Below, in pieces: positions 1-64,000 of a stretch of 64,000 nt of DNA. The first letter of the stretch is position 1; every line of letters begins with the position of its first letter. A program made the translations under genes and the position numbers. The DNA comes from Lachnospiraceae bacterium (GTDB taxonomy: Bacteria; Bacillota; Clostridia; Lachnospirales; Lachnospiraceae), in NCBI GenBank assembly GCA_022510615.1, contig JAFLTC010000011.1, positions 1-64,000 on the forward strand, given 5' to 3'. The notes under the pieces are model-generated. The model was not told the origin of the DNA and searched no databases. It worked only from the letters and a program-made list of their open reading frames with translations.

Positions 1-1644
1 CCTTGCAGGCTGCCCTATCGAAGTAGCCTGGGAGAGGGACATTTTCTGAGTACAAAGGATATTTGTACCCTGCCCTTTATTCCTGAACTTGTGGAGGCGG
101 GAATTGATTCCTTTAAGATAGAGGGGAGGATGAAGAAGAAAGAGTACAGTGCCTATATGGCATATTTGTACCGTCATTATACGGATTACTATCTGGAAGA
201 GGGGAGAGAATGTTTTTTAGAGCTGGTAGAAGATAAAGACAGCTGCCTGTGGAAAGATTACCGGCGCAGTCAGGATTTATATAACCGGGGCGGTTTTTCC
301 GACAGTTTTCTCTTTGAAAAGAAAAAGGAAAATGTTGTTTACCCAAAGAAAAACGGACATTTTGGAACACTGGCAGGCAGGGTTATCCGTGCCACCGGCG
401 GGACGGCGGAATTTCTGGCGTTGGAAGAGATTTATCCACAGGATGTTTTGGAATTTCGGAATGAGGATGACAGTCAGGCCTATGAGTATACAGTAAAAGA
501 GGGAAAAAGGGCGGGGGAGAAAGTAGTGACGAGAGTAAAAAAAAGAAGTCATATTTACCCGGAGCAAAGGATATACCGGACAAAAAATGCGGCACTGTTG
601 ACACGGATTGAAAAACAAATAAAAGAATCCTTCCATGCTTATCCGTTACAGGGAAGGCTGGAAGGGGAGATAAATCAGCCGGTGCGTTTTACGATAACCG
701 GAAATGGAGTTTCCGTATGTGCTACAGGAGATGTTTTGGAGAGGGCAAAGAATTATCCGGTCACGGCAAAGGACATAAAGATGCGCCTTGCCAGGCTGGG
801 AGATACTGGTTACCGGTTCGAATCCCTCTCTGTCAACATACCGCCGGATACTTTTCTTCCGTTAGGCGGACTCAAAAAACTAAGGCGTCAGGCCATCCAT
901 ATGTGGGAGAAAGCGGCGGTGCCAAGGCGGATAGCGGGAGCGCAGCCGGTCTTTTCACGGGAACAGCCGGAAGAAGAAAAGGAGCTGTCCTTTATCAGTG
1001 TAGCCTCTGTAAACCAGCTGAAGGCAGCCGTTTCCAGTGTAAAGACACAAGTGGTGTTTCATTTAAAGCTGGAGGATATTCCATCAGGGGACTGGAAAGA
1101 AGCTGCCGAAATTTTACGGGAAAAAGACTGCGCCATCTCTTTTCCCAGAGTGCTTAGGGGACAGGGACGAGCGTGTTTTGAAAGAGAGTGGGAGACGAAG
1201 GGCAAGGTGTTTCAAAACCTGTCTATGGCAGCGGTTATTATAAACAGTCCTGCCATGCTTTTATATGCCAGAAAATGGTGGAAAGACGCCCTGTGGTATG
1301 GGGACGAAAATTTTTATATGGAAAACAGACAGGCGCGGGCAGTGTACGCATCTCTCGGAATTCATCCGTCACCTGTCCGCCTCTATGGGAGAATTCCGGT
1401 TATGGTAACGGAAAGCTGTGTGAAACGTACGCTGGGACAGTGCGGACAGGGAAAAGACCGTCTTACGCTTATCACCCCGAAGGGGGATGAATTTGTGGTG
1501 GTAAATCATTGTAAATACTGTTACAATACAATATATGCAAAGAAACCTGTAAAAGCGACAAGTCATGCCGATGTGAAAAGACTGGATTTCACATGGGAAA
1601 AGGAAGATGAAGTGAGAAAGGTAATCCGAGAATGGAACTTTTAA
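1..1644 (+). CDS. U32 family peptidase, 5'-truncated by the window edge
   Basis: The reading frame is open from the first base, so the true start lies upstream of the window. The visible part reads CRLPYR, then a GEGHFLSTKD segment and an EAGIDSFKIEGRMK stretch, which are typical of the collagenase-like U32 family (the YrrO/YhbU/RlhA group). About 450 residues follow, matching the long C-terminal extension of RlhA-type members. Family members with this extension modify 23S rRNA or tRNA rather than acting as classical proteases; which one applies here cannot be decided from this fragment. A Cys cluster near the end (CVKRTLGQCGQGK, then HCKYCYN) could bind metal. The 3' end overlaps the next gene by 13 bp, so the two are co-transcribed. 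Confidence 0.8.
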   Translation, partial: PCRLPYRSSLGEGHFLSTKDICTLPFIPELVEAGIDSFKIEGRMKKKEYSAYMAYLYRHYTDYYLEEGRECFLELVEDKDSCLWKDYRRSQDLYNRGGFSDSFLFEKKKENVVYPKKNGHFGTLAGRVIRATGGTAEFLALEEIYPQDVLEFRNEDDSQAYEYTVKEGKRAGEKVVTRVKKRSHIYPEQRIYRTKNAALLTRIEKQIKESFHAYPLQGRLEGEINQPVRFTITGNGVSVCATGDVLERAKNYPVTAKDIKMRLARLGDTGYRFESLSVNIPPDTFLPLGGLKKLRRQAIHMWEKAAVPRRIAGAQPVFSREQPEEEKELSFISVASVNQLKAAVSSVKTQVVFHLKLEDIPSGDWKEAAEILREKDCAISFPRVLRGQGRACFEREWETKGKVFQNLSMAAVIINSPAMLLYARKWWKDALWYGDENFYMENRQARAVYASLGIHPSPVRLYGRIPVMVTESCVKRTLGQCGQGKDRLTLITPKGDEFVVVNHCKYCYNTIYAKKPVKATSHADVKRLDFTWEKEDEVRKVIREWNF

Positions 1645-3014
1645 TTGCAGAACTATCCAGATATATTATCATTATACTGTTTGCTATCTATACCTTTTAT
1701 TGTTTTCGTGCCTTTGCCAGAAGAACAAAAGAGGGAACGGATGGTGTATTTCGTGCGCAGAGAACCTTGACGGTTCTGATTCATCTGATCTGTAGCGCTC
1801 TTTTAATCATGATCAAGCAGGATATCAAATATCTGGCATTATTCGGACTGGAACTGGCTTTCTATCTCGTCTTTGTTAAAATATATCAGATATTTTATAA
1901 GGGACTGTCTAAGCTGGTCTTTAATAATATGATGATGTGCATGATGATTGGATTTATTATGTTAGGACGGCTGGAATATGCCTATGCCATCCGCCAGCTT
2001 GTGATGGCCGCCATCGCTATGGGTGTATGCCTGTTAGTGCCTCTTTTTATTGAGAGGTTTACAATCTGGGAAAAGCTCGGCTGGCAGTATGCACTGGTGG
2101 GAATTCTCATGCTTTTATTGGTATTTGTTGTCGGTGTGGAGCGTTATGGGGCGAGAAACTGGATCTCCATAGGCGGTTTTGCCATGCAGCCATCGGAATT
2201 TGTTAAAATTATTTATGTGTTTTTCATGGCAGCACTTTTGTCAAAGACGACGAAATTTAAGCATGTAGTAGCCATTACGGCAGTGGCGGCGGTCCATGTT
2301 ATTATACTTGTATTGGAAAGGGATCTGGGTGGAGCGCTTATTTACTTCGTCACCTATCTGGTAGTGCTGTATGTGGCGACGATGAAAATCGGATATCTGG
2401 CGGCTGGACTGGGAGCGGGGACGGTGGCATCCATCATTGCCTACCGTCTGTTTTACCATGTGCGGACCAGAGTGACGGCATGGCGCGACCCATGGGGAAA
2501 TATCGACGATAAGGGATATCAGATTTGTCAGAGTCTTTTTGCCATAGGAACAGGTGGTTTGTTTGGCATGGGACTGGGGCAGGGGCTGCCGGAAAATGTA
2601 CCGGTGGTGGAAAGCGATTTTATTTTTGCCGCCATATCGGAAGAGTTGGGAGTGATTTTTGCCATCTGCCTGATTTTAGTCTATATCAGCAGTTATATTA
2701 TGTTTGTCAATATTGCCATGAAAATGAAAAAGCGGTTTTACAAGCTGACTGCATTTGGTCTTAGTGTCGTATTTATTTTTCAGGTGTTTTTATGTATTGG
2801 CGGCGTAACAAAGTTCATTCCCTCCACCGGTGTCACCCTGCCGTTAATCAGTTACGGCGGAAGTTCCATTATGACAACGATTGTAATATTCAGTATTATT
2901 CAGGGAATGTATGTGTTAAATGGCAGAGAGGAGGAAAAGCTTGAGAAAGAAGAAGGTTCAGGCAGAAGAAACCATCGACGCAGTTCAGGCAAAAAAAGAG
3001 CTGAAAAAAGGTAA
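1632..3014 (+). CDS. FtsW/RodA/SpoVE-family peptidoglycan polymerase (SEDS protein)
   Basis: This is a polytopic membrane protein of 460 residues with about ten hydrophobic segments. It carries the SEDS-family hallmarks RNWISIGGFAMQPSEFVK in the middle and STGVTLPLISYGGSS near the end. SEDS proteins are glycosyltransferases that polymerise lipid II and work with a class B penicillin-binding protein. The next gene encodes such a partner and overlaps this one, which supports a RodA- or FtsW-like pair. The C-terminal tail after the last membrane segment is unusually basic and charged (EEEKLEKEEGSGRRNHRRSS). Its coding sequence doubles as the ribosome-binding site and N-terminus of the PBP gene in another frame, so its composition may partly reflect that overlap. 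Whether it acts in elongation, division or sporulation cannot be told. Confidence 0.9.
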   Translation: MELLIAELSRYIIIILFAIYTFYCFRAFARRTKEGTDGVFRAQRTLTVLIHLICSALLIMIKQDIKYLALFGLELAFYLVFVKIYQIFYKGLSKLVFNNMMMCMMIGFIMLGRLEYAYAIRQLVMAAIAMGVCLLVPLFIERFTIWEKLGWQYALVGILMLLLVFVVGVERYGARNWISIGGFAMQPSEFVKIIYVFFMAALLSKTTKFKHVVAITAVAAVHVIILVLERDLGGALIYFVTYLVVLYVATMKIGYLAAGLGAGTVASIIAYRLFYHVRTRVTAWRDPWGNIDDKGYQICQSLFAIGTGGLFGMGLGQGLPENVPVVESDFIFAAISEELGVIFAICLILVYISSYIMFVNIAMKMKKRFYKLTAFGLSVVFIFQVFLCIGGVTKFIPSTGVTLPLISYGGSSIMTTIVIFSIIQGMYVLNGREEEKLEKEEGSGRRNHRRSSGKKRAEKR

Positions 3015-4419
3015 ACGTCTCAACCGGGAAATGGCAACCGTGACGTATATCTTCATGGTATTATTTCTCGTTCTGTCAGGATATGTGGTGTATTTTGTTA
3101 TACAGGATTCGGATAAAGTATTAAATAATTCATATAATAAGAGACAGGATTTACTGGCAAAGAGAGTGACAAAGGGAAGTATCCTGTCGGATAATTCCAA
3201 AGTGTTAGCGGAAACCATAACCGATAAAAAGGGAAATGAAACGAGAAATTATCCCTATGGTGGTCTGTTTGCCCATACGGTAGGAAGAATTTCTCATGGA
3301 AAAACAGGTCTTGAGGCGTCAGAGGGATATACGATGCTGACCTCCGGCATCCATCCTTTTGCCGGTATGATGAACCGTATGACGGGGGAGAAGGATCCCG
3401 GAAACTCCATTGTGACAACCTTGAATGTCACCTTGTCCCAGACTGCCAGTAACGCTCTTGGCAGCCAGAAAGGGGCGGTCGTTGTAATGGAACCGGATAC
3501 AGGGAAAATACTGGCGATGGTGAGTAAGCCGACTTATAATCCAAATGAACTCACGGATGCGGTATGGAAAAAACTGACGGCAGACAGCGATGATGATTCG
3601 GCACTGTATAACCGCGCTACCCAGGGGTTATATCCACCGGGATCCACCTTTAAATTGTATACAGCTTTGCAGTATATGAGGGAAAATGATACGTATCATA
3701 AATTCCGGTTTCGCTGCAGTGGAAGTATTGGCAGTGGTACAGAGAGGATTCAGTGTTATGGCGGGGAAGTACATGGCAGGGTAAATTTGACTAGTGCCTT
3801 TGCCAAATCCTGCAATGTTTTTTTCTGCCGGATTGGAAGTGAACTAAATGTTTCTGCATGGAAAAGTCTGTGTGAATCTTTTTATTATAACAAAAGTATT
3901 CCACTCGATAAACTGGAACAGAAGGCGTCCCGTTTTTCGATTGACGGGAACACCTCGAAGGGAGATTTAATGCAGGCGTCCATTGGACAGGGGGATACGC
4001 TTGTCTCTCCGCTTCAGAATGCTTTGCTTGTCTGCGCCGCTGTCAATGAGGGAACTCTGATGAAACCGTATCTGGTAGACCGTGTAGAGGATTTTGCCGG
4101 CAACGTGGTATCTGAAAAGGAGCCGGTAAAACTTTCGGAGCCGATCACATCAGAGGAGGCGAAGGCGTTAAAAAAATTGATGCGGGCTACGGTGACAGAA
4201 GGAACGGCCACCTCACTTTTATATGGGAACTATAAAGCCGGAGGAAAGACCGGTTCTGCGGAATTTCAAAATGGTTCTACCGATTCCCATGCATGGTTTG
4301 TCGGTTATGCCGAGAAGGATAAGAAAAAATTGGTTGTCAGTATTGTGGTGGAGGCGGCCGGAACCGGTAGTGCCTATGCCGTACCGATTGCCAAAAAGAT
4401 ATTTGACGCTTACTGGTAA
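2941..4419 (+). CDS. Class B penicillin-binding protein (PbpA-type transpeptidase)
   Basis: A single-pass membrane transpeptidase that crosslinks peptidoglycan, probably the partner of the SEDS gene just upstream. A basic N-terminus precedes one membrane helix (VTYIFMVLFLVLSGYVVYF). The catalytic domain has the SxxK motif in PPGSTFKLYTA (Ser near residue 234), SCN in KSCNVFF, and KTG in GGKTGSAEF. At about 490 residues it lacks the large N-terminal module of longer class B PBPs and resembles PbpA. Start choice: an in-frame ATG at 2920 has no good ribosome-binding site. The TTG at 2941 is preceded at ideal spacing by GAGAGGAGG (2926-2934), so TTG is preferred. Either start overlaps the upstream gene (74 bp for TTG, 95 bp for ATG), which implies translational coupling. 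Confidence 0.88.
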   Translation: MRKKKVQAEETIDAVQAKKELKKGKRLNREMATVTYIFMVLFLVLSGYVVYFVIQDSDKVLNNSYNKRQDLLAKRVTKGSILSDNSKVLAETITDKKGNETRNYPYGGLFAHTVGRISHGKTGLEASEGYTMLTSGIHPFAGMMNRMTGEKDPGNSIVTTLNVTLSQTASNALGSQKGAVVVMEPDTGKILAMVSKPTYNPNELTDAVWKKLTADSDDDSALYNRATQGLYPPGSTFKLYTALQYMRENDTYHKFRFRCSGSIGSGTERIQCYGGEVHGRVNLTSAFAKSCNVFFCRIGSELNVSAWKSLCESFYYNKSIPLDKLEQKASRFSIDGNTSKGDLMQASIGQGDTLVSPLQNALLVCAAVNEGTLMKPYLVDRVEDFAGNVVSEKEPVKLSEPITSEEAKALKKLMRATVTEGTATSLLYGNYKAGGKTGSAEFQNGSTDSHAWFVGYAEKDKKKLVVSIVVEAAGTGSAYAVPIAKKIFDAYW

Positions 4420-4432
4420 AATACGGTATAAT
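4403..4432 (+). promoter_or_regulatory. Candidate sigma-A promoter for the Nudix gene
   Basis: TTGACG, 18 bp spacer, TATAAT. It straddles the stop codon of the PBP gene and lies 35 bp before the Nudix start, so the Nudix gene may have its own transcript. Confidence 0.5.
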
Positions 4433-4467
4433 TAAGTTGGATTTAGTTCCACACAGGAGGGATTGCA

Positions 4468-4920
4468 ATGATAGAAGCAACGAGCTGTGGCGGAGTAGTG
4501 ATTTTTCGCGGCAAGATTTTGTTATTGTATAAAAATTATAAACACAAATATGAGGGCTGGGTACTTCCTAAGGGAACGGTAGAACCGGGAGAGGAGTTTC
4601 CGGATACAGCACTTAGGGAGGTGTTTGAAGAGGCCGGAGCGAAGTGTGAGATTGTGAAATATGTGGGAAGGAGCCATTACCGTTTTGAAGTGCGGGAGGG
4701 TCCTGTTTCCAAAGATGTGCACTGGTATCTGATGAAATCCGACAGCTTTTTTTCAAAACCTCAGCGGGAGGAGTATTTTGTGGACTCCGGCTATTATAAA
4801 TTTCACGAGGCCTATCACTTGCTCAAATTTCCGAATGAGAAAAAGATATTGGAGCAGGCATATGAGGAATATCTTGAACTGAGAAAATGTAACTTGTGGG
4901 GAAACAAAAAATATTCATAA
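4468..4920 (+). CDS. Nudix hydrolase (Ap4A/diphosphate hydrolase-like)
   Basis: A 150-residue single-domain Nudix protein. The Nudix box lies at about residues 36-58 and shows G, the PGEEF turn, then REVFEEAG; its glutamates bind the catalytic metal. The GWVLPKG lead-in is typical of the diadenosine polyphosphate hydrolase/MutT-like branch. Such enzymes hydrolyse nucleoside diphosphates linked to another group; the exact substrate cannot be told. AGGAGG sits 6-7 bp upstream of the ATG. The next gene encodes a polyphosphate:AMP phosphotransferase, so the two may share a role in nucleotide and polyphosphate balance (inference). A palindromic repeat separates them. Confidence 0.85.
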   Translation: MIEATSCGGVVIFRGKILLLYKNYKHKYEGWVLPKGTVEPGEEFPDTALREVFEEAGAKCEIVKYVGRSHYRFEVREGPVSKDVHWYLMKSDSFFSKPQREEYFVDSGYYKFHEAYHLLKFPNEKKILEQAYEEYLELRKCNLWGNKKYS

Positions 4921-4927
4921 GTGTTTC

Positions 4928-4947
4928 GCATAACGGCGCCGTTATGC
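4928..4947. repeat. Palindromic intergenic repeat, copy 1 (GCATAACGGC type)
   Basis: A perfect 20-bp palindrome, GCATAACGGCGCCGTTATGC, followed by TAA, lying between the Nudix and phosphotransferase genes just before the latter's ribosome-binding site. It shares the GGCGCC centre and flanking TAA/TAG with seven other places in the window. There is no T-run, so it is not a terminator. Confidence 0.8.
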
Positions 4948-4966
4948 TAAGAATGGAGGGGTTTAT

Positions 4967-6415
4967 ATGCTGGAGAAAATCGATATGAAAAAAGAAGTAA
5001 ATCCGGCAGATTATAATGAGAGAATGGCACATCTGGAAATCCGGATGGGAGAACTGCAGCGTAAATGTAAAGAACTGGGGATTCCGATTATGATTGTTTT
5101 TGAGGGTTTTGAGGCATCTGGCAAAGGAACGATGATCAATAAAATGATTCAGCCTTTAGACCCGAGGGGCTTTAAGGTTTACACAATGGAAAAGGAAAAT
5201 GAGGAAGAAAAAATGCATCCTTATTTCTGGCGCTACTTTATTAAGACACCGGCAAAGGGGCGCATTCATATTTTTGACCGAAGCTGGTATCAGGGTCTGG
5301 AGAATGGAAAGGTAACGCCGGAGGATGTGCGTCAGTTTGAGCGGCAGTTTACGGACGATGGCATGGTTGTCATAAAGTTTTTTCTCGCCATTACAAAAAA
5401 GGAACAGAAAAAAAGATTAAAAGCACTGGAGCAGGACTCAGCGACTAAGTGGCGTGTCCGCAAAGAGGACCGGCAAAAAAATAAAGAGTATGACAAATAT
5501 TTGGAACAATATGATACAATGCTGATTCAGACAGACACCTCCAATGCCCCATGGACGGTAGTGGAGGCGATGGAAAAAAAGTTTGCCATTTGTAAAATCA
5601 TGACGATTGTCGTAAACCGTCTGGAGGCAGCCGTGGCAGAAGCTGAGGCAGGAAAACCGGAAAAAATACTGGTGGAAGAGGAATTTTCAGAGGATTTGAA
5701 AAACGGTGTATTGCAGGGAATTGATTTATCCCTCTCCCTAGAGCCGGAGGAATATAAAAAGAAGCGGAAGGATTTACAGAAGCGTCTTGGCATTCTCCAC
5801 AATAAAATGTATTTGCAGCGAGTGCCGGTGGTACTTGCTTTCGAGGGCTGGGATGCCGGAGGAAAGGGTGGCGCCATTAAGCGGATTACCCAGTGTATTG
5901 ACCCAAGGGGCTATGAGGTAGTTCCGGTTTCTGCTCCTAATGATATTGAAAAGGCCCATCATTATTTATGGCGGTTTTTTGAAAAATTCCCGAAGGATGG
6001 GCACCTGACGATTTTTGACCGCACATGGTACGGAAGGGTCTTGGTGGAGCGAATCGAGGGATTTGCCACGGAGGCAGAGTGGAAACGTGCCTACAGCGAA
6101 ATTAACAATATGGAAGCACATCTTGTAAAGTCCGGAGCTATTGTTCTGAAGTTCTGGCTGCACATTGATAAGGATGAGCAGGAAAGACGTTTTCGTCAGA
6201 GACAGGAAACACCGGAAAAACAGTGGAAAATAACCGATGAGGACTGGCGAAACCGCGAGCAGTGGGAGGCCTACGAAAAGGCAGTGGATGAAATGGTTGT
6301 CCGGACTTCCACAAAGGAAGCGCCTTGGTTTATTATTGAAGCAAATTCAAAGCTGTATGCAAGAATTAAAATATTGGAAATTGTAGTGGAGGCATTGGAA
6401 AAAGTGCTAAAATAA
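4967..6415 (+). CDS. pap: Polyphosphate:AMP phosphotransferase (two fused PPK2 domains)
   Basis: This 482-residue protein carries two PPK2 kinase domains in tandem. Domain 1 has the P-loop GFEASGKGT and the lid/Walker B region IFDRSWYQG. Domain 2 has GWDAGGKGG and IFDRTWYGRVLVERIEGF. The fused architecture and length match class II PPK2 enzymes (PAP), which phosphorylate AMP to ADP using polyphosphate. In characterised PAPs the C-terminal half is the active one. Here domain 2 is likewise the more canonical, while domain 1 lacks the VLVER segment after WYG. It starts at an ATG behind GGAGGGG. It probably salvages AMP or uses polyphosphate as an energy store. Confidence 0.88.
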   Translation: MLEKIDMKKEVNPADYNERMAHLEIRMGELQRKCKELGIPIMIVFEGFEASGKGTMINKMIQPLDPRGFKVYTMEKENEEEKMHPYFWRYFIKTPAKGRIHIFDRSWYQGLENGKVTPEDVRQFERQFTDDGMVVIKFFLAITKKEQKKRLKALEQDSATKWRVRKEDRQKNKEYDKYLEQYDTMLIQTDTSNAPWTVVEAMEKKFAICKIMTIVVNRLEAAVAEAEAGKPEKILVEEEFSEDLKNGVLQGIDLSLSLEPEEYKKKRKDLQKRLGILHNKMYLQRVPVVLAFEGWDAGGKGGAIKRITQCIDPRGYEVVPVSAPNDIEKAHHYLWRFFEKFPKDGHLTIFDRTWYGRVLVERIEGFATEAEWKRAYSEINNMEAHLVKSGAIVLKFWLHIDKDEQERRFRQRQETPEKQWKITDEDWRNREQWEAYEKAVDEMVVRTSTKEAPWFIIEANSKLYARIKILEIVVEALEKVLK

Positions 6416-6452
6416 GTCTGTCAACTGCCTTTGTGAGAAAGGAGATGTAGAT

Positions 6453-7802
6453 GTGAAACAGAAACAATACCGAATGCTTGCCTGTCTGTTTATTGTTATG
6501 TTAGCTTTTAGCAGTATAACCACCGGGTATTCAGTGAACACACCGACGGTGCAGGCGGCGATAGTGACAAAATATTATATTTATCTGGATGATCAGGAAT
6601 TTGAAGTGACGAGGGAGCAATATGCCACCCTGTATGAAATTCAGAACGACCAAACAGCTCTTACCGCCTATTTAAGAGAAATTCTGGGAGATAAAATGCC
6701 GGAGAATTTCCAGAATATATCCGGGCGGGTTGTTTCAACAAATGTTGGCTATCGGCCTGAAATTGATGATTTTGTCATATCAGATGGGGAGTTAGTCCGT
6801 TACGTAGGAACGTCGGCAATTGTTACTGTACCTTCTACGGTGACCGCTATCCGTGCAGGGGCGTTTTACGGAAATTCCAAGGTAAAAGCAGTGATTTTGC
6901 CGGGAACAGTAAAAAAGGTTGAAAACTATGCCTTTTATAACTGTAGCACATTAAAATATGTTGTATTTACGGCAAATGCTACCATCCTTGGAAATGACAT
7001 CATGTACCAATGTAACAAATTGACAAATCTGGTGGCACCGAAAGGTTCGAAGGCTTATTCCTATGCAGAGAAAAAAGAAATTCCTGTGACCACCAGCCAG
7101 AAGACGCAGTTTCTCAATAAGAATATGTATCTTTTGCCCGGGGATTCCGATAAAAATACTATTTTGAATACGATATATGGGGCAAAGTGGAAGAGCAGCA
7201 AAAAGAAAATTGTTTCTGTCTCATCGTCGGGAACAGTCAAGGCAAAAAAAGTGGGAAAAGCGACGATTACTGCCACGGTAAACGGAAAAAAGATAACTTA
7301 TAAAGTGACAGTTTTGAAAAAGACGATGAAGCAGAGGGTAAACCAGATTGTAAAATCCGTGGTAAAAAAAGGAATGTCAAATTACCAGAAGGTGAAAGCC
7401 GTTCATAACTGGCTGATAAAAAATGTGAAGTATGATTATTATCGTTTTTTGTCCGGACGTGTTCCAAAGATATCCCATACCGCCAGAGGGGCTCTGCTAA
7501 AAAAGCTAGCGGTCTGTGACGGCTATGCCCATGCCTTTGACATGGTCATGAAAAAGCTGAAAATCAAAAGTAAATTTGTAGTAGGCTTTGCCAATGGAGG
7601 AGGTCACGCATGGAATATGGTAAAACTGGGAGGAAAATGGTATCATATTGATACGACCTTTGATGACCCGATTATCGATAAGAGCAATAAAAATACAACG
7701 CCGTTTTACACGTATTTTCTCAAGTCCTCTTCCGTGATGCAAAAAGACCATAGCTGGAAAAAGAGTAAATATCCAAAGTGTACGAGTACGAAGTATAATT
7801 GA
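6453..7802 (+). CDS. Secreted protein with BspA-like leucine-rich repeat, Ig-like and transglutaminase-like domains
   Basis: A signal peptide (hydrophobic LACLFIVMLAFSS, cleavage probably after VQAA) indicates export. The order is: N-terminal unknown region; two or three BspA-type leucine-rich repeat units (AGAFYGNSKVKAVILPG, NYAFYNCSTLKYVVF) at about residues 125-210; a bacterial Ig-like group 2 domain (GTVKAKKVGKATITATV) at about 245-290; and a C-terminal transglutaminase-like domain. That domain has a plausible catalytic triad: Cys in VCDGYAHAF near residue 355, His in GHAWNMV near 385 and Asp in HIDTTFDDP near 400. It may crosslink or cleave surface peptides. The start is GTG at 6453 behind AAAGGAG; the ATG two bases earlier runs straight into a stop. 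Hairpin element A begins just after the stop codon. Confidence 0.85.
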   Translation: MKQKQYRMLACLFIVMLAFSSITTGYSVNTPTVQAAIVTKYYIYLDDQEFEVTREQYATLYEIQNDQTALTAYLREILGDKMPENFQNISGRVVSTNVGYRPEIDDFVISDGELVRYVGTSAIVTVPSTVTAIRAGAFYGNSKVKAVILPGTVKKVENYAFYNCSTLKYVVFTANATILGNDIMYQCNKLTNLVAPKGSKAYSYAEKKEIPVTTSQKTQFLNKNMYLLPGDSDKNTILNTIYGAKWKSSKKKIVSVSSSGTVKAKKVGKATITATVNGKKITYKVTVLKKTMKQRVNQIVKSVVKKGMSNYQKVKAVHNWLIKNVKYDYYRFLSGRVPKISHTARGALLKKLAVCDGYAHAFDMVMKKLKIKSKFVVGFANGGGHAWNMVKLGGKWYHIDTTFDDPIIDKSNKNTTPFYTYFLKSSSVMQKDHSWKKSKYPKCTSTKYN

Positions 7803-7808
7803 TGGTGT

Positions 7809-7934
7809 TGACACTTTTGATAGTATAAAGTTAACGAAAACATCCACTAATCGACTCGAGCAGAGGTAATGCTTCGCATTAAATGCTCTCGCTGATTAGT
7901 GGATGTTTTCCTGTCTTATACTGCCAAAGTGACA
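7809..7934 (+). repeat. Long-hairpin element, family 1, copy A
   Basis: An inverted repeat whose core stem (7836-7852 with 7894-7910) pairs GAAAACATCCACTAATC with its exact complement. Outer arms (TGACACTTTTGATAGTATAA at 7809-7828; its near-complement ends at 7934) extend it to 126 bp. The apical part holds a symmetric internal loop (GACTC opposite TCGCT), stem GAGCA/TGCTC, a second internal loop, stem TAATGC/GCATTA and a TTC loop. The plus-strand orientation matches the gene ending 6 bp upstream. Terminator, 3' UTR structure and miniature mobile element are all possible. Weaker complementarity may continue into the end of the upstream CDS. Confidence 0.75.
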
Positions 7935-7971
7935 ACCATTATAGTGCTTCCAGAACGGTACACAAAACAGA

Positions 7972-8065
7972 GTTATAACAAGAAGATACCATCCAATCAG
8001 TGAGAACCTTTAACGCGGGAGCGTTACCGGTTCGAGTCAATTGGATGATATCTTCTTTCTTATAG
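7972..8065 (-). repeat. Long-hairpin element, family 1, copy B
   Basis: The core hairpin is 7983-8055 (GAAGATACCATCCAAT against ATTGGATGATATCTTC, one mismatch), with weaker outer pairing to 7972 and 8065. Read on the minus strand it has the same apical plan as copy A: GACTC loop, stem GAACC/GGTTC, GG opposite AA, stem TAACGC/GCGTTA. It lies 3' of the minus-strand tRNA-Leu gene, in the same orientation, so it could end or protect that transcript. Confidence 0.75.
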
Positions 8066-8084
8066 CCTGCTTCATATTTACCAC

Positions 8085-8168
8085 TGCGGATGGCGGGACT
8101 TGAACCCGCACGATGTTGCCACCGCAAGATTTTGAGTCTTGTGCGTCTGCCAATTCCGCCACATCCGC
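8085..8168 (-). tRNA. tRNA-Leu, anticodon CAA
   Basis: An 84-nt cloverleaf on the minus strand. The acceptor arm pairs GCGGATG with CATCCGC, with discriminator A. The anticodon stem CAAGA/TCTTG encloses the loop CTCAAAA, giving anticodon CAA (reads UUG). A long variable arm, expected for tRNA-Leu, is present, and the T arm contains GGTTCAAGTC. No CCA is encoded; it must be added after transcription. Hairpin B lies downstream. Confidence 0.95.
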
Positions 8169-8182
8169 TCACAACGGAGATT

Positions 8183-8211
8183 ATCATATCATTTTTTTTG
8201 ATTAGTGTCAA
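8183..8211 (-). promoter_or_regulatory. Promoter of tRNA-Leu
   Basis: On the minus strand: TTGACA (8206-8211), 17 bp spacer, TATGAT (8183-8188), ending 14 bp before the tRNA 5' end. Near consensus. Confidence 0.75.
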
Positions 8212-8219
8212 CAATTTTC

Positions 8220-8248
8220 TTGAAAAAACAGAGCAAACAAGGTATTCT
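8220..8248 (+). promoter_or_regulatory. Candidate promoter for the secreted Ig-like protein gene
   Basis: TTGAAA (8220-8225), 17 bp, TATTCT (8243-8248), about 37 bp before the ATG. It is divergent from the tRNA-Leu promoter. Moderate match. Confidence 0.4.
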
Positions 8249-8285
8249 ATATATAACAATACATTTAATTAAGAAGGAGATCAAA

Positions 8286-10712
8286 ATGAGGAGTAAAAAA
8301 ATGAAAAGAGCAGCAGCTATATTTTTAGCAGCTATGTTGATTGTTACAGGAGTGGGAACAGTTCCCGTGTCCAGAGCAAAAACAGAGAGTATTACCGTAA
8401 CGCCTTATGCAGGACAGTGGAAATACTATGGACAGACAAAAAAATTTATTCAGGACGAGCACTACTCCCTGTCTGAGGATGCAGAAGAATTGCAAAACTG
8501 GTATCTCGATATTGAAAGTGAGGAGGTGGGACAGCAGAATTTTGTATTGAGAGAGACAACAACAGCGGTTTCCGGTCAGAGTGTGTCTTTAGTAAAGGAT
8601 GCTCCGACCTTCGAGGTAAGAGCTTACACCACCCCGGTAGAGGTGGAGCCAGAGGAAGATATTCTCAACATCGAATATGTCGAAGAAAACGGTAGGTCTT
8701 ATACGTTGCATGCACCGTCGGGATATCAGATTAGTGACGGAACAACGAGGGAAGAAGATACAGAGGCTGAAGGATTGCTGGGGGTAGTTTGGGACGAAGA
8801 GATGGAAATCCAGAATTTGATAGATGGATCTAACGAAATTACCTATTATTTACGTTCCCATCAGGACAATGCCACCAGAAATGCAATTGACCAGACACCA
8901 AAGACCACGACCATTATGATGGATACTAAGGCACCGGTGATTACTGAGTTGAGTGGTGATGAGTCCAGCACCGATATTACCGCAGAGGGAAGTATTACGG
9001 CGGATGAAGCGGGGACATTTTATTACATGGTAGTACCAGCCTATTTTGAGTATGATACCGTAACTGATGCAGGTAAAGCAAAATTAAAAACGGAAATCAA
9101 GCAACATGTGCAGTCTAGTTATGGCATTGTCGGCTATGGAAAAGTGGATGGCGAAAAAGCGACATCTCTGCATATTAATGGCTTGGCAGCTGAGACGGAA
9201 TACAAAATCTATGCTTATATGGTAGATAAAGCAGGCAATGAATCTGAAGTAGCAATCAGTGGGGAATTTAAAACAGACAAGATGTCATTATCCGGTAACG
9301 TTGAAATTTCCGGAACGCCAGAGGTGGATAGTACACTGACGGCGACACCACAGCTTGACTCAATAGATCCGGGTGCCCTGACCTATCAGTGGTATCGGGT
9401 AAAAGTGGCGGAAGATGCTGCGGAACTGGATGAAATTTACGATAATACCGGCGGCGCCGATGAGGATGATATAGAGGCCAGTGATGATGACGATGATGAC
9501 GATGACGACGATGAGGATGACGAGGATGATGAGGATGAGGATGATGAGGATGACGATGACGGACTTGTCACTCTTTCCAGAATAAAAACTCTGGCAGATG
9601 ACGACGATGACGACATTACAACCATCGATGATGCAGATCCGATTGAGGGTGCCACGTCGGAAACATACAAAGTGACGAAAAGCGATATCGGCTATCGTCT
9701 AATTGCCAAGGTTACGGCAGAAAATTATTCCGGCTATGTAGCGGGCAGTACATCAACCTTTGTGCCGAAGCTTATGCCGACGTTTTCACTACCGGTTATC
9801 GCCAGTGCTGTCTATTCGCCGGTGAGAAAGCTTTCTTCTATTAAGCTGCCACAGCGGTGGTCCTGGGTGGATTCAAGTATTGTGCCGGTATATGGGAATT
9901 CCGGTTACCGTGCCAAATATGTACCAGCGGACAGTGCCGTCTATAAAACCGTGATTGTCCGGGTAAAAGTACCGGTAACGAAAAAGGCACTGAAAAAGAG
10001 CATGGTATCGGTAGCAAAGAAAAGGGCTTATACCGGAAAGAGCATAAAGAATAACTTTACCGTGAAGGACCAGAAGGTTAAACTAAGATCCGGTAAGGAT
10101 TTTGATGTTTCCTATAAAAATAATAAAAAGATTGGTAAGGCAACGATTACTTTTACCGGTACCGGCAATTATAAAGGAAAGGTTCGTGCCACCTACAAGA
10201 TTCAGAAAAAATCGGTAAAAGGTGTGACCTGTCGATTCAAAAAGATAAAAAGGTATACCGGTAAAAAACGGACAGCGGGACTGGTATTGAAAAACGGTTC
10301 CGTAAAAATGAAGAAAAATCGTGATTATACGGTGGTTTATAAGAAAAATGTAGAAATCGGGAAGGCATCGATTGTCATTCGTGGCAAGGGTAATTACAAG
10401 GGAAAACGAACTCTGCATTTTACCATTGTGCCGAGAAAACCGGCTATTCGTAAAGTAGTAAGGAAAAAAGGAGGTTTCCAACTGACATTGTCCTCGCAAA
10501 AGGAAAGTAAAGGATATTATGTTCAGGTATCCTCCGTGCGCTCTTTTAAGAAGAGCAAAACCCAGTCCTATGTTACAGCAGGAAACCGTTTTGGTCTCAG
10601 GAGTCTGGAAAAGAGAAGTACATGGTATGTTCGTGTCCGTTCCTATACGGTGAAAAAGGGAAAAACCTATAACAGTGCCTATAGTAAGGTGAAGAAAGTG
10701 AAGGTAAAATAA
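8286..10712 (+). CDS. Secreted Ig-like repeat surface protein with Asp-rich insertion
   Basis: An exported protein of 808 residues with signal peptide (AAAIFLAAMLIVTGVGTVPVSRA). Visible regions are: an N-terminal unknown part; an Ig/Fn3-like module with APVITELSGD and VDKAGNESEVA; a second Ig-like module starting GTPEVDSTLTATPQLD, interrupted by an Asp/Glu-rich insertion (residues 400-425, with a second Asp run about 20 residues on) and resuming at GATSETYKVTKSDIGYRL; two tandem copies of a roughly 75-residue domain found in gut Clostridia surface proteins (AYTGKSIKNNFTV to GNYKGKVRATYKI, and RYTGKKRTAGLVL to GNYKGKRTLHFTI); and a basic C-terminal Fn3-like domain. No LPXTG anchor or membrane tail is seen. 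The ATG at 8286 has AAGGAG 6 bp upstream; the longer frame start at 8205 has none. The ligand is unknown. Confidence 0.8.
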   Translation: MRSKKMKRAAAIFLAAMLIVTGVGTVPVSRAKTESITVTPYAGQWKYYGQTKKFIQDEHYSLSEDAEELQNWYLDIESEEVGQQNFVLRETTTAVSGQSVSLVKDAPTFEVRAYTTPVEVEPEEDILNIEYVEENGRSYTLHAPSGYQISDGTTREEDTEAEGLLGVVWDEEMEIQNLIDGSNEITYYLRSHQDNATRNAIDQTPKTTTIMMDTKAPVITELSGDESSTDITAEGSITADEAGTFYYMVVPAYFEYDTVTDAGKAKLKTEIKQHVQSSYGIVGYGKVDGEKATSLHINGLAAETEYKIYAYMVDKAGNESEVAISGEFKTDKMSLSGNVEISGTPEVDSTLTATPQLDSIDPGALTYQWYRVKVAEDAAELDEIYDNTGGADEDDIEASDDDDDDDDDDEDDEDDEDEDDEDDDDGLVTLSRIKTLADDDDDDITTIDDADPIEGATSETYKVTKSDIGYRLIAKVTAENYSGYVAGSTSTFVPKLMPTFSLPVIASAVYSPVRKLSSIKLPQRWSWVDSSIVPVYGNSGYRAKYVPADSAVYKTVIVRVKVPVTKKALKKSMVSVAKKRAYTGKSIKNNFTVKDQKVKLRSGKDFDVSYKNNKKIGKATITFTGTGNYKGKVRATYKIQKKSVKGVTCRFKKIKRYTGKKRTAGLVLKNGSVKMKKNRDYTVVYKKNVEIGKASIVIRGKGNYKGKRTLHFTIVPRKPAIRKVVRKKGGFQLTLSSQKESKGYYVQVSSVRSFKKSKTQSYVTAGNRFGLRSLEKRSTWYVRVRSYTVKKGKTYNSAYSKVKKVKVK
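9483..9560 (+). repeat. GAT/GAC/GAG trinucleotide tract coding for an Asp/Glu run
   Basis: Twenty-six consecutive codons, all Asp or Glu (ten Asp first, then Asp pairs separated by Glu), inside an Ig-like domain. The mixture of GAT, GAC and GAG codons argues against very recent slippage of one unit, but the tract could still change length in frame. Confidence 0.85.
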
Positions 10713-10769
10713 AATTCTGCAGAGGTATCAGAGTGTATATTTAGGGTAACAGGAAAGGAAACGGGAAAT

Positions 10770-13472
10770 TTGGAAAACAAACTGGTGTTAATTGACGGAA
10801 ATAGTATTATTAACCGTGCGTTTTACGGTGTGCCTGACTTGACCAACAAAGAGGGTCTGCATACCAATGCCATATATGGTTTTTTGAATATTATGTTTAA
10901 GATTCTGGAAGAAGAAAAACCCAGTCATATTTTGGTTGCCTTTGATAAAAAAGCACCCACCTTCCGTCATAAAATGTACGAGCAGTACAAGGGGACGAGA
11001 AAGCCGATGCCAGAGGAACTGCGGGAGCAGGTTCCCATCTTAAAAGATGTTTTGCAGGCAATGAATATTATGATTTATGCCGAAGAGGGGATTGAGGCAG
11101 ACGACATTCTTGGTACTATGGCAAGAAAAGGTGAAAAAGAAGGTTTTTCGGTTTCTGTCGTGTCCGGCGACAGGGATTTGCTGCAATTAGCCACGGACAC
11201 GATTAAAGTCCGGATTCCGAAAACCAAAGGTGGCAAGACATTGGTGGAGGACTATCACACGGCGCAGGTAATTGAAAAATACGGCGTAACCCCTTTGCAG
11301 ATTATTGATTTAAAGGGACTCATGGGGGATGCTTCGGATAATATTCCGGGTGTGCCGGGCGTGGGAGAAAAGACAGCAGTAAAAATTCTGACGGTGTTTG
11401 GGACGGTAGAAAACGCTCTTGCCCATGTGGAGGAAATTACACCGAACCGGGCAAGGGAAGCAGTAAAAAATAATGCTGAACTGGCGAAACTTAGTAAGAC
11501 GTTGGCGACCATCAAGACAGACTGCCGTCTCGGGATTTCCATGGGGCAATGCCGTCTGGAAAATATGTATAATGAAAAGGCATACCGGCTGATTCAGTCA
11601 TTGGATATCAAATCCATTCTGAACCGGTTTGGCGGGGATGCCGGCTCTGATAAGGGGCTGGAAAAAAACTTCCAGACCCTTACCTCCTTTTCTCAGTGGG
11701 AAGAATTCTTGTCCCGGTTACCGGAAAAAGCCCCTATTGGCATTTATACGGTATTTCGCCGGTTGGAAGATATGTCACTGGATCATACCGGGCAAATGAC
11801 TCTGTTTATGTCGGAGGCAGCGGGAAGACTGTTGGGAATTGCCGTTGCCGCAGATAAGGACAACATCTGCTTTTGTAAAATCGGAGAGAAATTACCGGAA
11901 AATATTGTCATAGAAAGATTGGGAGAACTAATGGAGAAATCCCATTTACTCGTAGCAAATGATTTCAAGGGCCAGCTGGACTTTTTTCCGAAAGCGACAC
12001 CGGAAAATTCCTTTGATACGAATGTGGCGGCGTATTTGATTCAGCCGATACAAAAAAGTTTTGCAGAGGAGGATATTGCGGGTGCCTATGCCGGGATTAC
12101 GATGTCTCCCTACAACCAGTTATTTGGCAAAGAAATTCCGGAGGCAGCCTATGCCGAAAAAGAAGAGGAGATGATTCGCTATTCCTGTTACTGTGCACTG
12201 ACAAATGTATTAAGTTATCCCACCCTGAAAAAGGAATTAAAGAAAATAAAATCCCTGTCTTTGTTTGAGGAAATGGAAATGCCCCTGGTGTTTACTCTTT
12301 ATGACATGGAAAAGTGGGGAATTTCAGTAAAGCGCCAGTCGCTGAAGGAATACGGCAGCCATCTGGGAAGCCGTATCGAAGAGCTGGAAAAGGAAATCTA
12401 TGAGCGTGCCGGAGAGGAATTTAATATTAATTCTCCGAAGCAGTTAGGGGTAATTCTCTTTGAAAAAATGCGGATGCCTTACGGAAAAAAGACAAAGACC
12501 GGCTACTCCACCTCGGCAGAGGTGCTGGAAAAACTCCGGTTCGAGGACCCGATTATTGAGATGATTTTAGAGTACCGCCAGCTGGCAAAGCTGAAATCAA
12601 CTTATGCTGATGGGCTGGAAGGTTTCATTGACAAAAAGGATGGCCGCATTCACACTACCTTTAACCAGAATATTACTGCCACCGGAAGGCTCAGCAGCAC
12701 GGAGCCGAATCTGCAGAACATCCCGATTCGGATGGAGTTGGGAAGACAGATACGGAAGGTGTTTGTGCCGGAAGAGGGATATGTTTTTCTGGATGCCGAT
12801 TACTCTCAGATTGAGCTGAGGGTGCTGGCTCATATGTCCGGGGACGAACGACTGATTGAGGCCTATAAGGGAAATGCAGATATTCACCGTACCACGGCGG
12901 CATTAGTGTTTCACACCCCTTATGACGAGGTTACGGATTTACAGAGGCGGAATGCCAAGGCAGTCAATTTTGGTATTGTATACGGAATCAGCGGGTTCGG
13001 TTTGTCCAGGGATTTAAATATAACAAAAAAAGAAGCAGAACAATATATTGAAGATTATTTTAATACCTATCCGGGTGTGAAAGAATTTATGGATAAGCTT
13101 GTGGAGGACGGGAAAGAAAAGGGCTATGTCACTTCCCTGTTTGGCAGAAGGCGCCCAATCCCAGAATTACAAGCGAAGAATTTTATGCAGCGTCAGTTTG
13201 GGGAGAGGATTGCCATGAATTCCCCGATTCAGGGAACGGCGGCGGATATTATTAAAATTGCGATGATTCGTGTCAATAATCGGTTAAAAGAAGGGAATTT
13301 TAGGTCCCGACTCATTTTACAGATACATGATGAGTTGTTGATTGAAACCCATCATGAGGAAATTTCCGAGGTGACAAAAATACTGGAAGAGGAAATGGTT
13401 CATGCCTGTGACCTTTCTGTGCCATTGATTGCTGAGGTAAAACAGGGGCATAACTGGTATGAGGCTAAGTAG
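10770..13472 (+). CDS. polA: DNA polymerase I
   Basis: A full-length family A polymerase of 900 residues for Okazaki-fragment maturation and repair. The N-terminal 5' nuclease domain shows LIDGNSIINRAFYG and GIEADDILG (near residue 110). The polymerase domain has motif A DADYSQIELR (near 675), motif B RRNAKAVNFGIVYG (near 728) and motif C QIHDELLIE (near 851). The middle domain that would hold 3'-5' exonuclease lacks the acidic DxE-type motif (IGIYTVFRRLED where it is expected), so proofreading is probably absent, as in many Firmicutes PolA. The start is TTG at 10770 behind AGGAAAGG. The stop codon TAG is part of a palindromic repeat. coaE follows, as in many Clostridia. Confidence 0.96.
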   Translation: MENKLVLIDGNSIINRAFYGVPDLTNKEGLHTNAIYGFLNIMFKILEEEKPSHILVAFDKKAPTFRHKMYEQYKGTRKPMPEELREQVPILKDVLQAMNIMIYAEEGIEADDILGTMARKGEKEGFSVSVVSGDRDLLQLATDTIKVRIPKTKGGKTLVEDYHTAQVIEKYGVTPLQIIDLKGLMGDASDNIPGVPGVGEKTAVKILTVFGTVENALAHVEEITPNRAREAVKNNAELAKLSKTLATIKTDCRLGISMGQCRLENMYNEKAYRLIQSLDIKSILNRFGGDAGSDKGLEKNFQTLTSFSQWEEFLSRLPEKAPIGIYTVFRRLEDMSLDHTGQMTLFMSEAAGRLLGIAVAADKDNICFCKIGEKLPENIVIERLGELMEKSHLLVANDFKGQLDFFPKATPENSFDTNVAAYLIQPIQKSFAEEDIAGAYAGITMSPYNQLFGKEIPEAAYAEKEEEMIRYSCYCALTNVLSYPTLKKELKKIKSLSLFEEMEMPLVFTLYDMEKWGISVKRQSLKEYGSHLGSRIEELEKEIYERAGEEFNINSPKQLGVILFEKMRMPYGKKTKTGYSTSAEVLEKLRFEDPIIEMILEYRQLAKLKSTYADGLEGFIDKKDGRIHTTFNQNITATGRLSSTEPNLQNIPIRMELGRQIRKVFVPEEGYVFLDADYSQIELRVLAHMSGDERLIEAYKGNADIHRTTAALVFHTPYDEVTDLQRRNAKAVNFGIVYGISGFGLSRDLNITKKEAEQYIEDYFNTYPGVKEFMDKLVEDGKEKGYVTSLFGRRRPIPELQAKNFMQRQFGERIAMNSPIQGTAADIIKIAMIRVNNRLKEGNFRSRLILQIHDELLIETHHEEISEVTKILEEEMVHACDLSVPLIAEVKQGHNWYEAK

Positions 13473-13491
13473 CACGATGGCGCCATCGTGC
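13470..13491. repeat. Palindromic intergenic repeat, copy 2 (GCACGATGGC type)
   Basis: The perfect 20-bp palindrome GCACGATGGCGCCATCGTGC (13472-13491) directly follows TA, so its leading TAG is the polA stop codon. It lies between polA and the ribosome-binding site of coaE. Confidence 0.85.
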
Positions 13492-13515
13492 CAGGTAAGA
13501 AAACAGGAGGAGATT

Positions 13516-14097
13516 GTGGTTATCGGAATTACCGGTGGAGTGGGTTGTGGAAAATCCACTGTTGTGGGAATGTTGGAAGAAAAATATGGAGCGAAGGTGT
13601 TAATTGCGGATGACATCGGGCATGAAGCCATGGAACCTGGCAGCGCCACTTATGAAAAAATCTGTACTGCCTTTGGTACCGGAATTTTGCGAGAGGATAA
13701 TACGATAGACAGAAAGCAGCTGGCAGATATTATTTATGGATCGGATGAAAAAAGGAAATGTTTAAATGATATGATTCACCCTTTTGTTTTCCGTACCATG
13801 GAAGAACGGTTGCGGCAGTGGCAAAAAGAACCGCTCGTTGTCATTGAGACAGCAATCTTGTTTGAAACCGGGTGTGACAGACTGTGTCATCGGATTTGGT
13901 GTGTGACTGCAGGAAAGGAGTGCCGAATCAGACGATTATCGGAAGCCCGTGGGTATACACGGGAAAAGTCAGAGGCGATTATGGCAAAACAGATGGGGGA
14001 GGAAGAAATGCGCCGTCACTGCGATGTTGTCATATATAATGACGGGGATTTCAAAAAACTGGAAAATCAATTGCAAGAATTACTAGGCATAAAGTAA
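13516..14097 (+). CDS. coaE: Dephospho-CoA kinase
   Basis: The last enzyme of CoA synthesis; phosphorylates dephospho-CoA at the 3' hydroxyl. The protein of 193 residues begins MVIGITGGVGCGKST, a P-loop right at the N-terminus as usual for CoaE, and contains ADDIGHEAMEPG and the VVIETAILFETGCD region. The frame stays open upstream through the palindromic repeat to 13459, but that extension is spurious: the GTG at 13516 has AGGAGG 5 bp upstream and puts the P-loop at the family's usual position. It lies 43 bp downstream of polA, probably in the same transcript. Confidence 0.93.
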   Translation: MVIGITGGVGCGKSTVVGMLEEKYGAKVLIADDIGHEAMEPGSATYEKICTAFGTGILREDNTIDRKQLADIIYGSDEKRKCLNDMIHPFVFRTMEERLRQWQKEPLVVIETAILFETGCDRLCHRIWCVTAGKECRIRRLSEARGYTREKSEAIMAKQMGEEEMRRHCDVVIYNDGDFKKLENQLQELLGIK

Positions 14098-14150
14098 AAT
14101 TTGTGGTATGATAAGAAAAGAAATAATAAGTAACGAATGAGGCAGGGTTT

Positions 14151-16328
14151 ATGAATAATAACGAAGGATATGTATTTGGACTGGATATTGGTACAAGAAG
14201 TATTGTAGGAACCGTTGGGTACCGGGTAGGTACAGAACGGTTTGTTGTGGTGGCTCAGGAATCTATTGAGCATACAACGAGAGCGGTGATAGACGGACAA
14301 ATTCATGATATTTCTACAGTGGCGAAAACGATTGCGGAAGTGAAAAGCCGTCTGGAGAACCGGATTCACCAGTCTCTTTATGATGTGAACATTGCAGCAG
14401 CGGGACGGGTTCTGAAAACAAAGCAGATACATGCCGTCCACGAATTCCCTACGGAAACGAAAGTGACAGAGGAGCATATTCGTTCTCTGGATATGTTGGG
14501 GATTGAAAAGGCCTATGAGGAAATAAGGAAGGAAGCAGAGGATAAGGAAAAACATTTCTTCTGCGTGGGATATTCTATTGTCAAATATTTTCTGAATGGC
14601 TATCCGATGGAAATGATTAAAATGCACACGGCAAACGCCATTGAGGTGGAATTAATCGCCACCTTTTTACCGGAAGAGGTAGTTGACGGATTATACAATG
14701 CCGTGGAAGAAGCCGGTCTGCATGTGGCAGGTCTTACCTTAGAGCCGATTGCCGCCATTAATGTGGCCATTCCGGAAAAATTCCGGCTGCTAAATATTGC
14801 CCTTGTAGATGTGGGGGCAGGAACATCGGATATTTCTGTTGTCAAAGAAGGCAGTATTATCGCCTTTGGCATGATTCCTTTGGCTGGCGATGAGGTAACA
14901 GAGGCAATTGCCCAGAACTACCTGACGGATTTTGAGACGGCAGAGCGTGTGAAACGGCAATGTGAGCGTCGTAAATCCGTTTCTTTCCGCAATATTTTCG
15001 GAGAAAATATCCGAGTTACCAAAGATGACATTGCCGAGGTGTGTGAGGAGGCAGTGGATGGTATAACGAAAAATATTGCCACCCGTATTAAGGAGTTAAA
15101 TGGGAAAAAGACTGTCAGTGCCGTATTTGTAGTAGGCGGTGGAGGAAAGCATAGAGGCTTTACTGAAAAACTGGCAGAATATTTAGAGTTACCGGAGAAC
15201 CGTGTGGTAATCCGGGGTGCCGAGGTATTGACTCAGGTAGAGTTTTTACAGGAGAAAATTCGGAAAGATTCTACGTTAGTTACGCCGATTGGAATCTGTA
15301 TGAATTATTATGAGCAAAATAATAATTTTATCCATGTTCTGGTAAATGAACAGAGGGTAAAATTATATGATAATGGAAAAGTCACGGTACTGGATGCCTG
15401 CGTAAGCTTTGGGCTTTCCCAGACGGATTTATTTCCGGCGAGAGGCGAGGCGCTGCACTACTTTGTCAATGGCAGCGAGCGTGTCGAGAAAGGAAAGACT
15501 GGGGAGCCGGCAGTGGTTAAAAAGAATGGTAAGGAAGTCAGCTTAAACGAGTCGGTGGCGGAAAATGATGAGATTAGTATCCGTCCGTCTACCAAAGGGG
15601 AAGCGGCGAGTCTCTCCCTGTCGGATATACCGGAATGCGGTGAGGAACTGACCATTACGCTTTTTGGAAAGAAGGTTCTTTGTCCGAAGCTGATTGAGAG
15701 AAACGGCGAGCTGGCCGGAACCTTTACGAAAATTCAGGATCAGGATAAAATTGAAATTTTTGATTATTATACGGTATCAGGCGTACTGGAATTTGCCGGT
15801 CTGGAAAAGGAGGATATGGTTCTTTTGAACGGACAGGAAGCGGGAATGACAGCAAAGGTAAAGGATGGAGATGTGATTACAGCAGTACCGAAGCCTGTGA
15901 AAGAAAAAAAGGAACCGAAAAAAACTCCGGAGGAGAAAGTGGAGGAAAAACTGGAGGAAGACCCACTGTTACAGCCATTAAAGCCACTTCCGGAATGGAT
16001 GGAAGGGGTTCCCTTTGATACGGCAAAGTTAGGAGCAGATGGGAAGAAGATTCCGGGGACCATGGAAAATAATGCCGGTACAACACCGGCGGCAGAGGCT
16101 CCGCCAGCAGAAGCCCCGGCAGTACAGATACAGGTTACTGTTAATGGAACTGCGGTTACTATGCCTAAAAAGGCAAAACCAATTTTTGTAGATGTGTTTG
16201 ATGTATATCCTTTTGATATGTCAAAGGCCGGAGGCAGCAGGTTAATTACAAGGATTAATGGCGTTGACAAGGATTTTACGGAACCTTTGCAAGAAGGCGA
16301 CCAGATAGAACTCTTTTGGGAAAAATAA
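14151..16328 (+). CDS. FtsA-like actin-fold ATPase with long C-terminal extension
   Basis: Residues 1 to about 390 have the actin/Hsp70-like fold of FtsA: phosphate-1 loop FGLDIGTRSIVGTVG, phosphate-2 segment LVDVGAGTSDISVV, and adenosine motif FVVGGGGKHRGF. Classical FtsA is about 420 residues; this protein has 725. The extra 330 residues carry beta-grasp-like segments (NGKEVSLNESVAENDEISI and a final VNGTAVTMP to EGDQIELFWEK), plus a Lys/Glu/Pro-rich linker. No clear FtsA membrane-targeting helix is seen at the C-terminus. It could be a cytoskeletal or division-associated protein rather than the true FtsA; no ftsZ is nearby. It is followed 21 bp later by a diguanylate cyclase gene. Confidence 0.75.
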   Translation: MNNNEGYVFGLDIGTRSIVGTVGYRVGTERFVVVAQESIEHTTRAVIDGQIHDISTVAKTIAEVKSRLENRIHQSLYDVNIAAAGRVLKTKQIHAVHEFPTETKVTEEHIRSLDMLGIEKAYEEIRKEAEDKEKHFFCVGYSIVKYFLNGYPMEMIKMHTANAIEVELIATFLPEEVVDGLYNAVEEAGLHVAGLTLEPIAAINVAIPEKFRLLNIALVDVGAGTSDISVVKEGSIIAFGMIPLAGDEVTEAIAQNYLTDFETAERVKRQCERRKSVSFRNIFGENIRVTKDDIAEVCEEAVDGITKNIATRIKELNGKKTVSAVFVVGGGGKHRGFTEKLAEYLELPENRVVIRGAEVLTQVEFLQEKIRKDSTLVTPIGICMNYYEQNNNFIHVLVNEQRVKLYDNGKVTVLDACVSFGLSQTDLFPARGEALHYFVNGSERVEKGKTGEPAVVKKNGKEVSLNESVAENDEISIRPSTKGEAASLSLSDIPECGEELTITLFGKKVLCPKLIERNGELAGTFTKIQDQDKIEIFDYYTVSGVLEFAGLEKEDMVLLNGQEAGMTAKVKDGDVITAVPKPVKEKKEPKKTPEEKVEEKLEEDPLLQPLKPLPEWMEGVPFDTAKLGADGKKIPGTMENNAGTTPAAEAPPAEAPAVQIQVTVNGTAVTMPKKAKPIFVDVFDVYPFDMSKAGGSRLITRINGVDKDFTEPLQEGDQIELFWEK

Positions 16329-16349
16329 TAACAGAGGGAGGTATAGCTG

Positions 16350-18101
16350 ATGTGGGAACAGTTAAAGAAGATAAGAAGTAGTAAATATATTATTTATAGC
16401 CATGAAATAATATATGCTGCGGCAATTATTTATTTTATCATTGCCTATGTAATGGACTTGAATTCCATTATGGTAGTGAATACTGCAGGTTCCGCCGGCT
16501 TGTTTATTCTGGCAGTGTTAGAATGGCTGTCGCACAAAATGAAGACGCCATTTTTGGAAAAGAAGTGGCCTGGTATGATTTATCATATCGCCCGTCTTTG
16601 CTTTGCCGGAGTATTTTATTATATTGCAATATTGGCATCCGACAGAGTACTATTTACTGTGATGTTGTCTTTATTTGCGATTGAAACGATTTTTTATTTT
16701 GCTTTTGACGACCTCGTAAAAAGAATTGCCTTCTATGGGATTTTTGCTATTTTACATGGAAGTATATCCCTGTTTGTAACAATGTATCAGAAATCTGCAG
16801 ATCAGAATTTGATTGCTCTGTGTTTTCAGGAATTTTTTATAGTTGTAGTTATTGTATTTGCCCTGGTGTCGGTGGGAGAAGTTATTGCCAGAATGTATAT
16901 CTACTTTGAAAAACAGATTTTTGCCCAGAGAAGAACGGTGGCAGAATTAAATGAAGCAAATGAAGTATTAAAGCAGCATCAGGAGCAGATTAACCTCATC
17001 AACGAAAAACTGGGAATGCAGAAAATTGAACTGCGGGAGGCAAATATAAAGATTAACCGCTCCCACGATGAAATATCGGTACAAAATGAAATTTCCTCTA
17101 CCATGACTGCCACGCTGGGGCGGGAGGATATGTTAGAGCGTGTAACGAATATCATGCAGATTCGTCTGGATATGGACATGGTTATGATTGTTCTGGAAGA
17201 GGATAACAGCCTTTTAGTGCCGGGTGAGAAACCGAAAGGCCGCTTTGTGGCACTGACCACCTCGTTGGGAGAGGACTTTGAAAGTCAGATACTGGATTCT
17301 GTGCATAAAACGGATTTGAAGGAACTTCTTCTGCTATCGAAAACCTATATCCGGAATACGGCGACAAATACAACCAAATTTTTTGCCTATCTGGAAGATG
17401 ATAATGAACTTCCATCGGTTATCTGTCTGCCGATTCAAAAACAAACAGAGAGGTATGGAACCCTTGTGATGGGTAGAAAAAAGGAAAATGCCTTTATGGA
17501 TAGCCGTGCCTTTTATGAGAATATTGCCAGCCAGTTGAGTATTGGTATTTCCAGTGCCCATATGTATGATAAAATGAATGATATGGCAATCCGGGACGGA
17601 CTGACAAGGATTTATAACCGTGGTCATCTGACGGAAGTGCTGAATGACTATCTTTCTGAAGCTATTAGTCAGAAAGTACCGGTTTCTCTGGCCCTTTTTG
17701 ATATTGATAAATTTAAGATGATTAATGATACCTATGGACATCAGTGCGGTGATGCGGTGATTCGTCATGTGGCTGCTCTTTTGAACGAAAGCGCCATTGA
17801 AAATGGTGGAATTGCCGGCAGATACGGTGGTGAGGAGTTTGTCATTGCCTTCTTGAACCGTGGATTGGATGAAACCTATGAAATTGTGAAGCAGGTTCAT
17901 GACCGGATTCGTGAGGAAGAGGTAATCTTTGCCGATAAGGTAGTAAACGTGCGTGCCAGTGCGGGTGTTGCCAGCTATCCGGTAACTTGTTCTAATCCGG
18001 GAGATTTGTTGACCAGGGCAGACTGGGCAATGTACCACTCAAAACGAAATGGCCGTGATCAGATTACCATTGACAGTGACCAGATTGTAGATAGAATGTA
18101 A
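16350..18101 (+). CDS. Membrane-bound diguanylate cyclase (GAF-GGDEF)
   Basis: Makes cyclic di-GMP from two GTP. The N-terminal 190 or so residues form about six hydrophobic segments. A coiled coil follows (QRRTVAELNEANEVLKQHQEQ), then a GAF-like sensor domain (about 255-405) and a GGDEF domain. The active-site loop is RYGGEEFVIAF (GGEEF near residue 493), preceded by FDIDKFKMINDTYGHQCGD, so it should be catalytically active. The RxxD inhibitory site normally found five residues before the loop is absent (NGGIAG instead), so product inhibition by that route is unlikely. A ribosome-binding site (AGAGGGAGG) precedes the ATG. Confidence 0.9.
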   Translation: MWEQLKKIRSSKYIIYSHEIIYAAAIIYFIIAYVMDLNSIMVVNTAGSAGLFILAVLEWLSHKMKTPFLEKKWPGMIYHIARLCFAGVFYYIAILASDRVLFTVMLSLFAIETIFYFAFDDLVKRIAFYGIFAILHGSISLFVTMYQKSADQNLIALCFQEFFIVVVIVFALVSVGEVIARMYIYFEKQIFAQRRTVAELNEANEVLKQHQEQINLINEKLGMQKIELREANIKINRSHDEISVQNEISSTMTATLGREDMLERVTNIMQIRLDMDMVMIVLEEDNSLLVPGEKPKGRFVALTTSLGEDFESQILDSVHKTDLKELLLLSKTYIRNTATNTTKFFAYLEDDNELPSVICLPIQKQTERYGTLVMGRKKENAFMDSRAFYENIASQLSIGISSAHMYDKMNDMAIRDGLTRIYNRGHLTEVLNDYLSEAISQKVPVSLALFDIDKFKMINDTYGHQCGDAVIRHVAALLNESAIENGGIAGRYGGEEFVIAFLNRGLDETYEIVKQVHDRIREEEVIFADKVVNVRASAGVASYPVTCSNPGDLLTRADWAMYHSKRNGRDQITIDSDQIVDRM

Positions 18102-18144
18102 GGATAAAAATAGCGAGGGAAGACCTACATAGATAGAGGTGTTT

Positions 18145-18942
18145 ATGCAGCTATACAGCATTGCCAGCGGAAGCAGTGGAAACTGCATCTATGCCGGTGA
18201 AAAGGATAAGGGTATACTGATTGATGTGGGAATCAGCATGAAAAAGATAAGCGAGGGATTAAGGGACCAGAATCTTTCCTTCGAGCAGATTCAGGCAATT
18301 TTTATTACCCATGAACATACTGACCATATTAGCGGATTGGGACCGATCTTACGAAAGGTGCCAATCCCTGTTTATGCCACAGCGGGTACGATTCATGCCA
18401 TATGGGAAAAGGGAAATATGAGTAATATTTCTCCCGCACTTTTCCACAGTATCCGGCCACAGGAAGAAGTGGAAGTGAATGATATGCTAATCCGGGCATT
18501 TTCCATTTCCCATGATGCGGCAGAACCGGTTTGTTATACACTGGAAAAAGAAAAACAGAAGATAGGAATTGCCACGGATATGGGTTGCTATTCCGATGAG
18601 ACAATACGGAATCTGGAGGACTGTTCCTCCCTTTTATTAGAGGCAAACCATGATATTAACCTTTTGCAGGTCGGGAAATATCCCTATTCCCTGAAAATGC
18701 GTATATTGGGGGATAAAGGGCATCTTTCCAATGACAGCTGTGCCAGACTGATTAAGGAACTTCTGCATCCGGGATTACAACACATTATGTTGGGACACCT
18801 CAGCAAGGAAAATAATTTTCCGGAGCTTGCCTATCAGACAGTCAGCTATGAACTGGAGCAGAGCGAGACGTGGAACCGGCTTTCTACCAGGCTACTTGTG
18901 GCAAATCGATTTGAACCAACAGAAATGTTGATAATAAAATAA
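18145..18942 (+). CDS. MBL-fold metallo-hydrolase (YycJ/WalJ-like)
   Basis: A metallo-beta-lactamase-fold protein of 265 residues. It opens MQLYSIASGSSGNC, typical of the YycJ/WalJ group, and has the metal-binding motif THEHTDH (residues 55-61). Later candidate ligands are DMGCYSD, EANHD and LGHLSKEN. In Bacillus the homologue lies in the walRK operon and is thought to be an exonuclease linked to DNA repair; here no walRK is present. An upstream in-frame GTG (18139) exists, but the ATG at 18145 sits behind AGAGGTGTTT and is preferred. Confidence 0.88.
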   Translation: MQLYSIASGSSGNCIYAGEKDKGILIDVGISMKKISEGLRDQNLSFEQIQAIFITHEHTDHISGLGPILRKVPIPVYATAGTIHAIWEKGNMSNISPALFHSIRPQEEVEVNDMLIRAFSISHDAAEPVCYTLEKEKQKIGIATDMGCYSDETIRNLEDCSSLLLEANHDINLLQVGKYPYSLKMRILGDKGHLSNDSCARLIKELLHPGLQHIMLGHLSKENNFPELAYQTVSYELEQSETWNRLSTRLLVANRFEPTEMLIIK

Positions 18943-18961
18943 AGATAAGGAAGAGGTAGTT

Positions 18962-19234
18962 ATGAAAAAAACAATCATTACCGTAGTAGGAAAAGACAGT
19001 GTAGGAATTATTGCAAAGGTATGCACCTATCTGGCTGACAACAAAATTAACATTCTGGATATTTCCCAGACAATAGTGGATGGTTTTTTCAACATGATGA
19101 TGATTGCGGATTTTAATACCGCCAAAAAAAAATTTACAGAAATAGCAGAAGAACTGGAAAAATTGGGCGATGGTATCGGCTGTGTAATCCGGGTGCAGCG
19201 GGAAGAGATTTTTAATAAAATGCATCGCATTTAA
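18962..19234 (+). CDS. ACT-domain protein, UPF0237 family
   Basis: A 90-residue single ACT domain: ITVVGKDSVGIIAKVCTYLADNKINILDISQ. ACT domains bind small ligands, often amino acids, and regulate a partner. The family is nearly always next to a UPF0210 (PFL family) gene, as here, separated by 16 bp, so the two proteins probably work together. No specific ligand is known to me. Confidence 0.9.
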   Translation: MKKTIITVVGKDSVGIIAKVCTYLADNKINILDISQTIVDGFFNMMMIADFNTAKKKFTEIAEELEKLGDGIGCVIRVQREEIFNKMHRI

Positions 19235-19250
19235 ATAAATGGAGGACGAC

Positions 19251-20615
19251 ATGATAAACATAAATGAGGTCATTGAGACCAATAAAATGATCGAGAAAGA
19301 AAACCTGGATGTGCGTACAATTACATTGGGAATCAGTCTTTTGGACTGCATGGATAGTGATTTGGGTAAGTTGTGCCATAATATTTTTGAGAAGATTACG
19401 AGGATGGCGGAGAAGCTTGTTTCCACCGGCGAAGAAATCAGCACGGAATTTGGTATACCCATTGTCAATAAACGGATTTCTGTCACACCGATTGCCTTAG
19501 TGGGCGGTGCGGCCTGCAAAAGCCCAGAGGATTTTGTAGAGATTGCCAGAACCTTAGATAAAGCCGCAAAAAAGGTGGGAGTAAACTTTATTGGCGGCTA
19601 TTCGGCTTTAGTTTCGAAAAAAATGACGGAGGCGGATAAAAACCTCATTCTATCCATTCCCAAGGCGCTTTCTACCACAGAATTTGTATGTAGTTCTGTC
19701 AATGTCGGTTCTACCAAGACAGGTCTGGATATGGATGCCGTTCTGTTGATGGGAAAGGTAATCAAGGAAACAGCTGTTTTAACAGAGGACAGAGATTCTA
19801 TCGGCTGTGCCAAGCTGGTAGTATTTTGTAATGCACCGGATGACAATCCTTTTATGGCAGGAGCCTTCCACGGAGTAACGGAGGGTGATGCCGTGATTAA
19901 CGTGGGTGTCAGTGGTCCTGGTGTCGTTAAAACAGCACTGGATAAGGTAAAGGGAAAAGATTTTAGTACAGTATGCGAAACGATAAAAAAGACGGCCTTT
20001 AAAATTACAAGGGTAGGGCAGCTGGTAGCCCATGAGGCGTCCCGAAGGATGGGTGTACCTTTTGGCATTATTGATTTATCCTTAGCCCCTACTCCGGCAG
20101 TGGGAGACAGTATTGCGGAAATCTTTGAATCCCTTGGTCTGGAGCGGGCCGGAGCGCCGGGTACGACAGCGGCACTGGCGATGCTAAATGACCAGGTAAA
20201 AAAGGGCGGTGTTATGGCTTCCTCCTATGTGGGCGGGTTAAGTGGTGCTTTTATTCCGGTCAGTGAGGATCAGGGAATGATTGATGCGGTGACAGAAGGG
20301 GCACTGACACTGGAAAAGCTGGAGGCGATGACCTGTGTCTGTTCGGTGGGACTGGATATGATAGCCATTCCGGGAGATACGAAGGAGACCACGATAGCCG
20401 GTATTATTGCGGATGAAATGGCGATTGGTATGATAAACCAGAAAACGACGGCAGTGCGGCTGATTCCGGTACAGGGAAAAAAGGTTGGCGAACAGGTGGA
20501 ATTTGGAGGGCTTTTGGGATATGCACCGATTATGCCGGTAAATTCCTTTGCCTGTGATGATTTTGTGACAAGGACGGGGAGGATTCCGGCGCCGATTCAC
20601 AGCTTTAAAAATTAA
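19251..20615 (+). CDS. PFL/UPF0210 family protein (DUF711)
   Basis: A cytoplasmic protein of 454 residues of the UPF0210 family, named PFL for resemblance to pyruvate formate-lyase-like folds. Characteristic segments are [31 protein letters not shown] and GMASSYVGG-like [14 protein letters not shown]. Its function is unknown; no glycyl-radical motif is evident by eye. The ATG at 19239 contains the Shine-Dalgarno in its second codon, so the ATG at 19251 (GGAGG, 5-bp spacer) is preferred. It pairs with the upstream ACT gene. Confidence 0.9.
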
Positions 20616-20621
20616 AGGAAC

Positions 20622-20650
20622 TTGCATTATAGGAGATTTTAGTATACAAT
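20622..20650 (+). promoter_or_regulatory. Candidate promoter upstream of the aminotransferase gene
   Basis: TTGCAT, 17 bp, TACAAT, starting 6 bp after the upstream stop codon. Transcripts from it would begin with the hairpin at 20661-20701. Confidence 0.45.
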
Positions 20651-20660
20651 AAAAAAGACA

Positions 20661-20701
20661 AAGGCGTCAGTTTGGGAATTCTATGCCCGGATTGACGCCT
20701 T
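20661..20701 (+). terminator. Stem-loop between UPF0210 and aminotransferase genes
   Basis: AAGGCGTCA pairs with TGACGCCTT (9 bp), with a possible inner TTGGG/CCCGG pairing. The following bases TAACTAAAG are a poor U-tract. It may be a weak terminator for the UPF0210 operon or a leader structure of the next gene. Confidence 0.5.
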
Positions 20702-20734
20702 AACTAAAGAATGAAATAGCAGGAGGATATTCAT

Positions 20735-21934
20735 ATGTCATTAACACTATCAAAGAAAGCAAGCGAAGTGAAACCGTCATCGACTCTGGCGATTACGGCA
20801 AAGGCAAAGGCATTAAGGGAACAGGGAGTTGATATTGTGGGGTTTGGTGCCGGTGAACCGGATTTTAATACACCGGATAATATTAATCAATGTGCTGTAA
20901 ATGCTATTGAAGAGGGATTTACTAAATATACACCGGCCTCCGGTATTGAACCACTGAAAAAGGCCATTAGCGATAAATTCAGGAAGTTCAATCATCTGGA
21001 ATATGGTGCGGACCAGATTGTGATCAGCAATGGCGGAAAGCATTCTTTGACGAATATCTTCACGGCGATTATAAATGAGGGGGACGAGGTAGTGATTCCG
21101 GCTCCGTTCTGGCTGAGTTATCCGGAGATTGTAAAGCTGGCCGGAGGAGTTCCGGTTATTGTCACTACAACGAAGGAGGAAAATTTTAAAATTACACCGG
21201 AGAAGCTGGCGGCAGCCTGTAATGAGAAAACAAAGGCATTTATTTTGAATTCGCCGAATAACCCGACCGGAATGATTTATACGAAGGAAGAGTTGGAAGC
21301 ACTGGCCAAAGTGGTTGTGGAAAAGGATATTTATGTCGTGGCGGATGAAATGTATGAATACCTGATTTACGGGGAAGATGAACATATCAGTATTGGTTCT
21401 CTGGGGCAGGATATTTATGAACATACGATTACCTGCAGCGGTCTTTCCAAAAGCTATGCCATGACCGGATGGAGAATCGGCTATACTGGAGCAAGCAAGG
21501 AAATTACGAAACTGATGAGCAGTGTCCAGAGTCATCAGACCTCGAATCCAAATTCCATTGCCCAGAAGGCAGCATTGGAGGCATTGACCGGTCCACAGGA
21601 TAAGGTAAAGGAAATGATCGAGGAATTTGCCAGTCGCAGAGATTACATATATTCCCGGATTCAGGCACTTCCTCATGTCAGTGCACCGGAGCCAAAGGGA
21701 GCTTTCTATGCATTTATTGATATGGGAGAGACATTGGGACTGACTTATAAAGGAGAGAAGGTAGGAGATATTTCCACACTTGCTGACATTCTGTTAGAAG
21801 ATTATCAGGTGGCGGTAGTGCCTTGTACGGATTTTGGTTTTCCGGAATATATCCGTCTTTCCTATGCGATTTCAAAGGAGCAGATTGAAAAGGGAATGAA
21901 TCGGCTTGAGAAATTTTTAAATGATTTGAAATAG
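20735..21934 (+). CDS. Class I pyridoxal-phosphate aminotransferase (aspartate aminotransferase-like)
   Basis: A fold-type I aminotransferase of 399 residues. Recognisable parts are GFGAGEPDFNTPDNI at the N-terminus, NSPNNPTG, the DEMYEYL aspartate region, and the cofactor lysine in SGLSKSYAMTGWRIGY (near residue 238). The family interconverts aspartate and oxaloacetate with glutamate, although some members prefer aromatic amino acids or prephenate. DAHP synthase nearby makes the aromatic option worth keeping open. AGGAGG lies 8 bp upstream of the ATG. Confidence 0.9.
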   Translation: MSLTLSKKASEVKPSSTLAITAKAKALREQGVDIVGFGAGEPDFNTPDNINQCAVNAIEEGFTKYTPASGIEPLKKAISDKFRKFNHLEYGADQIVISNGGKHSLTNIFTAIINEGDEVVIPAPFWLSYPEIVKLAGGVPVIVTTTKEENFKITPEKLAAACNEKTKAFILNSPNNPTGMIYTKEELEALAKVVVEKDIYVVADEMYEYLIYGEDEHISIGSLGQDIYEHTITCSGLSKSYAMTGWRIGYTGASKEITKLMSSVQSHQTSNPNSIAQKAALEALTGPQDKVKEMIEEFASRRDYIYSRIQALPHVSAPEPKGAFYAFIDMGETLGLTYKGEKVGDISTLADILLEDYQVAVVPCTDFGFPEYIRLSYAISKEQIEKGMNRLEKFLNDLK

Positions 21935-21944
21935 AGAGGGCAAT

Positions 21945-22481
21945 ATGGAAAAGTTTAAAATAATGGGAAAAAAGCTGGAGCATCATGGCAGAATTGTGGA
22001 TTTTTATACCTATGATATGCTGGTACCAAATGGAAATCGCACCCAATGGGATGTCATTGAACACAAAGGAGCGGCAGCTATTGTACCGGTAGATGACGAG
22101 GGGAAAATTATTCTTGTGCGCCAGTACAGAGGGGCTATTGATGATTTATTACTGGAAATCCCGGCGGGGGGACGCGACAGCTGGGACGAGGATTTTCTTC
22201 TCTGTGCATCGAGAGAATTAGAAGAGGAAATCGGATACCGCTCCGATGAAATACATCATCTCATTGATTATCATTCGGCAGCGGCTTACACCAGTGAAAA
22301 AATCGGAATTTATTATACAGAAAAACTAATACCATCCAAGCAGCATCTGGATGAAAATGAGTTTGTACAGATTGAGCGCTATACGTTAGCTGAACTTGTG
22401 GAAATGATTGCTTCTGGAGAAATTACAGACGGAAAAACCATTGCTGCAATTATGGCGTATAAAGTTCTGCGGGGAAAATAA
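21945..22481 (+). CDS. ADP-ribose pyrophosphatase (Nudix family)
   Basis: A 178-residue Nudix enzyme of the NudF/YqkG type. It has IILVRQYRGAIDDLLLEIPAGG before the Nudix box and RELEEEIGY within it. The box has GGRDSWDEDF, slightly different from the usual G(x5)E spacing. Enzymes of this type cleave ADP-ribose to AMP and ribose 5-phosphate. It begins 10 bp after the aminotransferase stop and is probably co-transcribed with it. Confidence 0.88.
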   Translation: MEKFKIMGKKLEHHGRIVDFYTYDMLVPNGNRTQWDVIEHKGAAAIVPVDDEGKIILVRQYRGAIDDLLLEIPAGGRDSWDEDFLLCASRELEEEIGYRSDEIHHLIDYHSAAAYTSEKIGIYYTEKLIPSKQHLDENEFVQIERYTLAELVEMIASGEITDGKTIAAIMAYKVLRGK

Positions 22482-22495
22482 TAAGCGGATAGCAT

Positions 22496-22565
22496 GTTTT
22501 GTCCCACTGAATCATAGGATGTTATAGACTGCCTGACAGCCTGCATTCAAAAGGGGGGACAAAAC
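22496..22565 (+). promoter_or_regulatory. Inverted repeat masking the spoIIM ribosome-binding site
   Basis: GTTTTGTCCC (22496-22505) is exactly complementary to GGGACAAAAC (22556-22565). The right arm overlaps the G6 Shine-Dalgarno (22553-22558) of the following gene and ends 1 bp before its ATG. If the mRNA folds this way, translation would be blocked until the structure opens. The 50-nt loop contains a GCCTG direct repeat. Confidence 0.55.
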
Positions 22566-22566
22566 A

Positions 22567-23139
22567 ATGATTCATCACAATGAAAAGACGAAAAGCCAAA
22601 TAAGAAAAACAGGATTTTTACAAAAAATTTTATTGCTTTTTCTTATTGGCTTTTTTTTCGGTGCCTTGGTTTATTATATATTTCAAAATTCCTTCTCCGG
22701 TCTGATGGAACAGATGGAACAGAATATGATTGGGTGGTCGGGAGAAGGCTATGAAATGTCAAATGGATTTTTACAGTCGCTATGGAATCATGGAAAATAT
22801 TTTTTTCTTTTATGGCTCTTATCCGTAAGTCCGGTTTTTTTGTTGTATCAGTCTGCCTTTACGGTTTATACGGGAATCCGCAATGGGTTTTTAGTTATGT
22901 TTTTTATTTTCGGCAGAGGATTACGGGGGATTTTTTTGTACTTTGCCAGTCTGTTTCCCCATTGTATTGTTTTTCTTATCTTGTATCTGTTTTGCTTTGC
23001 ATGGATTAGGGAATCAAAAAAAACAGACAGTCAGCCAAAACACAAGGGCTTTGTTTATATTGCCGTAACCCTTGTATTTTTAGCCGCCTGCCTGTTAGAG
23101 TGCAAAGGAAATCTTCCTCTTATGGAAACGCTATTATAA
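22567..23139 (+). CDS. spoIIM: Stage II sporulation protein M-like membrane protein
   Basis: A 190-residue protein with about five hydrophobic segments in the order typical of SpoIIM: KILLLFLIGFFFGALVYYIF near the N-terminus, a hydrophilic segment, then FFLLWLLSVSPVFLLYQ and three more. In Bacillus SpoIIM works with SpoIID and SpoIIP in membrane migration during engulfment. The presence of this gene suggests a spore-former, although SpoIIM-like proteins also occur elsewhere. Its 3' end overlaps the end of the convergent aroF-type gene by 6 bp. Confidence 0.7.
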   Translation: MIHHNEKTKSQIRKTGFLQKILLLFLIGFFFGALVYYIFQNSFSGLMEQMEQNMIGWSGEGYEMSNGFLQSLWNHGKYFFLLWLLSVSPVFLLYQSAFTVYTGIRNGFLVMFFIFGRGLRGIFLYFASLFPHCIVFLILYLFCFAWIRESKKTDSQPKHKGFVYIAVTLVFLAACLLECKGNLPLMETLL

Positions 23140-24162
23140 ATGATTGGCTATTTTGTCTAAGAGTCGTTCCGTTTCCTCCCAGCCAAGACATGGGTCGGTA
23201 ATGGATTTCCCAAATTCGTGTTCATTTACTTTTTGACAGCCAGGGAGCAGATAGCTTTCCACCATAACGCCCTTTACCAGTTCCCCAATGGCAGGGGAGA
23301 GAATCCGGCTATGAAGTACCTCGTCTACAATGCGGGGCTGCTCATAGTACTTTTTACCGGAGTTGGAATGGTTCGCATCTATAATACAGGCCGGATATTT
23401 TAAATCCAAAAGGGAATATTTTTCATGGAGCCGTACCAAATCCTCATAGTGATAGTTCGGAATGGACTGCCCGTGTTTATTGACAGCTCCCCGGAGGATA
23501 GTATGGGCTAAGGGATTACCGTCTGTTGCCACTTCGTAGCCCCGGTATAAAAAGGTATGTGGTGCCTGGGCAGCAATGCAGGAGTTAAGCATAACAGAAA
23601 AGTCGCCGCTGGTAGGATTTTTCATACCGGCAGGGATATCCATTCCACTTACCGTCAGACGATGCTGCTGATCCTCAACAGAGCGGGCACCCACTGCCAC
23701 ATAGGATAAAATATCACTGATGTATGGCCAGTTTTCCGGGTACAGCATTTCGTCAGCGGCAAAAAGCCCGGTTTCCGAAATGGCACGAAGGTGCATTTTC
23801 CGCATGGCAATAAGTCCTTCCATAAAATCAGGCTCTTTTTCCGGATCCGGCTGATGTACAATACCCATATAGCCCTCGCCGGTAGTCCGGGGTTTGTTCG
23901 TATAGATACGGGGAACGATTAATATTTTATCCTTTACCTTTTCCTGTACCTTTGCCAGACGTGTTATATATTCACAGACGGAATCCTCGTGGTCGGCAGA
24001 ACAGGGACCGATAATTACTAAAAATTTATCTGACGCCCCGGTAATGACCGACCGGATTTCTCTATCTCTTTTTTCTTTCTTTTTCTTCTGCTCCTCGGTA
24101 AGGGGATATAAATCCTGCAAAACCTCCGGGGAGATTACTTCTTTTTTGTAATGAATACTCAT
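23134..24162 (-). CDS. 3-deoxy-7-phosphoheptulonate synthase (DAHP synthase, class I)
   Basis: The first step of the shikimate pathway: condenses phosphoenolpyruvate with erythrose 4-phosphate. The protein of 342 residues matches the AroF/AroG/AroH type I alpha group: VIIGPCSADHEDSV, KPRTTGEGYMGI, ARSVEDQQHRLTVSG, NPTSGDF and the metal-ligand region IDANHSNSGK. Enzymes of this group are often feedback-inhibited by one aromatic amino acid; which one cannot be told. It stands alone on the minus strand with a good promoter. Its stop overlaps that of convergent spoIIM, with no terminator in between. Confidence 0.94.
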   Translation of the reverse strand: MSIHYKKEVISPEVLQDLYPLTEEQKKKKEKRDREIRSVITGASDKFLVIIGPCSADHEDSVCEYITRLAKVQEKVKDKILIVPRIYTNKPRTTGEGYMGIVHQPDPEKEPDFMEGLIAMRKMHLRAISETGLFAADEMLYPENWPYISDILSYVAVGARSVEDQQHRLTVSGMDIPAGMKNPTSGDFSVMLNSCIAAQAPHTFLYRGYEVATDGNPLAHTILRGAVNKHGQSIPNYHYEDLVRLHEKYSLLDLKYPACIIDANHSNSGKKYYEQPRIVDEVLHSRILSPAIGELVKGVMVESYLLPGCQKVNEHEFGKSITDPCLGWEETERLLDKIANHL

Positions 24163-24200
24163 AGGTCCTTTTTCTCTCCTTTTTTTGACTTTCCTCGCTC

Positions 24201-24229
24201 ATTCTACTCCATTTTCCGATAAGTGTCAA
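24201..24229 (-). promoter_or_regulatory. Promoter of DAHP synthase gene
   Basis: Minus strand: TTGACA (24224-24229), 17 bp, TAGAAT (24201-24206). Near consensus; leader about 32 nt. Confidence 0.7.
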
Positions 24230-24247
24230 ATCCGATATGTTCATAAT

Positions 24248-24276
24248 TTGGTAACAATTACAGTGTATAGTATACA
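24248..24276 (+). promoter_or_regulatory. Promoter of the ABC/Gld-like operon
   Basis: TTGGTA, 17 bp, TATACA, divergent from the DAHP synthase promoter. A small hairpin follows in the leader (GCCCAGA at 24281 with TTTGGGC ending at 24302). Confidence 0.55.
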
Positions 24277-24331
24277 TAATGCCCAGACTATCATGTTTGG
24301 GCTGAAGTGACACATAAAGGAGGGTCAGATT

Positions 24332-25327
24332 TTGATAGAAGTAAAAAATCTGGTAAAACGTTACGGCAATCGTAATGTTGTAGACAATCTGAGTTTTACG
24401 GTAGAAAAAGGACAGATTGTTGGTTTTCTGGGACCAAACGGTGCCGGAAAGTCCACCACGATGAATATGATTACCGGTTATATATCAGCAACGGATGGTT
24501 CCATCAAAGTAAATGGATATGATATTTATGATGAACCGGAAAAAGTAAAGGAGTGCATCGGCTATCTGCCGGAGCAGCCGCCGTTGTATCCGGATATGCT
24601 TGTTTATGAATATTTAAGCTTTGTCTGTGATTTGAAAAAAGTAAAAAAGACAGAGAAAGAAAAAACATTATCAAAAGTAATGAGACTGACAAAAATAACC
24701 GATGTATCCCATCGTCTCATTAAGCATTTATCAAAGGGATATAAGCAGCGTGTGGGAATTGCCGGAGCGATGATTGGTGACCCGGATATTTTGATTCTGG
24801 ATGAGCCGACGGTAGGTCTGGACCCGAAGCAGATATTGGAGATACGAGCGTTGATTCGTGAGCTTAGTAAATCCCATACTATTTTACTTAGTTCCCATAT
24901 TATGCAGGAGGTCAGTGCTGTCTGTAACCAGATTCTCATTATTAACGAAGGACGTCTGGTGGTTTCTGACCGCCCTGATGCCATTTCGAAGCACATTGAA
25001 CAGACCAATGATTTGACGTTAAAGGTCAAAGGAAACAAAGATTTGATAAAGAGTGTGTTGGAAAAGGTTCCAAATGTCGAAAAAATTAAGGTCCTTAATA
25101 CCGGAGAGGAAGGTATTTATCAGGCAGAGCTTTCCAGTCTGGTGGAATTTGATGTCAGGGAAGATGTCTTTTTTGCCCTTGCGGATGTGAAATGTCCGAT
25201 ACTGGAAATGAACAGCAAAGAGCCGACCTTAGAAGAGGCATTCATCCGTCTGACCGGTGAAGGCACCAGACAGTTTGGCGGAAAAAAAGAAGGAAAGGAG
25301 GAAAAACAGGATGTTAGCGATTTATAA
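24332..25327 (+). CDS. ABC transporter ATP-binding protein (GldA-like)
   Basis: An ATPase of 331 residues: Walker A GFLGPNGAGKSTTMN, signature HLSKGYKQRVGIAGA, Walker B PDILILDEPTVGLDP, and switch His in LLSSHIMQEV. The C-terminal 100 or so residues are the extension seen in GldA/DrrA-like proteins. The start is TTG at 24332 behind AGGAGGGT. It forms an operon with an ABC-2 permease, a GldG-like protein and a DUF4340 protein. The same four-gene set is widespread outside gliding bacteria and probably exports or assembles something at the envelope. Confidence 0.92.
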   Translation: MIEVKNLVKRYGNRNVVDNLSFTVEKGQIVGFLGPNGAGKSTTMNMITGYISATDGSIKVNGYDIYDEPEKVKECIGYLPEQPPLYPDMLVYEYLSFVCDLKKVKKTEKEKTLSKVMRLTKITDVSHRLIKHLSKGYKQRVGIAGAMIGDPDILILDEPTVGLDPKQILEIRALIRELSKSHTILLSSHIMQEVSAVCNQILIINEGRLVVSDRPDAISKHIEQTNDLTLKVKGNKDLIKSVLEKVPNVEKIKVLNTGEEGIYQAELSSLVEFDVREDVFFALADVKCPILEMNSKEPTLEEAFIRLTGEGTRQFGGKKEGKEEKQDVSDL

Positions 25328-26201
25328 AAAGGAATTACGGTCTTATTTTACCTCCATGATCGGATGGGTGTTTATTGCCTTTTTCCTTGTTTTGGCCGGT
25401 CTGTATTTTATGGTAATTAATCTAATGGACGGTGTGACAAATTTTTCCTATATTTATCAGGGAATTGAACTATTTTTTGTTCTACTTTTAGTGCCGGTCC
25501 TTACCATGAGGATTGTGGCGGAGGAAAATAGGCAGAAAACGGATCAGTTGTTATATACTTCGCCGGTTTCGATTTCCAAAATTATAGCAGGAAAATATCT
25601 GGCTCTTCTTACACTGTTTGCCATTGCTCTTGTTATAGTCAGTATCTATCCGTTGATTTTAGATCATCTGGTACGAGGCGTGGCTACGGCAGGAGAGAGT
25701 GTGGACTTTGCCATTGCCTATGGAAGTACACTGGGCTTTTTCCTCTTAGGAGCGGCTTATATTGCCATCGGGCTTTTTATCTCTTCCTTAACAGAGAGCC
25801 AGGTTATCGCAGCGGTAGCATCCGGTGTCATTATGATATTTACTTATCTGATGTCTTCTCTGGCAGAGCTGCTTCCTTCGGGACACCTGTTTATTTTCTG
25901 GTTCCTTGTCGTATTGATTTTAGTCGTATGCTTTATATTAAACTTCTGGATTCATAACGGCTGGCTGACAATGTTGATTGGAATTTTGGCAGAGGCAGCG
26001 TTAGTTGCACTCTACATTCTTTTTACTGATAAATTTGATAGTTTATTAGGGAATACTCTGAGCAGTATATCGATTGTAGACCGTTACAGCAATTTTGCGC
26101 TGGGAATTTTTGATGTCAGTGCACTGGTGTATTATATTAGTGTCAGTTTTCTGTTTGTATTTATTACGATTCAGAGAATTAAGAAGAAACGATATAATTA
26201 A
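25311..26201 (+). CDS. ABC-2 type permease (GldF-like)
   Basis: A 296-residue membrane protein with six hydrophobic segments; MLAIYKKELRSYFTSMIGWVFIAFF is the typical opening of ABC-2 permeases next to Gld-type ATPases. The in-frame region back to 25257 is dismissed: the ATG at 25311 has AAAGGAGG 10 bp upstream. It overlaps the ATPase gene by 17 bp. Confidence 0.88.
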   Translation: MLAIYKKELRSYFTSMIGWVFIAFFLVLAGLYFMVINLMDGVTNFSYIYQGIELFFVLLLVPVLTMRIVAEENRQKTDQLLYTSPVSISKIIAGKYLALLTLFAIALVIVSIYPLILDHLVRGVATAGESVDFAIAYGSTLGFFLLGAAYIAIGLFISSLTESQVIAAVASGVIMIFTYLMSSLAELLPSGHLFIFWFLVVLILVVCFILNFWIHNGWLTMLIGILAEAALVALYILFTDKFDSLLGNTLSSISIVDRYSNFALGIFDVSALVYYISVSFLFVFITIQRIKKKRYN

Positions 26202-26226
26202 TTTGTGAATCATATAAGGAGGCACC

Positions 26227-27669
26227 ATGAAAAAAGGTAATGATATAAAAAAATCATTTTCCAGCCGCAGATTTAAAATGGGTGGTTTTCAGACACTGAC
26301 AATGGTAATCGTCATTGTCGTTGTCATTGTTCTGAATCTCATTGTGGGGAAAATGGGAATAACAGTAGATTTAAGCAGCGACCAGATTTATACCTTGACA
26401 GAGGATACGAAGAATCTGGCAGGACAGTTGTCTGATGATATCACGATGTACTATATGTGTCAGGACGGAAATGAGATGGCACAGATTGAGAAAGTAGTGG
26501 ACCAGTATGATAAGCTGGGGCATATTACGGTAGAAAAAAAGGACCCTGTCATTTATCCGAATTTTTCGAAAGAATATACGGATGAGGAGATTACAGACAA
26601 TGATGTTATTGTGGTCAATGAAAAAGCGAATCAATCAAAGCTTGTGAAGTATTCGGAAATGCTTATACAGGATGTAGACTATGCGACCTACAGCCAGACA
26701 AATACGCTGGATGCCGAGGGTCAGCTGACCGCGGCGATTCAAAGTGTGACTTCCACGGAAACAAAAAAAATATATTTAACCTCCGGGCATGAGGAACAGG
26801 CGTTAGATAGTACATTTTCTGATATTTTATCAAAGAGTAATATCACCACAGATACCTTGGCAACCTCCTCGGAGAAGGCAGTACCGTCGGATTGTGATAT
26901 TTTAGTTATCAATGGGCCGGTATATGATTTTTCTGATGCAGAATACACGCTGTTATATAATTATTTAAAAGATGGTGGAAAGGCAATGTTCTTTCTGAAT
27001 GCCGGGACTTCAGAGGAGATGACAAATTATAATAAGCTTTTAAGTGCTTATGGTGTAAACACGGTGAAGGGATATGTTTTGGATAATGAAAAATGTATTA
27101 ATGCCGGCTATCCAAATATTCTGAAACCGGATATAGAGAGCCATGATATTACGGCAGACGTGGCGGGAAAGGAAGTGTATATCCCGACGGCTGTCGGTAT
27201 GACAAGTGAAAAGGATGTGAGAAGCACCCTGACGGTAGAGCCATTGTTAAAAACATCCGATAGTGCTTTCAGTCGGACTGACAGACAGGAAACCTCCATG
27301 GAGAAAGTGGAAGGAGATATTGCCGGTCCATTTAATATGGCAGTAGCAGTGACGGATTCCTATGCGGAAAAAACAAAGGGAACTGGATTTGCCACAAAGC
27401 TTGTTATTTTTGGTTCCCAGCATTTTACCGGTGCTGATTTTACGGCAAATAACCAGTTTGGTAACCGTTCCATGTTGTTAAATGCCCTTACCTGGTTAAG
27501 CGGCAGTGAAACCTCTACGTTAGCGATTCCCACCAGAAGTTTAGATGAACCGACGGTGGTAATAGGGGAAGGGGACCGTGTATTCTGGACGGCAGCACTG
27601 GTTGTCCTGCTTCCGCTGGCCCTGTTAATCATTGGATTTGTCATCTGGTATCGAAGGAGGAAGAACTGA
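26227..27669 (+). CDS. GldG-family protein (ABC-associated auxiliary protein)
   Basis: A protein of 480 residues with an N-terminal membrane helix (TLTMVIVIVVVIVLNLIVG), a large extracytoplasmic region and a C-terminal helix (WTAALVVLLPLALLIIGFVIWY) followed by RRRKN. The segment VDLSSDQIYTLTEDTKNLAGQL is typical of GldG. The region ILVINGPVYDFSDAEYTLLYNYLKDGGKAMFFL resembles the glutamine amidotransferase-like fold of this family. It is thought to work outside the membrane with the ABC permease. Its stop shares bases with the start of the DUF4340 gene (TGATG). Confidence 0.85.
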   Translation: MKKGNDIKKSFSSRRFKMGGFQTLTMVIVIVVVIVLNLIVGKMGITVDLSSDQIYTLTEDTKNLAGQLSDDITMYYMCQDGNEMAQIEKVVDQYDKLGHITVEKKDPVIYPNFSKEYTDEEITDNDVIVVNEKANQSKLVKYSEMLIQDVDYATYSQTNTLDAEGQLTAAIQSVTSTETKKIYLTSGHEEQALDSTFSDILSKSNITTDTLATSSEKAVPSDCDILVINGPVYDFSDAEYTLLYNYLKDGGKAMFFLNAGTSEEMTNYNKLLSAYGVNTVKGYVLDNEKCINAGYPNILKPDIESHDITADVAGKEVYIPTAVGMTSEKDVRSTLTVEPLLKTSDSAFSRTDRQETSMEKVEGDIAGPFNMAVAVTDSYAEKTKGTGFATKLVIFGSQHFTGADFTANNQFGNRSMLLNALTWLSGSETSTLAIPTRSLDEPTVVIGEGDRVFWTAALVVLLPLALLIIGFVIWYRRRKN

Positions 27670-29177
27670 TGTCAAAAAAGAAAAAGAATCTCTTTACCCT
27701 TCTGGGACTTTCGGCACTGTTGATTGTCTGTCTTGTTTTGTATTTTGTTGTTCCGAAGTCAAAGGATACAGACGGTGATGAAACAGAAACAACCGCAGGG
27801 GAAGAAATTACGGTAGATGAAATTGACAGCAGCACGATTACCGGAGTGGAAATTCAAAAAGAGGGAAAAACCACGTTGTCTCTTTTAAAAGAAGAGGAGG
27901 TCTGGCATCTGACGGAGGATAAAAGCATTCCCCTTGATGAGGAATCAGTAACGGGGCTTTTTGACTGCTTAAATCCGGTGAAGGCAGCAAAAACAGTAGA
28001 AAAAGATGACTCCAAATTATCCGATTACGGTTTGGATCATCCGGTTATGATTATTAACGTTACTGCTGGGGATACAACCTATCAATATCATCTTGGCATT
28101 GCCGTTCCGGTAGAGGGAGGATACTATGGCCTGACAGATACCGGGGATAAAATATATTGTTTTAATGAAGACTTGTATACAACCTTTGATATTAGTCGGA
28201 ACGTGCTGATTCAAAGGGATGAATTACCGGACATAGAAGAAAATTATATGACCTATCTCCTTGTAGAGAATAAAAATGGCAAAGATTTTGAGGCAAAAGC
28301 AGCTGATGAGGAGGAACGAGTTGACCAGTATTCAGACTGGAATATTACAAAACCATATGCCGAGCCGTTAGCCGCCAGTGTAAAGGATTGGTCCACGATA
28401 TTAGAGAGCTTTACCTCGCTGTCCTTTGGGGGGCTGGTTCAGTATAAAGCGGCAGATTTATCCAAATATGGCTTAAAGGATCCGGCTTCAGTAATTACGG
28501 TAACCTATTATGAGGCAAAAGAGGGATATACTCCGAAGGCGACTGCCACACCGTCTCAGTCGGATTCCTCTTCCGGTACGGAGAAGGAAACCATACCGGA
28601 GAAATACAGAGATTATAAAACTTTGAAACTCTATGTCGGTAATAAAAAGGGAGAGAATTATTATGTCTGTCTGAAAGGCTCCCGCAACGTCTATACCATG
28701 ACGGAAGGTACCGTGGAGAGTATGACAAAGTTAGATGCCTATGCCAGTATGGACCATAGCGTATATTCTACAATGGCAACTGACATTAAGGGCTATGATG
28801 TGACCTATGGTAATACGACACTGAAGGTGACTAGAAAGGACAAAGAGAAGGACGAAAATGGAAGCAGCAATATGTGGACGCTGAACGGAAATGAAATTGC
28901 CTCCGAAAAGGAGGAGGATTTTCTGAAACCGTATTCGGCAGCGTATCTTCTTACCTTTACCTCAAAGGCAAAAGAGTCTGTAAAACCAAAAAGTAAAACG
29001 CCGGTGCTGACGATTGTGTATCATGAGAATAACCGAGATGTGACGGTTCGGTATCTGCCATACGATGATACGAATTTCTACCGCGTGGATAAAAATGGAA
29101 TGGACTATTTCCTTGTGGATAAATTATCTGTGGATGATGTGATTACAAAATTTAAAGAGATTGAAAAATTGCAATAA
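27669..29177 (+). CDS. DUF4340 domain protein
   Basis: A 502-residue protein anchored by one N-terminal helix (FTLLGLSALLIVCLVLYFVV), otherwise extracytoplasmic. It contains the repeated strand pattern of DUF4340 (KEEEVWHLTEDKSIPLDEESV, then SDYGLDHPVMIINV, and again LSKYGLKDPASVITVTYY). The two copies of a YGL-D/K-P motif suggest an internal duplication. A Ser/Thr-rich linker (ATPSQSDSSSGTEKE) lies in the middle. It follows the GldG-like gene with overlapping stop and start, so it is almost certainly a component of the same envelope complex. Molecular function unknown. Confidence 0.85.
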   Translation: MSKKKKNLFTLLGLSALLIVCLVLYFVVPKSKDTDGDETETTAGEEITVDEIDSSTITGVEIQKEGKTTLSLLKEEEVWHLTEDKSIPLDEESVTGLFDCLNPVKAAKTVEKDDSKLSDYGLDHPVMIINVTAGDTTYQYHLGIAVPVEGGYYGLTDTGDKIYCFNEDLYTTFDISRNVLIQRDELPDIEENYMTYLLVENKNGKDFEAKAADEEERVDQYSDWNITKPYAEPLAASVKDWSTILESFTSLSFGGLVQYKAADLSKYGLKDPASVITVTYYEAKEGYTPKATATPSQSDSSSGTEKETIPEKYRDYKTLKLYVGNKKGENYYVCLKGSRNVYTMTEGTVESMTKLDAYASMDHSVYSTMATDIKGYDVTYGNTTLKVTRKDKEKDENGSSNMWTLNGNEIASEKEEDFLKPYSAAYLLTFTSKAKESVKPKSKTPVLTIVYHENNRDVTVRYLPYDDTNFYRVDKNGMDYFLVDKLSVDDVITKFKEIEKLQ

Positions 29178-29194
29178 AAGAGAGGATATTTCCC

Positions 29195-30607
29195 ATGATT
29201 GAGACAAAGACATATCTGTACAACACTCTGACGAAAAAGGTGGAAGAGTTTATACCAAATGAAGAGGGAAAGGTAGCCATGTACACCTGTGGTCCGACGG
29301 TGTATCACTATGCCCATATTGGAAACTTACGCAGCTATATTATGGAGGATGTACTGGAAAAATATTTGCGTTTTGTCGGATATGACGTAAAACGTGTGAT
29401 GAATATTACCGATGTGGGACACCTGACAAGCGACGGCGATACCGGTGAAGATAAGATGTTAGCCGGCGCGAAGCGGGAGCATAAAAGCGTTATGGATATT
29501 GCCAGATATTATACCGATGCTTTTATGCAGGACTGCGAAAAGCTATGCATAAAAAAACCGGACGTGGTGGAGCCGGCGACAAACTGTATTGCAGAATTTA
29601 TCCATATGATTGAAGTACTTCTGGAAAAAGGCTATGCTTATATCGCAGGGGAAAATGTGTACTTTGATACTTCAAAGCTAAAACAGTATTATGTCCTCTC
29701 GGCACAAAAAGAAGAGGAACTCCAGGTTGGCGTCAGAGAGGATGTGGAGGAAGATACCAACAAGAAAAATAAGACCGACTTTGTTCTCTGGTTTACAAAA
29801 TCAAAATTCGACAATCAAGAGCTGAAGTGGGACAGTCCCTGGGGCGTTGGATATCCGGGCTGGCATATTGAGTGCTCCTGCATCAGTATCAAACATCTGG
29901 GAGAATATATGGATATTCACTGCGGCGGTGTCGATAATATTTTTCCGCATCACACGAATGAGATTGCCCAGAGTGAATCCTATATCGGTCATAAATGGTG
30001 TAATTACTGGTTCCATGTCAACCACCTGAATACAAAGGGCGGGAAGATGAGTAAATCCTCGGGAGAATTTTTGACAGTATCTTTGCTGGAAGAAAAGGGA
30101 TACGACCCAATGGTATACCGTATGTTCTGTCTGTCGTCTCATTACCGCAAGCCCTTAGAATTTTCCTACGAGGGTCTGGATAATGTGGCAGCTACCTACG
30201 ATAAATTGATAAAGCGGCTGCAAAACCTTTCCGAGGAGGGAGAGATTGAGACAGATAAAGTCAGAGAGTATGAAAAGAAATTTTCAGAGGCACTGGGAAA
30301 TGATATCAATACATCTTCTGCCATTACTGTATTGTATGATATGCTAAAGGAGGAGATGGAGGACGCTACAAAACGCCATCTGACGGCCCGGTTTGATGAG
30401 GTGCTCTCACTTGGGTTGACAAAGGCATTTGAAAAAGAAGAAGTAGATGAAGAACTGGCTGCCTATGTGGAGAGGATGATAGAGGAGCGGAAGCAGGCAA
30501 AGAAGGAGAAAAATTTTGCCAGAGCAGACGAAATTCGCGACCAGCTAGGCAAAGAAGGAATTGTGTTAAAGGATACGAGAGAGGGAACACTCTGGAGTAA
30601 AGAGTAA
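29195..30607 (+). CDS. cysS: Cysteinyl-tRNA synthetase
   Basis: Charges tRNA-Cys. The protein of 470 residues has the zinc-binding and HIGH region YTCGPTVYHYAHIGNLRS (residues 28-45), the tryptophan-rich specificity region WDSPWGVGYPGWHIECSCIS, the zinc ligands HCGG and HHTNE, and the KMSKS loop (GGKMSKSSGEF, near 285). The length is standard for bacterial CysRS. It starts 17 bp after the DUF4340 gene; no T-box leader is visible, so expression appears to rely on upstream promoters. Confidence 0.96.
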   Translation: MIETKTYLYNTLTKKVEEFIPNEEGKVAMYTCGPTVYHYAHIGNLRSYIMEDVLEKYLRFVGYDVKRVMNITDVGHLTSDGDTGEDKMLAGAKREHKSVMDIARYYTDAFMQDCEKLCIKKPDVVEPATNCIAEFIHMIEVLLEKGYAYIAGENVYFDTSKLKQYYVLSAQKEEELQVGVREDVEEDTNKKNKTDFVLWFTKSKFDNQELKWDSPWGVGYPGWHIECSCISIKHLGEYMDIHCGGVDNIFPHHTNEIAQSESYIGHKWCNYWFHVNHLNTKGGKMSKSSGEFLTVSLLEEKGYDPMVYRMFCLSSHYRKPLEFSYEGLDNVAATYDKLIKRLQNLSEEGEIETDKVREYEKKFSEALGNDINTSSAITVLYDMLKEEMEDATKRHLTARFDEVLSLGLTKAFEKEEVDEELAAYVERMIEERKQAKKEKNFARADEIRDQLGKEGIVLKDTREGTLWSKE

Positions 30608-30623
30608 CGGAAGGGAGAGAATT

Positions 30624-30995
30624 ATGAAACAGAATGGAAAAGTAAAAAAACTTGCATTTCTTTTTATCCTGTGCCTGTGTGTCGGTACCTTATCCGGCTG
30701 CGGTGACGGTATCAAAAAGGATACACAAAATCTTGTGACAGAAAAAACAAATCAGGCCTTGCAGTTGTATTCGGATATCGAAAAGCAGGTGAAGGAGCAT
30801 CAGCTTCAGGCGGACAAAGCCTTTATCGATATGAAAAAACAGCTGACAGACATGTCGGAAAAAATAAAGACAGGGATATCTGAAACAACAGAAGAGGACG
30901 GACAGCTGGCGTCACAGGAACTGGATAAAATTATTGAGAATTTGCAGAATGTGAAAGAGAAGGTGCAGAAGTCTATAGAGGCTGTTGCAGAGTGA
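30624..30995 (+). CDS. Small lipoprotein
   Basis: A 123-residue protein with a lipoprotein signal peptide (LAFLFILCLCVGTLSGC; lipobox LSGC, Cys 26). The mature part is almost entirely helical and charged, with heptad-like runs (IEKQVKEHQLQADKAFIDMKKQLT), so it is probably a coiled coil outside the membrane. I do not recognise a family. Hairpin element C follows 9 bp after the stop codon. Confidence 0.75.
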   Translation: MKQNGKVKKLAFLFILCLCVGTLSGCGDGIKKDTQNLVTEKTNQALQLYSDIEKQVKEHQLQADKAFIDMKKQLTDMSEKIKTGISETTEEDGQLASQELDKIIENLQNVKEKVQKSIEAVAE

Positions 30996-31004
30996 AATTG
31001 AAAG

Positions 31005-31085
31005 AAAGAGATACCATCCAATCGTCTCAAACCGGCAACGCTTCGCGTTAAAGGTTTTCGCTGATTGGATGGTATCTCTTTTTTT
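31005..31085 (+). terminator. Long-hairpin element, family 1, copy C, with T-run
   Basis: The stem AAAGAGATACCATCCAATC (31005-31023) pairs exactly with 31063-31081, followed by seven T (31079-31085), as in a rho-independent terminator. The apical part follows the family plan: stem AAACC/GGTTT, GG opposite AA, stem CAACGC/GCGTTA, loop TTC, TCGCT/GAT on the 3' side. It has the same orientation as the lipoprotein gene it follows. Confidence 0.8.
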
Positions 31086-31136
31086 GATTGTCTCCTGTAA
31101 CTCGCTGTCTAAACTGCGACACTCAAGTGGTTTTTC

Positions 31137-31165
31137 TTGCTATCTTCCAACATCTGGACTATAAT
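31137..31165 (+). promoter_or_regulatory. Promoter of the decayed regulator gene
   Basis: TTGCTA, 17 bp, TATAAT; about 27 bp before the TTG start of the pseudogene. Confidence 0.6.
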
Positions 31166-31191
31166 AGTATAAGATGGAAGGGGAGGATTAT

Positions 31192-31610
31192 TTGTTTCGT
31201 GTTGCTATATGCGATGATGATATGGAATTTTGTAAAAGCTTTCAATCTATGGTGGAAACCTGTTTGGAAGATTTGGACATACCTCATAAAATTATAGTGT
31301 ATCAAAGTACCCAAAATCTATATTATGATTTGGAGGAGGGAGTTATTTGAGACCTATCCCCTCAACTTTCTGATTAAGCCGATCGAAATAGAAAAGGTAA
31401 GAAGGGTAATCGATATAGCAGCCCGGCTAAAGGGCGAGTATAAAAGAATTTTCACCTACCGGTTTCTCTCTCAGGAATATCAGGTGGAGTGTGGGAAAAT
31501 TTCATATTTTCAGTCTGAAGGACGGAAAATTTGGTTTGATAATAATTGCAATAATTGGAGAAGTATACAAGTTGCATCACATTGGACCGCGTGTAGATTC
31601 TATCCAATCG
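31192..31610 (+). pseudogene. Decayed LytTR-type response regulator (AgrA/LytR-like)
   Basis: From TTG 31192 (behind GGGGAGG) the frame reads a receiver-domain start, FRVAICDDDMEFCKSF, for about 53 codons, ending at TGA 31348. Another frame, overlapping from about 31345, reads FETYPLNFLIKPIEIEKVRRVIDI, the end of a receiver domain with its conserved Lys, then the beginning of a LytTR DNA-binding domain (RIFTYRFLSQEYQVECGKISYFQSEGRKIWF), before it also breaks. The middle of the receiver domain, including the phospho-accepting Asp, is missing. The pattern is an internal deletion plus frameshift and 3' decay. No histidine kinase remains nearby. Confidence 0.8.
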
Positions 31611-31652
31611 GATAATGGTCACAAAATACACAATTATATTATAGTGGTCAAG

Positions 31653-31681
31653 TTGACACTGGGTTTTAGCGGCGTTAAGAT
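31653..31681 (+). promoter_or_regulatory. Candidate promoter for the orphan membrane protein gene
   Basis: TTGACA, 17 bp, TAAGAT, 86 bp before the ATG at 31768. Confidence 0.45.
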
Positions 31682-31767
31682 AAATGCAATAAGATAATAA
31701 TATTGTCCCATTGCCGTTTCTATTAGGATAGTTAGCATGATACCTATATTGTAGATGGAGGATAAAA

Positions 31768-32259
31768 ATGCAAAAGAAAAAAATTATAATAGTCATACTA
31801 TTCTTACTTGGTATTTTAATTATAATTACAGTGTTACTAATTCATCTCTATAATAAGCATATTAACAATGCGCTGGTACAAAAGGGGCAGGATAGTTTCC
31901 GTTATACTCATGAGGAACATTTTAAAGGGAATCGTTGGAACCTATATGTAAATGAAAAGTATACATATGCTATTACTCCTTGGCTTTCGAAAGAGGAAAT
32001 GAGAGCATATTTAAGCGATGTGAACTTAATCAAAACAATCTATGACGAAGGAAATGTTCGTGTATATAGTCTTCCACTGGGTGAATATCAAAGTCAATAT
32101 GATATAATTTATACAATAAATGGTGTAGATTTTTACTGTTGGGATAAAGATATTTTAAATATTGAAACTGACAATGAGGTAAAAAATCGGCTTACAGAAT
32201 TATATAAATATATCCCAGAAAGTGAACTGGCAAAACAACTTGGAGAAGGTTGGGAATAA
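31768..32259 (+). CDS. Hypothetical membrane-anchored protein
   Basis: A 163-residue protein. A lysine-rich start is followed by one hydrophobic helix (IIIVILFLLGILIIITVLLI), then a hydrophilic domain of about 130 residues with many aromatic residues (GNRWNLYVNEKYTYAITPWLS). No family recognised. The ribosome-binding site ATGGAGG lies 8 bp before the ATG. The gene and its surroundings are clearly more AT-rich than the flanking operons and sit between a pseudogene and hairpin element D, suggesting an acquired or decaying segment. Confidence 0.65.
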   Translation: MQKKKIIIVILFLLGILIIITVLLIHLYNKHINNALVQKGQDSFRYTHEEHFKGNRWNLYVNEKYTYAITPWLSKEEMRAYLSDVNLIKTIYDEGNVRVYSLPLGEYQSQYDIIYTINGVDFYCWDKDILNIETDNEVKNRLTELYKYIPESELAKQLGEGWE

Positions 32260-32332
32260 ACAATAAATACTTAAACGAAAAGCAGAAAAGGGAATCTATA
32301 TTCGGTAACGTTCTGCGGCATTTCGCAAAATT

Positions 32333-32488
32333 CTGTAACATATTGCTGGATGTCATTTTGGTGGGCCATAATTAAGGAAAATCCACGAATCAGCGGGAAC
32401 ATTTAATGCGAAGCATTACCCGTTCGAGTCGATTCGTGGATTTTCCTTAATTTTACTATCAAAAATGACAATCACAATATTGTTACAG
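32333..32488 (-). repeat. Long-hairpin element, family 1, copy D (longest arms)
   Basis: The core 32371-32391 pairs exactly with 32431-32451 (ATTAAGGAAAATCCACGAATC and complement). Outward from that the arms keep pairing imperfectly (TGTCATTTT at 32351 against AAAAATGACA ending 32470; CTGTAACA at 32333 against TGTTACAG ending 32488). The whole 156-bp element is a foldback with arms of about 58 bp. The minus-strand apical plan equals the other copies: GACTC loop, GAACG/TGTTC, GG/AA, TAATGC/GCATTA, TTC. It ends 1 bp from the stop codon of the minus-strand aldolase gene. Confidence 0.8.
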
Positions 32489-32489
32489 A

Positions 32490-33467
32490 TCAATCCTTAT
32501 CATTCAGCTCCAGATAAAAGTTCAAGAAATCCGTACGCCCTTCCTTCGTGGCGGCAATTGCCGTGCGGGGATGCTGGTTCGTCTGTCCCGTGAGAAGATA
32601 TGGAATATTATAACCCCATACAGTACCGGATTTCTTTAGAGGGATAATATGTTTTTCTAAAAATTTCAAAAGCGGAATTATATTGTATTTTGGGTTTTTC
32701 AGAAAACCAAGCAGCTGCTCTGTTGAGCAGTTTCCGGCACCACGTCCCATACCGTTTGCGGTGGCATCCAGATAGCTGACGCCCCGAGTCAGTGCTGCAA
32801 TCGTGTTGGCGAAAGCAAGCTGCTGATTATTATGAGCATGAATACCGACATATTTATCATATTTTTCTGCCATACCAAGATATTTATCCGCCAGTTCATC
32901 AATCTGCTCCATGTAAAGAGAACCATAGCTGTCAACAAGATAAACACCATCGGCATTGCTGTTTCCGATTAACTCCAGTGCCTCATCAATTTCTGATTCC
33001 TTGGCATTGGATATTGCCATAATGTTTATCGTTGCTTCATAGCCAAGTTCCTTACAGTATTCAACCATTTCAATGGCCGTTGGAATCGTATTGATATAAG
33101 TGGCAACACGCACCAAATCAATAACACTTTCAGATTTTGGTATAATATCATGTTTGTAATCACAACGTCCCACATCTGCCATAACTGCAATTTTCATATC
33201 AGTATCATTATTTCCGACAATGCTGCGAATCGAATCCTCGTCGCAGAACTTCCATGGACCAAACTCATTGACATCAAAAATATCTTTGGATGCCTTATAT
33301 CCAAACTCCATATAATCAATACCGGCCTTTACATTAGCCAGATATAAATCGCGAATAAATTCTTCTGTAAAACGAAAGTCATTGACTAGTCCTCCATCAC
33401 GAATTGTTGCATCGACCACTTTAATATCCGGCCGGAAAGTAAGAAGAGAACCTTTTTTCTTTTCCAT
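32490..33467 (-). CDS. DRE-TIM metallolyase-family aldolase
   Basis: A 325-residue TIM-barrel protein starting VVDATIRDGGLVNDF, a variant of the family DxTLRDG motif whose Asp binds the divalent metal; later GIHAHNNQQLAFANT supplies the metal-binding His pair (HxH). This places it among HMG-CoA lyase/4-hydroxy-2-oxovalerate aldolase relatives, usually annotated only as an aldolase-domain protein. The substrate is unknown; no dehydrogenase or acetaldehyde-processing partner is adjacent. Its ATG follows GGAGG at 13 bp, with a nearer AAAGG. It is transcribed away from purM, alone, with element D directly downstream. Confidence 0.82.
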   Translation of the reverse strand: MEKKKGSLLTFRPDIKVVDATIRDGGLVNDFRFTEEFIRDLYLANVKAGIDYMEFGYKASKDIFDVNEFGPWKFCDEDSIRSIVGNNDTDMKIAVMADVGRCDYKHDIIPKSESVIDLVRVATYINTIPTAIEMVEYCKELGYEATINIMAISNAKESEIDEALELIGNSNADGVYLVDSYGSLYMEQIDELADKYLGMAEKYDKYVGIHAHNNQQLAFANTIAALTRGVSYLDATANGMGRGAGNCSTEQLLGFLKNPKYNIIPLLKFLEKHIIPLKKSGTVWGYNIPYLLTGQTNQHPRTAIAATKEGRTDFLNFYLELNDKD

Positions 33468-33497
33468 CCTTTTGTACCTCCATATGGGATTTTTATC

Positions 33498-33535
33498 ACC
33501 GTCTGTATCAGACGGTCAGACCGGGATAACGCCCG
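33498..33535 (-). promoter_or_regulatory. Two small hairpins in the aldolase leader
   Basis: ACCGTCTG pairs with CAGACGGT (33498-33516, 3-nt loop) and CGGG pairs with CCCG (33522-33535). Both would lie in the minus-strand 5' leader, 30-70 nt upstream of the aldolase start. They may stabilise or attenuate that mRNA. No known riboswitch was recognised. Confidence 0.45.
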
Positions 33536-33584
33536 ATTAATCACTATTGTATCAGATTTTTCTCCATAAGAAAAGGATTTCTTG

Positions 33585-33613
33585 TTGCTATTTTAAAAGG
33601 AACAAGGTAAAAT
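33585..33613 (+). promoter_or_regulatory. Promoter of the purM operon
   Basis: TTGCTA, 17 bp, TAAAAT, 34 bp before the purM ATG. No purine riboswitch is visible in the short leader. Confidence 0.6.
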
Positions 33614-33647
33614 ACATATTAGGTAGACAGACAGGAGGTTCAATCAG

Positions 33648-34679
33648 ATGGATTACAAAAAAGCAGGAGTTGACATTGAGGCGGGCTATAAAGCCGTATC
33701 ATTGATGAAGGAGCATATTGCCTCTACGATGCGCCCGGAGGTTCTGACAGATATCGGCGGCTTTTCCGGTGCATTCTCCATGAAAAAATTTATGGATATG
33801 GAGGAGCCGACACTGGTTTCCGGTACCGATGGAGTTGGTACAAAGCTGAAGCTGGCATTTATTCTGGACAAGCATGATACAATCGGTATTGACTGTGTTG
33901 CCATGTGTGTGAATGATATTGCCTGTGCCGGTGGAGAGCCGTTATTTTTCTTAGACTATATTGCCTGTGGGAAAAACGAGCCGGAGAAAATTGCCAAAAT
34001 TGTCAGTGGTGTGGCAGAGGGCTGCCGTCAGGCGGATTCTGCATTAATTGGCGGAGAGACAGCGGAAATGCCGGGGTTTTATCCGGCGGAAGAATATGAC
34101 CTTGCCGGTTTTTCCGTGGGAATTGTGGATAAAAAGCAAATGATTACCGGCAAAAATTTAAAGCCGGGAGATGTACTGGTAGGTATGGCTTCCTCCGGTA
34201 TTCACAGCAACGGTTATTCCTTAGTCCGCAGTGTGTTTTCCATGAATGTGAAAACCTTAAATCATAAATATGAAAGTCTGGAAAGTGACTTAACCTTAGG
34301 GGAGACCCTTCTGCTTCCGACAAAAATCTATGTCAAGGCCCTTCGGAGTATCAAGGAGGCAGGCGTGACCATTAAGGCATGCAGCCATATTACCGGAGGC
34401 GGTTTCTATGAAAATATTCCAAGAATGTTAAAGGCGGGAACCCACGCTGTTGTAAATAAGGGAAGCTTTGTTATTCCTCCTATCTTTAAGATGTTAGCAA
34501 GAGATGGAGATGTAAAGGAAGAGGCCATGTTTAATACCTATAACATGGGTGTCGGTATGGTTACTGCTGTCGATAAGGCAGATGTGGACAAGACGGCGGA
34601 GGCTATTATAGCTGCCGGAGAGACCCCATATGTGCTGGGTGAAATTAAAGCCGGAGAGAAAGGAATTACCATATGTTAA
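33648..34679 (+). CDS. purM: Phosphoribosylformylglycinamidine cyclo-ligase (AIR synthetase)
   Basis: The fifth step of de novo purine synthesis; closes the imidazole ring using ATP. The protein of 343 residues has the standard length. Markers are [14 protein letters not shown] at the N-terminus, [49 protein letters not shown] and [14 protein letters not shown] strong AGGAGG precedes the ATG. It overlaps purN by 7 bp. Confidence 0.96.
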
Positions 34680-35296
34680 ATGTAGCGGTATTAGTATCCG
34701 GGGGCGGTACAAATTTACAGGCAATACTGGACAGTATTGACAATGGCACCATCACAAATGCAAAGGTTTCCCTTGTCGTCAGTAATAAACCGGGTGCCTA
34801 TGCTTTGGAGAGGGGAGCGAAAAAGGGCATTGCCGGAACCGTACTTGTGCCAAAGGAGTTTGCCACAAGGGAGGAATTTGGAGAAGTCCTGATTCAGACA
34901 TTGGAAGAGGCTTCCATTAATCTGGTAGTGCTGGCGGGATATCTTGTCATTTTGCCGGAAAATTTTGTGAGGCACTATTACGGGCGAATGATTAATATTC
35001 ATCCGTCTTTGATTCCTTCCCACTGCGGAGCCGGTTATTATGGATTAAAGGTACATGAAAGTGTGCTGGCAAGAGGAAATAAAGTAACGGGAGCTACCGT
35101 TCATTTTGTAGATGAGGGGACAGACAGCGGACCGATTATTTTGCAAAAAGCAGTGGAGGTACAGGAGGAGGACACACCGGAAACATTACAAAAACGTGTA
35201 ATGGAACAGGCAGAGTGGAAAATTCTTCCGGAGGCAATCCATTTGATTGCCAATGATAAAATTGAGATTGTGAATAATCTTGTAAAGAGAAAATAA
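34673..35296 (+). CDS. purN: Phosphoribosylglycinamide formyltransferase (GART)
   Basis: Transfers a formyl group from 10-formyl-tetrahydrofolate to glycinamide ribonucleotide. The protein of 207 residues begins [16 protein letters not shown] (substrate phosphate loop). It has the catalytic Asn-His region [13 protein letters not shown] and the Asp segment [14 protein letters not shown]. The insertion CGAGYYG after the His loop is common in Clostridia. The formyl donor can come from Fhs encoded at 49.7 kb. Confidence 0.95.
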
Positions 35297-35319
35297 TACA
35301 GAATACAGGAGGGTTTGTT

Positions 35320-36585
35320 TTGAAAGTTCTGATTGTAGGAAGCGGTGGACGTGAACATGCCATTGTTGCCAGTGTGGCGAAGAGCAGCCAGGTCAATAAA
35401 ATTTATTGTGCACCGGGAAATGCCGGTATCGGGCAGATTGCAGAATGTGTGGATATTGGCGCCATGGAATTTGAAAAGCTGGCGGATTTTGCGGAGAAAA
35501 ATGAAATAGGACTGACCATTATCGGGATGGATGACCCGTTGGTGGGCGGTGTAGTAGATGTATTTGAAAAGAGAGGGCTTCGTGTTTTCGGACCGAGAAA
35601 AAATGCGGCGATTATCGAAGGGTCCAAGGCATTTTCCAAGGATTTAATGAAAAAATACGGTATTCCCACAGCCGCTTATGAGAACTTTACAAATCCGGAG
35701 GAAGCACTTGCTTATCTGGAAACGGCTAAAATGCCAATCGTATTGAAGGCAGATGGACTGGCTCTGGGAAAGGGAGTACTGATTTGTAATACGTTAGAGG
35801 AGGCAAAGACCGGTGTCAGGACATTGATGTTAGATAAGCAATTCGGAGATGCCGGTAATACCATAGTTATTGAAGAATTTATAACGGGACCGGAAGTATC
35901 GGTGCTCTGTTATTGTGACGGAACTCATATTAAACCGATGACCAGCGCCCAGGACCACAAACGTGCCAAGGATGGGGATAAGGGATTAAATACCGGCGGT
36001 ATGGGAACCTTTTCTCCCACTCCTTTTTATACCGAGGATGTCAAAAAATTCTGTGAGGAGAAAATATATCAGCCGACAATGGATGCCATGAAGGCAGAGG
36101 GACGGGATTTTGTCGGAATTCTGTTTGTGGGACTGATGCTGACAGAGGACGGTCCTAAGGTACTGGAATACAATGCCAGATTTGGTGACCCGGAGGCTCA
36201 AGTTGTACTTCCCCGTATGAAGAATGATGTGATTGAGGTAATGAATGCCTGCATCGACGGGAAATTAGATACGGTGGATCTGCAGTTTGAAGATAACGCA
36301 GCCGTCTGTGTCGTATTAGCATCGGACGGATATCCGGAACATTATGAAAAGGGAAAACTCATTACCGGATTTGAAAACTTTGAGGGAAAAGAAGACTATT
36401 ATGTCTTCCATGCCGGAACAAAACAGACCGAAGAGGGCATCGTTACCAATGGCGGGCGTGTCCTTGGTGTGACGGCAAAGGGTGCCAGTTTAAAAGAGGC
36501 AAGAAAAAATGCCTATGAGGCAGTGGAGCTAATACATTTTGAAAATAAATATATGAGAACAGATATCGGAAAGGAGCTAGTATAA
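35320..36585 (+). CDS. purD: Phosphoribosylamine-glycine ligase (GAR synthetase)
   Basis: The second step of purine synthesis; an ATP-grasp ligase joining glycine to phosphoribosylamine. The protein of 421 residues begins [16 protein letters not shown], contains [14 protein letters not shown] in the ATP-grasp domain, [19 protein letters not shown] and [16 protein letters not shown]. The start is TTG at 35320 behind GGAGGG; no nearby ATG fits the family N-terminus. The neighbouring glyA can supply or consume glycine, making a coherent operon. Confidence 0.95.
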
Positions 36586-36587
36586 TT

Positions 36588-37826
36588 ATGTATTCTTTTG
36601 ATGAGGTAAAAAAGGCTGACCCGGAGTTAGCCAAGGCAATGGAACTGGAAACCGGTCGCCAGAATGACCATATTGAGTTAATTGCGTCCGAGAACTTTGT
36701 GAGCAAGGCGGTGATGGCTGCCATGGGAAGTACTTTGACCAATAAATATGCGGAAGGATATCCGGGCAAACGCTACTACGGTGGCTGTCAGTTTGTGGAT
36801 ATGGTGGAGGAATTGGCAAGGGAGCGTGCGAAAAAGCTTTTTGGCTGTACCTATGTAAATGTTCAGCCACATTCCGGTGCCCAGGCAAATATGGCAGTGT
36901 TTTTTGCCCTTGTAAAACCGGGAGAAACGGTAATGGGTATGAATCTTGACCACGGCGGACATCTCTCCCATGGAAGTCCGGCGAATATATCCGGTACCTA
37001 TTACAATATTGTACCGTATGGGGTAGATGATACCGGTTTTATTGATTATGATGAGGTGGAGCGCATTGCCAAAGAATGTAAGCCGAAAATGATTATTGCC
37101 GGAGCCAGTGCTTACTGCCGTAAAATTGATTTTAAGAGATTCCGTGAGATTGCGGATGAGGTAGGGGCTTTTCTCATGGTAGATATGGCTCATATAGCCG
37201 GTCTTGTAGCTTCCGGCTATCACGAGAGCCCGATACCGTATGCCCATGTTGTTACGACGACAACACACAAAACCCTGAGGGGACCTCGTGGTGGTATGAT
37301 TCTTTCTTCTGAAGAATTTGCTGGCGAGTACAAATTGAACAAATCCATTTTCCCGGGAACCCAGGGTGGTCCGCTGATGCATGTCATTGCAGCCAAGGCA
37401 GTCTGTTTTAAAGAGGCTTTGGATGACAGCTTTAAGGAATACGGAAAAAATATTATTGACAACGCACAGGCACTCTGCAAGGGGCTTCTCAATCGTGGCA
37501 TTAACATTGTTTCCGGTGGAACGGACAATCACTTGATGTTAGTGGACCTTGTGGATAAAGGGCTTACCGGAAAAGAAGTAGAAGCATGGTTAGATGAGGC
37601 CAATATCACTGCCAATAAAAATACGATTCCGAATGATCCACAGTCACCGTTTGTGACAAGCGGAGTCCGTCTGGGAACAGCGGCCGTGACAAGCCGCGGT
37701 ATGAATACAGGGGATATGGACCAGATTGCCGAGGCGATTGCCATGCTGATTGATGACCATGAGGCAAATAAGGAAAAGGCGAAGGCGATTGTAAAGACAT
37801 TGACGGACAAATATCCGTTATATTGA
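36588..37826 (+). CDS. glyA: Serine hydroxymethyltransferase
   Basis: A PLP enzyme converting serine plus tetrahydrofolate into glycine plus 5,10-methylene-tetrahydrofolate. The protein of 412 residues shows [33 protein letters not shown], the cofactor lysine in [15 protein letters not shown] (near residue 227), and [11 protein letters not shown]. It starts 2 bp after the purD stop, so it is translated from the same mRNA. It links glycine and one-carbon supply to the adjacent purine genes. Confidence 0.96.
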
Positions 37827-37877
37827 TAGGAGTGATAGCGTGAAAAGTCATGCTGATGCTTCGGAATGGAGGTTGTT

Positions 37878-38519
37878 ATGCTAGAAAGTAAAGCAAAACA
37901 TTATGAGATATTAGCCGGTAAAATGATTGAAAAACTGAAGCTTCGCCAGATGGAAGGCTATTATGCAGCCACAAAAGAGGATGCTCTTAATCTTGTCAAA
38001 GAAAAGTTTCTGACTAAAGGTGTGTCCGTGGCATGGGGCGGGTCCATGACCTTAAGTGAAACCGGTGTCATGGATTACTTAAAGCAGAGTGAATGTATCA
38101 TATATGATCGCATGGCAGTAAAAACGCCGGAAGAAGAAAAGGCCATGAAGGCCAATATGGTAAATGCAGACTATTTCCTCATGAGTACCAATGCCATTAC
38201 ATTGGACGGGGAATTAGTCAACATTGACGGTTTTGCTAACCGGGTCAGCTTTTTGTGCTACGGGCCGAAAAATGTTTTGATTATTGCCGGTATGAATAAG
38301 GTGGCTTCCAATGTGGCAGAGGCTGTGGACCGGGTGAAAAATATTGCCTCCCCGCCAAATGCCATCCGCTTAAATCGGGATACCCCTTGTGCAAAAACCG
38401 GACGCTGCGGGGATTGTTTTGCAGAGGATTGTATTTGCAGCCAAATTGTAATTACTCGAAGAAGCAGTGTGAAAAATCGAATTAAAGTAATATTGGTGGG
38501 GGAAGAATTAGGATTCTAG
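37878..38519 (+). CDS. LUD-domain protein (LutC/YkgG-like)
   Basis: A 213-residue protein of the lactate-utilisation LUD family (DUF162): YYAATKEDALNLVKEKF, VAWGGSMTLSETGVMDYL, NADYFLMSTNAITLDGELVNIDG. Its C-terminus adds a Cys cluster (CAKTGRCGDCFAEDCICSQ) that could hold a metal or Fe-S cluster. In lutABC operons such proteins serve lactate oxidation; here no LutA or LutB is adjacent, so the role is open. The ATG at 37878 follows GGAGG by 5 bp; the ATG at 37866 overlaps that site and is dismissed. Confidence 0.85.
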   Translation: MLESKAKHYEILAGKMIEKLKLRQMEGYYAATKEDALNLVKEKFLTKGVSVAWGGSMTLSETGVMDYLKQSECIIYDRMAVKTPEEEKAMKANMVNADYFLMSTNAITLDGELVNIDGFANRVSFLCYGPKNVLIIAGMNKVASNVAEAVDRVKNIASPPNAIRLNRDTPCAKTGRCGDCFAEDCICSQIVITRRSSVKNRIKVILVGEELGF

Positions 38520-38532
38520 TTAGGAGTACCAT

Positions 38533-40632
38533 ATGTCAAAACGCCTTTTTATCGCAGAGAAGCCCAGTGTGGCACAGGAATTTGCCAGAATTTTAAAGGT
38601 AGATGCGAGAAGGGGTGACGGATATTTAGAATCGGAAGATACCATTGTGACCTGGTGTGTCGGTCATCTGGTAACGATGAGCTACCCGGAAGTGTATGAT
38701 GAGACCCTGAAAAAATGGGCCTTTGAGACACTTCCGTTTTTACCTGAAACCTTCCGGTATGAAGTCATTCCCAATGTAAAAAAGCAATTTAATATTGTGA
38801 GCGGACTTCTGAACCGTGAGGATGTGGATACGATTTATGTATGCACCGACTCGGGACGTGAGGGAGAGTACATATATCGTCTGGTGGACCAGATGGCGAA
38901 GGTGCCGGATAAGAAGAAAAAACTCCGGGTATGGATTGACTCCCAGACCGAAGATGAAATTAAGCGGGGAATAAGAGAGGCAAAGCCATTGGCAGAATAC
39001 GATAATCTCAGTGATTCTGCTTATTTGCGTGCCAGAGAAGATTATTTGATGGGAATTAATTTTTCCCGTGCCCTTTCTCTGAAATACGGTTACTGGCTGA
39101 ACAATAATTTTCAGAATGAAAAATGGACGTCGGTTTCCGTAGGTCGTGTAATGACCTGTGTTTTAGGAATGGTTGTAACAAGGGAATGGGAAATTCGCAA
39201 CTTTGTCAAAACACCGTTTTACCGGGTGCTTGGGACCTTTGAACTGGAGGGGAAGCAGTTTCAGGGAGAATGGAAGGCGGTAGAGGGCTCAAAATATTTT
39301 GCCTCGCCGGCCTTATATAAGGAGAACGGATTTAAGGAAAAGGAAAATGCTCTGGCTTTAATTGATTCCATGACTCAGCCGGAGCCGGCAGTATCTGTCA
39401 TTGAATCGGTGGAAAAAAAGAGAGAGAGGAAAAATCCGCCGTTACTTTTTAATCTGGCAGAACTGCAGAATTTATCTTCAAAATTATTTAAAATCAGTCC
39501 GGATGAAACACTGGCTATCGTACAGGAATTGTATGAAAAGAAGCTGGTAACGTATCCGAGAACCGATGCCCGTGTACTTTCCAGTGCCGTGGCAAAGGAG
39601 ATTGGAAAAAATTTAAGGGGGCTGCAGGGCTATGAACAGGCAGCACCATATTTATCCTATATCTCGGAAAATCAGACCTATAAGGGACTGGAAAAGACAA
39701 GGTATGTAAACGATAAGCAAATTACCGACCACTATGCCATTATTCCGACGGGACAAGGACTTTCTGCCCTGCAGTCACTGGCACCTACCCAGGCGAAAAT
39801 GTATGAGGTGATTGTGCGGCGTTTTTTGAGCATTTTTTATCCGTCGGCGGTGTACCAGAAGCTAAATGTGTCCGTAAAGGCGGGAGAGGAGCATTTTTTT
39901 ACCTCTGCCAAGATACTGCTGGAGGAGGGATTTCTTCCTGTATCACAGTTTTCCTTTGCCGGTAAGAAAAAGACAGGCGAGGCAGTTTCCGGTGGGGAGG
40001 AGGAAAACGGTGAGGAGTCGGAGTTACAGAATAATGATGACTTAAAGGAAATTCTTGATAGGTTGAAGAAAGATATGCCGGTTTCTTTCCGGGGATGTGA
40101 GGTAAAAGAAGGAGAAACTTCACCGCCAAAGAGATATAATTCCGGTTCCATGATTCTTGCCATGGAAAATGCGGGGCAGCTCATTGAGGATGAAGAACTC
40201 AGAGCTCAGATTAAGGGGAGTGGAATCGGCACCAGTGCTACCCGGGCGGAAATATTGAAAAAGCTTGTTAATATTCATTATTTAAACCTGAATAAGAAAA
40301 CCCAGATTATTACGCCTACTTTGAAGGGGGAACTGGTCTGTGGTATTGTGCGCTATTCCATGCCGGCCATGCTGTCACCGAAGCTGACAGCCAGCTGGGA
40401 AAAGGGGCTCACCGGTGTGGCAGAGGGAGAGATATCAGAGGATGAGTATATGAAGAAACTGACGGGCTTTGTAAGTCAGTTAGTAAATCAGGTGAAGGCA
40501 GAGGATAACAGGGGACGTTTAAATTCCTATTATCAGCTGGCAAAGGTGCATTATAAGGAGAAGAAAAAGAGCGTGAAAAGTAAGAAAAAAGGGAATGAAA
40601 GGGTTCTATCCCGTAAGGATATGAATACTTAA
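38533..40632 (+). CDS. topB: DNA topoisomerase III (type IA)
   Basis: A 699-residue type IA topoisomerase that relaxes or decatenates DNA through a 5'-phosphotyrosine. The TOPRIM domain has RLFIAEKPSVAQEFARIL and VCTDSGREGEYIYRLVD. The catalytic tyrosine lies in LVTYPRTDARVL (near residue 341), followed by SGIGTSATRAEILKKL. The length is typical for Firmicutes TopB and there is no zinc-ribbon tail, only a Lys-rich end. It could also belong to the mobile-element TopB group, but nothing mobile is adjacent. Confidence 0.93.
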   Translation: MSKRLFIAEKPSVAQEFARILKVDARRGDGYLESEDTIVTWCVGHLVTMSYPEVYDETLKKWAFETLPFLPETFRYEVIPNVKKQFNIVSGLLNREDVDTIYVCTDSGREGEYIYRLVDQMAKVPDKKKKLRVWIDSQTEDEIKRGIREAKPLAEYDNLSDSAYLRAREDYLMGINFSRALSLKYGYWLNNNFQNEKWTSVSVGRVMTCVLGMVVTREWEIRNFVKTPFYRVLGTFELEGKQFQGEWKAVEGSKYFASPALYKENGFKEKENALALIDSMTQPEPAVSVIESVEKKRERKNPPLLFNLAELQNLSSKLFKISPDETLAIVQELYEKKLVTYPRTDARVLSSAVAKEIGKNLRGLQGYEQAAPYLSYISENQTYKGLEKTRYVNDKQITDHYAIIPTGQGLSALQSLAPTQAKMYEVIVRRFLSIFYPSAVYQKLNVSVKAGEEHFFTSAKILLEEGFLPVSQFSFAGKKKTGEAVSGGEEENGEESELQNNDDLKEILDRLKKDMPVSFRGCEVKEGETSPPKRYNSGSMILAMENAGQLIEDEELRAQIKGSGIGTSATRAEILKKLVNIHYLNLNKKTQIITPTLKGELVCGIVRYSMPAMLSPKLTASWEKGLTGVAEGEISEDEYMKKLTGFVSQLVNQVKAEDNRGRLNSYYQLAKVHYKEKKKSVKSKKKGNERVLSRKDMNT

Positions 40633-40653
40633 TAGTGAGGAGGAAATATATTT

Positions 40654-41319
40654 ATGAAGGAAATAGCCATCAATTCATTATTTGATACGAAAAATACGAT
40701 TGCCGGTGATATTTTTGCGGGAGTTACATATCCCTATGAGGTGCTTCCGCGAATTCAGAATTTTATTGTGAGTCTGGGGGAAACCCTTCCTTCCGACCGC
40801 TACGAAAAGCGAGGGGAAAATATATGGATAGCGAAATCTGCCACGGTGGCACCTACTGCCAGTATCCATGGTCCGGCTATTATTGATGAGGAGGCAGAAA
40901 TCCGGCACTGCGCCTTTATCCGTGGCAACGCTATTGTGGGAAAGCATGCGGTAGTGGGAAATTCAACAGAGTTGAAAAATGTGATTTTATTTGATTATGT
41001 CCAGGTGCCTCACTACAATTATGTGGGGGACTCGATTCTCGGCTACAAATCCCATATGGGAGCCGGCTCCATTACTTCAAACGTAAAATCCGATAAGTCT
41101 CTTGTTGAAATCCGTGTCGGAGAGGAAAAGGTAAAGACGAATCTGAAAAAGATGGGAGCCATTCTGGGCGATTATGTGGAAGTGGGGTGTGGGAGCATTT
41201 TAAATCCCGGTTCCGTGATTGGAGCAAATACGAATATTTATCCGCTTTCCATGGTGCGGGGCTATGTGCCGTCAGACAGTATTTATAAAAAGCAGGGCGA
41301 GGTGGCAGAGAAGCAGTAA
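40654..41319 (+). CDS. Left-handed beta-helix protein (hexapeptide-repeat transferase-like)
   Basis: A 221-residue protein. From about residue 60 it shows hexapeptide repeats (ATVAPTASIHGPAIIDEEAEIRH, then NAIVGKHAVVGNSTEL, VGCGSILNPGSVIGANTNIYP), the fold of acyltransferases and of GlmU's C-terminal half. It is often annotated as UDP-GlcNAc pyrophosphorylase, but no nucleotidyltransferase domain is present, so that name would be misleading. It probably moves an acyl group onto a sugar or amino sugar. AGGAGG precedes the ATG; it follows topB by 21 bp. Confidence 0.8.
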   Translation: MKEIAINSLFDTKNTIAGDIFAGVTYPYEVLPRIQNFIVSLGETLPSDRYEKRGENIWIAKSATVAPTASIHGPAIIDEEAEIRHCAFIRGNAIVGKHAVVGNSTELKNVILFDYVQVPHYNYVGDSILGYKSHMGAGSITSNVKSDKSLVEIRVGEEKVKTNLKKMGAILGDYVEVGCGSILNPGSVIGANTNIYPLSMVRGYVPSDSIYKKQGEVAEKQ

Positions 41320-41346
41320 GAATGCGGAAAACCCATGCGACAATCA

Positions 41347-41375
41347 TTGACAATATGGGGAAAATATTGTATTAT
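41347..41375 (+). promoter_or_regulatory. Strong promoter of the NifU-like/GGGtGRT operon
   Basis: TTGACA, 17 bp, TATTAT, 39 bp before the ATG at 41415. One of the best promoters in the window. Confidence 0.75.
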
Positions 41376-41414
41376 TTTCAAAGATATGAACAAATTTCTG
41401 AAAGGAGTTACGAC

Positions 41415-42119
41415 ATGATTTATTCACAAGAAGTAGAAAACATGTGCCCGGTTGCTCAGGGTGTCAACCATGGTTGTGCACCGATTCCAGAGGAAGCAAA
41501 ATGGGTAAAGGCAAAAGAAGTTAAAGATATTTCCGGTTTTACTCATGGTGTAGGCTGGTGTGCGCCTCAGCAGGGAGCTTGTAAATTGTCCCTGAATGTG
41601 AAAGAGGGTATTATTCAGGAGGCACTGATTGAGACCATCGGATGTTCGGGAATGACTCACTCTGCCGCAATGGCTGCTGAAATTCTTCCGGGACGTACCG
41701 TAATGGAGGCATTGAATACAGACCTTGTATGTGATGCCATTAACACTGCTATGAGAGAATTATTCCTGCAGATTGTATACGGAAGAACCCAGAGTGCTTT
41801 TTCCGAGGACGGACTTCCGGTAGGTGCGGGCCTTGAGGACCTTGGTAAAGGTCTTCGTTCCCAGGTTGGTACGATGTATGGTACTCTGAAAAAGGGACCT
41901 CGTTATCTTGAAATGGCAGAGGGATATGTAACCGGTATCGCTTTGGATAAGGATGATTTGATTATCGGTTACAAATTTGTAAGCCTTGGTAAAATGACAG
42001 ACTTCATCAAAAAAGGTGATGACCCGAATACTGCATACGAAAAGGCATGCGGACAGTATGGCCGTGTAGAGGATGCAGTAAAAATCATTGACCCTAGAAC
42101 CGATGAAGAGATTAAATAA
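41415..42119 (+). CDS. NifU/IscU-like scaffold-fold protein, partner of GGGtGRT
   Basis: A 234-residue protein with an IscU/NifU-N-like core: ACKLSLNVKEGIIQEALIETIGCSGMTHSAAMAAEILPG matches the strand-helix pattern and two of the Cys positions of Fe-S scaffold proteins (Cys in GACKLS and in IGCSGM). A Cys-containing N-terminus (MCPVAQGVNHGCAP, HGVGWCAPQQGAC) is additional. It always seems to accompany a GGGtGRT protein. The role is unknown; it may carry a metal cluster for its partner. The longer open frame to 41322 contains the promoter; the ATG at 41415 has AAAGGAG 8 bp upstream. Confidence 0.8.
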   Translation: MIYSQEVENMCPVAQGVNHGCAPIPEEAKWVKAKEVKDISGFTHGVGWCAPQQGACKLSLNVKEGIIQEALIETIGCSGMTHSAAMAAEILPGRTVMEALNTDLVCDAINTAMRELFLQIVYGRTQSAFSEDGLPVGAGLEDLGKGLRSQVGTMYGTLKKGPRYLEMAEGYVTGIALDKDDLIIGYKFVSLGKMTDFIKKGDDPNTAYEKACGQYGRVEDAVKIIDPRTDEEIK

Positions 42120-42138
42120 ATAGAGGAGGAACGAGATA

Positions 42139-43149
42139 ATGGCATTATTTGAATCATATGAAAGAAGAATTGATAAAATCAATGGCGTATTAGCTGAATA
42201 TGGTATCTCCTCTATCGAAGAGGCAGAGAAGATTACCAAAGATGCCGGTCTGAATGTATATGACCAGATTAAAGGTATTCAGCCAATTTGTTTTGAAAAT
42301 GCATGCTGGGCTTATACCGTAGGTGCAGCGATTGCAATTAAAAAAGGATGTAAAAGAGCAGCCGATGCAGCAGCAGCAATCGGAGAGGGATTACAGGCAT
42401 TTTGTATTCCGGGTTCTGTTGCCGATACCCGTAAGGTAGGTTTAGGTCATGGTAATCTGGGTAAAATGCTCTTAGAGGAAGAGACAGAGTGTTTCTGCTT
42501 CCTTGCCGGACATGAGTCCTTTGCTGCAGCAGAGGGTGCGATTGGAATCGCAGAGAAGGCAAATAAGGTTCGCAAAAAACCACTTCGTGTTATTCTGAAT
42601 GGTCTGGGAAAAGATGCGGCGCAGATTATTTCCCGTATTAACGGTTTTACCTTTGTGGAAACAGAGTATGATCCATATACCAATACGGTAAAAGAGGTTT
42701 CCCGCAAGGCTTATTCCGATGGACTTCGCTCCAAGGTAAACTGTTATGGTGCCAATGATGTTCAGGAAGGTGTTGCGATTATGCACAAAGAGGGTGTAGA
42801 TGTGTCCATTACCGGTAACTCTACGAACCCGACCCGTTTCCAGCATCCGGTAGCAGGTACATACAAAAAAGAATGTTTAGAGCAGGGTAAGAAATACTTC
42901 TCCGTTGCCTCCGGTGGTGGTACCGGACGTACTCTTCACCCGGATAATATGGCAGCTGGCCCAGCTTCCTACGGTATGACAGATACACTGGGACGTATGC
43001 ACAGTGATGCACAGTTTGCCGGCTCTTCTTCCGTACCGGCCCACGTTGAGATGATGGGTCTGATTGGTGCAGGAAATAACCCAATGGTAGGTATGACTGT
43101 AGCAGTGGCCGTTTCCATTCAGGAAGCAGCGGACAATGGCAAGTTCTAA
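42139..43149 (+). CDS. GGGtGRT family protein
   Basis: A 336-residue cytoplasmic protein carrying the family-defining segment VASGGGTGRTLHPDNMA near residue 265, plus NCYGANDVQEGVAIMHKEGVDVSITGNSTNP and GAGNNPMVGMTVAVAV. The glycine-rich signature looks like a phosphate- or nucleotide-binding loop, but no reaction has been assigned as far as I know. It lies 19 bp after the NifU-like gene with AGAGGAGG before the ATG. Together they form a closed two-gene unit with its own promoter and terminator. Codons look highly biased (GGT, CGT, ATC, TAC), suggesting strong expression. Confidence 0.88.
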   Translation: MALFESYERRIDKINGVLAEYGISSIEEAEKITKDAGLNVYDQIKGIQPICFENACWAYTVGAAIAIKKGCKRAADAAAAIGEGLQAFCIPGSVADTRKVGLGHGNLGKMLLEEETECFCFLAGHESFAAAEGAIGIAEKANKVRKKPLRVILNGLGKDAAQIISRINGFTFVETEYDPYTNTVKEVSRKAYSDGLRSKVNCYGANDVQEGVAIMHKEGVDVSITGNSTNPTRFQHPVAGTYKKECLEQGKKYFSVASGGGTGRTLHPDNMAAGPASYGMTDTLGRMHSDAQFAGSSSVPAHVEMMGLIGAGNNPMVGMTVAVAVSIQEAADNGKF

Positions 43150-43184
43150 AGAAGTATATTTTATTTGAATTAGGTTAAACATTG

Positions 43185-43218
43185 AAAGTACCGCAATCCT
43201 AAGGGATTGCGGTACTTT
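43185..43218 (+). terminator. Rho-independent terminator after the GGGtGRT gene
   Basis: A perfect 15-bp stem, AAAGTACCGCAATCC with GGATTGCGGTACTTT, loop TAAG, followed by GTT. The A/T ends of the stem would allow action in both directions. Confidence 0.8.
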
Positions 43219-43237
43219 GTTCCAAAGAGGGTGTATT

Positions 43238-43771
43238 ATGGATTATTCAAAACTGGAAAACAATATTATTGATGTTTTAAAGGAGGAACAGATAAAGTTA
43301 GGATATCGGAGCGAGACGGTCCGCCTTTATTATCCTCTTAGTTCCCTACAGCATTTTTTAGCCTGTGATTTTGATATTACAAAAATGAAAAAGACATTAC
43401 AAAAATTTGTAGAAACGGCAGAGGACAGCTTGGGTCAAATTGAAATATCCAACGCAGGGGAAAGATTCTGCTTTGCCATACCGCCCAAGGGAGTAGATTA
43501 TGTACATGGAAATCTGGATGACAACGAATTTATCTGTGAATTTATAAGGACAATCGAACGACACGGTTGTACAATAGAGGAAATTATTCAGTTGTTCTAC
43601 CGGTATTCAGATACCGTCTGTGTAAAAAAAACGGAGCATGGCGAATTTGATTATTTATTGTATTTTGAAAATGGAAAGCCCGACAATTTCCGGTATTGCA
43701 TCAGTGATGAGGGCTGTCATATGATTTATCATCGTTTTACCGAGGAAGATTACAGGGATTTTAATTTTTAG
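43238..43771 (+). CDS. DUF3877-like hypothetical protein
   Basis: A 177-residue soluble protein without signal or membrane segments (LENNIIDVLKEEQIKLGYRSETVRLYYPLSSLQHFL). I believe it matches the Lachnospiraceae family DUF3877, from memory. It is acidic, with many aromatic residues in the C-terminal half; function unknown. The ATG at 43238 follows GAGGGTG; the TTG at 43217 lies in the preceding terminator and is dismissed. Confidence 0.65.
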   Translation: MDYSKLENNIIDVLKEEQIKLGYRSETVRLYYPLSSLQHFLACDFDITKMKKTLQKFVETAEDSLGQIEISNAGERFCFAIPPKGVDYVHGNLDDNEFICEFIRTIERHGCTIEEIIQLFYRYSDTVCVKKTEHGEFDYLLYFENGKPDNFRYCISDEGCHMIYHRFTEEDYRDFNF

Positions 43772-43797
43772 TTAACACGATGACACCATCGTGCCAA
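43772..43797. repeat. Palindromic intergenic repeat, copy 3
   Basis: A degenerate full copy: AACACGATG, ACA centre, CCATCGTGCCAA. It directly follows the TAG stop of the DUF3877-like gene and precedes the nitrilase ribosome-binding site. Confidence 0.75.
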
Positions 43798-43813
43798 TAG
43801 AAAAGAGGAAGTT

Positions 43814-44581
43814 ATGAAAGTAGCAATGACGGATATGGATATTATCTGGGAGCAAAAGGAAGAAAATAAAGAGCAGTGTCTTTCTATGATAAAAGAGGCA
43901 TCAGAGCAGAAAGCAGATGTCATTTTATTTCCGGAGATGACCCTGACGGGATTTTCCATGGACGTAGAAAATATCCGGGATAAGAAAGGGGAAAGCATCC
44001 GTTTTTTTTCTGACCTTGCAAAAAAAATTCATATAGCTATCGGATTTGGCTATGTGACAGAGGAAGAAAAAAAAGGGAGAAACCATTTCTGTTTTCTGGA
44101 TAAGGAAGGTCGGGTGTCAGCAGACTATGAAAAGATACATCCCTTTACTTACGGAGGAGAAAACCGGTTTTATGCGGGAGGGAAAAAGCTTTGCCATTTT
44201 TCCTTTGAAGACTTTACCTGTGGTCTTTTTATCTGCTATGATTTACGATTTCCGGAAGTGTTTCAGAGTCTGCCGGAAGCTACAGACGTTGTCTTTCTCA
44301 TTGCCAACTGGCCGAAGGCCCGAATGGAACACTGGTACACCCTGTTACAGGCCAGAGCCATTGAGATGCAGTGCTATGTCGTGGGTATCAACCGTATCGG
44401 TGAGGGGAACGGAATAAAATACGAAAAAAGTTCTGTCACATTTTCACCGGAGGGAAAACGACTGTCAGAGGTGGAGGGAGAGCGAAACCGTTATATAGAG
44501 ATAGACAGAGACAGCCGCCTTCGCTATGTGGAGGAATTTCCTACCAGAAAGGACCGCCGTCCGGATATCTATTTTGCATAA
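43814..44581 (+). CDS. Carbon-nitrogen hydrolase (nitrilase superfamily, omega-amidase-like)
   Basis: A 255-residue enzyme with the family's Glu-Lys-Cys triad: Glu in LFPEMTLTGFS, Lys in YEKIHPFTYGGE, Cys in LFICYDLRFPEVF. The YDLRFPE context and overall length resemble omega-amidases (which deamidate alpha-ketoglutaramate) and related small C-N hydrolases; the substrate is not certain. The ATG follows AAGAGGAAG. Confidence 0.87.
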   Translation: MKVAMTDMDIIWEQKEENKEQCLSMIKEASEQKADVILFPEMTLTGFSMDVENIRDKKGESIRFFSDLAKKIHIAIGFGYVTEEEKKGRNHFCFLDKEGRVSADYEKIHPFTYGGENRFYAGGKKLCHFSFEDFTCGLFICYDLRFPEVFQSLPEATDVVFLIANWPKARMEHWYTLLQARAIEMQCYVVGINRIGEGNGIKYEKSSVTFSPEGKRLSEVEGERNRYIEIDRDSRLRYVEEFPTRKDRRPDIYFA

Positions 44582-44607
44582 AAAAATATCTTCTGTCCAT
44601 ACTTGTG

Positions 44608-44625
44608 TTAGCACGATGGTGCTGG
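44608..44625. repeat. Palindromic intergenic repeat, copy 4 (half copy)
   Basis: TTAGCACGATGGTGCTGG: the left half of the repeat plus its centre, forming a smaller palindrome AGCAC/GTGCT. Lies between the nitrilase and TepA-like genes. Confidence 0.65.
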
Positions 44626-44643
44626 AAAGGAAAGGATACAGGT

Positions 44644-45273
44644 ATGGAGAAGGAAGAAATTAAAGAATATGGTATGGTAGAAAGCCATGGTATTCAGATT
44701 ATTTCTATTATCGGAGAAATCGAGGGACATGATTGTCTGTCCCAGAATTCAAAAACAACAAAATACGAGCATCTACTGCCATTACTGGCAAAATCGGAAC
44801 AGGATGAAAAGATAAAAGGGATTTTATTTTTGATTAACACGGTAGGTGGGGATGTTTCCTGTGGTCTGGCACTGGCAGAGATGATTGCCACCTTAAGTAA
44901 GCCCACTGTATCCTTAATTATCGGTGACAGTCATTCCATTGGAGTACCGTTAGCGGTGGCAACGGATTATTCCTTTATCGTGCCGTCAGCCACGATGATT
45001 ATCCACCCGGTTCGTATGAGCGGTATGGTACTGGGAACGCCCCAGACATACAGTCAGTTTCAACAGATACAAGACAGGATTTTAAACTTTATTTCCAGTC
45101 ACAGTCAGGCGGATAAAAAGAAGCTGGAGGAGCTGATGATGAATACCAGTATGCTATCGAGGGATTTGGGGACTGTTCTGGTGGGGAAAGAGGCGGTGGT
45201 AAACGGGTTGATACAGGAAGTGGGCGGCATCAACCGCGCCTATGATAAGTTAAATGCTCTCATAGAAAAGTAA
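44644..45273 (+). CDS. ClpP-fold serine protease (TepA-like)
   Basis: A 209-residue ClpP-superfamily protein similar to TepA/YmfB of Bacillus, which has been linked to protein translocation. The catalytic Ser lies in GDSHSIGVPLAVAT and the His in MIIHPVRMSG; FLINTVGGDVSCGLALAEMI forms the substrate strand region. As in Bacillus, it lies directly upstream of a spoIIIE/ftsK gene. The ATG at 44644 follows GGAAAGGA; the open frame upstream to 44605 runs through repeat copy 4 and is not used. Confidence 0.88.
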   Translation: MEKEEIKEYGMVESHGIQIISIIGEIEGHDCLSQNSKTTKYEHLLPLLAKSEQDEKIKGILFLINTVGGDVSCGLALAEMIATLSKPTVSLIIGDSHSIGVPLAVATDYSFIVPSATMIIHPVRMSGMVLGTPQTYSQFQQIQDRILNFISSHSQADKKKLEELMMNTSMLSRDLGTVLVGKEAVVNGLIQEVGGINRAYDKLNALIEK

Positions 45274-45294
45274 AACGTCTGTTCGAGAAAATCC

Positions 45295-45323
45295 TTGCGC
45301 CAGACTTTATTTCGTAGTATAAT
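45295..45323 (+). promoter_or_regulatory. Promoter of ftsK
   Basis: TTGCGC, 17 bp, TATAAT, 30 bp before the ATG. Confidence 0.5.
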
Positions 45324-45353
45324 AGGAGTAAAGATAGAAATGAAGGAGTTATT

Positions 45354-47951
45354 ATGGCGGCAAAAAAGAAAACAAATCGTAAAAAATCGACCAGTCAAAA
45401 TAGAAAAAGCACGGTGAAAAACCGTGGAACGAAAAAAAACACAAGCGCAGCAAAGGCAGCCGGTACAAACAAAAGGAAACAATCTCCCGTCAGAGAAAAT
45501 CCACTGACAAGGGAGATTACTTTTCTTGTTATTCTTGTGTTTGGTATTCTTGCCTTTATGAGCCTGTTTCACATGTGCGGTGTGCTGGGAGAGGGACTTG
45601 CCAGTATATTGTTTGGACTTTTAGGGGCACTTGCCTATGTGTTTCCACTTTATTTAATTGTTGCAGCGGGGTTGTATATTTCCAATCCGAGGAATCGGTC
45701 CCTTCATTATAAAATCTGGTTTAGTGTCGGGTTATACTGGAGTCTGTGCGGCTTATTTCAGTGGGTTGTAAATGACGCTGTTATAAATGTATGGGAGATT
45801 TATACGGTCTGTGGTGAAAACCGTGGAGGGGGCGGATTTTTTGGTGGTCTCCTTTCCTTTGAACTGGCGAAATGGTTAGGACGGGGCGGAGCTTTAATTG
45901 TAATTTTGGCACTGCTTATTGTCTTTTTCATGCTGATTAGTAAAAAACTTCTCTTTTCTTCTCTGCGTCAGCTATATGCCGATAGGGAGGAAAGAAAAGA
46001 TTACGTCGAGTATGAGGACACTGTTTCCGGTTCCGTGCCGGAAAGACGAATGAATACATATCGGTTTGAGCCGGAACCAAAAAAGAAAAAAGAAAAACGG
46101 GTGGAGAAAAAGCCGGAGAAAACAGAACCGGAAAAAACAGAGGAGAGAACACCATCGCAAAATCTGGATGAGATTACGATTATCCGTGACGGAAGCGTCA
46201 GGGAATCGGAGGAACCGATTTATAAAGAGGAGCTGAAACAGAAATTTGGCAGGAAAAAGACTGTAGAAAAATCGACAGCAAAGCTGGCGGAAAAGGCAGT
46301 ATCGGATTCTGTAACACCTCTTGTCATGGATTCTGCCCCTATGGATATGACGGGCATGCCGGAAGCTGACGGAGAAGTTAAAAAGACAGAAAAAGTTAAA
46401 ATTACAAAAGAAGACGAAAAAGAGATGGCGAAGGTACAGGAGGATTTAGCCAAGGCGGCAGTGCAGGAAATACCGTACCAGTTTCCTCCTCTGGATTTGT
46501 TAAATCAGCCGAAGGCCGGCAAAAAAGGCATGAACAATGATGAACTTAGAAACACTGCTCTGAAACTGCAGGAGACGCTGGAGAGCTTTGGGGTGCGTGT
46601 GAAAATGGGGGATATCAGTCTGGGACCTAGTGTAACCCGGTATGAACTGATTCCGGAACAGGGTGTGAAGGTAAGCCGGATTACCAGTCTGTCAGACGAC
46701 ATCAAACTTAGTCTGGCAGCCTCCGACATCCGTATCGAGGCGCCGATTCCGGGAAAGGCTGCGGTAGGTATTGAAGTTCCGAATCCGGACCGGACCATGA
46801 TTACCCTAAGAGAGCTCTTGGAAAGTAACGAGTTTACGAAAGCAAAATCAAAGGTTACTTTTGCGGTTGGTAAGGATATCAGTGGAAAAACGATTGTAAC
46901 AGATATTGCCAAAATGCCTCATCTGCTGATTGCGGGAGCCACAGGTTCGGGTAAATCCGTGTTGATTAACACACTGATTATGAGCATTATTTATAAGGCA
47001 GATCCAAATGAAGTAAAATTGATTATGGTGGATCCGAAAATGGTGGAATTAACTGCCTACGAGGATATTCCGCATTTGATGATTCCGGTAGTAAAGGATC
47101 CGAAAAAGGCATCGGCGGCACTTGGCTGGGCGGTTGCCGAAATGACCGGACGTTATCAGAAGTTTGCCGAGACTGGTGTCAGGGATATTAAATCCTATAA
47201 TGCGAAAATTGGAAAATTATCCAAGACCGACGATCCGGAATACCAAAAGCTGCCACAGATTGTTATTATTGTAGACGAGTTTGCCGATTTGATGATGGTA
47301 GCACCGGGAGAGGTGGAAGATTCCGTGTGCCGTCTGGCGCAGCTGGCACGTGCGGCCGGTATTCATCTTGTTTTAGCAACCCAGAGGCCATCGGTTAATG
47401 TTATTACCGGTTTGATTAAAGCCAATATTCCATCCCGAATTGCCCTTTCGGTATCCTCGGCGGTGGATTCCCGTACGATTATTGATTCTGCCGGGGCAGA
47501 AAAACTGTTGGGAAATGGAGACATGCTTTTTGCACCGCAAAATCTTCCGAAACCAATTCGTGTGCAGGGAGCCTTTGTGTCGGACGAAGAAAGAGACGGT
47601 GTCGTCAGCTTTTTGAAAAATAGCGGAAGTGGCCCAGCCTATAATGAAGAGGTCACGGCGCATATTGAATCCGCTCCGGTAGCGGGGGCTCAAAATGGAA
47701 ACGCGACACCTGGCGGGGATTCGGAGAACGACGAATTATTTGTCGAAGCCGGTATGTTTATTATTGAAAAGGACAAGGCCTCCATTGGTCTTTTACAGAG
47801 GATGTTTCGTATCGGCTTTAATCGTGCCGCCCGTATTATGGACCAGCTTGCCGATGCCGGTGTCGTAGGTCCGGAAGAGGGGACAAAGGCGAGACAGATT
47901 TTAATGACAAAGGAACAATTTGAGAATTATCTGGAGGAAGGAAACGGATGA
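45354..47951 (+). CDS. ftsK: DNA translocase FtsK/SpoIIIE
   Basis: A hexameric ATP-driven pump that moves chromosomal DNA through the division or sporulation septum. The protein of 865 residues has: a Lys-rich N-terminus; four membrane helices (residues 58-205); a charged linker rich in Lys, Glu and Pro; a motor domain with Walker [14 protein letters not shown] (near 525) and Walker [14 protein letters not shown] (near 636); and a C-terminal winged-helix gamma domain ([24 protein letters not shown]) that reads KOPS/SRS-type DNA motifs. Whether it is the vegetative or the sporulation paralogue cannot be told. It overlaps the first ATP-grasp gene by 4 bp (ATGA). Confidence 0.95.
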
Positions 47952-48826
47952 GAGGCTGGCTGGTAGTCAACGGCTTTTTGCATACGAAAAAATTTGATGA
48001 GTTGTCGGAATTTTTTATCCGTGCGTCAAAAAAACAGGGAACCCACCTTGTCATACGGGAAAATTCTGACCTTTTCGTGGACCTTGGAAAAGATGAAATG
48101 GAACAGAAGCCGGATTTTGTTATTTTCTGGGATAAGGATATTTTACTTGCCCATTATCTGGAACAACAGGGTATCCGGGTTTATAATTCCAGCCGATGCA
48201 TTGCCCTGTGTGATGATAAAAGAAAAACTCATCTGGTATTGTCACAGCATAACATACCTATGCCAAGGACAATTTTTGCTCCTATGACATATGCCAAAAC
48301 AGATTTTCCCCACTTGAATTTTCTCACGTATATAGAGACAGAGTTATCGTATCCTATCGTGGTAAAGGAAGCCTATGGCTCCTTTGGGGAGCAGGTGTAT
48401 CTGGCAGAAAATGATGATGAAATGCGAAAAATAATAAAGAAATGCGACACTACGGAAATCATGTTTCAGGAGTATATCGAAACGAGTAAAGGAATCGATA
48501 TCAGGCTTCAGGTAGTGGGAAATGAAGTTGTGGGAAGTATGTACCGGTCTTCGGAAGCGGATTTTCGCGCCAATATTACGGCGGGAGGAAGCATGAAACC
48601 TTATCCGCCTACAAAAGAAGAAAAGGAACTTGCCCTGAGAGCTGCCAGACTTGTGGAAGCGGATTTTGCCGGAGTAGATTTATTATTTGGAAAAGAGGGA
48701 CCGATGATCTGTGAGATAAATTCCAATGCTCATTTTAAAAATCTGTTTGACTGCACCGGTGTTAATACGGCAGAAAAAATTTTAAAATATATATGTGAGG
48801 ATATGAAATGTTCAATGCCTGGCTGA
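47948..48826 (+). CDS. ATP-grasp ligase, RimK-like (first of a tandem pair)
   Basis: A 292-residue RimK-type ATP-grasp protein. An N-terminal pre-grasp domain of about 90 residues ([25 protein letters not shown]) precedes the ATP-grasp core with [51 protein letters not shown] and the metal-binding end [11 protein letters not shown]. Such ligases join an amino acid or peptide to a carboxylate through an acyl-phosphate. The substrate is unknown. Its start overlaps the ftsK stop, and its end overlaps the second ATP-grasp gene by 19 bp. Confidence 0.85.
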
Positions 48827-49638
48827 TTTATGATAAAGAAGGGGCAAAAAAAAATAAAGACTACATTGCTCACCATAAAGAAGTGGGAGAGAAAATGGGA
48901 ATTCATTTTGAATTAAAAATGAGAGAGGAAATTTTCTCTAAGCTGCCAGCTCCCAAACCGGATTTTGCCATTGTACGAACCATTTGTCCGGAGCTGTCTA
49001 AAAAACTGGAGGCGGCAAAAATTCCGGCATTTAATACTGCCTTTGTTTCTGAGATTTGTAACGATAAGGGAAAGACGATAGATTATATTCAGAAAAAAAC
49101 AAAGGTACCTGTTATTCCTACGGAACGGTTTAAACGAGAAAAATTATCGAAGGACCTGCTTATAAGGTATCCGGATTCCGTTATCAAGACGGTGGACGGA
49201 CACGGTGGGAAGCAGGTGTTTTTAACCTCAGAAAAATTTTCTGTCATCTGTGCCGGTATCGGCTCCTCTGATTTTGTTATCCAGCCCTTTGTCCGGGGAG
49301 TGGGAAAAGATGTGCGGGTATATGTCGTCGGGCAGACTATTGTAGGAGCGGTGGAGAGAACTGCTACGGAAGGGTTTCGGTCAAATTTTTCTCTGGGGGG
49401 TACGGTTAAGAACTATCTGCTATCAGAGGAGGAAAAGGCTCTGATAGAGGAAATTTGTTCCGTGTTTTCCTTTGGACTGGTTGGAATTGATTTTATCATA
49501 AACGAAAAAGGGAAATTTGTTTTTAATGAGATAGAAGATGTGGTGGGAGCCAGAATGCTCTACCAATGCCAGCCGGAAATTTCTTTGCTGGAGCAATATT
49601 TTTCTTTTATTCTTGATAAAATGTTGCAAAACAACTAG
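48808..49638 (+). CDS. ATP-grasp ligase, RimK-like (second of a tandem pair)
   Basis: A 276-residue protein with the same fold as its upstream neighbour but clearly diverged: IKTVDGHGGKQVFLTS in the P-loop-like strand pair, FVRGVGKDVRVYVVGQTIVGAVER, RSNFSLGGTVKNYLLS and the metal site FVFNEIEDVVGARMLY. One canonical Asn/Glu pair of the end motif appears as NEIED, so it should still bind ATP-Mg. An N-terminal [17 protein letters not shown] segment parallels the first protein. The two may form a heterodimer or act in sequence. Confidence 0.83.
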   Translation: MFNAWLIYDKEGAKKNKDYIAHHKEVGEKMGIHFELKMREEIFSKLPAPKPDFAIVRTICPELSKKLEAAKIPAFNTAFVSEICNDKGKTIDYIQKKTKVPVIPTERFKREKLSKDLLIRYPDSVIKTVDGHGGKQVFLTSEKFSVICAGIGSSDFVIQPFVRGVGKDVRVYVVGQTIVGAVERTATEGFRSNFSLGGTVKNYLLSEEEKALIEEICSVFSFGLVGIDFIINEKGKFVFNEIEDVVGARMLYQCQPEISLLEQYFSFILDKMLQNN

Positions 49639-49652
49639 ATACTGGCTATAAT
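49624..49652 (+). promoter_or_regulatory. Promoter of fhs
   Basis: TTGCAA, 17 bp, TATAAT, overlapping the end of the second ATP-grasp gene and 40 bp before the fhs ATG. Confidence 0.65.
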
Positions 49653-49691
49653 GAGCATAGAAAACCGCAGATATTGTATGGAGGGTAATGA

Positions 49692-51362
49692 ATGAAAACA
49701 GATATTGATATTGCATTAGAGGCAGAATTGGAGCCGATTAAAAAAGTGGCAGAAAAACTTGGAATTGAGGAAGATGAGCTTGATTTATATGGAAAATATA
49801 AGGCAAAGCTGACAGACGATTTATGGAATCGTGTGAAGGATAATCCGGACGGGAAACTGATTTTAGTTACAGCCATAAATCCTACCCCTGCCGGAGAGGG
49901 AAAGACAACTACTACCGTGGGACTGGGACAGGCAATGGACAAAATCGGAAAAAAAGCAGTGATTGCGTTGCGGGAACCTTCTCTGGGACCTTGTTTTGGA
50001 TTAAAGGGTGGTGCTGCCGGTGGCGGTTATGCCCAGGTGGTACCAATGGATGATTTGAATCTTCATTTTACGGGAGATTTCCATGCCATTACATCAGCCA
50101 ATAACCTGTTGGCAGCCATGTTAGATAATCATATTCAGCAGGGGAATGCACTGAATATTGATACAAAACAGATTGTGTGGAAACGCTGTGTGGATATGAA
50201 TGACAGGGTTCTTCGTAATATTACGGTTGGTCTGGGCCGTAAGGCAGACGGAGTGACCAGAGAGGACCATTTCATTATTACGGTAGCATCTGAAATTATG
50301 GCGATTCTCTGTCTGGCAGAAAATATGAAGGATTTAAAGGAACGTCTGGGACGTATTATTGTGGCGTACAATTATGAGGGAGAGCCTGTGACGGCGAAAC
50401 AGTTAAATGCTGTGGGAGCCATGGCAGCACTCTTAAAGGATGCCATTCGCCCGAATCTTATCCAGACGCTGGAACACACACCGGCTCTGGTTCACGGGGG
50501 CCCGTTTGCAAATATTGCCCACGGCTGTAACAGTATCCGTGCCACGAAGACAGCCTTGAAGCTGGCAGATTATACGATTACGGAGGCTGGCTTTGGAGCA
50601 GATCTTGGAGCAGAGAAATTTTTAGATATTAAGTGCCGGATGGCCGGCTTAAAGCCGGATGCCGTTGTTCTGGTGGCAACGGTCCGTGCCTTGAAATATA
50701 ACGGTGGTGTGGCAAAGGAAGATCTTAGTAAAGAAAATCTGGAAGCCTTGAAAAAAGGTATTGTAAATCTGGAAAAACATATTGAAAATATTGCCGAATA
50801 TGATGTGCCATGTATCGTTACCCTGAATCAGTTTATTACGGATACCGAAGCGGAGTTGGCTTTCGTAAAAGAATTCTGTGAGTCCCGCGGTTGCGAATTT
50901 GCCTTATCTCAGGTTTGGGAAAAGGGCGGTGATGGCGGTGTAGAGCTCGCCGAAAAGGTAGTGGAAACGATAGAAACAAAGGAAAGTCATTTCCATTGTC
51001 TGTATGCAGACGATTTGTCATTAAAGGAGAAAATGGAGACCATTGCAAAGAAAATTTACGGGGCGGCCGAGGTAGTATTTGAACCGGCAGCGAGCAGTCA
51101 GATTGCCCGGATAGAAAGTCTTGGCTTTGGCTCTATGCCAGTTTGTATGGCGAAGAACCAGTATTCTCTTTCCGATGATAAATCACTGTTAGGGCGCCCG
51201 GAGAACTTTACGATTCACATCCGGGAGGTCTATGTGTCCGCCGGTGCCGGTTTTGTTGTGGCCATTACCGGAACAATTATGACGATGCCGGGGCTGCCAA
51301 AGGTTCCTGCCGCTGAAGGTATTGATGTGGATGATGAAGGGAAAATTACAGGGTTATTTTAA
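49692..51362 (+). CDS. fhs: Formate-tetrahydrofolate ligase (10-formyl-THF synthetase)
   Basis: Makes 10-formyl-tetrahydrofolate from formate, THF and ATP; part of the Wood-Ljungdahl methyl branch and the source of formyl groups for purines. The protein of 556 residues shows [21 protein letters not shown] (P-loop, about residues 59-79), [32 protein letters not shown] and [17 protein letters not shown] bona fide terminator follows the stop codon. It complements PurN and GlyA at 34-38 kb. Confidence 0.97.
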
Positions 51363-51377
51363 AAAGAAAAATATTGA

Positions 51378-51402
51378 GGGGATGACATTTTTTGTCATCC
51401 CC
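51378..51402 (+). terminator. Rho-independent terminator after fhs
   Basis: GGGGATGACA pairs with TGTCATCCCC, T-rich loop, followed by GTTTATT. A strong stem. Confidence 0.8.
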
Positions 51403-51430
51403 GTTTATTCGATAATAACAGGAGGGCGTT

Positions 51431-52840
51431 ATGAATAAATATATAGTAATCAGTCTTATATGCTTATCCTGCCTGCTGACGGCATGTGGTTTTAACCGAT
51501 TGTATGAAAGGAGAAATAACCAGACTGCCTCTGGTTCGGCAGTGAGCAGTGGAGGAATATCTTCTGTGAACAAGGAAATAGAAAAGGAAATGCAGACGGC
51601 AGATTACTGGATAGGAAAAACGGTATCACCGGATAAAATATTAATGTCCGGCGAGGATATAACAAAATTTAATCAGAAAATTACAGAACAGCTCTCCACG
51701 AATCCGGAAGCCGGATACTATAATTTATCGACTTACGGAGAATCCATAGACGGTAAGCTTTTATCGGATATGATTACCAGGATAGATTTTCAAGCGAAAA
51801 CGTATTATCTGGGAGAGCAACCGGTAACGGCGAATCAGTGGAAAACCTATTATAATAACCGTAATATCGAAAAGATTGGTAATTTTAATACGATAAGCTA
51901 TGGTATTATCTGTTCCCGTGCCGATGTCAGAGAGCTGCCGACATCGGATGAGATAATGAGCGAGCATGGAGAAAAAGGACATGACGTGTTGCAAAATACA
52001 GCACTGCCAGTCAATGAACCGGTGCTGGTTCTTCTGACAAACAAAGATGAAAACTGGTATTATATCATTGCCAATGAGTATGCCGGCTGGATAAAAAAGG
52101 AAACCGTTGGGCTTTGTGAAAATAAGGCAGAATGGGAAGCTGCCAGGCAGATGAAAGACTTCCTTATCGTGACGGGAGACCGTGTACAGACAGAGGAAAA
52201 TATAGTAGAGACCGGTAAGACTGCAAACGGTGAATTTACTATGGGAACCAAGCTTGCTCTGGCGGAAGAAAAGGAGTGCAAAGAAGTTTTTGGCAGGGAA
52301 GAGATTTCCCACAGCTATGTTGTCCGGATTCCGGTAAGGACAGAGGATGGAAAACTGGATTATCAATTATCCCTTATTCCAAAGGGGCGGGATGTACACG
52401 AGGGGTATCTGGAATATACAAGGGCCAATGTGCTCAGACAGTCCTTTAAAATGCTGGGAAACCAGTATGGGTGGGGCGGTATAAACGGATACCGGGATTG
52501 TTCTTCCATGATACGGGATGTGTATCTATGCTTTGGAGTAAGGCTACCTAGAAACAGCAGTGCCCAGGCAATGATACCGGGAGAGTCCCGACTGGATATT
52601 TCTAAATTATCCGATGAGGAAAAGATACAGAAACTAAATTCCATAGAGCCGGGAACTATTTTGCAGATGTCCGGTCATGTTATGATTTATCTGGGCTGTG
52701 TAGAGCAGAACTATTATGTCATAAGTGCCAACGGCAGTCTTGTTCCGGGCTATGTTATGCTAAATGATTTGAATGAAAAAAGTCCAGGGACAGATAAAAC
52801 ATGGCTGAATAGGCTGGAGATAATCGTGGGGATTCCGTAA
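51431..52840 (+). CDS. NlpC/P60-family cell-wall hydrolase lipoprotein with SH3-like domains
   Basis: A lipoprotein of 469 residues (signal ISLICLSCLLTAC; lipobox LTAC). The middle region resembles bacterial SH3 modules (ICSRADVRELPTSDE, NEPVLVLLTNKDENWYYIIANEYAGWIKKETV). The C-terminal NlpC/P60 domain has catalytic Cys in YGWGGINGYRDCSSMIRDVY (near residue 357) and His in SGHVMIYLG (near 415). Such enzymes cut within the peptidoglycan stem peptide; the SH3 modules usually set the distance to its free N-terminus. It is single-gene between the fhs terminator and a palindromic repeat. Confidence 0.9.
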   Translation: MNKYIVISLICLSCLLTACGFNRLYERRNNQTASGSAVSSGGISSVNKEIEKEMQTADYWIGKTVSPDKILMSGEDITKFNQKITEQLSTNPEAGYYNLSTYGESIDGKLLSDMITRIDFQAKTYYLGEQPVTANQWKTYYNNRNIEKIGNFNTISYGIICSRADVRELPTSDEIMSEHGEKGHDVLQNTALPVNEPVLVLLTNKDENWYYIIANEYAGWIKKETVGLCENKAEWEAARQMKDFLIVTGDRVQTEENIVETGKTANGEFTMGTKLALAEEKECKEVFGREEISHSYVVRIPVRTEDGKLDYQLSLIPKGRDVHEGYLEYTRANVLRQSFKMLGNQYGWGGINGYRDCSSMIRDVYLCFGVRLPRNSSAQAMIPGESRLDISKLSDEEKIQKLNSIEPGTILQMSGHVMIYLGCVEQNYYVISANGSLVPGYVMLNDLNEKSPGTDKTWLNRLEIIVGIP

Positions 52841-52843
52841 CAC

Positions 52844-52881
52844 AGCACCATCGTGCTAGCACGATGGCGCCGTTATGCTAG
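52844..52881. repeat. Palindromic intergenic repeat, copy 5 (half copy joined to hybrid full copy)
   Basis: AGCACCATCGTGCT (52844-52857) runs into a second unit, GCACGATGGCGCCGTTATGC (52859-52878), which joins one half of the copy-2 type to one half of the copy-1 type. The terminal CTAG gives the TAG stop of the minus-strand SGNH gene (52878-52880). Confidence 0.8.
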
Positions 52882-53591
52882 TTTATATTTTTCTGAATAA
52901 ACTTGGCAAATCCGGTTTGTCCTTTCGTGTTTAAATGAATGCCATCCTGATAAAACCAGTCCGGATGCTTTTTGCCCTCATCGGCCCAGGAAATCATATG
53001 GACATTGTCATTTTTTTTCACAATTTTCTGGATGTTACTGTTTACCTGTTTCTGGATATCCAGTTTTTTTCCATAGGCGTTAATCCAGTAGATGGTCCGT
53101 TCAGTTCCCAGATAATCAATCAGCTCCTGACCGGTTACGAGGTTAAAATTGCCATTGGTGCCTAAAGACAGGATAACAGTATCTCCTAATTTATTCTTTT
53201 TATTTAACTTTTTGGCCACATCCACAGCCTGATAAACCTGGCGGGAGATTTTGGCATCAATCACTACGTTTTTTTGCAATTTCTGAAAAGCAGGTGCTGC
53301 TCCCAGAAATACGGAATCACCGATAACAGTGATGGTTTCTCCGGACTTTTCTTCTTCCACCGCAGGTCCGGTTGCCGGTATAGATGTCTGCGCTTCTGTG
53401 GTAGCTCCTGCCTGTGATATGGCATCGGACTGTGCCAGAGCCTGTTCATTGCGAAGCAGTTCCTGTTCTAACTCATCCTGATCCGATTCCGGAGCTCTGA
53501 AAATGCCATAGCACGCAATGCCGGTGCATAAGAGTATTGCAATAATGGCGATGTATTTTTTTATTTTATTTCTTTTTTCTGTTTGTCTCAT
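52878..53591 (-). CDS. SGNH-family hydrolase, extracytoplasmic (OatA C-terminal-like)
   Basis: A 237-residue protein with one N-terminal helix (YIAIIAILLCTGIACYGIF), a linker of about 50 residues and an SGNH domain: nucleophile in VIGDSVFLGA (Ser 93), block III GTNGN, and Asp/His in QDGIHLNTKG. It resembles the surface domain of OatA/Adr-type peptidoglycan O-acetyltransferases, here encoded apart from the membrane acyltransferase just upstream on the same strand. It probably transfers acetyl groups to MurNAc or another wall glycan. Confidence 0.85.
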   Translation of the reverse strand: MRQTEKRNKIKKYIAIIAILLCTGIACYGIFRAPESDQDELEQELLRNEQALAQSDAISQAGATTEAQTSIPATGPAVEEEKSGETITVIGDSVFLGAAPAFQKLQKNVVIDAKISRQVYQAVDVAKKLNKKNKLGDTVILSLGTNGNFNLVTGQELIDYLGTERTIYWINAYGKKLDIQKQVNSNIQKIVKKNDNVHMISWADEGKKHPDWFYQDGIHLNTKGQTGFAKFIQKNIN

Positions 53592-53606
53592 CGTGATTTT
53601 CCTTTC

Positions 53607-53624
53607 CTAGCATAACAGTGCCAA
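53607..53624. repeat. Palindromic intergenic repeat, copy 6 (half copy)
   Basis: CTAGCATAACAGTGCCAA: a single GCATAAC-type half with the centre. It lies in the 35-bp gap between the acyltransferase and SGNH genes. Confidence 0.6.
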
Positions 53625-53626
53625 TT

Positions 53627-54586
53627 TTAAACCAATGCTAAAATAATGATCGGATAATGCCAAAGATAGATTCCATAGCTTTTCTTTCCAAGAAGAGAAA
53701 GAAAAGATGATTTTGACAAATTTTCCGGCGAGGCTTCCTGGTTTTCCAGTATGTGTATCATAAAGGCAAAAAACAGACTGACAAAAAACATTCCGCCCTG
53801 ATAGAGGAAAGAAAACTGTCCGTCTACCGTGAGAAACAAAACGCAGATAATCAGTAAAAAAATGCCGGACAATACCAAGGTGTTCTTTTTCTTCGTGAAA
53901 CAAAGAGTATGGTATTGTTGTCTGAGTGCCCCTAAAAAGATTCCAATTAATAGTGGGAATGCCATTGTATCCGTACCATAATATACCCGGGAAGGGTCGC
54001 CGCCCGGAGTATACAAAAATAACATTTTTCCCGCCGAGAGAAGAGCGAGCAGTAAAAAGACAAAACACATTTTTTTGCCACTGGTTACCTGACAGCATTT
54101 TTTGTAAAGTAAAAACAGAAGAGGCCACAACAGATAAAATTGGATTTCGACTGCCAGAAACCACAGGTGGGTAAAAGGCGAAGAACTTGCCAGTTTTGAA
54201 AAGTAGGATGCATTCCGACTGATTTGCCACCAGTTTTCGTAGCCCAAAAAGATACTGCAGATTTCATGGCGAATGCCAATGAGCATACTGCTTTTTATTA
54301 TTGTCAGATAGCAGCATACAGCCATTACCATAATAAAGAGAGGAGGAACAATTTTTTTGATTCGCTTTTTGTAGTAATCCCTTATATGAAAATCTCCGCT
54401 TTCCCATGCCTGTTCACTTGTTGTAAACATCAGGTAACCGGATAATACAAAAAACAGAGGGACGCCTAAGAAACCTCCCCGTATAACAGAGGGAAACATA
54501 TGGTACAGAACAATTCCTGTTATACCGATTCCCCGCAGTGCATCCAATCCTTTTCTTTTCTGTGTTTTGCTGTTGTCTTTCATCAT
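53627..54586 (-). CDS. Acyltransferase 3 family membrane protein (OatA N-terminal-like)
   Basis: A 319-residue protein with about ten membrane segments. It opens with LDALRGIGITGIVLYHMFP, containing the conserved catalytic His-type motif of acyltransferase 3, followed by FFVLSGYLM and ending YGIYLWHYPIIILAL. These proteins move acyl groups, usually acetyl, across the membrane. With the downstream SGNH protein it forms a split version of OatA-like O-acetyltransferases, in which both parts are normally fused. Preceded by a consensus promoter. Confidence 0.87.
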   Translation of the reverse strand: MMKDNSKTQKRKGLDALRGIGITGIVLYHMFPSVIRGGFLGVPLFFVLSGYLMFTTSEQAWESGDFHIRDYYKKRIKKIVPPLFIMVMAVCCYLTIIKSSMLIGIRHEICSIFLGYENWWQISRNASYFSKLASSSPFTHLWFLAVEIQFYLLWPLLFLLYKKCCQVTSGKKMCFVFLLLALLSAGKMLFLYTPGGDPSRVYYGTDTMAFPLLIGIFLGALRQQYHTLCFTKKKNTLVLSGIFLLIICVLFLTVDGQFSFLYQGGMFFVSLFFAFMIHILENQEASPENLSKSSFLSLLGKKSYGIYLWHYPIIILALV

Positions 54587-54641
54587 ATCAAACCCGCCTT
54601 CTTTAAAAATACTTTTACATAAGTTTTACTTTGTAAACCAA

Positions 54642-54670
54642 ATTATATTCCAAATGGTTTATTGTGTCAA
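54642..54670 (-). promoter_or_regulatory. Consensus promoter of the acyltransferase/SGNH operon
   Basis: Minus strand: TTGACA (54665-54670), 17 bp, TATAAT (54642-54647). Perfect hexamers. Confidence 0.8.
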
Positions 54671-54686
54671 CCTTTATTTAAAAAAA

Positions 54687-54715
54687 TTTACAAGTAATAA
54701 ATTTTTTGCTAAAAT
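54687..54715 (+). promoter_or_regulatory. Promoter of the secreted Ig-like/PPC protein gene
   Basis: TTTACA, 17 bp, TAAAAT, in an AT-rich divergent spacer, 60 bp before the ATG. Confidence 0.55.
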
Positions 54716-54775
54716 AAATAATGTAGGTAAATAAAAAAGACAATGACAAGCGTCATGCGAAAGAGAGGTAAAAGT

Positions 54776-56782
54776 ATGAAAATAAAAAGGGTGCTTTCTC
54801 TGGTTCTGGTGTTTACACTGGTATTACTGCTTCCGGTGTCAAACTCCGAGGCGGCGAATAAAGCAAAGAAAAAAGCTGTAAAACTCAGCGCAAAGAAACT
54901 GACTCTCACGGTGGGTCAGAAAAAGAAAGTGAAAGTAAAGAATGCCAAGGCCAAAAAAGTAACCTGGTCGGTAAACAAAAAGGGCAAAAATATTGTAACA
55001 CTTTCTAAACAGTCTAAAAAAGGCGTTACAATTAAGGCGGCGAAAAAAGGTAAGACAACGGTAACCGCTAAGATTAAGGTGGGTAAAAAGACCTATAAGA
55101 AAACGGTAAAAGTAACCGTAAACAATAAACCGGTTACCGCCATTACGATATCTTCCGTAAAGGTGTTAAACTGGCGTACGGTTCAGGTGAGCTTAAGTGC
55201 AGCACAGGCGTTGTCTGTCAGCAACTTTACTGTTAAGACGAAAAAGAATGCGAAAGGAAGTTATACGCGTACGTTAAAGATAGAAAAGGTTGCTACTTCG
55301 GACAAGCGTATCTATAAACTCACTCTGGACAGCGAGAGTTATATTTCTGATAATTGCTATGTGCAAGTTACGGCACGTGGTCTGAAAAAAAGTGGAACAC
55401 TTTCCAAGGAGACGATATATACCGAGGGAGTTTTTCACTATACAGTAGACAATTACAATTATATTTACACGAACAAGGTAAATGACTCTGTCAGTAAATG
55501 GTTTTATGGTGATGGGTACGGCTATTGTACGTATTCGGTATCGGGACTGCCAACGGGGATTACCGGCAAAGTAAGCGATGATGGAGAGCATTTGGAATTT
55601 AGCGGAAAACCAACAAAGGCAGGTGTCTTCCGAGGAAAAGTTGTGGCAAAAGACGAAATGGGAAATACTTACACCTATAATATAGTCTGGCTTATTGGAA
55701 GTGCCAATACCATAGTGGCGGCATGTGCACCAATCTACGGTGTAGTCAATACGGACGGTAAATATTATGTAAGCCAAAAGGTTTATGCGGTAGGTGGAAG
55801 TGGTTCATATGACTATGCAACTCAGGGTAATGCGTATGGACTGGAGATATCGTCTACCTACTACGTGAGTGGCTATCTGCCAGCGACGGGAAATTATAGC
55901 ATAAATATACAGGTTACGGACAAAAACAATTCATCCATAAAAACGGCGGCGGTTTTGTCAGCATCTATTCAGGCGGGTAGAACCATTTCCGGTGTTATCA
56001 AGGATGCCAGAGGCAATGCCCTGTCAAATGCCAGTGTTGAATTTGTGAATAAGAATAAATCAAACCGTTATACGCCGTATGGTTATACATATACGGATAG
56101 CAAGGGTGCTTATTCCATCCGGTTGGTTGATGGTACATATAATGCCTATGCATATGGTTATAACACAGAGGGAGAAATTGTTGCTGTCACGGTGAATAAG
56201 ACAAGATCCGGGATAGACTTTACCCTTCCGGTATATCCCATTACTGTGAAAAGCAATAATGTGGATGCAGATGCCTCGAAGTTCAGTTCATGGTATGATT
56301 ATGAGTATAACTACTATGGTTCCGGCAATAAATTATACTTAAAGGCGGGGACACACAAACTGGAAAATTCCTATACAACGGATATGGCAAAGTACACAGG
56401 AACTATTAATGCGACAGTGACTTCCCGCACTACTTCCGTGACTGCCACGATAACCAGTAGCAATCCGGTTGTGGGAAACATTACTGCAGAACAACCGAGG
56501 AATCTCACTGTGTCCGATTCCTCGCAAAATTGTTATCGCTTTACTCCAAAAACGACAGGTACTTACTACTTCACGACATCGGGAGATATAGAGTGTTATA
56601 TTCGTCTTTATGATGCATCGGGGAAGTCTCTACCACCTATATACAGAGGTACTAATATGAAATTTGAACTTTCTTGTAAGGCGGGAGCCACTTATTACAT
56701 TGACATTAAACCGTATGATAGCAATGAGTCCGGTTCCATGGAACTGCTTGTGTCGGCTACGGCTCCAAATAGTGGCGAATAA
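54776..56782 (+). CDS. Secreted multi-domain surface protein (Ig-like, carboxypeptidase-regulatory-like, PPC)
   Basis: A 668-residue exported protein (signal RVLSLVLVFTLVLLLPVSNSEAA). Domains in order: a Lys-rich Ig-like group 2 module (LSAKKLTLTVGQKKKVKVKN to KGKTTVTAKIKV, about 30-125); a beta-rich region; a putative Ig module (YSVSGLPTGITGKVSDDGEHLEFSGKPTKAGVF, about 250-310); a carboxypeptidase-regulatory-like fold (ISGVIKDARGNALSNASVEFVN, about 400-485); and a pre-peptidase C-terminal-like domain (NCYRFTPKTTGTYYFTTSG, about 580-665). No enzyme domain or anchor is seen; an adhesin or matrix role is a guess. The ATG at 54776 follows AGAGAGG; the longer frame start at 54743 has no site. Confidence 0.8.
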   Translation: MKIKRVLSLVLVFTLVLLLPVSNSEAANKAKKKAVKLSAKKLTLTVGQKKKVKVKNAKAKKVTWSVNKKGKNIVTLSKQSKKGVTIKAAKKGKTTVTAKIKVGKKTYKKTVKVTVNNKPVTAITISSVKVLNWRTVQVSLSAAQALSVSNFTVKTKKNAKGSYTRTLKIEKVATSDKRIYKLTLDSESYISDNCYVQVTARGLKKSGTLSKETIYTEGVFHYTVDNYNYIYTNKVNDSVSKWFYGDGYGYCTYSVSGLPTGITGKVSDDGEHLEFSGKPTKAGVFRGKVVAKDEMGNTYTYNIVWLIGSANTIVAACAPIYGVVNTDGKYYVSQKVYAVGGSGSYDYATQGNAYGLEISSTYYVSGYLPATGNYSINIQVTDKNNSSIKTAAVLSASIQAGRTISGVIKDARGNALSNASVEFVNKNKSNRYTPYGYTYTDSKGAYSIRLVDGTYNAYAYGYNTEGEIVAVTVNKTRSGIDFTLPVYPITVKSNNVDADASKFSSWYDYEYNYYGSGNKLYLKAGTHKLENSYTTDMAKYTGTINATVTSRTTSVTATITSSNPVVGNITAEQPRNLTVSDSSQNCYRFTPKTTGTYYFTTSGDIECYIRLYDASGKSLPPIYRGTNMKFELSCKAGATYYIDIKPYDSNESGSMELLVSATAPNSGE

Positions 56783-56784
56783 GG

Positions 56785-56813
56785 TTGACAACTTAAACTC
56801 GTTTCGTTATAAT
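56785..56813 (+). promoter_or_regulatory. Consensus promoter of the BlaI/BlaR1-type operon
   Basis: TTGACA, 17 bp, TATAAT, starting 2 bp after the upstream stop codon. Perfect hexamers. Confidence 0.85.
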
Positions 56814-56840
56814 AAAGATTGCAAAATATATAAAAAATAT

Positions 56841-56860
56841 TGTGTGAAAAAAATCACACA
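56841..56860. promoter_or_regulatory. Candidate operator for the BlaI-type repressor
   Basis: The perfect inverted repeat TGTGTGA-A6-TCACACA lies about 20 bp after the probable transcription start and 15 bp before the repressor ATG, a good place for autoregulation. The sequence differs from the classical TACAnnTGTA-type bla operator, so binding is inferred from position only. Confidence 0.5.
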
Positions 56861-56875
56861 GTAAAGGGGGATATA

Positions 56876-57271
56876 ATGAAACAAGAAGTTCGAGTAACAA
56901 ACAGTGAATGGTATGTGATGCTTTGTTTATGGGAGGAATCCCCGAGAACATTGATGCAGCTTGTACCGATTTTAAAAGAACGGGTGGGATGGAGTAAGAG
57001 CACCTGTGCAACGATGGTACGAAGAATGTCAGAAAAGGGATTGATCGGATATGAGGAAAAGGGTAAGACAAAATGCTTTTTCCCGAAGGTGCAGAAAGAA
57101 GATGTGGTGGTACAGGAAACAAGAGACTTTTTGCAGCGGATTTACGACGGAAGTGTCGGGATGATGATGAGTGCTTTGGTGCGTCAGAATGATTTATCCA
57201 AAGAGGATATTCAGGAATTGCAGGAAATACTAAAGAAGGCAGAAAATGAGTCAGGAAAAGGTACAAAGTGA
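56876..57271 (+). CDS. BlaI/MecI/CopY-family transcriptional repressor
   Basis: A 131-residue winged-helix repressor: VTNSEWYVMLCLWEESPRTLMQLVPILKERVGWSKSTCATMVRRMSEKGLIGYEEKGKTKCFFP is the typical BlaI N-terminal DNA-binding domain, followed by a helical dimerisation tail. BlaI proteins are cleaved or displaced after activation of a BlaR1 protease, encoded next door. No beta-lactamase gene is in the window, so the regulated genes are unknown. The ATG at 56876 lies behind AAAGGGGG; the start at 56840 would place the operator inside the gene and is dismissed. Confidence 0.9.
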   Translation: MKQEVRVTNSEWYVMLCLWEESPRTLMQLVPILKERVGWSKSTCATMVRRMSEKGLIGYEEKGKTKCFFPKVQKEDVVVQETRDFLQRIYDGSVGMMMSALVRQNDLSKEDIQELQEILKKAENESGKGTK

Positions 57272-57308
57272 GAAACGTTAATTAAGGGAAAGGAAGACAG
57301 GGGAAGTA

Positions 57309-58970
57309 ATGTTCTTTTTAGGATTTGCATTGGAATCTTTTGAATTCGTATTAGAATCTTCATTGTTGGTATTGATGATTTTGGGGATTCGTAAAATCTT
57401 TGCAGGAAAAATACGATATGCCGGAATTTATGCTCTCTGGTTTCTGGTTTTGTTACGGTTTATGATACCGGTCAATATTGTTTCCACGCCATTCAGTGTC
57501 GGAATGTTTATCCCCGAGGCGCTTTCAACACAGGAAAATGGAGACATAGCCGGGAAAAATCAGAAAGAGATAACAGGAGAAGTAAACAGTTTCCGTGCTG
57601 ACGAAATATCCGGAAAAGACCGTCAGGCGGGTAGAGCAGAAAATCAGAGTGACTCTGTGTTAGCCCTACAGGGAATCAATCAGGGACAGCAAAGTGATTC
57701 CGGGAGCCTGATAGGCAGTTTCCATATAAACTGGCGAGTGTTTGTTAGAAATGGCCGGTTGATTATTTCCGGACTTATTTTGCTATGGTTTGTGATGTCC
57801 AATGTATTGCTCATTCGAAAATTAAAGAGAAACCGTGTGTTATATGGTAAAAGAAATACAGTAAAAATATATGTGACCTCCGGTGTTAAAAATCCATGCT
57901 TATATGGTTTTTTGCGACCGGCAATTTATATTCCAAAGGGGCTTGTAGGTTATGGCGAGATGGGAGTGGGGGAGAGTGAGATTGAACAGATTATTACCCA
58001 TGAGTATGTGCACTATCGGCATGGAGACCATATCTGGGCGATGCTCAGGATGCTTTTAGTATCCATGTACTGGGTTGACCCATTTTTGTGGATGGCAGTA
58101 TCCTGTTCGAAAAAGGATGCTGAGTTATTCTGTGATGAGACGGTTATCCGGTTACTGGGAGAAGAAAACCGTTTTCATTATGGTAAGATGTTAGTGAGAC
58201 TGGCAGGGGATGCCAGTTGGGGAGAATTTCGTTATCCGATTATGTCCATGAGCAGACGGGGAAAAGAAATGGAAAAAAGAATCCGTGCAATCAGCAGTAA
58301 AAAGAGCTATTCCCGGTGGAAGATCCTTCCTCTTGTACTGCTTGTATTACTGGCGGCAGGGATTACCTGCAGTGCGGCAAGTGTACCGTCGGTGGGAGAA
58401 GTAAATCAGGAAGAGCAGACAGAGAATTCAGTCAGTGGCGCAGCGGTTGGCGTTGAAAATGGAGAGAAGAACAGGAAAACACAGGTCTCTGCGCAACAGT
58501 CGTCTATGTCGTCTACGGATAACGGATATGTAACGACATACGGTGGTGATGTAAGCGAATTACCTTTTTCTGATGTAAAAGCGATAGAGCAGGCGTTCGG
58601 GCAATACATAGAAATTTTTACGGCTGCCGTAAATACAGGAAATTCAGACAATATGTATCAGGTGCTGTATGAAGGAAGCGATGTGTATGTGCAGCAGTGT
58701 GAATTAGTAAAAAATTATTATAAACGTGGAATCAAAGAGAAGGTAAAGACGTGTTCGATTTCATCACTCAATGTTATATCCCCAACTCAGGTGGAGATTA
58801 TTTCCATGGAAAAAATAAAGGTTTTCTATACGGATACTGAGGATGAGATAAAGGCAATAAAGAAAGAAACGATAAAGCAAAAATCAAAGCTTATTAAGCA
58901 GCAATATCTGTATACCTGTGAGTATATTGATGAACAGTGGATTATAACGGGAATGGATGATATATCCTAG
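57309..58970 (+). CDS. BlaR1-like M56 membrane metallopeptidase with atypical sensor domain
   Basis: A protein of 553 residues. Three membrane helices are visible before the protease domain, including GLILLWFVMSNVLLI. The zinc site IITHEYVHYRHGDH (HEXXH near residue 231) and the downstream Glu in DAELFCDETVI mark the M56 gluzincin. Another helix (ILPLVLLVLLAAGITCSAA) leads to an extracytoplasmic region of about 200 residues. BlaR1/MecR1 carry a penicillin-binding sensor there; this protein has none of the SxxK/KTG motifs but a small alpha/beta, NTF2-like domain (AFGQYIEIFTAAVNTGNSDN to YEYIDEQWIITGM-like end). It should sense something other than beta-lactams by acylation. Confidence 0.85.
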   Translation: MFFLGFALESFEFVLESSLLVLMILGIRKIFAGKIRYAGIYALWFLVLLRFMIPVNIVSTPFSVGMFIPEALSTQENGDIAGKNQKEITGEVNSFRADEISGKDRQAGRAENQSDSVLALQGINQGQQSDSGSLIGSFHINWRVFVRNGRLIISGLILLWFVMSNVLLIRKLKRNRVLYGKRNTVKIYVTSGVKNPCLYGFLRPAIYIPKGLVGYGEMGVGESEIEQIITHEYVHYRHGDHIWAMLRMLLVSMYWVDPFLWMAVSCSKKDAELFCDETVIRLLGEENRFHYGKMLVRLAGDASWGEFRYPIMSMSRRGKEMEKRIRAISSKKSYSRWKILPLVLLVLLAAGITCSAASVPSVGEVNQEEQTENSVSGAAVGVENGEKNRKTQVSAQQSSMSSTDNGYVTTYGGDVSELPFSDVKAIEQAFGQYIEIFTAAVNTGNSDNMYQVLYEGSDVYVQQCELVKNYYKRGIKEKVKTCSISSLNVISPTQVEIISMEKIKVFYTDTEDEIKAIKKETIKQKSKLIKQQYLYTCEYIDEQWIITGMDDIS

Positions 58971-58991
58971 TTATGCCGGTGAGAGTAGAAA

Positions 58992-59084
58992 CAAAAAAAG
59001 CGGGCATATTGCAGAACCGACTCCCAAAGCCAGACTAAAAATCTAACGATTGGAGGACGGTTTAGGCAGTATGTCCGCTCTTTT
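58992..59084. terminator. Bidirectional stem-loop between blaR1-like and pyrI genes
   Basis: AGCGGGCATATTGC (58999-59012) pairs with GCAGTATGTCCGCT (59066-59079) at 12 of 14 positions. An A-run lies on the left and CTCTTTT on the right. An inner helix pairs AACCG plus CTCC with GGAG plus CGGTT. It suits termination of both convergent genes, although the structure is larger than needed. Confidence 0.55.
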
Positions 59085-59095
59085 CATCTGTATGG

Positions 59096-59524
59096 TTATC
59101 GTCTGCGGGAAAATTTTTGTTCGCAGTACATGCAGCGATAGATTCGGTTTTTCTTGTCGGTCAGTTTAAAACGGTGTGGCAGCTCCTGTTCAATAGAAGT
59201 AATACATCTTGGATTTTTACACTTAATGACATTAGTTACGGTATCCGGCAGATGCAATGACCGCTTTTCCACGATTTCATTGTCCCGTATGATATTAATG
59301 GTAATATTTTCATCTAAAACCCCCAGCACATCCAAATCAATGGTAAGAGGTCCCTCGATTTTAATAATATCCTTTTTGCCCATTTTATTGCTTTTCGCAT
59401 TTTTAATAATAGCAACGGAACAGTCTAACTTTTCCAACTCCAAATAGTAGTAAATTTCCATGGCGCCGCCTGCCTTAATATGGTCAATGACAACGCCTTC
59501 ATTTAATCCTCCGATATTTAACAT
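59096..59524 (-). CDS. pyrI: Aspartate carbamoyltransferase regulatory subunit
   Basis: A 142-residue regulatory chain that binds nucleotides and couples to the PyrB catalytic trimers. The N-terminal allosteric domain ([21 protein letters not shown]) and C-terminal zinc domain are visible; the zinc ligands are the Cys in CKNPRC and in YRCMYCEQ. It overlaps pyrB by 7 bp. ATCase in this organism is therefore the allosteric two-subunit type, as in E. coli and many Clostridia. Confidence 0.93.
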
Positions 59525-60441
59525 TGATTTGACACCTCCAGTAAGGTTATAATGAGAGCCATTCGTATATATACCCCATATTGTGCCTGCTTGAAATAAA
59601 CGGCCCGCGGATCATCATCCACATCGGTGGAAATTTCATTGACCCGGGGAAGGGGATGAAGTACCAGCATGTCTTCCGGTGCCAGCTTCATTTTTGGGGC
59701 ATCCAGTATAAAGCTGTCCTTTAACCGTATGTAATCTTCTTCATTAAAAAAGCGTTCCCGCTGTACACGGGTCATATATAAAATATCCAGTTCCGGAAGT
59801 ACATCCTCTAACACATTGACTTCTTTATATTCAATGCCACCGGCATCCAGCGTGTCTTTCCGCAGATAATCCGGAATTTTTAATTCCGGCGGGGAAATCA
59901 TAACAAATTTCACATTCGAATAGCGCACCATAGCTTCAATCAGTGAATGAACGGTTCGTCCGAATTTTAAATCACCGCAGAGTCCGATGGTTAGGTTGTC
60001 AAGCCGTCCTTTGAGATTTTTTATTGTCAGCAAATCCGTCAGAGTCTGGGTAGGATGATTATGACCGCCGTCTCCGGCATTGATGACCGGAATGGAAGAG
60101 TGTAGAGAAGCTACATACGGCGCACCTTCCTTCGGATGCCGCATGGCACATATATCAGCATAACCGGAAATAACACGAATGGTGTCAGCAACACTTTCGC
60201 CCTTTGAGGCGGAACTGGAATCAGCAGAAGAAAAACCGAGAACCTGTCCACCAAGATTTAACATGGCAGATTCAAAACTAAGACGGGTGCGGGTGCTTGA
60301 CTCGTAAAAACAGGTAGCCAGCTTTTTTCCCTTACAGACTTCAGAATATCTTGTAGGCTCTTTAATGATTTTCTCAGCAAGAGTAATCAGCTCATCGACA
60401 TCCTCTACCGATAAATCCAGAGCATTCATTAGATGTCTCAT
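59518..60441 (-). CDS. pyrB: Aspartate carbamoyltransferase catalytic subunit
   Basis: The first committed step of pyrimidine synthesis. The protein of 307 residues has the carbamoyl-phosphate site [11 protein letters not shown] (residues 47-57), [31 protein letters not shown], and the aspartate-binding [14 protein letters not shown]. Standard length. GGAGGG precedes the ATG at 4 bp. The rest of the pyr operon is not in the window. Confidence 0.95.
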
Positions 60442-60517
60442 TTTCCCTCCGTTCTGCCATGACAGGATGGCATTTTAGTAATTAGGCGGCAATTGGTATC
60501 TGCCACTTTTGGTAAAT

Positions 60518-60546
60518 ATTTTACATCATTTTTACGGGGATGACAA
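60518..60546 (-). promoter_or_regulatory. Promoter of pyrBI
   Basis: Minus strand: TTGTCA (60541-60546), 17 bp, TAAAAT (60518-60523). The leader of about 70 nt contains a hairpin GCCAT/ATGGC (60455-60472 region) just before the ribosome-binding site. No PyrR-type binding loop was recognised. Confidence 0.6.
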
Positions 60547-60577
60547 CAGTGAATTAGAGGGAAAAAACAAATTTTAT

Positions 60578-60606
60578 TTGCAATCTATCAGAAAAGCAAG
60601 TATACT
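60578..60606 (+). promoter_or_regulatory. Promoter of the hydratase gene
   Basis: TTGCAA, 17 bp, TATACT, about 43 bp before the ATG; a second TATAAT lies 5 bp further on. Confidence 0.5.
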
Positions 60607-60648
60607 ATAATTCGGAAAAAAAGGATTTAAAATATAAGGAGGATGTGT

Positions 60649-62934
60649 ATGGTAACATTATATGAAGGCGGAGCCTATCTAGTTCATGGTACGGAGTTAA
60701 TTCCGGACAGTGGAGAGGCGCTGGCAGTAGTAGAAAGTAAAACAGGGGTTAAGACAACAAAAGAAGAAGCGTCTAAGGGAACGATGGCTTATGGAATCTT
60801 ACGTGACCATAATACATCCGGAAATATGGAAAATCTGAAAATTAAATTTGATAAACTGACTTCCCACGATATTACCTTTGTCGGAATCTTACAGACGGCA
60901 AGAGCTTCGGGGCTGGAAAAATTCCCGGTGCCTTATGTGCTTACAAACTGTCATAACAGTCTTTGTGCCGTGGGAGGAACCATTAACGAGGATGACCATG
61001 TATTTGGTCTTTCCTGTGCGAAAAAATACGGTGGTATTTATGTGCCACCTCATCAGGCTGTCATTCATCAGTTTGCCAGAGAAATGCTGGCTGCCGGCGG
61101 AAATATGATTCTTGGCTCTGACAGCCATACCCGCTATGGTGCGCTGGGAACCATGGCTGTAGGAGAGGGCGGACCGGAAATTGTAAAACAGCTGTTGGAG
61201 CAGACCTATGATATTCCGATGCCGGGGGTTGTTGCCATTCACCTTACCGGTAAGCCGGAAAAAGGAGTAGGACCTCAGGATATTGCCCTTGCCATTATCG
61301 GTGCCGTATTTAAAAACGGATATGTAAATAATAAAGTAATGGAATTTGTCGGAGAGGGAATTGATAATCTCAGTGTGGATTACCGTATCGGTGTTGACGT
61401 TATGACAACAGAGACAACCTGTCTTTCCTCTATCTGGAGAACCGATAATCAGGTGAAAGAATTTTATGAGATTCACGGCAGAAGCGGAGATTACAAAGAA
61501 TTGAATCCGGCTGAGGTGGCATATTATGACGGTGTTGTGGAGGTAGATCTTTCTGCCATTAAGCCAATGATTGCCATGCCGTTCCACCCAAGTAATGTAT
61601 ATACCATTGAAGAATTAAACAATAATCTGGAGGATATTCTCCGGGATGTGGAAAAGAAAGCACTTGTCAGTCTGGATAACAATAACATTGACTTTAAGTT
61701 GACAGATAAGGTTCGTGACGGAAAGCTTTATGTAGAGCAGGGTGTCATTGCCGGTTGTGCCGGTGGTGGCTATGAAAATATCTGTGATGCTGCCGATATT
61801 CTCCGCGGCAAAACGATAGGCGCCGATGAATTTTCCTTAAGTGTTTACCCGGCATCCCAGCCTGTATTTATGGAATTGGTTAAAAATGGACGGATTGCCG
61901 ATTTGATGGCTACCGGTGCCACTGTCCGCACAGCTTTCTGCGGTCCTTGTTTTGGTGCAGGAGACGTGCCGAGCAATAAGGGACTCAGTATCCGTCATTC
62001 CACAAGAAACTTCCCGAACCGTGAAGGTTCTAAGGTGACAAACGGACAGATTGCTTCCGTAGCTCTTATGGATGCCCGCTCCATAGCCGCAACAGCAGCT
62101 AACAAAGGATATCTGACGGCAGCTACGGATGTAGATGCCGAGTATACGAAACCAAAATATTATTTTGATAAATCCATTTATGACAACCGTGTCTTTGACG
62201 GTGTCGGAAAAGCTGACCCGGATGTGGAAATCAAATTTGGTCCTAATATTGTGGACTGGCCGGAAATGCATGCGTTGACAGATGACGTACTGTTAAAGGT
62301 AGTTTCCATGATTCATGACCCGGTTACTACCACCGATGAGCTGATTCCGTCCGGAGAAACCTCCTCCTACCGCTCGAATCCGCTGGGACTGGCTGAATTT
62401 ACCTTGTCCAGAAAGGATCCGGCTTATGTAGGTAAGGCAAAAGAGGTTCAGAAGGTGGAAAAGGCGAGAATTGCCGGAACCGATATTTATGCCGAGGATG
62501 AAAAACTAAAGGGTATTTATGATACGATAAAAGAGAGGTTTGATATCGTACCGGAAAATACTGAGGTGGGAAGTGTTATCTTTGCCGTAAAACCGGGAGA
62601 TGGTTCGGCCAGGGAGCAGGCAGCCAGCTGCCAGAGAGTTCTTGGCGGTATGGCAAATATCGCAAGGGAATATGCCACGAAGAGATATCGTTCCAACCTG
62701 ATTAACTGGGGTATGCTTCCATTTGTCTTTGACGGCGAGCTTCCTTTTGATAAGGATGACTATATCTTTGTCAAGGATATTAAAAAAGCCATTGAGACAA
62801 AGAATGATACGATAAAGGCCTATGTTGTAAATCAAGGAATGCAGGAGATTGAACTTCATCTCGGAAATTTGACAGAGGATGAAAGAGATATTATCCTGAA
62901 GGGCTGCCTGATTAATTATAACAAAAAGAACTAA
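60649..62934 (+). CDS. Aconitase-superfamily hydratase (YbhJ-like)
   Basis: A protein of 761 residues related to aconitase. Cluster-ligand candidates are Cys in [14 protein letters not shown], in a later TETTCLSS segment, and in [15 protein letters not shown]. Substrate-site features are [20 protein letters not shown] and [17 protein letters not shown]. The length and details match E. coli YbhJ rather than AcnA/AcnB, and the substrate of that group is not established. No citrate synthase or isocitrate dehydrogenase is adjacent. The ATG at 60649 follows AAGGAGG by 6 bp and is preferred over the ATG at 60643. A strong terminator follows. Confidence 0.82.
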
Positions 62935-62946
62935 AATTAATATGAG

Positions 62947-62996
62947 AAAAACCTTCGCAGGACTCTGCCTGTCTGGCAGGGTGCGAAGGTTTTTTT
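62947..62996 (+). terminator. Rho-independent terminator after the hydratase gene
   Basis: AAAACCTTCGCA pairs with TGCGAAGGTTTT, with an inner CTGCC/GGCAG stem, followed by a T7 run. Textbook form; the A-run on the left would also work for the convergent ferredoxin gene. Confidence 0.9.
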
Positions 62997-62997
62997 G

Positions 62998-63015
62998 TTG
63001 GCACCATCGTGCTAA
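62998..63015. repeat. Palindromic intergenic repeat, copy 7 (half copy)
   Basis: TTGGCACCATCGTGCTAA: centre plus right half. On the minus strand its TAG is the stop codon of the ferredoxin gene. Confidence 0.7.
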
Positions 63016-63203
63016 TCTGTAATTTCAATAGCACTTGTGGGACATTCTTCTGCTGCCTGTCTGGCATCTTCCTCAAGCTCCTCCGGTACAACATCCACCT
63101 GAGCCTCTGCCTTCCCATCATCATTAAACTCATACACTGTGCTACAAGAAGAAACACACATACCGCAGGAAATACAAGTATCCTGATCCACATAAGTCTT
63201 CAT
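63012..63203 (-). CDS. Small single-cluster ferredoxin
   Basis: A 63-residue ferredoxin. The Cys pattern CISCGMCVSSC near the N-terminus and EECPTSAI near the C-terminus provides ligands for one [4Fe-4S] cluster; the usual Pro after the last N-terminal Cys is Ser here. It is acidic. Such proteins carry low-potential electrons in anaerobes; the partner is unknown. AAAGGAG precedes the ATG. Confidence 0.9.
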   Translation of the reverse strand: MKTYVDQDTCISCGMCVSSCSTVYEFNDDGKAEAQVDVVPEELEEDARQAAEECPTSAIEITD

Positions 63204-63291
63204 ACATCACAACTCCTTTATCATATTTTTATCAGTATAGACAGATATATTTTTTTTATACGAAAGAGCAGGTGAATTTTATTTGTTGCAA

Positions 63292-63389
63292 AAAAAGGGG
63301 GTGGTATCCTATTCACGACTCTGCGTTTTATCCGCCGCAGGCGGATGCGAAGCCATAGCAGAGAGTGATAGGATACCAATCCCCTTTTT
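63292..63389 (-). terminator. Long hairpin with T-run (possible terminator)
   Basis: A stem of about 20 bp (AAAAAGGGG, TGGTATCCTAT) pairs with 63367-63389. Inside are CTGC/GCAG and ATCCGCC/GGCGGAT stems. On the minus strand it ends in CCCCC and seven T, and it follows the minus-strand hypothetical gene, so termination there is likely. Its architecture recalls hairpin family 1, but the apical sequence does not match. Confidence 0.65.
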
Positions 63390-63404
63390 AAACAAGAAAC
63401 AAAA

Positions 63405-63674
63405 TCAATCCTCATCAATAACCTGTATTTCCAAATAATCAAACTCTATCGTCTCAATAAAATTATCCTGCTCAAAGCGGGTTTTATCAATTCGTTTGAA
63501 TTCTGCTATATTTTTATCCAACCATATCGGCTCCTGCAAATCAAAGGCCATACAGAACTCATGCAGACCCGCAAACACCTTTTTTGTCCGGTTCATGGTT
63601 ATATCGGAATTTTCATATACCATGTCCTGTAACAGATGGTTATCTTTAAAAATTTTTCCCCAGATACGAAACAT
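63405..63674 (-). CDS. Conserved-looking hypothetical protein
   Basis: An 89-residue soluble acidic protein (MFRIWGKIFKDNHLLQDMVYENS, ending FDYLEIQVIDED). No motif recognised. The frame opens at 63704, but the ATG at 63674 is preceded by GGGGGAAC and is the likelier start. Confidence 0.6.
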   Translation of the reverse strand: MFRIWGKIFKDNHLLQDMVYENSDITMNRTKKVFAGLHEFCMAFDLQEPIWLDKNIAEFKRIDKTRFEQDNFIETIEFDYLEIQVIDED

Positions 63675-63710
63675 AGTTCCCCCATTTCTCCGATTGGATT
63701 TCATGTCATC

Positions 63711-63736
63711 TTAGTACGATGGTGTCACCGTACTAA
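63711..63736. repeat. Palindromic intergenic repeat, copy 8
   Basis: A full 26-bp copy, imperfect: TTAGTACGATGG, TGT centre, CACCGTACTAA. It lies between divergent genes. Flanking TTAG and CTAA are kept, with A/G substitutions on both arms that preserve most pairing. Confidence 0.7.
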
Positions 63737-63796
63737 CAGCCGGTAAATGTAATATTTGAAATTATATATAGTTTTTTGCAAAATGTAAAGAATTAT

Positions 63797-63824
63797 TTGA
63801 CTTTCTAGCTATTTCTCTTATAAT
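63797..63824 (+). promoter_or_regulatory. Promoter of the gene at the right edge
   Basis: TTGACT, 16 bp, TATAAT, 73 bp before the ATG at 63898. Confidence 0.6.
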
Positions 63825-63897
63825 AGAATTGTAGTATTATGTAAAGATTTCACTGGACTGACAGTGCCGCAAAGTAGTATGCAGATAGGAGAAAGCT

Positions 63898-64000
63898 ATG
63901 TTAGATGAGGAATTGCAAACATCATATATCAAACAGCTTCGTCTTCCGAAAGACAGGGACAACGTATTTGATAATGAAGACCGGGAGTTTGAAGAGATGA
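63898..64000 (+). CDS. Partial gene, cut by the right edge
   Basis: An ATG behind ATAGGAG opens a frame of 34 codons that runs out of the window (MLDEELQTSYIKQLRLPKDR). Too short to assign. Confidence 0.5.
   Translation, partial: MLDEELQTSYIKQLRLPKDRDNVFDNEDREFEEM

Follow-up and report, generated by a model that had tools for sequence, protein, structure and literature searches.

Of the signs that an RNA structure is under selection, covariation between the two sides of a stem is commonly held to be the strongest. We describe here a dispersed family of long hairpins in the genome of a Lachnospiraceae bacterium (the host; assembly GCA_022510615.1), four of which lie in the window, the whole stretch of 64,000 nucleotides analysed (positions 1 to 64,000 of contig JAFLTC010000011.1). 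The closest described systems are bacterial MITEs that place stem-loops in mRNA, such as Correia, ERIC, RUP and SPRITE. The hairpins resemble these, as portrayed in the sections of the source cited here, in being short, dispersed, intergenic, non-coding and palindromic and in apparently sharing their ends with a larger element (PMC10969869), and terminator and RNase III roles are discussed in those sections for some MITE stem-loops (PMC10969869). However, on the same partial account, they differ in their free-sequence arms, their constant internal loops and the ability of the arms to mirror the ends of neighbouring genes. MITE-borne stem-loops are already known; new are the near-constant loops combined with free, self-matching arms able to reach coding ends.

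Insertion sequences of the IS1182 type, which are over-represented between convergent genes in the part of the source cited (PMC9208149), are linked to the hairpins by a terminal repeat common to an IS with PF13751 in genome G001 and a remnant in genome G028, whereas the hairpin copies here come without a transposase. REPINs are likewise dispersed hairpins with compensated variable stem parts, but in the excerpts of their description used here they have conserved ends, a variable centre and a link to a Y1 transposase (PMC3116915), while the present hairpins have a conserved centre and a host without Y1 matches. Intrinsic terminators share the position after a stop codon and the A-rich and T-rich arm bases, but the present stems are much longer, their internal loops are constant and the family is dispersed. 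Hairpins made by template switching, in which inverted copies create or re-match stems and loops are inverted, have been described, in the portion of the source cited, in rRNA and microRNA genes (PMC8794818), whereas the present family is a dispersed bacterial repeat. The reading to which we give slightly better than even confidence is that the host copies are MITE-like insertions of old date, maintained as terminators that work largely in both directions, with arms re-matched partly by template switching. The family shows how transposon ends may turn into terminators between convergent genes.

A dispersed family of structured hairpins

The hairpins of the window are as follows.

Hairpin A: 7809..7934, plus strand; core GACTC...TCGCT at 7853-7893; 7 nt past the stop of ORF 6453-7802 (transglutaminase-like).
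Hairpin B: 7972..8065, minus strand; core at 7999-8038; 3' of a tRNA-Leu (8085-8168, minus).
Hairpin C: 31005..31085, plus strand; core at 31024-31062; after ORF 30624-30995; a T-run closes the 3' arm.
Hairpin D: 32333..32488, minus strand; core at 32392-32430; after ORF 32490-33467 (minus, HMGL-like).

An earlier note on this DNA had described four elements of one plan at these places, and all four are there, A and C on the plus strand and B and D on the minus strand. The core pattern, allowing up to 2 mismatches, found 24 places in the host genome: 22 that fold on the plan, one that fails to, and a tRNA; those 22 (B and D among them) together with A and C make up the 24 rows of alignment A3, the source of covariance model R1. 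This model scores A at 81.9, B at 86.5, C at 95.1 and D at 96.9 bits, and only these four match in the window, the rest, their own reverse strands aside, reaching at most 16.6 bits. Against 200 shuffles each, the folding z-scores are -9.2 for A, -10.1 for B, -10.1 for C (folded as 31000-31085) and -9.4 for D (folded as 32340-32488).

The stem pairs hold as they had been written, and they covary. In A3, 95.1% of cells are paired, 25 of the 32 pairs have changed on both sides, and the covariation score reaches 0.502, a level attained by none of 500 shuffles (0.180); in A4, a wider alignment that takes 30 copies from ten genomes, the corresponding figures are 92.2%, 29 of 32, and 0.708 against 0.222 (0/500). 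The shuffles leave kinship in and so inflate the test, but slid structures, a control that retains kinship and is free of that fault, lower the paired share to 33-44% in A3 and 38-48% in A4. The internal loops proved nearly constant, but not in the exact 5x5 GACTC/TCGCT and GG/AA form proposed: GAGG rather than GG faces AA in A, TCACT occurs in B and GTCTC in C, and the '5x5 loop' contains a central pair that itself covaries (C-G in 17, U-A in 5 and other in 2 of 24 host copies). The outer stems do differ between copies; their arms are not unrelated, for the arm alignments listed show two related types, one around ACCATCCAATC and the other around ATCCACRAATC. What stands of the proposed 'selected structure' is a dispersed structured family with covarying stems; covariation alone does not prove selection here, given a probable mobile descent and, in several old copies, arms that mirror the sequence of their locus.

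The covariance model found further copies both in the host and in other genomes of its genus. In the host, where 150 of 710 candidates were scored, R1 gave 78 matches at E<=0.01, many of them both strands of one place, and at least 33 distinct strong places down to E=2.4e-8, the set used hereafter. Matches occur in 11 of the 39 genomes of the genus, counting the host, and copies are most numerous in G000 (the host), G015 and G028. Across the order, model R2 matched 3 of 392 genomes, all of this genus, in a scan of 12 candidates per genome in which the host itself gave only 12 and rare or diverged copies elsewhere could escape. The strict core pattern occurred in 2 contigs of a genome-contig collection that possibly omits records of, or very close to, the window's own genome, both from Lachnospiraceae MAG HAN042, one of the carrier genomes of the genus already counted; in viral contigs it had 0 matches.

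No named family had been known to the earlier note, and none emerged from Rfam at its gathering threshold, at which the window yielded only a tRNA and eight relatives' loci nothing beyond group II intron parts. Permissive scans of the hairpin stretches gave sub-threshold matches only, mostly to microRNA-type models of long hairpins, and Rfam membership was rejected, no match reaching the gathering threshold. Judged by titles and abstracts, with subscription papers mostly outside reach, no paper among those listed was recognisable as dealing with this hairpin family.

Some other features were seen alongside. The 3.3-kb host contig G000:C73 (locus L103) has 99-100% protein identity to G015 (L112, G015:C81), other shared loci having 48-86%; this near-identity points to either a recent transfer or a binning mix-up. 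Another hairpin of the window, at 58999-59079, is long, imperfectly paired and T-rich in its tail; it stands between convergent ORFs and R1 matches it weakly (16.5 bits). At 52841-52874 a near-perfect short hairpin, also between convergent ORFs, looks like a conventional terminator. Between C and D, 31190-31540 is a broken stretch that by eye we take to be response regulator-like with LytTR-like remains.

Terminal repeats and a probable mobile origin

Among 30 sequences compared from G028, 26 are near-identical copies in differing flanks with the left end GGGGCTGTCGCACTA or a near form, an end that one copy, L089, bears on the opposite side. The remaining sequences are 3 diverged copies and 1 truncated copy. 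A search of the loci already collected gave 12 IS-like units in which the right end GACAGCCCC follows the left one at a distance of 340-1068 bp; the two ends match and the hairpin sits just inside the left one. One G028 unit encloses a remnant of a PF13751 transposase, and in G001 an IS with PF13751 has the same right end as the G028 units. We take transposons with PF13751 (DDE_Tnp_1_6) to be of the IS1182 type. These shared ends, the PF13751 remnant and the right end of the G001 IS mark the G028 units as derivatives of the IS1182 type, with the hairpin immediately within their left end.

No complete transposon carrying the hairpin was found. The left end, sought elsewhere in G028 with up to 3 mismatches, led to no intact IS among the matches viewed (10 of 36, plus others), and PF13751 had 0 matches in the host and in G015. 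At the 12 units no clear direct repeat marking a target duplication was seen by eye, the flanks being A-rich on the left and often T-rich on the right. As in MITEs, short non-coding copies stand at multiple sites, 26 near-identical ones in G028 and at least 33 places in the host. In the context set of 82 copies (33 from G000, 33 from G015 and 16 from others), a variant of the left end is recognisable in 7 and the reversed motif in 0. Going by these sequence comparisons, the host copies likely descend from units like those of G028. A small mobile element, MITE-like and with DDE_Tnp_1_6 / IS1182-type ends, would carry the structured hairpin just inside its left end and land a few tens of bases past a stop codon; its host copies would then have diverged and been retained as putative terminators between convergent genes.

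Movement by a Y1 (RAYT) transposase, as for REP/REPIN-type elements, would also give dispersed hairpins, opposite pairs and compensated stems, all traits of REPINs in the sections of the source cited (PMC3116915). We regard such an origin as very improbable: PF01797, the Y1 transposase, is present in 10 of the 39 genus genomes but has 0 matches in the host (a genome 88% complete) despite at least 33 copies, the conserved centre and variable arms are the opposite of the REPIN arrangement, and convergent genes account for the opposite pairs. A RAYT/REP origin is disfavoured, the host being without Y1 matches. A mobile unit of two opposite hairpins ~200 bp apart was also considered and rejected, since each convergent gene has its own copy.

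Two further forms occur in G028. L178, near position 1500 (G028:C1:268193), consists of nothing but the two ends of the element in a short hairpin (GGGGCTGTCGCGCTAAGACAGCCCC, then TTTT), and resembles the same element stripped down to a terminator. In many copies, for example L086, L096 and L100, another repeat (GGAATCGCATAGCGCTGGTCTTAC...GTAAGACAAT) lies directly past the T-run, as if inserted there.

Gene context and a putative terminator role

In the same 82 copies, with genes called simply by longest ORF, the left gene shares the hairpin's strand at 66 of the 73 sites where it could be assigned, the right gene runs on the other strand at 59 of 74 such sites, and 46 copies lie between clearly convergent genes. 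The core is closer to its own gene at 44 of these 46 convergent sites, at a median of 48 nt from the stop as against 132 nt. The 5' arm is A-rich and the 3' arm T-rich: 70 of 82 copies have 6 or more T within 8 consecutive nucleotides of the 3' arm, compared with 22 of 81 controls taken from stretches 100 nt further out; A, B and D are without a clean T-run. A consensus terminator scan of 7700-8200 and 30900-32560, whose size limits on stem and loop exclude such hairpins, reported none of A to D.

At three G028 copies (L083, L090 and L176) a shared sequence starts directly after the T-run, and ~90 nt further in it matches the group II intron model RF02001, a match at the level of group II as a whole. 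Terminator stem-loops are recognised by group IIC introns, according to the part of the source cited (PMC7161350). Taken with position, polarity and base composition, this makes it probable that the copies have been kept to end transcription, largely in both directions and mostly where genes converge.

Proposed matching of the arms by selection and by copying

Mismatches within the stems were counted in 52 copies, 33 from G000 and 19 from G015. G-T outnumber A-C mismatches 28:12 in the first 20 nt and 65:44 in the next 25 nt, and stand at 73:74 further out; for the inner ~45 nt combined the ratio is 93:56 (p=0.003), and inner differs from outer (p=0.035). A G-T excess limited to the inner stem fits selection on the sense RNA for that stem alone, and such selection would keep the inner stem paired.

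A purely selected RNA motif, that is, a structure in the 3'-UTR whose constant loops are recognised by a protein or by RNase III and whose stems covary by selection only, would agree with the near-constant loops, the strong covariation in A3 and A4, the G-T excess in the inner stem and the fixed polarity relative to the gene. We nevertheless think it unlikely, for dispersed near-identical copies have transposon-like ends, the outer arms show no G-T excess, and pairing reaches into coding ends, which would serve no obvious purpose in an RNA motif. More than 45 nt from the core, the pairing is specific to each locus, with a mean score of 3.95 in 68 copies compared with 0.97 in 200 mispaired controls, and in 12 of the 68, D among them and A, B and C not, it exceeds all 200 controls.

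Some old copies have a 3' arm that mirrors nearby sequence outside the element, and in a few this arm holds an imperfect inverted copy, 19-54 nt long, of the coding end of the upstream gene.

L038: 33 nt, solute-binding protein.
L039: 19 nt, HAD-type hydrolase, P-type ATPase by eye.
L036: 44 nt, DUF4846.
L136: 54 nt, upstream ORF.

Scored against 684 controls, 6 of 57 copies lie above the 99th percentile and 10 of 57 above the 95th (Mann-Whitney p=0.012); in one of the six, G015_L080, the stop codon falls within the arm of the element itself, and this score gives no evidence of a copied gene end. The other 47 of the 57 do not pass the control 95th percentile for a gene-end mirror, and none of the copies surpasses the top control, 26.2, which was left in and pairs a gene with the flank of an inferred orthologous convergent locus. 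The window copies A to D have no significant gene-end mirror. At an ATPase-like locus that two species share, the arm matches the gene end of its own species (scores of 16.8 and 11.6) and not that of the orthologue (5.0 and 6.8). None of 12 recent G028 copies is mirrored above the control 95th percentile.

Inverted copies and loop inversions are described as products of template switching during replication in the portion of the source cited (PMC8794818), and the mirrored arms suggest copying by this route. The nascent strand would fold at the hairpin, copy the opposite arm and return, and such switching may re-match the arms and extend them outward into neighbouring sequence. Some selection on the near-constant internal loops must act too, as copying alone would erase them. 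The same point tells against neutral MITE remnants, in which hairpins inherited from insertion would be matched by inter-arm copying only and have no function: that account agrees with the mobile origin and the mirrored flanks, but leaves out the near-constancy of the loops, the confinement of the G-T excess to the inner stem, and the polarity and convergent position (the latter explicable by insertion preference), and we rate it as rather improbable.

With old, partly re-matched insertions kept as putative terminators as the favoured reading, covariation seems to be the work of selection and arm copying together. The family would then offer a natural example from bacteria, with young and old copies and tens of them in each genome, in which part of the covariation appears to result from copying arm to arm. 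More tentatively, and with real doubt, we suggest that the hairpin may rewrite its surroundings: its core would nucleate repeated snap-back copying and build from local DNA, at each copy, a private palindrome that extends into the end of the coding sequence of the terminated gene, so that a palindrome maintained by replication would be inherited more than its sequence, and covariation would arise partly without compensatory selection.

Two single copies touch on the same question. In L165 the left arm carries a base that mirrors the right arm of its siblings, in a truncated copy where a single substitution explains it equally. In L089, a recent G028 copy, the core is inverted between its arms, an inversion that fits template switching and that recombination between the arms can also produce.
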